Source: a virus
DNA length: 22,980 nucleotides
IMG/VR virus record: IMGVR_UViG_3300044971_001126
Location: 1 to 22,980 of that record
Reading direction: 5' to 3' (one strand)
The position numbers and the translations under genes were made by a program. Under the pieces are notes generated by a model. That model was given only the letters and a program-made list of their open reading frames with translations, was not told the DNA's origin and made no database searches. Positions 1 to 22,980 of the stretch are shown piece by piece (positions within the stretch are counted from its first letter, which is position 1; the number at the start of each line of letters is the position of its first letter).

Positions 1-137
1 CGTGTGTACGTCGGTGTACCAGAGGATGAAGTGTCAACGATCAACCAAGGAGTTGCGGGATCTGCGGACGTTGGAAACGTCGCTGAAGTTCCGTGGAAGT
101 CGTCTTCGTATGCTTGAAAATCTTGAATACCAGCCAT
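1..137 (-). CDS. virion protein N-terminus (partial, continues past left edge)
   Basis: An ATG at 137 opens a frame that stays open to the edge of the window, giving 45 residues beginning MAGIQDFQAYEDDF and including a TPWLIVDTSSSGTPTY stretch. I recall similar starts (short acidic helix, then a 'PW.. DTSSAGTPTY' strand) in phage virion proteins encoded just after the major capsid gene, so a head decoration or similar structural protein is likely. It lies directly after the capsid gene and its terminator, in the same direction. The ribosome site is weak (AAAGA upstream). Only the N-terminus is visible, so the family call is by resemblance and position. Confidence 0.7.
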   Translation of the reverse strand, partial: MAGIQDFQAYEDDFHGTSATFPTSADPATPWLIVDTSSSGTPTYT

Positions 138-195
138 TTGTTTTATCTTTCATTTTGAAACAACGGTCGTCGCATTCCGCTACGTTGCGTACTGC

Positions 196-221
196 AAAAA
201 GCCGGTTTTGACAGAACCGGC
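196..221 (-). terminator. Rho-independent terminator after the capsid gene
   Basis: On the minus strand a 7-bp perfect stem, GCCGGTT with AACCGGC, encloses a 7-base loop and is followed directly by five T. It sits 26 bases after the capsid stop codon and before the next virion gene, so it should lower expression of downstream genes relative to capsid. Confidence 0.8.
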
Positions 222-246
222 AAACTGTTTTGGATCAAGTCAGCGA

Positions 247-1899
247 CTAGACGCCAGCTCGCAACAGACCTCGCCAATCGATGGCTTTGACGCCGAACGT
301 TTGACGGATCTTGTACTTGTAGCAGTCCTTGTCAAAGTCCCATTCGTTCTCAAGAACTGGAGACTCTTCACCGGACAAGAAAGACAATTCAACCGTGTCG
401 ATCTGTCCTGGATCTGCGGCCAAGTACCAAGCTGCGGAACTCGAACCGTCAAGTACTGGTTCGATGATTGGAGTCAACGAACGTTCTCCACCAGGGCCGT
501 AGATGTTCCTAACACCTTCGTTGTTGTTGGCTGCGTTGTAGCTCAGCGAGCTAAACAGTTCCAAAGCGGTTGCAGACAGTGCAACAGGCACGATCAAGTA
601 TCGTGGAACGACACTTAGAACCGTTTGGCTGTTGAGCCCCTTCTGCAACATCATCTTGACGAACGCAGTGTTCAGCGTACCAACCGCTGGAGCACCTGCA
701 CCCTGGGTGTTATCACCCGAAACGTGGGACGCCGAGAACAATGCAAAACCGTCGCCCATAATTGGGTTGCTGGTTAGGACTTCGTAGACCTTCTTGTTTT
801 GAATCCGACGAGCTGCGTTGCCATGCATCGCAGGGATTCGGCTAATTGCATCCAAGTCGTCGTTGACAACAGTTTCCCATGTCACGGAGAAAGTCTTACC
901 GAACTTCTCGACCTTGTACGACTCGCGAGAATCAGTCATCACACCTTCAGGGTATGAACTGTTTTCTGGAACGTGTTCGAGGTCTGGCGACTCGCTGAAT
1001 CGAATGCGGTTGATTGCCTTGAAGTCGTCAACTGAACCCGCTTGACGAGCCCAGAGATTCCATGTGTATGGAGCCTCTTCGTAGCCTGCCAAAAGAGTCT
1101 TGTTCGCTGCGTCCAGCATCAAGTTCGCAAAGGTTCCAGTTGTGTGGTACGCCGGATCGCTTCGCTGAATGTTCATGCGTGCGAGTGCCTTTGGGTCTCC
1201 AATAGCTGCTCGTGCGATTTCTGGAGAGCTAACGCGATCGGTGTTGACACCGGCTCGACGCATAAAGTTTTCTGCCATACGAAGCAAGCTCATACGGCTG
1301 AAGTCTTCCGCACCGTCTGCAGCTTTGCCAGCGTGTAGCGTTCGCTTGACTCGCGAAGCTGTTTGTGCACGCATCAGCAATCCGTCGCGTGCTGCGTCAA
1401 AGTACTTGTCGTCGGAGGAACGTGTGACTCGAACCGAATCACCCTCTGCCGAACGTCCTAGCGGTTCTGTTGCCATTTTTCGGATGATCCTTTGTTTGGC
1501 TTCCTCGACGCTAACGCCTGCGTCACATAATTCGTCAGCAAAGGCGCGTTCTACCTTTGCAAGTTTGCACGTTGCTTGAATTTCACTTCGTCGCTTTTGG
1601 TCGTCCGCCAAAGCTCGTTTGATTTGTCCCTCGACAACCGATCGAGCAGATGCCTCCATCGGTTTCTTTTCTTCTTCGTTCATCTGTTCGATGACTGGCT
1701 TCGCCTCTTCTTTTGGCTCGCCTTCCATTTGTTCAACGACTGGCTCGGCTGGTTCGGCTGGCTTTTCTTCAACCATCGATTCGATCTCTTCTGCTGGCTT
1801 ACCAAGCTTGCCAACAACCCACGCTAGGACTTGGTTTGGATCTTCCATGCCTTCAGGAAGTCCCATTGCTTTCAGTTGCTCCAATAACGCTGGGTCCAT
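247..1899 (-). CDS. predicted nested scaffold-capsid product from an internal start
   Basis: Codon 196 of the fusion is an ATG (MDPALLEQLKAMG) with an AAGGA site eight bases upstream. Starting here gives a 550-residue protein lacking the protease but keeping the scaffold and the capsid. The start falls at the domain boundary, just after the basic stretch KRKR. In lambda, the scaffold Nu3 is made from an internal start inside the protease gene C, so the logic is known. That it happens here is inferred from the ribosome site and the domain border only. Confidence 0.5.
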   Translation of the reverse strand: MDPALLEQLKAMGLPEGMEDPNQVLAWVVGKLGKPAEEIESMVEEKPAEPAEPVVEQMEGEPKEEAKPVIEQMNEEEKKPMEASARSVVEGQIKRALADDQKRRSEIQATCKLAKVERAFADELCDAGVSVEEAKQRIIRKMATEPLGRSAEGDSVRVTRSSDDKYFDAARDGLLMRAQTASRVKRTLHAGKAADGAEDFSRMSLLRMAENFMRRAGVNTDRVSSPEIARAAIGDPKALARMNIQRSDPAYHTTGTFANLMLDAANKTLLAGYEEAPYTWNLWARQAGSVDDFKAINRIRFSESPDLEHVPENSSYPEGVMTDSRESYKVEKFGKTFSVTWETVVNDDLDAISRIPAMHGNAARRIQNKKVYEVLTSNPIMGDGFALFSASHVSGDNTQGAGAPAVGTLNTAFVKMMLQKGLNSQTVLSVVPRYLIVPVALSATALELFSSLSYNAANNNEGVRNIYGPGGERSLTPIIEPVLDGSSSAAWYLAADPGQIDTVELSFLSGEESPVLENEWDFDKDCYKYKIRQTFGVKAIDWRGLLRAGV

Positions 1900-2484
1900 C
1901 GTTCGTTTCCTTTTCTCTAAATCGGTGTAAGACCGACGCACTGTCGATCGTGAATCGGCCCCAGTGGCCACTAGGCTTGCATCGAGTGCAGTCCATTTCG
2001 TTATGACGTTCGCGGGTCCGATAACCTCAGTCCCTCGCGATGTCGTGTAAGATTGACCCGCACGAAGCTCTAGCACCTCGTCAGGTTGTGCAGTGATTGA
2101 AAAGTCAGTGATGTGACCTTCGAGAAGCTTTCCGTATGCGGTTTGGCTGTCGTCGTCGCTTGCGAAGTAAGCTGTACCGCCGAACTCGTCACCACTGATC
2201 GTTAGATTGCGAAGGCTACCCAGTACGTTGCGAACGGTTGTCGTGTCGTGACTATCGACGATAGGTATCTGCGTCGCACCGGAACGCAATGTCATTCCGT
2301 CCATTTCTAGGACTTCAGCGACGACCATTTGCCGCGAGTCGTCCCATCGATCGATTGGATTCTCGGTTGCGGTAACAACGCGAACGGATCGCTTGGTTGC
2401 GTCTGCGGTTGCGGATTGAACAGCAACGGAACGCATTGCAAGTGCGTTTGACTTGATTGGTGGTAGCTTGCCTTTCTTAGACAT
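247..2484 (-). CDS. prohead protease-scaffold-major capsid fusion protein
   Basis: A 745-residue protein with three parts. Residues about 30-190 look like a prohead protease of the Mu/HK97-like S78 class: a His in VDSHD (H79) and a Ser in HITDFSI (S129), with the usual 'VLGSLRNL' strand between. Residues about 196-345 are acidic and helical (Glu- and Pro-rich repeats around 238-275) and look like a scaffold or delta domain. Residues about 350-745 resemble the HK97-fold/Mu gpT-type major capsid protein, ending in QTFGVKAIDWRG. The ATG at 2484 has a strong GGAGG site six bases upstream and overlaps the portal stop by 8 bases, which decides it over starts further upstream. Protease, scaffold and capsid are separate genes in most phages. 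The protease should cut itself and the scaffold away after shell assembly. Its place after the portal gene fits. Confidence 0.88.
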   Translation of the reverse strand: MSKKGKLPPIKSNALAMRSVAVQSATADATKRSVRVVTATENPIDRWDDSRQMVVAEVLEMDGMTLRSGATQIPIVDSHDTTTVRNVLGSLRNLTISGDEFGGTAYFASDDDSQTAYGKLLEGHITDFSITAQPDEVLELRAGQSYTTSRGTEVIGPANVITKWTALDASLVATGADSRSTVRRSYTDLEKRKRTMDPALLEQLKAMGLPEGMEDPNQVLAWVVGKLGKPAEEIESMVEEKPAEPAEPVVEQMEGEPKEEAKPVIEQMNEEEKKPMEASARSVVEGQIKRALADDQKRRSEIQATCKLAKVERAFADELCDAGVSVEEAKQRIIRKMATEPLGRSAEGDSVRVTRSSDDKYFDAARDGLLMRAQTASRVKRTLHAGKAADGAEDFSRMSLLRMAENFMRRAGVNTDRVSSPEIARAAIGDPKALARMNIQRSDPAYHTTGTFANLMLDAANKTLLAGYEEAPYTWNLWARQAGSVDDFKAINRIRFSESPDLEHVPENSSYPEGVMTDSRESYKVEKFGKTFSVTWETVVNDDLDAISRIPAMHGNAARRIQNKKVYEVLTSNPIMGDGFALFSASHVSGDNTQGAGAPAVGTLNTAFVKMMLQKGLNSQTVLSVVPRYLIVPVALSATALELFSSLSYNAANNNEGVRNIYGPGGERSLTPIIEPVLDGSSSAAWYLAADPGQIDTVELSFLSGEESPVLENEWDFDKDCYKYKIRQTFGVKAIDWRGLLRAGV
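1908..1912 (-). promoter_or_regulatory. internal Shine-Dalgarno site in the capsid fusion gene
   Basis: AAGGA on the minus strand, within AAAAGGA, with an 8-base spacer to the in-frame ATG at 1899. It stands out because it lies inside a coding region exactly at the protease/scaffold border. Confidence 0.5.
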
Positions 2485-4288
2485 TTGCCACCTCCTCATT
2501 AGCTGGAATCGGATTATCAACAACGCCGTCCGATGCGTCTGCAATAATTGCGTCGATGTTTTTCTGTGCGAGCCCGATCATTGCTAACTGAGCTTCAGCA
2601 AGTGGCCTACTCATCGAACCGTCTGCTAGTCCGTTGAGAACGTCCATCAAGGCTTTTCGGTTACGGTTCCATTGCAACCGACTGAGCCCCATCCATTCGC
2701 CAGTTCCACCTTCTGCTTCAATTGCAATATCTGCGGCTTCGTCTGCTGGACCGGCTGCACCAGTTTGTGCGGCCATCATCTGTGTTGTCTGTTCTTCAGG
2801 AGTCAACAGGCCGAGCTTCAAACGTAGCTTGCGTTCTTTGGCTGCCTGGTAGTAGACGGAACGGTAAGACAATCCACGAGCACCAAGCACGTTTTGTGCG
2901 GTATCGGTAAACGACTTCAGCGACAACTCTGCTGCTTGTTGTTCACTCATGGGATCGACCCACTCTTGCTCTGGTAGCTGCCATTCGACTGGTGCTACTT
3001 TGCGACGATCTTCAAGAAGTTCGGTTGACGTTGGAAAGCTATCGAGTCCTTCTCGTGCGGCTGCGTTACAGAACTCGTCCCAGACTGGTAAGCAACAATG
3101 GTGGACCATGTAGTTCTGACCACGTTTGTATCGAGGTCGATCTTCTAGCTTTGACGAACGCGACGAACTGTAGGAAGTCTTCGAGAAGTCTTTGGCAATT
3201 GCTTCGTAGTTCGTACCAGTGCCTGCACAGATACCGCGAAGCATCAGATTGATCCACGGCTCACTTGCTGAGTTTGGACGGCCTGGATTGATAGATTCGA
3301 CCGACTCACCTGGACGCAATCGAACGACCATTGCGGGCTCTAGGTATTCCAAGCTATTGCCGCTGGTGTCTGTCGTGTCCTCGCCGTTCGGTGGCATAAG
3401 GCTACCGATGGGCATGTCGGACTTAATCGCAACACCAAAGCAAGATGCCACGGCAGAAGCTTGTATTTCGTTGTCAACGTAAACGCCCAGATCTCGCATC
3501 CACGACATGACTGGAGCAAACCAAGTAACGCCTCGAGTCTGTCCAACTCGATCCTTGCGATACAAGTGAATGATCTCGGAAGCGTTGATGCGTTCAGGTA
3601 CTTGGTTCTGAACCGTGTACGGACTGTTTGGATGTTCTGGATAGATCCAGTACGCAACTGGCTTGCCTTTATCGTCGAGCTCGACACCGCGAATAACTCG
3701 ATTGCCATTCTCTTTATTGACTCGAGTCGCGAATGTGTCTCGCTCCATCGAGATGCGGTCTGCTTCAATCAATTCCAAAGCAAACGGAACCGGGCGAGTA
3801 ATTCCTTTGTAGGTCTTGTTCGGTGTCGAAATCTTGCGAATCAGAACTTCGCCAGCTTCGACCATCTCCCGTTGCGCGAGTATCTGAATCTCAGCAAAAG
3901 TCAACTCACCGTTGATGTCTGCAACTTCGCACCATTCCGCAAACGTTTTGTCACGGATGTCGTTGACATCTTCAACGTCTTCACCTTCCGGCGTTTCATA
4001 GGTCGATTGTGCGGTGATGCCATCACCCACTACGTTTGACACGATGGTATCAACTACGTTCCATGCGTAAGCGTTGTCACGAACCAAAGCACGAGCCCAA
4101 GCACGTAACGCATCCGCACCGAATGGCCCCATCATTTCTTGATCGGCTGATTGGTTGCGTGGCTTTTTATGGTTGGTTAGCCGATTTGCTTCCGCACCTT
4201 GATAGGATCGGAGTACTTTGCGTGCCTGTGCACGTTGCAAACCTGCATGTGGAGAAAAGTAGCCAACGATCTTGTCTAACAGGTTCAT
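2477..4288 (-). CDS. portal protein, lambda gpB family
   Basis: This 603-residue protein forms the dodecameric ring at one capsid vertex through which DNA is packed and ejected. It has the lambda-type portal pattern: an N-terminal Arg/Lys/Asn-rich region, then RALVRDNAYAWNVVDTIVSNVVG, a middle part with ELIEADRI, GVELDDKGKPVAYWIY, IIHLYRKDRVGQTRG (contacts of the wing/stem region), and GTNYEAIAKDFSKTSYSSSR, which is highly characteristic. The C-terminus has an acidic/Ala-rich tail that is variable in the family. Length is close to relatives (lambda gpB is about 530). The ATG overlaps the stop of the preceding phosphatase gene as ATGA, with AGGT upstream. It is followed by the protease-capsid fusion, the expected order. 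Confidence 0.93.
   Translation of the reverse strand: MNLLDKIVGYFSPHAGLQRAQARKVLRSYQGAEANRLTNHKKPRNQSADQEMMGPFGADALRAWARALVRDNAYAWNVVDTIVSNVVGDGITAQSTYETPEGEDVEDVNDIRDKTFAEWCEVADINGELTFAEIQILAQREMVEAGEVLIRKISTPNKTYKGITRPVPFALELIEADRISMERDTFATRVNKENGNRVIRGVELDDKGKPVAYWIYPEHPNSPYTVQNQVPERINASEIIHLYRKDRVGQTRGVTWFAPVMSWMRDLGVYVDNEIQASAVASCFGVAIKSDMPIGSLMPPNGEDTTDTSGNSLEYLEPAMVVRLRPGESVESINPGRPNSASEPWINLMLRGICAGTGTNYEAIAKDFSKTSYSSSRSSKLEDRPRYKRGQNYMVHHCCLPVWDEFCNAAAREGLDSFPTSTELLEDRRKVAPVEWQLPEQEWVDPMSEQQAAELSLKSFTDTAQNVLGARGLSYRSVYYQAAKERKLRLKLGLLTPEEQTTQMMAAQTGAAGPADEAADIAIEAEGGTGEWMGLSRLQWNRNRKALMDVLNGLADGSMSRPLAEAQLAMIGLAQKNIDAIIADASDGVVDNPIPANEEVANV
2491..2495 (-). promoter_or_regulatory. Shine-Dalgarno site of the capsid fusion gene
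   Basis: GGAGG, within AGGAGGTGG, with a 6-base spacer to the ATG at 2484. It is one of the strongest ribosome sites in the window and fits high capsid expression. It lies within the end of the portal gene. Confidence 0.75.
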
Positions 4289-4617
4289 CGTCGATACCTA
4301 CCTGCCAATTTGGGCTTGCTTGGCCCAAGCGATCTTCGAACGCCCGGAGACTTGATACGATCAGGTCGATCGTCAATCCATACGTCCACTAGATATCCGT
4401 GCTTGATGGCGGCAACTTCTTTGGGTTGCTCTCCAGCAAAAACGACCTGAACACCGTTTGGTAACTCGTGTTTTAGGACTTCTCTATTTGTTGGAGTTTC
4501 GTTTCTGGCGGTTACACAAATTACTGCGTGCCCTCTTGCGTTGAGTGCCGCGACAACGAAACGCCATGCAACTGGATCGGCTGTAAATGTGTTGTCATAA
4601 TCGAGAGAGACTATCAT
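4285..4617 (-). CDS. HAD-superfamily phosphatase
   Basis: A 110-residue single-domain hydrolase. HAD motifs are all in place: motif I DYDNT (nucleophile D6, acid/base D8), motif II T36 in VTARNE, motif III K66 in GEQPKEVAA, and motif IV D82/D83 in WIDDRPD. No large cap domain is present, so a macromolecular or nucleotide phosphate is a plausible substrate. Resemblance is to small phage/bacterial HAD proteins of the 5'-nucleotidase-like group; the actual substrate cannot be told. The gene is coupled to both neighbours by ATGA overlaps and has a good GGGGAGA site. An enzyme of this kind inside the packaging/head block is unusual. Confidence 0.8.
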   Translation of the reverse strand: MIVSLDYDNTFTADPVAWRFVVAALNARGHAVICVTARNETPTNREVLKHELPNGVQVVFAGEQPKEVAAIKHGYLVDVWIDDRPDRIKSPGVRRSLGPSKPKLAGRYRR

Positions 4618-4826
4618 CGTCGTCTCCCCATCTTCGCGAGGCTGAACGCACCTGAACCACCGGAAGAACGCTGCACTTCTGTTTGAAGCATCCGACGTTC
4701 TTCAAATAACGACTTCAGATCAAGCTTTGTGACGCTTCGAGTGCCAATAGAATACGACTGAGCACCACCCGTTAAGAGTGCCTCGATCGCTGCTTCGATT
4801 TGCGTAAGAAGATTGGCCGCGTCCAT
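4614..4826 (-). CDS. small head/packaging-region protein (gpW-like position)
   Basis: A 70-residue protein: an N-terminal helix (MDAANLLTQIEAAIEALLTG), a short beta hairpin (AQSYSIGTRSVTKLDL), then a second helix (KSLFEERRMLQTEV) and a basic tail. This helix-hairpin-helix layout and the position between terminase and portal match small head-completion proteins such as lambda gpW, and a group of unnamed phage proteins with a 'GG.QSY.I..RSVTKLDL' core. It probably takes part in head-tail joining or stabilises packaged DNA. No clear ribosome site precedes the ATG. It overlaps the phosphatase gene as ATGA. Confidence 0.7.
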   Translation of the reverse strand: MDAANLLTQIEAAIEALLTGGAQSYSIGTRSVTKLDLKSLFEERRMLQTEVQRSSGGSGAFSLAKMGRRR

Positions 4827-4885
4827 GCATTAAGAATCGCACGGACAGAACGTTGAAGGAACTCACGGTTTACACGGCCTGTAAA

Positions 4886-5071
4886 CTAGCCCTGCTCTTT
4901 CCAGGTGTTACCGCAAAACGTGCATTTGCAGTATCGAATTCTTCCCTGCGTCGATACCACTCGGCTGTAGTTCGTATCGGCTGGACGCAATGCAGTGCAG
5001 CACGAGCAAGGTTGAGCTACAAAGGAACTTACTCTAGGAACTGGCATAGCAGATGTTATACGGTCGTCCAC
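4886..5071 (-). CDS. zinc-ribbon protein next to terminase
   Basis: A 61-residue protein whose C-terminal half carries four metal-ligand-type Cys in two pairs, PCSCCTALRPAD and YCKCTFCGNTWK, joined by a short beta segment RVVSTQGRIR. Proteins of this shape ('CPCC..RP...RV..T.G.IRY.KC.FCGHTWK') are common beside the large terminase in phages; a role in packaging or DNA binding is inferred from position only. The frame is open upstream to 5446, inside the terminase gene. I chose the GTG at 5071, which shares its G with the terminase stop (TAGTG), because family members are about this long; ATG at 5089, 5047 or 5263 are alternatives. An A8 run upstream is discussed in the findings. Confidence 0.72.
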   Translation of the reverse strand: MDDRITSAMPVPRVSSFVAQPCSCCTALRPADTNYSRVVSTQGRIRYCKCTFCGNTWKEQG

Positions 5072-7239
5072 TACCTTCGCGGAACCCATCCACCTGGTCT
5101 CTGTCGGAATCGGTTCGCTGGTGGCGGTGTTCGTGGTTTCGATTCCTGATGCTGTCGTATCGGTTGCTGCCTCGGTATCACCTTGATTCCCATGCAAGCT
5201 GCCGCGCAAATCGCTAGAGCTGTCGCGTCTAGCTTGTGATTGTTTCGACTTTTCACGACCCATTTTTTTTGTAATCCTTTCCCTTCGATAAATACCTCCT
5301 GCCGTTCCTCCGCGCAAATCTGCTGAGCGTATTGCAAGTGCTCTTTCGGATCTTTCGTACTCCATACAGATAAACTCCCGTCGTTGAATGTGTGGGCTTC
5401 GTCGAATGTGTTCGTTGCGAAGCGTTGCTGAACTTCCGACTTCCATTTATGTGCGTTTACGTGGTACAACCACAGACGCTGCTCTAACTGAAAATCCGCT
5501 CTGCACTCGTCGAAGAATCTCCGCTTCTCGGAACTTTCTCCGCTGTAGTTCATGCGGCCATCGTCGTGGCCTTTCGAAGCTACGAATGGTGCACCTGTTT
5601 GACGGACGAACTCGTAGACTGCATTGGTAAAATCGCCTGAGTCGATGAATCCAAACTCTGGCCTGTTCTGTGCTAGTGCGTACCGTCTTAGCTCGTGGAG
5701 TGCTCGTAGGATGGCTATCTCGGTTGCTTCGTCGCTGCTACGTGTGTCGGTGCCTATGACGCTCCATTCTCCGTAGTCGATTACGTGACCAACGCAGTTT
5801 CCGTGGAAAGCGATCTTAACCCAGTCGAGTTTGTACTTGCCAACGTCGCAACCAAAGAACACTCGCGAGCCTGCTGGAACTTCGGCATGTGCTAAACCGC
5901 TCATGCGAGACGCGACTGTTCCAGGTAGTAGGCCGAGTCCTTCCGGTTCTTCCTCTTCCGCTGGTTCGTTTTGGAGCTCTGCCAAGACACGATCTAATCC
6001 CCAGTCTGATACTCTGTTGTAAAACGCTTGCAGTGCATCGATCTCTAGCTGGTTGCCGTTCTCATCTAGATCCGAAACGAACCTATGAGGATTCGTGACG
6101 ACAGAACCTGTGTTCATAGATTCATAGTTGTCTCGGTAGAACTGCGTAGCTAGCTTGCCGTCCTTGTCACCTTCGGATTGTGCCTTTTTACGAAGTGCAA
6201 TGTACTCATCCCACAAGTCTTCGCGTTCTGGCCAGCTTGACAAGATGCCATAGCGATCACCTGCAAAAGTTGGTTTGTGCTGTCTGGATGTGACTCGATA
6301 CGAATAGCATTTTCGATTCTGAATAGTAGTTAGAACGACTCGGCTGATTCGTTTGTTTGGACCTGCTAAGCCCGCAACGTCGCTGTCGATCATGTCCTCA
6401 ATATCTTCGTGTCGATTCGTCGGGGAGAACGCAACGTCTCTCGTTTCAGGATCGTCGATGATCGCTAAGTCAGGCCTGTCCTCGTCGTCGCCTTCACCTC
6501 GGATTGCTGCATCGAGCCCAAAGTAAACGCATAGCTTTCCACCGAACGGAGAACTAGGAACATACGGAAGACGGATCTTTTCTTGACTCCAGATGATGTC
6601 GGTCTTGTGTCCGTCAACGTGTTGCTTCGCTGCACGCTGTGGTGCACCGTCTAGTGCTTTAACGCAAGCTGTTATCTCTGGAAAGTCTGCAAAGAACTCA
6701 GGGAACTTGCGTTCGTTACTGAACTTGGTCTTGCATTGCTTAAACAGCTTCGATGCTTTTTTGGTTGTCTGTGCGATGAAGACTGGGAACCGGATTGGAG
6801 TTGCAACAAGCGCATAGGCTACCATCCCGATCGTTACTTGACTCTTACCGTCACCTCTAGGTGCTGCTACCGCTTTATCTCCACCACTGAAACAGCGTTC
6901 GTAAATCGCGTCGATCATCGCAAGGTGATGCGTCGCAAACGGATTGTAAAAGATTGAACTGAAGTAAGTTCGAAGGAACCGTTCTGGATCCGCCAAGCAC
7001 TTTTCACGACGAACGATGTCCGCAATCTCTGGAATGATTACGCGTGCAGACTCGCTGCGTGCTTCGCGCTTGCGTTCGATGTCTCGACTAGATTCACTTT
7101 GCTGCCTTGACGGTACATCCCTCAACGCTACCAACGCCGCTATCTGTTTTTGCTGATCCATCAACGATAAGACGCGGGTCAATTCCAAGGTCGGAAGCGA
7201 TGCGAGATAACTCACTGTCTCTGGCTGTAAGCTGACCAT
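5071..7239 (-). CDS. terminase large subunit (packaging ATPase-nuclease)
   Basis: A 722-residue motor that cuts concatemeric DNA and pumps it through the portal. Visible parts: a helical N-terminus; Walker A APRGDGKS (126-133); Walker B DLAIIDDPET (257-266) with the catalytic acid next to it; the coupling motif TTIQN (about 304-308); an acidic linker around 427-434; and an RNase H-like nuclease with Asp in FFGCDVGK (D465), FIDSGD (D533/D536) and near the end in NNHKLDATAL. The nearest recognisable type is the GpA-like/large phage terminase group. The ATG at 7239 has AAGG six bases upstream. It overlaps the preceding gene by 146 bases, which is long. The proline/arginine-rich tail runs to the stop at 5071. 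Confidence 0.93.
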   Translation of the reverse strand: MVSLQPETVSYLASLPTLELTRVLSLMDQQKQIAALVALRDVPSRQQSESSRDIERKREARSESARVIIPEIADIVRREKCLADPERFLRTYFSSIFYNPFATHHLAMIDAIYERCFSGGDKAVAAPRGDGKSQVTIGMVAYALVATPIRFPVFIAQTTKKASKLFKQCKTKFSNERKFPEFFADFPEITACVKALDGAPQRAAKQHVDGHKTDIIWSQEKIRLPYVPSSPFGGKLCVYFGLDAAIRGEGDDEDRPDLAIIDDPETRDVAFSPTNRHEDIEDMIDSDVAGLAGPNKRISRVVLTTIQNRKCYSYRVTSRQHKPTFAGDRYGILSSWPEREDLWDEYIALRKKAQSEGDKDGKLATQFYRDNYESMNTGSVVTNPHRFVSDLDENGNQLEIDALQAFYNRVSDWGLDRVLAELQNEPAEEEEPEGLGLLPGTVASRMSGLAHAEVPAGSRVFFGCDVGKYKLDWVKIAFHGNCVGHVIDYGEWSVIGTDTRSSDEATEIAILRALHELRRYALAQNRPEFGFIDSGDFTNAVYEFVRQTGAPFVASKGHDDGRMNYSGESSEKRRFFDECRADFQLEQRLWLYHVNAHKWKSEVQQRFATNTFDEAHTFNDGSLSVWSTKDPKEHLQYAQQICAEERQEVFIEGKGLQKKWVVKSRNNHKLDATALAICAAACMGIKVIPRQQPIRQHQESKPRTPPPANRFRQRPGGWVPRR

Positions 7240-7429
7240 CTATAACCTTGTGTTCGTCCTTTTGGTTCATCGACTCCATTAACGCTGCAATACCCAAAGC
7301 TCTTAATTGAACTCTAGGATCCGGATCGCTCATCAACTCATTGATTTCTCTTGCAGCCTTTTCCGTATCGATGTTGAATCTTCGCCGCACGGCCATCTCC
7401 AAAAGCTGCAAATCCCCCCTGACCCCCAT
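7094..7429 (-). CDS. probable terminase small subunit
   Basis: A 111-residue, mostly helical, charged protein directly upstream of the large terminase. The core MGVRGDLQLLEMAVRRRF, then NEMSDPDPRVQLRALGIAALMESMNQKDEHK-like segments, resembles small proteins at this place in many phages ('..G..LRLLE.A....W...R.A.AL...E..NQ.DEHK'). The small terminase would recognise the packaging site and load the large subunit. The call rests mainly on position and this resemblance; no DNA-binding fold can be proven by eye. Its last 48 codons overlap the start of the large terminase in another frame. The ATG at 7429 has no clear Shine-Dalgarno site. Confidence 0.62.
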   Translation of the reverse strand: MGVRGDLQLLEMAVRRRFNIDTEKAAREINELMSDPDPRVQLRALGIAALMESMNQKDEHKVIDGQLTARDSELSRIASDLGIDPRLIVDGSAKTDSGVGSVEGCTVKAAK

Positions 7430-7535
7430 GATTTTTCAATCTATTTGACGGACTGTGTGTTTAGTTTTCGAGGCCTTCGGTCGCGAATGGTATTTATTGA
7501 TGCATGGAAGTACCTTTTGGTATGGGGGGATACTG
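7430..7535. other. intergenic gap between adhesion and packaging blocks
   Basis: At 106 bases this is the longest gap in the structural region. It is AT-rich with a run of six G (C on the minus strand) and only weak 4-bp inverted repeats (for example GTAT/ATAC around the G run). A promoter for the packaging/head operon would be expected here, but no convincing -35/-10 pair was found on the minus strand. Confidence 0.4.
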
Positions 7536-8927
7536 TCATTGGTATAAATTCACTTTAATCCTATTTCCTACCGATGAACCTTGAAAAACAACCTTAATCC
7601 AAAGAGCAGTGACGTTTGTCAGTGCTGAAGATATTGTGTGTCTCACTGTCCATGTTAAACCACCGTCAGTTGTGCTGCTTATTCTTATGTCATTTGCAGA
7701 CTTTTCGAACTTAACCTTGGAAGGGAAAGTAAAGCCAGTTGCGGCTGTGATGTATGCGGATGATGTGCCGTAGTAGGCTGTTCCGCTTACCCAAACAAAA
7801 CTTGCCAAATAGTTATGATCGTTCCAAGTAAGATTGTCTGTTTCGATGTTATCTATTGCAACTAACACAGGACTGCCAGTCCCTCCCTCAAAGTTCGCAA
7901 TTACAGACCACGCGATATCATTTGAAAAAGCTCTATTAGATATTCCTCCAGAAATAGATGCGCCAGACGAACGTATCCCCTGTCCATCCACTGTAGCACT
8001 TATTAGCTGTGAAAATGTTACCGCTTTTTTCTCCTGTGATCGATATCCTAGAACTTCTTGAGTTTTATCAACAAGTCTTTCTGTCAGGTTCTTGAGTCCT
8101 TGATAGGTATAATGGATGTTGTCCGATTCTACAGCAATGTTAATGATCGAAATAGCGTAGGTGTCAGCATATTCCGATGCTATCTCTGTGATCTTGGTCG
8201 CGTAGGCCGCGTTGTATTCTGCGAACCCTGTTGGGATGTTTAAATGCAAAATAGGGGTTGTTGCTCCAAGTCGATTGCGCAATTTTGCAAAGTGAGCTAT
8301 TAACGCCGATTTGTAATTTGCCGCAGTCATGTTATCGCGGGCTTCGTTGATGCCCGAAGAGTTCCATACAATCCATCGTATGTTAGTAGTTCCTAGTTGT
8401 GATTCTATTGCGGCAATACGTGCTAGGAAATTAGTCCAATATCCTGTTGCATTTCCAACAGACCATTCAGCAATTCTAGAACCAGACACAGCAACCTTTG
8501 CACAGTAAACCGTGCCAGTCAAATCACCTAATCTACAGCAGTTTGCAAGTTGCAATTCTGCCCCATGTCGTCCGACAGAGGAAGCATCATTATTTGAACC
8601 AATATCCAAATCCTGAAAAACTAAACTAGAGTTGTTTAAAATCTTCAAATCTGATCTTGATAAGATTTCCCACGCTTGGGCTGAGGTGTCTAGCGGCATT
8701 CCGTGCATGTTGCTGTCCCCGTGAAAAAGAATCACGATAGGATTTGTGTTTTCTTCGGAAGTGTTGTCGCTGTACGGTAGAGAACTCCAAGCCGTCACAC
8801 CATTACCAATCTTAAACCGCCTCGGCGTCGAGTTTGTTTCAATACCAATCTCGCCGGAAGCAAGAACCGGATTAACCGAAGTCCAGTTTGCTGCCGAGTC
8901 TCTGCGTTGCTGCATCCGTTGTGTCAT
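7536..8927 (-). CDS. tail fibre/spike with Mtd-like N-terminus and SGNH esterase-like domain
   Basis: A 463-residue protein in three parts. Residues 1-52 are an Mtd-like N-terminal domain (QQRRDSAANW, NPVLASGEIG, FKIGNGVTAWSSLPY) that also occurs in two other proteins here and likely attaches the protein to the virion. Residues about 62-290 look like an SGNH/sialate O-acetylesterase domain: block I FHGDSN (nucleophile S72), Gly in AVSGSRI (G149), the WNSSGINEA segment in place of WxxGExD, and SDNIH (D269, H272). Residues about 310-463 are beta-rich, probably a jelly-roll binding domain ending IKVNLYQ. A deacetylating receptor-binding protein that edits host surface polysaccharide is inferred. 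The ATG overlaps the upstream stop as ATGA. Confidence 0.78.
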   Translation of the reverse strand: MTQRMQQRRDSAANWTSVNPVLASGEIGIETNSTPRRFKIGNGVTAWSSLPYSDNTSEENTNPIVILFHGDSNMHGMPLDTSAQAWEILSRSDLKILNNSSLVFQDLDIGSNNDASSVGRHGAELQLANCCRLGDLTGTVYCAKVAVSGSRIAEWSVGNATGYWTNFLARIAAIESQLGTTNIRWIVWNSSGINEARDNMTAANYKSALIAHFAKLRNRLGATTPILHLNIPTGFAEYNAAYATKITEIASEYADTYAISIINIAVESDNIHYTYQGLKNLTERLVDKTQEVLGYRSQEKKAVTFSQLISATVDGQGIRSSGASISGGISNRAFSNDIAWSVIANFEGGTGSPVLVAIDNIETDNLTWNDHNYLASFVWVSGTAYYGTSSAYITAATGFTFPSKVKFEKSANDIRISSTTDGGLTWTVRHTISSALTNVTALWIKVVFQGSSVGNRIKVNLYQ

Positions 8928-9235
8928 GCTGTGCCTCCGTCTATTGCGTCGTAAATACTTGAAGCATTACCACCATCAAGTGAAATGTCTATCCAACCTA
9001 TATTGATTCTTGCTTGCTGTTTTTGCCCATCGGTAAGCGTCTGAGACGTATACGCAACGCTAGATACCACCGGCGTAGAATACCCCAACGCATTCCAAGC
9101 CGTCACCCCATCCCCGACCTTCATCTGCTTCGTAGTACTGTCGTAGCCGATCTCACCGTCCGCAAGTATCGGATTAGCCGCACTCCATTGTGCGGAGCTA
9201 CCTCGTCTTGATTGAATCGTGTCTTTCACTGGCAT
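8924..9235 (-). CDS. short Mtd-N-domain virion protein
   Basis: A 103-residue protein. Residues 1-53 form the Mtd-like N-terminal domain (IQSRRGSSAQWSAANPILADG, then GYDSTTKQMKVGDGVTAWNAL). The rest is a short linker with a helix (LTDGQKQQARINIGW) and a C-terminus DGGNASSIYDAIDGGTA of a type I know from the ends of phage tail-associated proteins. It has no recognisable receptor domain, so it may be an adaptor or tip piece. ATG at 9235 with AGGT upstream. It overlaps the esterase-type fibre gene as ATGA, and both share the domain, so they may co-assemble. Confidence 0.75.
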   Translation of the reverse strand: MPVKDTIQSRRGSSAQWSAANPILADGEIGYDSTTKQMKVGDGVTAWNALGYSTPVVSSVAYTSQTLTDGQKQQARINIGWIDISLDGGNASSIYDAIDGGTA

Positions 9236-9239
9236 GTTT

Positions 9240-10844
9240 TTACCTAAATGCGTCTTTTAGTTTTGAAATTGTCGATTCAAGTGCTGCGATGCGTCGTTCA
9301 AAGTCACCAACAACTGGTTGCGGCTCTGGTGTAGGTACTGGTTCTGGTAAAACAGCACCTATTGTTTTTCGGAAGTAAACAGTTGAATTCTCGGTAGCTT
9401 GCGGATGCCATAGCCAGGCAGCATTTCCCCACGCAGCAGGTAACACCAGACGCTCCCGATCCCAAGGACTACCCGCGTGACTCATCACAGAGGGAGCAAC
9501 CCAATTGACTCGATCTAAGCTAGCCTGCCAGCTTGCATCTGTCACATGCAACACATCGCCAACATATACAGCACCCAGCATCCCACCAGGACCACCAGCG
9601 TTGATCACTTCCACTTCGATCGTGTTTGATTCTTTCCACTGGGAGAAAGGAGTCGCATAACGATTTTTCCAGTCGTCTCCCATTGCTATCTGGTTTTCGT
9701 TTACACGCAATCGAAACGAGTTATCAGCATGTATTATGATTTCGTTCATTCGTTTTCTCTCTACTCTTGTTTCGGGTGGAAAATACTCAGTAACAAAAAC
9801 CGGACTAGAATAATGGGTTCCGTCGTGAGCCACTGCGATCAACTCTACTCGGTTGGATTCGATTATGGACCCATCAGGCTTGGCAACATCAAAGTTACCT
9901 TGCAACGGGATAGTGATCGTCGCTCTTGTTTTCTCAGGGTTATCGTAAGTAATAGCCGAAACGCCTTGCGATTTAATCCAATGAAGTTGGCATAGCTTAT
10001 TTGCTTCCAGCTCGACAACAATAGTACGAATCTGTGCATTCGTCCTTCGGATAAAACCAACTACCTCATCAGTTCGTACTGTGTGCGAATCCCATATTTC
10101 TTGCGTGTCGTTTCCTTGCAAGCTGTCGCTAATAACATTGATTTTTAGCGATGGTGGAATCGTGTCGAGTGTGATAGACGCTGCTAGATTAATGTCTTCT
10201 TGTGTTGCATCGCTGGTATCGACAACGACTCTATGGGATAAAGGATCTAAATAACCAGAGTATTGATTAGACCGAAGCAAGTACGAAACAACATCACCAA
10301 CACGCTTTTTGTCAATTAGCCATCGTCGAACTTCCGGTTTGAGTGCTGATACTATTTTCCTGCATCGATCTACTTCGTTTGCTTCGCTACCTGACGAACC
10401 CTGTGTTGTTAAAACGTAAGGTTGGTTCAGTTTAAACCAGTCCAGCGAATCGTAGTCTGCGTGCTCAGGGAAAAACTGTATCACTCCAGATTTCCAAAGT
10501 TCTCGGATTAGATACCACCATATTTTTCCATTGTCTGGAATCCTTGTATTCGATCCGTAATCTTCGTCCGGCCCTTTTGCTGTAGACGAGTTGCTGATTA
10601 CGATACCATTTGCATACGATTCATTCAGGTTTATTCCCCACGCAGTTTCGTTGTTACTAGTCTGGATTGTGTTTTCAAATGCCCCTCCGTAGTTCGCGTG
10701 CCACCCATCGCGGTTTTCATACCATATTAGCGAGTCTGTGGTAGGTAGTTCGTAACAAATTTGGTTTACGTTAGTGTTGCCTAAGAATGTTGCAATTGTC
10801 CGACTCGTATACTCAGCCAAGCTGTCGTACTTTATAAATCTCAT
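9240..10844 (-). CDS. large tail-associated adhesion protein
   Basis: A 534-residue protein I do not recognise over its full length. N-terminal and middle parts are mixed alpha/beta and rich in Trp/Tyr. Residues about 385-500 contain IEVEVINAGGPGGMLGAVYVGD, SWQASLDRVNW, PWDRERLVLP, AAWLWHPQATENSTVYFRKTI, a pattern of galactose-binding-like jelly-roll domains (the 'WIW...VYFRK' signature). Then come a Pro/Glu linker (LPEPVPTPEPQPVV) and a C-terminal coiled coil (FERRIAALESTISKLKDAF) that could trimerise it. No signal peptide. The ATG at 10844 has an excellent GGAGGTG site and overlaps the upstream stop as ATGA. Position within the fibre cluster suggests a virion-surface role. Confidence 0.6.
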   Translation of the reverse strand: MRFIKYDSLAEYTSRTIATFLGNTNVNQICYELPTTDSLIWYENRDGWHANYGGAFENTIQTSNNETAWGINLNESYANGIVISNSSTAKGPDEDYGSNTRIPDNGKIWWYLIRELWKSGVIQFFPEHADYDSLDWFKLNQPYVLTTQGSSGSEANEVDRCRKIVSALKPEVRRWLIDKKRVGDVVSYLLRSNQYSGYLDPLSHRVVVDTSDATQEDINLAASITLDTIPPSLKINVISDSLQGNDTQEIWDSHTVRTDEVVGFIRRTNAQIRTIVVELEANKLCQLHWIKSQGVSAITYDNPEKTRATITIPLQGNFDVAKPDGSIIESNRVELIAVAHDGTHYSSPVFVTEYFPPETRVERKRMNEIIIHADNSFRLRVNENQIAMGDDWKNRYATPFSQWKESNTIEVEVINAGGPGGMLGAVYVGDVLHVTDASWQASLDRVNWVAPSVMSHAGSPWDRERLVLPAAWGNAAWLWHPQATENSTVYFRKTIGAVLPEPVPTPEPQPVVGDFERRIAALESTISKLKDAFR

Positions 10845-12685
10845 TCCCAAACACCTCCAACCTTAACGAACGGTGTTGCACTCTTCCAAGTGCCAGTTAC
10901 TTTCACAAATGCCATTGCATCTTTCCACTCACCAGCAACATTCAGCCGGAAGCCACCTAGAGCAACATTGCCACTCTGCAAAGTTGCAGATGCAAGCTGA
11001 ACTGATAACAAACCAGTAGCACCGTTTGCAACTGTACCAGTTGACGATACAACGCACGAGTCGAGTGCTCGGTTGACTGACGCTGTTAAGCCAGCACTGA
11101 AAGAACCAGTGGACGATAGCGTGGCATTTGCGAGTGTTCGTGTTACGCTACCTGATGCACCGGCAGCTAATGTGCCAGTTGCCGACGAAACAACGTCATC
11201 GAGTGTCCTTGTGACGCTACCACTTAGCCCAGCCGCAAGCGTTCCAGTTGCTGAGCACGTAACAGCCGCTAGTGTTGACGATACCGAACCAGTTACGGAA
11301 CCAGCCGCACCACCTGTCGAGGACAAAGTTGCGTTGTCGAGTGTACGCGTTACCGTACCTGATGCACCCGCAGCGACAGTGCCGGAAGACGATAGCGTTG
11401 CGTTTGCGACTGTGCTATTCGTGCTACCAGTTAAGCCAGCCGCAAGCGTACCAGAAGCCGACAGCGTTGCCGCTGCTAGTGTAACCGATACTGTTGCCGT
11501 TACTCCACTTCCGACCGTGCCACTAGATACTAAAGTGGCCGCATCTAACGTGCGTGTTACCGTACCTGACGCACCAGCGGCAAGCGTACCTGTTGAAGAC
11601 AAACTAACATCGGCTAGCACTGCCGACAGCGAACCAGACAACCCGGCTGCCAATGTGCCCGACGATGAAAGGGTGGCGTTGGCTAACGTGCTCGATACCG
11701 AACCAGTAGGAGCAGGAGCAGAAGATATAGCTAACTTCCTACTTGCACGCTCGAATGCTATACCGCGACGAGACGCCAACGCCACAATTTCATTGCGCGA
11801 TAAAATTCGATTATAAACTCTATAATCATCGGCTAATCCATCGAGCTGTACTGCTCCATCATCACGCCTACCGAGGCGCAAATTAGAGTTAGAACCTGTT
11901 ACGACCCCAGTTTGAATACCAAACAAATACGTACCTACGGTAGACTTACCATTGAGCCAGAAAACAGGCGGTTCGCTCAAAGAACCTGTAGAAGTAACCG
12001 CAACGTGAACCCACGAACCAGTACCGATGTTAGGCCCGTTGTACCCAACAACATTTGCATTTGCCATTACGAATTGCAGCGAACCACCAGATGCAGTACG
12101 GAAATCAAACGGGTTTTGTGACGCTCCTCCTCCAGCATGTTTACCGAAAAAATGCACTAAAGATGTGCTTCTTAGATTAACCCACACGCATAGAGTTATT
12201 AGCCCTAGTACGTTGGTATCTCCCATCGGTATATCGATGTAATCGTCGGTTGCGAAATCTAACGCTGTCTTACCATTAGACGCAACCCAATCGCTGGCAA
12301 CCTCCATGCTTGTCAGCGTGCCGTGATTGCCGTAAACAGAATGATCGAACAGTCTCCCACCAGTAGCACCCAAAGACGGTGCCCAAGCACCCACGCAACC
12401 GTCCCATAAACTTGGATACTTCGGTGTCCCACCACGACGAGGCGAATAGAAACCTGCTTTGTAACTCGGGTTGTTCGAGCTTGGGATAACAATTGCGGAT
12501 GAAGTGCTAGGTCCGGTGCCAGTTGCCGACAGGGTTGCACTACCAAGCGTCGCGGTCAGCGTACCTGTTACACCAGCTACTGGCTCGACGAGCAATTCAT
12601 CGACGTACCAGCCCGCAGGAATCAGTTCTGCTTCCCACCATGCTAACGGTTCTAGATGTCGATCAAACGCACCGATCCGCGCCAT
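10841..12685 (-). CDS. LamG-like repeat-containing tail fibre protein
   Basis: A 614-residue protein. Residues 1-40 (MARIGAFDRHLEPLAWWEAEL) are an attachment-type start. One copy of a beta repeat follows (GTLTATLGSATLSATGT). Residues about 95-310 look like a LamG/concanavalin-like domain (GAWAPSLGATGGRLFDHSVYGNHGTL, TLCVWVNLRS, GSWVHVAVT, LRLGRRDDG, GLADDYRVYNRILSRNEI), usually carbohydrate binding. Residues about 328-557 are ten 23-residue Ser/Thr/Ala/Gly repeats. The end, GEWKDAMAFVKVTGTWKSATPFVKV, repeats a 'VKVxGxWK' motif typical of phage fibre tips. The ATG at 12685 is preferred over a TTG upstream; the previous gene's stop lies one base before it. Probably a stalked lectin. Confidence 0.72.
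   Translation of the reverse strand: MARIGAFDRHLEPLAWWEAELIPAGWYVDELLVEPVAGVTGTLTATLGSATLSATGTGPSTSSAIVIPSSNNPSYKAGFYSPRRGGTPKYPSLWDGCVGAWAPSLGATGGRLFDHSVYGNHGTLTSMEVASDWVASNGKTALDFATDDYIDIPMGDTNVLGLITLCVWVNLRSTSLVHFFGKHAGGGASQNPFDFRTASGGSLQFVMANANVVGYNGPNIGTGSWVHVAVTSTGSLSEPPVFWLNGKSTVGTYLFGIQTGVVTGSNSNLRLGRRDDGAVQLDGLADDYRVYNRILSRNEIVALASRRGIAFERASRKLAISSAPAPTGSVSSTLANATLSSSGTLAAGLSGSLSAVLADVSLSSTGTLAAGASGTVTRTLDAATLVSSGTVGSGVTATVSVTLAAATLSASGTLAAGLTGSTNSTVANATLSSSGTVAAGASGTVTRTLDNATLSSTGGAAGSVTGSVSSTLAAVTCSATGTLAAGLSGSVTRTLDDVVSSATGTLAAGASGSVTRTLANATLSSTGSFSAGLTASVNRALDSCVVSSTGTVANGATGLLSVQLASATLQSGNVALGGFRLNVAGEWKDAMAFVKVTGTWKSATPFVKVGGVWE
11015..11704 (-). repeat. ten tandem copies of a 69-bp (23-residue) repeat
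   Basis: The consensus is about GSVSxTLANATLSSTGTLAAGLS, with the most constant positions at the TL, the ATLSSTGT strand and the AAG turn. Copies are diverged (for example one has SSTGGAAGSVT) and a partial eleventh runs to about 10955. A lone copy sits upstream near the N-terminus. Periodicity also opens a 247-codon antisense frame, which is not a gene. Confidence 0.88.
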
Positions 12686-12686
12686 T

Positions 12687-12884
12687 TTAGTCGCCCCCGC
12701 CTTCTTCAACAGGAGGAGGAATCAGAGACCACTCCGAATCGACGTATTGCCAACCAGGGCCAGCGTAATCGGGACACACAATAACAGTGAGATGGACCGG
12801 CGCAGTCCAAGCCTCGACCCCATCCCAAACACACACGTTAAAGACTTGACCTGATGCTGTCAGTAACGCCCAACGTGTCACCAT
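12687..12884 (-). CDS. small tail-fibre-associated protein
   Basis: A 65-residue protein with a pattern well known from phage tail regions: TRWALLTASGQVFNVCVWDG, then W.AP, a middle strand, GWQYVDSEW and a Pro-rich end. Such proteins lie next to fibre genes, where they are thought to be fibre assembly or tip components; the biochemical role is not established. The ATG at 12884 overlaps the end of the glycine-rich gene by 7 bases. The stop is one base from the start of the LamG-like gene, so the three are co-translated. Confidence 0.65.
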   Translation of the reverse strand: MVTRWALLTASGQVFNVCVWDGVEAWTAPVHLTVIVCPDYAGPGWQYVDSEWSLIPPPVEEGGGD

Positions 12885-14176
12885 GATATTATGATCCCAT
12901 AGCCGTTGCCTCCGTTGCCACCCCGGCCACCGACGCCGGGGTTCATGCCGACACCGCCACCACCACCACCGCCGCCACCTTTGCCCCCGTTGCCGCCAGC
13001 CGCGCCCGCAGTAGATGCCGTGACAGTCGTTCCGCCACCACCTCCGCCTGTGCCGCCTACGATGCCGGTAGTGTCAATGCCGTTTGCGCCTGCCGTAGGC
13101 GATGCACCGCTCGTGCCCGCTGCACCGCCAAGCCCGCCCGCCGTAGCGCCAACGCTGTTGCCTGTGCCGCCGCCTGCCGATGCATCGATGGTGGTGGGGG
13201 TGCTGCTGTGACACCCGCCAGAGCCGCCACCGCCGCCACCCCACCGGGCAGTGCTACCCGCAGTTACGAGAGGCACGGTTGCGCTGTTGCTGGACCCGCC
13301 ACCGCCACCGCCGCCTTCCCAAGCAGGGCCAAACGCAGTCGAATTGCTGCCGTTTGTTTGCTGCCCCGATGCTGCCGCAGTGCTTGCTGACCCAACGCTG
13401 ACGCCATGAGTGCCCGCCCCGGTGCCGCCGTTGGAAGTCACGGCACTGATCGCACCGCCAGTCCCCGCAGCCCCGCCATAGGCAAACAACAGCGTGTAGG
13501 TCGTAGCTCGCGCATAGGACGCAGATCCCGAAAGCGGAGCCAAGCCCGCTGCGCCAGCCGTGCCACCACCACCGCCAAGCCCGCCCAATCCGATCACGAC
13601 AGCCAATTTTTCAGGCAGGGAATCGGTCGGAAAAACCTGACTGGCGCACAACCCCCCGCCGCCGCCCGATCCACCTTTAGCGACAACGGCAGTTGCCAGA
13701 GACGCGCCGCCTCCGCCGCCGCCTCCACCGCCCCACAGCCGGATAAGGGTCAGCCCGGTGCGAGGACCGGTCGGCTTGGTCCACGTTCCACCCGGGGCAT
13801 TAAAAGTCTGAATGTCTGCCGAAGGGAACGGAGATGACACCTTCCACCCGCTTGCTTCGTCGAAAATCAATCCTGACTGGGCAGGAATGCTACCGCTCCA
13901 CAAATCCGCCGTCGTTGTTCCATCCGTATGCAGCACTGTAATTGTCTGAGCCGCTGAATTGTGGTCGTTCCATACCGATAGAAACTTTACGACTCGGCTA
14001 TCGCTCCCACTAGGGCTGCCCACTACGTCAGTTGTGGTTGCCGCTGCTATGCTCGTGTTGAGCCTGTCAGGTGTAACCGTACTACCGGACAGGTCCACAT
14101 AGGAAGCGTGAACTAGGACGCTGTTCGATGAACTTGTTGTGACTCTGATTTTGTCGCTGGTTGACGTTAGGTACAT
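12878..14176 (-). CDS. glycine-rich adhesin, copy 2
   Basis: A 432-residue virion-surface protein. Residues 1-110 are a beta-sandwich type domain (MYLTSTSDKIRVTTSSSNSV, YVDLSGSTVTP, HTDGTTTADL, QSGL) common in phage structural proteins. After a hinge (IQTFNAPGGTWTKPT) comes LTLIRLWGGGGGGGGG and about 290 residues of Gly-rich sequence with short hydrophobic strands, ending GGNGYGIIISW. The Gly-rich part resembles polyglycine-sandwich adhesins such as gp38 of S16-like phages, where loops between Gly-rich helices set host range; this analogy is inferred. It is a tandem paralogue of the next gene upstream. GC rises sharply here because of GGN/GCN codons. ATG at 14176 with a weak ribosome site. 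Confidence 0.78.
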   Translation of the reverse strand: MYLTSTSDKIRVTTSSSNSVLVHASYVDLSGSTVTPDRLNTSIAAATTTDVVGSPSGSDSRVVKFLSVWNDHNSAAQTITVLHTDGTTTADLWSGSIPAQSGLIFDEASGWKVSSPFPSADIQTFNAPGGTWTKPTGPRTGLTLIRLWGGGGGGGGGASLATAVVAKGGSGGGGGLCASQVFPTDSLPEKLAVVIGLGGLGGGGGTAGAAGLAPLSGSASYARATTYTLLFAYGGAAGTGGAISAVTSNGGTGAGTHGVSVGSASTAAASGQQTNGSNSTAFGPAWEGGGGGGGSSNSATVPLVTAGSTARWGGGGGGSGGCHSSTPTTIDASAGGGTGNSVGATAGGLGGAAGTSGASPTAGANGIDTTGIVGGTGGGGGGTTVTASTAGAAGGNGGKGGGGGGGGGVGMNPGVGGRGGNGGNGYGIIISW

Positions 14177-14182
14177 TTTTTG

Positions 14183-15493
14183 TTACCAAGAGATTACGAC
14201 ACAGTATCCAGCGCCACCAATGCCGCCAGCACCACCAAGACCCGGGTTGCTACCGCGACCACCACCACCGCCACCGCCGCCACCAAGCCCGCCCGCGCCG
14301 CCCGCTGCCCCACTCGCGTTTGCCTGCACAGTCGAGCCACCACCGCCGCCGCCCGCGCCGCCCGTTGTGCCGTTGGTGGCCCCGCCCGCATCGCCGGGCA
14401 GAGGTGCCGGGCCGCTCGTGCCCGCTGAGACGCCCGCCGCGCCCCCGCCGCCAACAGACGAGCTAAAACCGCCGCCGGTCGTCGGGCTGGTTGCCGCAGG
14501 AACTGCGCTTGTTCCACCGCCCGAGCCGCCGCCACCGCCGCCAAAAAGCGACCCGCCGCCAGAGGTTGAAGCGGCAGCATTTGTCGAGCCGCCACCGCCG
14601 CCCCCGCCGAAGTGACCGTAATAACTATTACCCGCGCCAACCGCCCCCGTGATGCCTTGAATGTCAAAACCCGGCCCGGACGAAATTGGCTGCCCCCCGT
14701 TGCCGCCCACCGCTGCGGTGGCTGTTTGACCGGCAGAGTGCCCGCCGCCACCACCCCCGCCGCCAGTTGCAAGCGCAGAGTTTTGCCCGCCTCTTCCGCC
14801 GCCGCCGCCATAGCCGGTCAGCAGTGAGCCGAATGTCGTGTTGCCGCCGACGCCACCATCGCCACCCGATCCACCAGCCGCTGCACCCGTGCCCGCCGAG
14901 CCGCCTGCACCGATGGTCACCGATACGTCATTGGCAAGGTCCGAGGCCAAGAAAATCCGCTCGACAAAGCAACCACCGCCGCCTCCCCCGCCACCTTTGG
15001 TAACGGTCGCAGTTGCCAGAGACGAACCCCCACCGCCACCGCCACCTGCACCCCAGACGCGAACCATAACAACGCCCGGGTTGAAGCTGGTCGGCTTGTT
15101 CCATGTGCCACTTGCGGAAAAGGTTTGAATGTTTGTCGGTCTAGAATTGCCGATTACAGTCCAGCCTTGCCCATCGACGTAGGTCAATCCTGATTGGCTT
15201 GGCAGACTGACGACGTAAATATCGACGACTGTCGTCCCGTCAGTGTGTTGCACTGTAACCGAATTGGCTGAACTGCTAGAGTCGTTCCAAATGGAGACGT
15301 ACTTTATTTTTCGTTGCGTGCTACTCGCAGGACTTGCGACTATATCGGTCGTCGTAGCTGTGCTGATAGAACTGTTAAGCCGTCCCGGTGTAACCGTACT
15401 ACCAGAGAGGTCCACGTAGCTAGCTTGCACGCGAACATCACCAGCCACGGAAGTGACCAATCGGATTTTATCGCTGGTGGATGTCAGCAGCAT
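14183..15493 (-). CDS. glycine-rich adhesin, copy 1
   Basis: A 436-residue protein with the same plan as its downstream neighbour: N-terminal domain (LLTSTSDKIRLVTSVAGDV, YVDLSGSTVTPGRLNSSI, QHTDGTTVVD), hinge IQTFSASGTWNKPT, then VVMVRVWGAGGGGGGG and a long Gly-rich part with embedded variable loops (for example GPGFDIQGITGAVGAGNSYYG), ending GGAGYCVVISW. The two copies agree closely in the first 190 residues and at the last ten, but differ in the loops, as expected of receptor-binding surfaces. ATG at 15493, one base after the previous stop. Six bases separate it from copy 2. Confidence 0.78.
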   Translation of the reverse strand: MLLTSTSDKIRLVTSVAGDVRVQASYVDLSGSTVTPGRLNSSISTATTTDIVASPASSTQRKIKYVSIWNDSSSSANSVTVQHTDGTTVVDIYVVSLPSQSGLTYVDGQGWTVIGNSRPTNIQTFSASGTWNKPTSFNPGVVMVRVWGAGGGGGGGSSLATATVTKGGGGGGGGCFVERIFLASDLANDVSVTIGAGGSAGTGAAAGGSGGDGGVGGNTTFGSLLTGYGGGGGRGGQNSALATGGGGGGGGHSAGQTATAAVGGNGGQPISSGPGFDIQGITGAVGAGNSYYGHFGGGGGGGSTNAAASTSGGGSLFGGGGGGSGGGTSAVPAATSPTTGGGFSSSVGGGGAAGVSAGTSGPAPLPGDAGGATNGTTGGAGGGGGGSTVQANASGAAGGAGGLGGGGGGGGGRGSNPGLGGAGGIGGAGYCVVISW

Positions 15494-15494
15494 G

Positions 15495-15986
15495 TTATTG
15501 AGCCTCTGGTGGCATTGGAGTTACGATGACTCTAGAAGCGTTCGCGGTGTTCTCTAAGTTGTCACCTGCCGAAGCGTTCCAGACACCGATGGAATAGTAT
15601 CGACTAGTGATTGGTACGTTCTGAAACCGTGCGACTATATCCGTGGCTGTCGATGTCGTGTCTACAATCACAGCACCGATGAGTATTCCGTTGCGTCTCT
15701 TGTCCGCTGTTAGTGCAGCGTCTGACGTGCCTAGTGTTCCGTCCATGTAGGTTCCATCGGACTGGAACAAATACAACTCGACAGCTTCACCAAGTGCTGG
15801 TGCTGTTTCAAACTGAAAGACTCCAATCACTTCATGCGGTTCTGCTTGGCTACCTGAACCTCGATCATAACGAGCCGACACGCGACCAGCACCAAAGCCT
15901 AGGTTGTTCAGCGTGATAACCACATCACCACCGCTATCGCGAAAGACGACTGGAGTCTCGACCGCTCTATAAACTTTACTGGGCAT
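15495..15986 (-). CDS. phage structural protein
   Basis: A 163-residue, beta-rich protein. Segments such as GAGRVSARYDRGSG, FQFETAPALGEAVELYLFQSDG and YSIGVWNASAGDNLENTANAS match a group of virion proteins that I know from the fibre region of phages, where they probably form part of the tail tip or fibre base; no enzyme motif is present. The ATG at 15986 has an outstanding AGGAGAGG site and lies 11 bases inside the previous gene. The stop is one base from the start of the first glycine-rich adhesin. Confidence 0.65.
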   Translation of the reverse strand: MPSKVYRAVETPVVFRDSGGDVVITLNNLGFGAGRVSARYDRGSGSQAEPHEVIGVFQFETAPALGEAVELYLFQSDGTYMDGTLGTSDAALTADKRRNGILIGAVIVDTTSTATDIVARFQNVPITSRYYSIGVWNASAGDNLENTANASRVIVTPMPPEAQ

Positions 15987-16446
15987 TGCGTGCCTCTCCT
16001 ACGTGATGAGGACCAATTTTCACCGCACCAACAGTCGAAACAAACGAAACCGTTTCCGTTCCAAGTGCCGCTAATGATGTTGCTTGTGCTTGCGTCATCA
16101 ATCCAGTCAGCACTAAACCACCGACAAGCGTTTGCACCGAAGCTAAAGCAAAATCGATTGTCAGTATCTTGCCAGACGTATCGTCGATCCAATCTCTTGC
16201 CGCAATCGCCAATCCTCGAACAGTGACAAGACTTTCGGCAGGTATCGCAAGCGGGTTTCCTGGCTCGGTAGCCATGACGATGGCAGACCAATACTGGTTT
16301 TCGATTGCGTGCTTTTTCACTTCCCAAGTTGGGACTAAACGACTACGAGTAACCGTTTTTGCGTTTAACAAATCGGCAATAGCAGCATCGTTTAGGCCGT
16401 CATACTCAGGCTTGGCAATCTCTGTTTTAATAGCTGCCATGTCCAT
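15976..16446 (-). CDS. phage tail-region protein, unknown function
   Basis: A 156-residue, mainly helical protein beginning MDMAAIKTEIAKPEYDGLNDAAIADLLNAKT, a start type common in tail-region genes ('..I..EI..P.Y..L.DAEAA..LNA.'). The middle has VTVRGLAIAARDWIDD and a helical pair, and the end contains SLAALGTETVSFVSTVG. The function of the family is not established. An ATG two codons in (16440) is equally possible; neither has a clear ribosome site. It lies two bases after the preceding gene's stop, in the adhesion block. Confidence 0.6.
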   Translation of the reverse strand: MDMAAIKTEIAKPEYDGLNDAAIADLLNAKTVTRSRLVPTWEVKKHAIENQYWSAIVMATEPGNPLAIPAESLVTVRGLAIAARDWIDDTSGKILTIDFALASVQTLVGGLVLTGLMTQAQATSLAALGTETVSFVSTVGAVKIGPHHVGEARNAQ

Positions 16447-16448
16447 GG

Positions 16449-16877
16449 TTAAGCGTTGCCGTCTGTCAAGGTAAACGTATTGACCGTGAACGATTGACCT
16501 GCGGTGAATGAAGTCGAAGAAACTTCCATGTCACCACCGCCGCTAGTTGCTGTAACTGTTCCCTGGATAAAACAGGTTGTTCCGTCCTTTGTCGATTGCG
16601 AGTTGTAGACGCAGAAATGACCTGCCGTACCAGTAGCATCGGCAGACAAATCTTGCCATGTTCCAGAAATTGTTTTCGCTCCAGCCGTTGGTGTACCCGC
16701 AGCTGCCATCCAATCGGATGGTAAGTTAATAGTCGCAAGCACTGTTCCAGTCCGTGTTGCTGCACAGTTTGCAGGAACAGAACCCGAACGAATCTCCAGC
16801 GAACAGGATGTACCGTTCGTCGATTCGATTGTGTCAAGCCTTGCGTTTCTCGTAGCCACATTAAATTGAATAGCCAT
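16449..16877 (-). CDS. phage virion protein with beta-sandwich fold
   Basis: A 142-residue protein of a type frequent in phage tail clusters: MAIQFNVATRNARLDTIEST, then EIRSGSVPANCAATRTGTVL, NLPSDWMAAA, ISGTWQDLSADATGTAGHFCVYNS, and QSFTVNTFTLTDGNA at the end. The family has no assigned biochemical role; repeated strands and a conserved TLTDGNA end suggest a capping or fibre-base piece. The ATG at 16877 follows AAGGAT. It is 14 bases from the Mtd-N protein gene upstream. Confidence that this is a virion protein is good; the exact place is unknown. Confidence 0.68.
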   Translation of the reverse strand: MAIQFNVATRNARLDTIESTNGTSCSLEIRSGSVPANCAATRTGTVLATINLPSDWMAAAGTPTAGAKTISGTWQDLSADATGTAGHFCVYNSQSTKDGTTCFIQGTVTATSGGGDMEVSSTSFTAGQSFTVNTFTLTDGNA

Positions 16878-16891
16878 TCGTCTTTATCCTT

Positions 16892-17122
16892 TTATGGAGT
16901 GTACTGTAAATAGATATCACCATCGTTACCGCCCGATGGTGCCGCTGTGCCAACTGTGATCTTAGGACTGGAAAAAGCCAACCCGCTCCAAGCTGTCGAT
17001 CCGTCTCCGTACTTGACCCGGTTTTCAGTGGTATCGATACCAGCTTCACCTTGCAGCAAAATAGGATTTGCAGCAGCCCATTGACTTGTCGTCCCACGCT
17101 TTAGCTTTATCTTGTCGTTCAC
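16892..17122 (-). CDS. Mtd-N-domain protein, single domain
   Basis: A 76-residue protein that is almost only the Mtd-like N-terminal domain: KIKLKRGTTSQWAAANPIL, GEAGIDTTENRVKYGDGSTAW, then a short tail that includes the common collar start GTAAPSGGNDGDIYLQYTP. The latter is often the beginning of a fibre repeat, so the protein may be a shortened fibre or a free adaptor. The GTG at 17122 overlaps the upstream stop as GTGA. It is the first of three genes in the window with this domain. Confidence 0.75.
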   Translation of the reverse strand: MNDKIKLKRGTTSQWAAANPILLQGEAGIDTTENRVKYGDGSTAWSGLAFSSPKITVGTAAPSGGNDGDIYLQYTP

Positions 17123-17574
17123 GGTGTGCCTCCGTCGTAGGTATCTCCAGTCATTACAGACTCAGGAAATCCACCATCGATCACCGAATAGATAAACTCA
17201 CCATCTGCAGTCGGCTTCGTCACGAACTGAACAGAACAATCGGAAAGAACTCTCGTTGTCTCACGGTTTAGATGACGGACTTCGACAGAGTATCGATAAC
17301 GGCCTGGCTCCAGTTCAATCGTGTCAGCTTGATAAAGTTCGAATCGAAGATACCAATTGCCACCCGTCGCATCGATCACAGACCCTTGCACTAGGAACGC
17401 ACTGTCTTTGTAGACACCACCGAAATAACACGTACAACCACCAATAGAGAATCCGCTGATCGCTGGTATCGTCCACTGAAACGAACGGCTTGGATGGAGG
17501 TAATCGTCTGCGATAACGATCGGTCCATTGATCGATCCGTCAGCGTTCACCATGGTTGTCGCTGTGTACGTCAC
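17119..17574 (-). CDS. baseplate/tail-type beta-sandwich protein (BppU-N-like)
   Basis: A 151-residue protein. The layout is an N-terminal DDYLHPSRSFQWTIPAISGF strand region, FLVQGSVIDATGGNWYLRFEL, then LEPGRYRYSVEVRHLNRETTRVLSDCSVQFV. The 'TG..W.... L.PG.Y.YDVEV......VL.G.V.V' pattern is seen in the N-terminal domain of baseplate upper proteins and related phage tail proteins. It may anchor the receptor-binding proteins encoded downstream. GTG start (GTGA overlap with the membrane-coil gene). The ending DTYDGGTP resembles common phage tail endings. Family call moderate. Confidence 0.55.
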   Translation of the reverse strand: MTYTATTMVNADGSINGPIVIADDYLHPSRSFQWTIPAISGFSIGGCTCYFGGVYKDSAFLVQGSVIDATGGNWYLRFELYQADTIELEPGRYRYSVEVRHLNRETTRVLSDCSVQFVTKPTADGEFIYSVIDGGFPESVMTGDTYDGGTP

Positions 17575-17876
17575 TTCGTTTCGTTCCTGTGTGAGTACTT
17601 CGTACCAGTAACGTCAATTTTCGAAACTTTAGATTCCAACGTCTCCATCTTTGCTTCCAGCACTGCACACTTCGTATAAAGCTCGGCCCTATCTTGCTCA
17701 CACTGCTCCGAACGTTTAGCCGAGTTTTGCAAATCTGACTTCAGTTCCTGAATATTCTTTGCGTTTTCGTTTTCACGCAACTTAAACAGAAACGCAACAG
17801 CAGACGCTAGCGATGCAATGATCGTCGCAACACTTGCCATCACCCAGCCCGTCAAACCAACTTGTTCCTGCGTCAT
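17571..17876 (-). CDS. membrane-anchored coiled-coil protein (holin- or spanin-like)
   Basis: A 101-residue protein with a short N-terminus, one hydrophobic segment at about residues 10-31 (WVMASVATIIASLASAVAFLF), then a charged helix of about 60 residues with heptad character (IQELKSDLQNSAKRSEQCEQ, CAVLEAKMETLESKVSKI). One membrane span and a long coiled coil occur in phage inner-membrane lysis proteins (i-spanin type) and in some holin-like proteins, but no specific family is recognised. The ATG at 17876 is chosen because the frame upstream is a shadow of another gene. It has no obvious ribosome site. It follows the secreted small protein by 13 bases. Confidence 0.6.
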   Translation of the reverse strand: MTQEQVGLTGWVMASVATIIASLASAVAFLFKLRENENAKNIQELKSDLQNSAKRSEQCEQDRAELYTKCAVLEAKMETLESKVSKIDVTGTKYSHRNETK

Positions 17877-17889
17877 GGATAGCACGGAT

Positions 17890-18141
17890 CTATCTGCATT
17901 TGAGTCGTGAGAAGAAACCACGAGCTTTCGATACAACACATCGTTTTGACTCGTTTGCTTTGCACAAAATAATTTGTGACTCGTCACGCACGATTTGCAA
18001 TCCAGCAACAACAGGAGCCACCGCAACCGATGCGACTTTACGAACCACGTCACAGCGTCCGTTCTGGCATTCGATCTCCTGTGAGTAGCTAATCGTACTA
18101 AGTACAACCAAAGCAATTAGCGTGTTGATGATTTTCAGCAT
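17890..18141 (-). CDS. small secreted Cys-containing protein
   Basis: An 83-residue protein with a clear signal peptide (MLKIINTLIALVVLSTISYS, cut probably near Q21/E22), then ECQNGRCDVVRKV, a hydrophobic helix (VASVAVAPVVAGLQIV), and a basic Cys-bearing end; five Cys in all (C24, C29, C58, C66, C82 by eye). The 'CxNGxCxxVR' start after a signal peptide is a style I associate with planctomycete small secreted proteins, a memory-based inference. The ATG at 18141 overlaps the preceding stop as TAATG and has AAGGA eight bases upstream, which decides it over an ATG ten codons earlier. No lipobox is seen, so a classical o-spanin is not supported. Confidence 0.6.
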   Translation of the reverse strand: MLKIINTLIALVVLSTISYSQEIECQNGRCDVVRKVASVAVAPVVAGLQIVRDESQIILCKANESKRCVVSKARGFFSRLKCR

Positions 18142-18830
18142 TACTGCAATCCTTTCGTTATCGCGTCGCATGCGTCCAGGTATTTCGCTACCGTTTGCAG
18201 CTTCGCATCGTTAATCCACTTCGCGTTAGGTATCCGCCACACTTCTTCCCAGTTTGCATCTCTCGACGAACCTCTAGGACGAGCCAAAAGTACCGATTCA
18301 ATCGAATGAACAAATGCCGATTGAGCACCTTGCAGCGTTGGACATTCGTTTTTGTCGCACATCGCTCGCATGTCAGACACAATCTTCTTTAGAGAAGTCG
18401 CCAATGCTGCTCGCGTGGATGGGTCGTTAAGGCTTAGACTATTAACTCGACTAAGCTCCAACAATTTCGCAAACTCACCTGGATTACTTGGAGGCACATC
18501 AGGATCTGGCCTAGGCAAAATAGAATCACCGATCACCACCGTATGCTTTGCGTAATCAATCGCTGCCGTCTTGTCCGAAACAATCAGAATAAACGTGTAG
18601 TTACCAGGACGAGGAGTCGCAAAAAAAATCTGCGAGTCTATTGCTGTGCATCCGGCTTGCGCTGTCGAGATTCCTTCAGGAGTAATCCACTTGTGATTGT
18701 CCCCTTTCGACTTCGACGAATTAAGCACCACCAGCTCGCCAGGCAATGCTTTGCTTGGCGCGTCGATGATCGCTTCGACTTGTGCGAAACATGCGACCGA
18801 CAATAGCAACCATGCTGCGATTGTTCTCAT
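18141..18830 (-). CDS. secreted PKD-like domain protein
   Basis: A 229-residue protein. Residues 1-20 are a signal peptide (MRTIAAWLLLSVACFAQVEA); a lipoprotein cut at C14 is possible but the lipobox is poor. Residues about 20-100 resemble a PKD/Ig-like beta domain (APSKALPGELVVLNSSKSKG, HKWITPEG, PRPGNYTFILIVSD, HTVVIGD). A Pro-rich linker (LPRPDPDVPPSNPG) leads to a helical C-terminal part with several Trp and Cys (CDKNEC). PKD domains mediate protein or glycan contact. Its gene overlaps the protease gene as ATGA and the next as TAATG, so it is probably made together with the protease and may be its partner or anchor in the envelope. Confidence 0.65.
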   Translation of the reverse strand: MRTIAAWLLLSVACFAQVEAIIDAPSKALPGELVVLNSSKSKGDNHKWITPEGISTAQAGCTAIDSQIFFATPRPGNYTFILIVSDKTAAIDYAKHTVVIGDSILPRPDPDVPPSNPGEFAKLLELSRVNSLSLNDPSTRAALATSLKKIVSDMRAMCDKNECPTLQGAQSAFVHSIESVLLARPRGSSRDANWEEVWRIPNAKWINDAKLQTVAKYLDACDAITKGLQ

Positions 18831-19744
18831 GCCAGCACCAATTCCGACCTTAGAAGAGATTGCAAAAGTGAGTCAGCGACAGGAATACCGTGACCAAATC
18901 TAGGATCGAAACCTGGTGCACCAGCGTCTTTCAAATTCATTTTGAAAAACTCATTGACGCTCTTCGCTGCCGTCCATTGCGGCTTACCTTGCCGCCGCAT
19001 GACTTCGACGATGCACGCCAAAAGACCCGAACCAAACGGAGTCGCCATCGATGTTCCGCTCATCGATGTGTAGCCACTTCCGTTCTTTGAAAAAGAGATA
19101 ATATCTTGACCTGGACAAGCCCAATCAATCTCTCGTCCACCGCTAGAAAAGTTTGCTATCTGTCCGCTTGCTTGGTACGCACCACAGCAGATGCAACCTT
19201 CGTATTTTCCAGGCCACCCGATCGTATTCGCACCGTTGTAGCCAGCGTTACCTGCTGCAGCATTGACAATGCAACCTTTCGAAAACGCGTAATCGATAGC
19301 TCGGTTCGTTTCAACGTCAGATCCACCACCACCCAGAGAAAGGCTGATGATGTCGGCACCTTCGTCAGTTGCCCATCGGATACCGTTAGCGATACCAACC
19401 GATGACCCACTTCCTTGATCGCTCAAGCACTTGAACACAATCAGATCAGCATCAGGAGCCAGGCCGATTCCGTTGCGTCCCAATGCCGTTCCTGCACAAT
19501 GAGTTCCGTGTCCGTTACCGTCGCGAAGTGCAGACTGACCAGAGATGAACGACTTCGACGCAATCGGTTCAGGACCGTCTACGTGCTTTGTGTAGCCAGT
19601 ATCACCGATCGCAACCTTGATTCCTTTTCCAGTTGCAATCGACTTGACTTTTTCCGCAAGTTCAGACGGCCAGTGCCATAGCCTGGGAGCCATAGCATAG
19701 AGATCATTATTGTAGATTGTGTCAGGTGGGATCGTGTAATCCAC
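18827..19744 (-). CDS. subtilisin-family (S8) serine protease
   Basis: A 305-residue protease with an intact triad: Asp in VAIGDTG (about D48), His in GNGHGTHCAG (about H79) and Ser in SGTSMATP (about S232), plus the oxyanion Asn in AAAGNAG (about N166) and the ISLSLGG substrate strand. No signal peptide and no I9 propeptide are visible: the N-terminus begins directly at the mature-type segment before the Asp. Five or more Cys, including CICC, are unusual for a subtilase. The GTG start at 19744 shares its G with the upstream stop (TAGTG) and has AGGTGG upstream. It is coupled to the secreted PKD protein. Subtilases are rare in phage cores. A role in host exit or virion maturation is inferred; see findings. 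Confidence 0.9.
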   Translation of the reverse strand: MDYTIPPDTIYNNDLYAMAPRLWHWPSELAEKVKSIATGKGIKVAIGDTGYTKHVDGPEPIASKSFISGQSALRDGNGHGTHCAGTALGRNGIGLAPDADLIVFKCLSDQGSGSSVGIANGIRWATDEGADIISLSLGGGGSDVETNRAIDYAFSKGCIVNAAAGNAGYNGANTIGWPGKYEGCICCGAYQASGQIANFSSGGREIDWACPGQDIISFSKNGSGYTSMSGTSMATPFGSGLLACIVEVMRRQGKPQWTAAKSVNEFFKMNLKDAGAPGFDPRFGHGIPVADSLLQSLLRSELVLA

Positions 19745-20061
19745 TAGCCACCTCGACGAGCTAACCAAAGCTCAATCAGCTTCAGAACAATCGGAATCAA
19801 CAGCGAAGGATCGATTGCTGTCGCTTGCGGATCTTCGGATGTAATTGCATCGAGTGCATGAATGCATCCGCTGATCGTAGACGGCAACTCGTCTTCCGCA
19901 CCTAGCGAGATAACAAAACCAGTTTTCAGAAGTGCTCCGATCTCACCCGAGATAGCACCAACCAGCAAAAGATTGTCACCGCGATCGAAATCTCCAGAGC
20001 GAAGATTCTTCACCAACTGCAACACATGATTGACTGGCAACCGTGCTTCGAAATCGTACAT
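19744..20061 (-). CDS. hypothetical phage protein upstream of the protease
   Basis: A 105-residue protein, not recognised. Residues 1-40 (MYDFEARLPVNHVLQLVKNL) are amphipathic; the centre (GDNLLLVGAISGEIGALLKTGFVISL) is helix-rich and semi-hydrophobic; the end (IPIVLKLIELWLARRGG) could be membrane-associated. No signal peptide. The ATG at 20061 with GGAG upstream is preferred to a TTG fourteen codons earlier. Its stop codon shares a base with the protease start, so the two are tightly coupled; a helper, inhibitor or export partner of the protease is possible but unproven. Confidence 0.6.
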   Translation of the reverse strand: MYDFEARLPVNHVLQLVKNLRSGDFDRGDNLLLVGAISGEIGALLKTGFVISLGAEDELPSTISGCIHALDAITSEDPQATAIDPSLLIPIVLKLIELWLARRGG

Positions 20062-20127
20062 GCCAATACTCCAGCGGAATCGGGAAAGATAATCCGCTTT
20101 CAATCATGCATGTATCGATGACACTAG

Positions 20128-20331
20128 CTAGTCGCTATCTGCCACCGTGTCGCTATTTGTCGCACTATGTCGCAGCCATACTACAATTTGTGACATCGTC
20201 CAAGTCGGCCTGGTAAGAACTGGATTCGTTGGAGGAAGTTTGCCAGCTCGCTTCCATCGCTCAATGGTTCTAACAGACCTATCAACGATTTTTGCCAATG
20301 CCTTTTTGTCGATCAGTTTCAAATCATCCAT
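20128..20331 (-). CDS. small helix-turn-helix DNA-binding protein
   Basis: A 67-residue protein with a MerR/AlpA-type helix-turn-helix: LIDKKALAKIVDRSVRTIERW, then a wing KRAGKLPPTNPVLTRPTWTM and a last helix SQIVVWLRHS. Such proteins act as excisionases or regulators. It sits at the border between the early replication genes and the envelope/virion genes, which would suit a switch for late expression, but this is only positional. The ATG at 20331 is preceded by GGTGA and lies 7 bases after the previous stop. A 66-base gap follows, one of few in the window. Confidence 0.75.
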   Translation of the reverse strand: MDDLKLIDKKALAKIVDRSVRTIERWKRAGKLPPTNPVLTRPTWTMSQIVVWLRHSATNSDTVADSD

Positions 20332-20338
20332 GAGTCAC

Positions 20339-20485
20339 CTACGGTTTGATCGTTTGCTGTAGTCCCAATTGGATCAGCTGGGTTTCGATCATAGTGATTG
20401 CCAGCTTGACATCGTCCGCGGTGACGACCAAGGCCGTCTCGCCCGAAAAATACCCTTTGAAGCTGTTACAGGTCCAGGTTTTCAT
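20339..20485 (-). CDS. 48-residue early protein
   Basis: A short frame starting MKTWTCNSFKGYFSGETALV and continuing through VTADDVKLAITMIETQLIQL to a TAG. The beta hairpin then helix layout is like a family of small phage proteins ('.KTF.C..F.GHW.VGTAAVVVA....EA...L...L') of unknown function. The ATG overlaps the stop of the zinc-knuckle gene as ATGA, and the stop is seven bases before the HTH gene. The tight coupling and sensible protein composition make it a real gene despite its size. Confidence 0.65.
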   Translation of the reverse strand: MKTWTCNSFKGYFSGETALVVTADDVKLAITMIETQLIQLGLQQTIKP

Positions 20486-20571
20486 TGGACCCCACACATA
20501 CAGTGCCGACAAGCACCACTTTTGTTTTTTGTGTCTCTACCACAAAACTCGCAGTTTCGTAACTCGCTCAT
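20482..20571 (-). CDS. 29-residue zinc-knuckle microprotein
   Basis: A frame of 29 codons, MSELRNCEFCGRDTKNKSGA followed by CRHCMCGVQ. Two CxxC pairs (C7/C10 and C21/C24, with C26 spare) are spaced for a single zinc ion. It is bracketed by ATGA overlaps on both sides, which is strong support that it is translated. Function unknown; DNA, RNA or protein binding is plausible in an early operon. Confidence 0.65.
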   Translation of the reverse strand: MSELRNCEFCGRDTKNKSGACRHCMCGVQ

Positions 20572-20840
20572 CCGCCGTTCCTTCTCCGTGCCATGCGTTG
20601 CTGCCGCTTTTCCCGAAACACCTTATTGATAAACGTCGCTTTTTCAAACTCTTCGCTTATGGTTGCCAACACGCACTCGTCGTACTTGTGCCACAGCGGT
20701 TGGCCTAATCGAACACGTTCCGTGATTACGAATAGCTTTTCAAGACTACCTGGCCGAGCGCCAGTCGGCTCGCATTCGTTGCGTGGTTCAAAGTCTTCGT
20801 CGTGTTGTTTTAGACGAAGTTCGCGAAAAATGTTGTTCAT
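20568..20840 (-). CDS. hypothetical early phage protein
   Basis: A 90-residue charged protein. The centre, TGARPGSLEKLFVITERVRLG, followed by QPLWHKYDE, matches a motif ('.RPGS.EKI.V...R...G.PLWHP.D') seen in small bacterial and phage proteins of unknown role. The C-terminal part is basic (REKRQQRMARRRNGG), suggesting nucleic acid contact. It overlaps both neighbours as ATGA. No enzyme motif. Confidence 0.65.
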   Translation of the reverse strand: MNNIFRELRLKQHDEDFEPRNECEPTGARPGSLEKLFVITERVRLGQPLWHKYDECVLATISEEFEKATFINKVFREKRQQRMARRRNGG

Positions 20841-21310
20841 GGTACTTCCGGTGTCTCATTGTGAAAAAACGCTTCGTGATCCGTCTTCTCGAACTGACTA
20901 GCCGTATACGCCACACCTAACGCTGCCCAGTAGTGCCCAGAAACTCCGTAAAGCGGACCTGGGTTCTTCTTTGTTCCGACCTCTCCCAGTGCGTCTATCA
21001 ACGCTTGTCGAATGTTGGTGTCCTTTGCTCGTGCTGAACCGCATAGTGTTAGCTTGACATCTCGCCTTGGAATCAGACGAACGACTCCCAGTTGCTGTTG
21101 CATGCGTCCAATCTGAAACACCGTCCTGAACACTTCTTGACCCACTGCCATACCGAAAGACTCAATCCACTCAATAGCAACCTTGTGTTTCCATAACGCA
21201 TCTGGCAAATCCTCCGGCTTGAACGTGCCAACTGATACCACTCGCTTTTCCACAGAGTCGAACAGTACGCAAGATTGCTCTACTGGACCTGGATCTATTC
21301 CGACTATCAC
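20837..21310 (-). CDS. RuvC-like Holliday junction resolvase
   Basis: A 157-residue RNase H-fold nuclease. Motif 1 is GIDPG (catalytic D6); the second acidic site is in VAIEWIESFG (E47/E50); the C-terminal helix has AKDTNIRQAL (D98) and SGHYWAALGVAYT with His126 in place of the usual acidic pair. I know this 'GPLYG..GH.WAAL.VA' ending from phage RuvC-like proteins. It would resolve branched replication intermediates before packaging. GTG start, overlapping the previous stop as GTGA, in the replication operon. The call is firm at the fold level, less so for exact substrate. Confidence 0.75.
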   Translation of the reverse strand: MIVGIDPGPVEQSCVLFDSVEKRVVSVGTFKPEDLPDALWKHKVAIEWIESFGMAVGQEVFRTVFQIGRMQQQLGVVRLIPRRDVKLTLCGSARAKDTNIRQALIDALGEVGTKKNPGPLYGVSGHYWAALGVAYTASQFEKTDHEAFFHNETPEVP

Positions 21311-21771
21311 TTAAACGACTCCAGTGCTTGTTGCTTTCGTTCCTCGACCTGCTTCGTAAGTTCTTCGTAGCTGATCTGTCCTAAATCATAACTTGCTTTG
21401 AGTCCCAGCACATCTTTCATAAACGGACCACACACAGCGTTGTAGTTCCCCTTCGGCTGCTTTAGGTTCAACTGTTCGAACACCTCGAGGCGGTGGCGAG
21501 CTGCATAGTTCTTCGATCGATCTTTCTGCACGACCGCAATCACATGGTTGATAAACAGCTCACGCTGATAGCCTGACGGTGGCGGTATATCGTTTGCGTT
21601 CCATCGGTTTAGCACACTGATAGCTTCTGCTGTTGAGATCCGTTCAAGGTTCTTTGCCCAAAGCTGCAACGTCTGCTTCGGATCTGGTGAGTTATCTTTA
21701 ACCCATTGAAGCACCCCAGGAAAAGCAATAAACGCTTCCCGTAGAAAACTGTTCGCTTCTTCGATCGTCAC
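21307..21771 (-). CDS. probable replicative helicase loader
   Basis: A 154-residue helical protein. FLREAFIAFPGVLQWVKDNSPD, QTLQLWAKNLERISTAEAISVL and RWNANDIPPPSGYQRELFINHVI resemble the N-terminal part of phage helicase loaders of the SPP1 gp39/G40P-loader type ('..F..FP.....W...L......A..A...W'). Its position right after the initiator-like gene fits. GTG start with GTGA overlap. No ATPase motif is present, so a DnaC-type loader is excluded. The call is by similarity of pattern and context. Confidence 0.55.
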   Translation of the reverse strand: MTIEEANSFLREAFIAFPGVLQWVKDNSPDPKQTLQLWAKNLERISTAEAISVLNRWNANDIPPPSGYQRELFINHVIAVVQKDRSKNYAARHRLEVFEQLNLKQPKGNYNAVCGPFMKDVLGLKASYDLGQISYEELTKQVEERKQQALESFK

Positions 21772-22511
21772 AATCCCACCTCCTCAAAAGTTGTTTTCTG
21801 CCTGCGTCCGTTCGATCTCGTCTCTGGTGGTGGCCGATTGTGATCTCCACCCAGGTTGATGTTTGCCCAATTCTTTCCGATTGCGTATTCGATAGCCGCG
21901 ATCCGATCGTCAACGTCTGGGTAAGCCTGAGCCAATTGCATCAATTGCGTTTCCTCAGAGATCCCGTTGATCGATTTGCCTTTGTCCAGAGAGTGCATTT
22001 TCCACCGAGTCCAAGATTTCGAAAACTCTTTTCCTGCGTCTTCTCTCTCTCTCTTTTCCTCTGTTCCCCTGTTCCCCTGTTCCCCTGTTCCTAAGGGCTT
22101 CTCGCTGCTTCCCGGTGAAGCACCCGAATGCTTCCCCGTTGCTTCACCTGTTTCTACCAATGTTTTCGTTGGCTTTTTCGGTGGAGGTGGCAATCGGGAA
22201 TCGAAACTAGCTTCCTTTCCTGAGAGTCGTTGATGCTTCTTGAAATTGCAGATTTCAACGTATCGCTTCCCGTCAACTTCATAGTGAACGACATAGTTGC
22301 ACTCGATTAGTTCACCGAGAAGCACCTCGATTTTCACCTCTGCTTCCCAGGGAAAGACTTGTGAATGAACCTGCATAGGCACCCATCGAAGCCGACCTTC
22401 GCAATCGGCAAGAGTCAGAAGTCCGATGGCAAGCAAACGAGCATGAGCTGACTTCTGAGCTAGATCCTCGTGGCTGAAGAACTCTGGTTTGATCGTCCTA
22501 ATTCGCGGCAT
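21768..22511 (-). CDS. phage replication initiator-like protein
   Basis: A 247-residue protein. The N-terminal domain begins MPRIRTIKPEFFSHEDLAQK, then ARLLAIGLLTLADCEGRLRW and the DNA-binding helix region IEVLLGELIECNYVVHYE; this is the winged-helix start of many phage replication proteins ('P.IR.IKP.FF....LA..S...R.L..GL'). A Lys/Arg/Glu-rich hinge (residues about 115-165) is encoded by the 8-bp repeats. The C-terminal part (SWTRWKMHSLDKGKS, DVDDRIAAIEYAIGKNW) resembles the DnaD/primosome-like helicase-contact region. The frame is open 79 codons further upstream, but the family start and a terminator in between decide for 22511. Confidence 0.78.
   Translation of the reverse strand: MPRIRTIKPEFFSHEDLAQKSAHARLLAIGLLTLADCEGRLRWVPMQVHSQVFPWEAEVKIEVLLGELIECNYVVHYEVDGKRYVEICNFKKHQRLSGKEASFDSRLPPPPKKPTKTLVETGEATGKHSGASPGSSEKPLGTGEQGNRGTEEKREREDAGKEFSKSWTRWKMHSLDKGKSINGISEETQLMQLAQAYPDVDDRIAAIEYAIGKNWANINLGGDHNRPPPETRSNGRRQKTTFEEVGL
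22063..22091. repeat. iteron-like 8-bp direct repeats inside the replication gene
   Basis: GTTCCCCT occurs three times back to back (22063-22086) with a partial fourth, next to a pyrimidine tract (about 22041-22062). On the coding strand it reads AGGGGAAC. It could be the origin binding sites of the encoded initiator, as lambda ori lies within gene O. Confidence 0.6.
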
Positions 22512-22542
22512 CGTGCTGACCTTAAAAGATTCCTGTTGCGTT

Positions 22543-22588
22543 AAAAAATTGCAGGGACGGCCCTTCCTCTGAGATGCGGCCTCCCTGC
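22543..22588 (-). terminator. Rho-independent terminator/attenuator before the replication operon
   Basis: On the minus strand, GCAGGGA pairs with TCCCTGC, extended by GGCC/GGCC with one bulged G and a 15-base loop, then AA and six T. The T run ends 31 bases before the replication initiator ATG. It would end transcripts arriving from the right unless antiterminated; no strong promoter was found after it. Confidence 0.75.
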
Positions 22589-22722
22589 TGCACCGATTGC
22601 GATTATGAAGACTCGCGGCTCTAGTGCTCACCAGCGTTTTGCGTCCCGTTTCAAGACGCACCGACGCCCTCGGATGTTTTGCATAACCTGCGCCGCGCAG
22701 GTTAATAACTTGTTCCACGGAC
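22589..22722. other. structured non-coding leader
   Basis: This 134-base stretch holds no supported gene. It contains an inverted repeat TGCGTC/GACGCA (22640-22645 and 22655-22660) and the palindrome listed separately. A CATAAT at 22602-22607 (minus strand) has no good -35 box. A frame runs through it without stops but lacks a gene-like start. Confidence 0.5.
22684..22704. repeat. 21-base palindrome (operator or recombination core candidate)
   Basis: TAACCTGCGC and its reverse complement flank a single base, giving two perfect 10-bp arms. It lies 18 bases after the stop of the small gene on its right. Size and symmetry suit a dimeric repressor operator or a recombination core; as a hairpin it would lack a proper loop. 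Confidence 0.7.
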
Positions 22723-22947
22723 CTACCGACGCCTATCGTGAACGTCAACGATCCAAAAATCCTCGTTCGGCTTGAGCCGCTTCTGAAACTCGTCCAGCGT
22801 CAAATGCGACTGCTCGCCGCCATGCTGCCGAATCTCTTGCAGCATCCAACGCTCCGCGTCGTCTACGCTGCTAAACAGGTGAACGCCATCCGTGAAACCT
22901 ACGGTTTCCACGTAGACGACCACGGCGACCGTGCCCGTTGGGCACAT
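22723..22947 (-). CDS. hypothetical small protein
   Basis: A 74-residue protein, not recognised: a beta start (TVAVVVYVETVGFTDGVHLF), a helix (VDDAERWMLQEIRQHGGEQS) and LDEFQKRLKPNEDFWIVDVHD with a short basic end. The ATG at 22947 is taken; a TTG at 22959 is possible and the frame may run off the edge. GC is about 57% by count in this stretch against about 50% in the early genes, so it may belong to flanking or host-like DNA. Same direction as the phage genes. Confidence 0.5.
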   Translation of the reverse strand: MCPTGTVAVVVYVETVGFTDGVHLFSSVDDAERWMLQEIRQHGGEQSHLTLDEFQKRLKPNEDFWIVDVHDRRR

Positions 22948-22980
22948 CGCTTTGCACAACGCATCAATGCGTCGTCGGTC

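Follow-up and report, generated by a model that had tools for sequence, protein, structure and literature searches.

How a phage leaves its host when the enzyme at its presumptive lysis site is a subtilisin-type protease is the question raised by the locus analyzed here. The window, that is, the whole stretch of DNA studied, is one virus record of 22,980 bp without end repeats and thus a fragment of about 23 kb. On its minus strand, positions 17571 to 20061 hold five genes whose starts and stops overlap or nearly touch, and the initial annotation was right to treat them as real and coupled. They encode h105, a helical protein of 105 amino acids (19744 to 20061); an S8 subtilisin-type serine protease of 305 amino acids (18827 to 19744); a secreted PKD protein (18141 to 18830); a small secreted Cys-containing protein of 83 amino acids (17890 to 18141); and a membrane protein of 101 amino acids (17571 to 17876). 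An HTH regulator resembling excisionases and terminase small subunits lies immediately upstream of the block (20128 to 20331, minus strand), and a RuvC-like Holliday junction resolvase is also encoded upstream (20837 to 21310, minus strand). At the other end, the start of a gene for a 151-amino-acid protein (17119 to 17574, minus strand), the first of a tail/adhesin cassette, overlaps the end of the block. The S8 gene, to whose start h105 is coupled, begins at a GTG overlapping the TAG of h105; starting instead at the TTG in frame with it (19768) would yield a protein of 313 amino acids. The start of the PKD gene overlaps the S8 stop (ATGA), while the Cys protein begins at the ATG within TAATG, a 93-amino-acid version from 18171 being less likely since its relatives begin at the shorter site.

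According to its sequence, the protease is an intact subtilase. It matches Pfam PF00082 over the entire domain (E 2.7e-42) and a PHROG labeled "protease" (E 1.5e-53), it retains all Asp/His/Asn/Ser motifs, i.e., the triad plus the oxyanion Asn in the subtilase domain, and its dN/dS of 0.05 to 0.09 (28 pairs from eight close relatives) indicates strong purifying selection, which together place the S8 assignment far beyond chance. Only about 45 residues precede the catalytic Asp, and we found no hydrophobic stretch at the N terminus; the signal peptide and the I9-type propeptide of secreted subtilisins are both missing, as had been read from the DNA beforehand. Its profile matches in the PDB are subtilisins and intracellular serine proteases, and it shares with the intracellular type of peptidase family S8 the complete catalytic machinery and a cytosolic N terminus. 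It differs from the family in having no inhibitory propeptide, in its constant partner genes, and in its phage-only clade: a tree built from 168 S8 domains unites 47 phage sequences in one clade with a support of 0.998, and the next larger clade also takes in planctomycete S8 proteases. These nearest cellular relatives, of intracellular type, together with the absence of a signal peptide and the constancy of the small partner, would suit a cytosolic protease for host takeover or counterdefense that is restrained by h105. We consider such a role very unlikely, given the late-operon position, the envelope-directed partners, and the S8 relative L109, which opens with the signal-like MINRRNLLMAGASAILRPSLSAA and thereby fits an envelope target; the papain-like version described below is likewise exported or anchored.

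The partners of the protease were inspected one by one. h105 has three helices plus a C-terminal amphipathic helix (SLLIPIVLKLIELWLARR), its structural model is all-helical (pLDDT 79), and it has no match reaching E 0.001 in either the PDB or BFVD. The fold of the I9 propeptide is alpha/beta, and we therefore rejected the idea that h105 is a trans-acting propeptide of this type; a chaperone, an inhibitor, or a membrane tether are candidate roles. A small helical protein of the same architecture, with a terminal amphipathic helix such as LLIPIVLKLIELW, stands beside the S8 gene in about 30 relatives. The window type and a type encoded downstream of S8 are homologous (hhalign 87.5%, E 3.6e-6), and for the version found in large phages, the match lies chiefly at the C terminus (hhalign 68%). 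The membrane protein has one N-terminal transmembrane helix followed by a coiled coil and is predicted to be oriented N-out/C-in, which would place the coiled coil in the cytoplasm. Its matches to known families are weak and confined to holin- or spanin-like ones, and it has none in the phage collection; by its size, predicted topology, and place, it is a putative holin. We disfavor its being an i-spanin because the positive charges come after the transmembrane segment.

The PKD protein carries a signal peptide, a PKD/Ig-like domain, a Pro-rich linker, and a predicted C-terminal domain of five helices, so that it bears, like the Cys protein, an export signal. Its Pfam score for PKD is under the cutoff (21 versus 27 bits). 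In its AlphaFold model, the domain adopts the PKD beta-sandwich fold (Z 10.3, rmsd 2.6 Å, 80 residues aligned to 2y72). It thus resembles the PKD domains of clostridial collagenases, from which it differs in that it is exported as a protein in its own right, unfused to the protease and bearing a helical domain at its C terminus. No invariant Glu was found in that C-terminal domain.

The initial annotation had proposed that the protease takes the place of an endolysin, since none was seen in the window. This absence holds, but in a 23-kb fragment it proves little by itself, and we therefore examined relatives bearing the block. Two of them are complete, G028 (37,131 bp, with an exact 120-bp terminal repeat) and G003 (40,487 bp, whose opening 276 bp recur at its other end at 96%), and G001 is nearly so. 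No endolysin appeared among the 22 Pfam families matched by 44 proteins of G028 (S8 being one of these families), the 13 families matched by 41 proteins of G003, or the 13 families matched by 45 proteins of G001; the scans of the latter two took in proteins other than the module's own and those for terminase, portal, capsid, DNA methylase, and shared tail genes. The search of complete genomes thus bore out the proposal, as far as recognizable endolysins go. Known peptidoglycan-degrading families were also sought in 30 contigs with the S8 module (1.82 Mb in all; 24 contigs of at least 35 kb, most of them fragments): Amidase_2, phage lysozyme (GH24), SLT, and M15_3 are absent from them, whereas Amidase_2 occurs in 7 of 16 other S8-bearing viral contigs taken as a control. 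One sub-threshold M15_3 fragment was the lone exception. Many genes of G003 and G028 have no assigned family, and a lysin may exist outside the families of Pfam and PHROGs, the latter compared with the relatives through the best 25 families among the matches listed.

The same genomes bear on a prohead maturation role, which had been named as an outcome that would overturn the lysis proposal. The S8 gene does lie near head genes in G008, but head-maturation proteases separate from it are present, namely, a Clp-type protease in G001 and in G003, a protease-capsid protein in G028, and, to judge from the sequence, an HK97-like protease fusion in the window. We rejected the prohead role, which is hardly credible with other head proteases at hand.

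The block is conserved well beyond the window, as the earlier proposal required. S8 occurs together with the small helical partner and the secreted PKD protein, and in most cases with a small membrane protein as well, in about 45 viral contigs that represent several unrelated virion types. IMG/VR scans returned eight contigs with S8 at 65 to 96% identity, more were found via the terminase, and a profile scan kept 80 loci; the PKD partner lies downstream of S8 in 25 further loci. The window, G001, G003, and G004 share a nearly identical block but have different genes for terminase, portal, capsid, and tail. It is a mobile block of late genes located at lysis-gene positions: between DNA metabolism genes and the terminase in the window, directly after the terminase in G018 and G029, and between head-tail connector and tail completion genes in G008 (S8 65%, PKD 37%, with a transmembrane/coiled-coil protein), the place that the lysis genes occupy in P2. 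Its co-orientation with late genes led us to disfavor a moron or lysogenic conversion gene. In phages of 100 to 190 kb, baseplate-like genes surround the small protein and S8, and the PKD protein is missing from the set. This setting, and the adhesin cassette that follows the block and travels with it among the window, G001, G003, and G004, would agree with a protease that belongs to the tail or processes it, either maturing adhesins or degrading the surface layer of the host during entry. We regard such a function as unlikely, considering that the block occurs with unrelated tails, that the signal peptides of the partners take them out of the cytosol of the infected cell, and that its papain-like counterpart is anchored in the membrane or exported.

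This counterpart was found in prophages or phage-like regions of other planctomycetes, where a papain-like protease replaces S8 beside a homologous PKD protein. It is present in G341, G431, G379 (two regions), G252, and G210, in most of these regions with an N-terminal transmembrane or signal segment. The PKD protein or a relative of it directly adjoins the protease in G341, G431, G379, and G252, and in G341, G431, and one of the G379 copies, the protease gene is at most about 10 kb from the terminase. The PKD proteins of the two kinds of loci are homologous over the PKD domain, the Pro-rich linker, and the C-terminal helical domain (hhalign 98%, E 4e-14). The Gln, Cys, His, and Asn of papain type (Q102, C107, H259, and N283) are invariant in six members, a candidate catalytic set like that of the papain family (C1), and the profile matches almost only chains of this family in the PDB; the protease differs from that family in that these scores are weak (best E 0.0013), in having no Pfam match at 0.05, and in adjoining a PKD partner. 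A conserved PKD partner beside an exchangeable protease suggests that the block exists to bring about proteolysis in the envelope, and we consider this the strongest single argument. If one protease class has been swapped for another next to a single conserved partner, this would clearly exemplify nonhomologous replacement in a lysis-like slot. We favor, as a rather probable reading, that the block is a late module of planctomycete phages for host exit (lysis), directed at the envelope and using as its enzyme a general protease whose class can be exchanged.

A planctomycete host, which the initial annotation had put forward conditionally, is now shown by a chromosomal prophage with the gene order of the window. 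In G427, on a contig that has host genes, a RuvC gene is followed by genes for a 113-amino-acid protein ending in KLLPIVLDVVFRLRG, S8, membrane proteins, and a transmembrane/coiled-coil protein; the order RuvC, small protein, S8 is that of the window. Another contig of G427 holds a second S8 gene shortly ahead of a terminase. Relatives of the window terminase at about 30% were detected in 55 of 392 planctomycete genomes, and a profile of phage S8 proteases gave 11 strong matches in 10 of the 392, most of them chromosomal S8 genes. The PKD profile found mostly host PKD domains in the same genomes, save for one prophage (G341). S8 is missing from most of the planctomycete prophages that have a related terminase, and inspection of four of these by eye showed no canonical endolysin. 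Such an absence may therefore be common in phages of this phylum, which makes it less specific to S8 and the question wider.

The part of the proposal that found no support in the form given is its premise of a protein wall, since planctomycetes have peptidoglycan sacculi that are sensitive to lysozyme (PMC4432640). Given such sacculi, and a MurE-like gene in the G427 host, breaching the sacculus may take more than the protease. The lysis reading is accordingly upheld in part: the endolysin search, the conservation of the block, the separate head proteases, and the host speak for it, and the peptidoglycan of the hosts against it. Peptidoglycan in the hosts makes us less sure that a protease replaces peptidoglycan cleavage, and we entertain only tentatively the idea that it suffices without a host autolysin or an unrecognized peptidoglycan enzyme. 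The S8 protease might instead serve the outer envelope, i.e., a surface protein layer or the attachment of the outer membrane, in a spanin-like step, while an unrecognized phage enzyme or a host autolysin cuts the peptidoglycan. The peptidoglycan of the hosts, the exported PKD and Cys proteins, which suggest an outer target, and the many genes without a family in G003 and G028 agree with this division of labor; we nevertheless find it rather unlikely, as G001, G003, and G028 offer no candidate peptidoglycan enzyme and the C-terminal domain of the PKD protein lacks an invariant Glu.

Under the favored reading of a protease-based exit module, folded S8 would build up in the cytosol together with its small helical partner, while the exported PKD and Cys proteins wait in the periplasm. 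The single-span membrane protein would permeabilize the inner membrane or time the release, the exported proteins could direct S8 to an envelope protein target or prepare that target, and digestion of envelope proteins would break the cell and free the virions. As for the sacculus, a protein linkage may hold the envelope together, the protease may activate autolysins of the host, or a still unrecognized enzyme may cut the peptidoglycan. The block at a lysis-gene site and two complete relatives without a recognizable wall-cutting enzyme make exit by protein digestion possible. Its fullest form, in which planctomycete phages lyse by digesting protein, with S8 released from the cytosol or a papain-like protease exported, in either case alongside an exported PKD protein that is conserved, and without any phage peptidoglycan hydrolase, seems to us conceivable but short of probable.

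The block resembles the holin-endolysin-spanin cassettes of lambda (S-R-Rz) and P2 (Y-K-lysABC) in its late-operon position, by the terminase or at the junction of the head and tail genes, and in its small membrane protein and exported small proteins. It differs from them in that a protease, of serine or papain-like type, stands in the enzyme's place instead of a member of a peptidoglycan enzyme family, with PKD and helical partners in place of known spanins. We know of no phage lysis system with a general protease as its enzyme, and a literature search among open-licence papers found none. If the favored reading is true, the load-bearing or exit-limiting layer of planctomycetes would consist of protein at least in part, a point relevant to the long-running dispute over their wall, and the block would supply directly testable genes for phage exit from these bacteria. 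S8 proteases are also encoded by Bacillus phages SP-15, Goe3, and BvP and by Moorella phage MTATph1; their identity is lower (31 to 39%), the phages are different, and S8-bearing viral contigs outside the module often carry Amidase_2. In a scan of genome contigs for S8, the matches were chiefly bacterial subtilases.

Six putative papain-like protease genes in planctomycete prophages (L263:12701-13765, L344:18632-19768, L364:1184-2218, L358:1504-2577, L359:1297-2517, and L361:1492-2388) received no family assignment from Pfam or PHROGs, and their products constitute a family so far undescribed. Most members have a transmembrane or signal peptide anchor, and PKD proteins adjoin most of them. The S8-bearing phages are rich in proteases; small putative zinc metalloproteases with an HExxH-type motif are encoded in two of the viral contigs (G029:28379-28954 and G004:52236-52955), one of them surrounded by tail-fibre genes.

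In the contigs G001 (L024:9505-10179) and G004 (G004:65314-65988), a near-identical 224-aa ORF of unassigned function, absent at that place in the window, lies between the S8 and PKD genes and looks like a mobile insertion of recent date. An S8 relative at L109:5860-6864 carries its own Tat-like N-terminal signal, RRNLLMAG, while the rest of its block is similar. In phages of 60 to 190 kb (loci L112 to L116, L119, L120, L138, and L142), the genes around the small helical protein and S8 are baseplate-like and no PKD partner accompanies the pair, which may point to a different use.

In the window, the adhesin/tail cassette (7536-17574), encoding glycine-rich, LamG, and Mtd-like N-terminal proteins, travels jointly with the S8 block and shows high identity across phages whose virions are unrelated. 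The head gene at 247-2544 resembles a fusion of prohead protease and major capsid protein.

In the planctomycete genome G427, the two prophage regions that contain S8 each have a c-type-haem-like gene close to it (L333:11574-12560 and L338:5637-7091); one resembles cytochrome c peroxidase of the MauG type and the other has a CxxCH motif. A Pfam scan of the L027 proteins as a set matched an Erv1/Alr-like thiol oxidase, unusual in phage, in the complete genome G003 (1.5e-10), and a similar Cys-containing ORF is located at L025:8378-8878 in G001.
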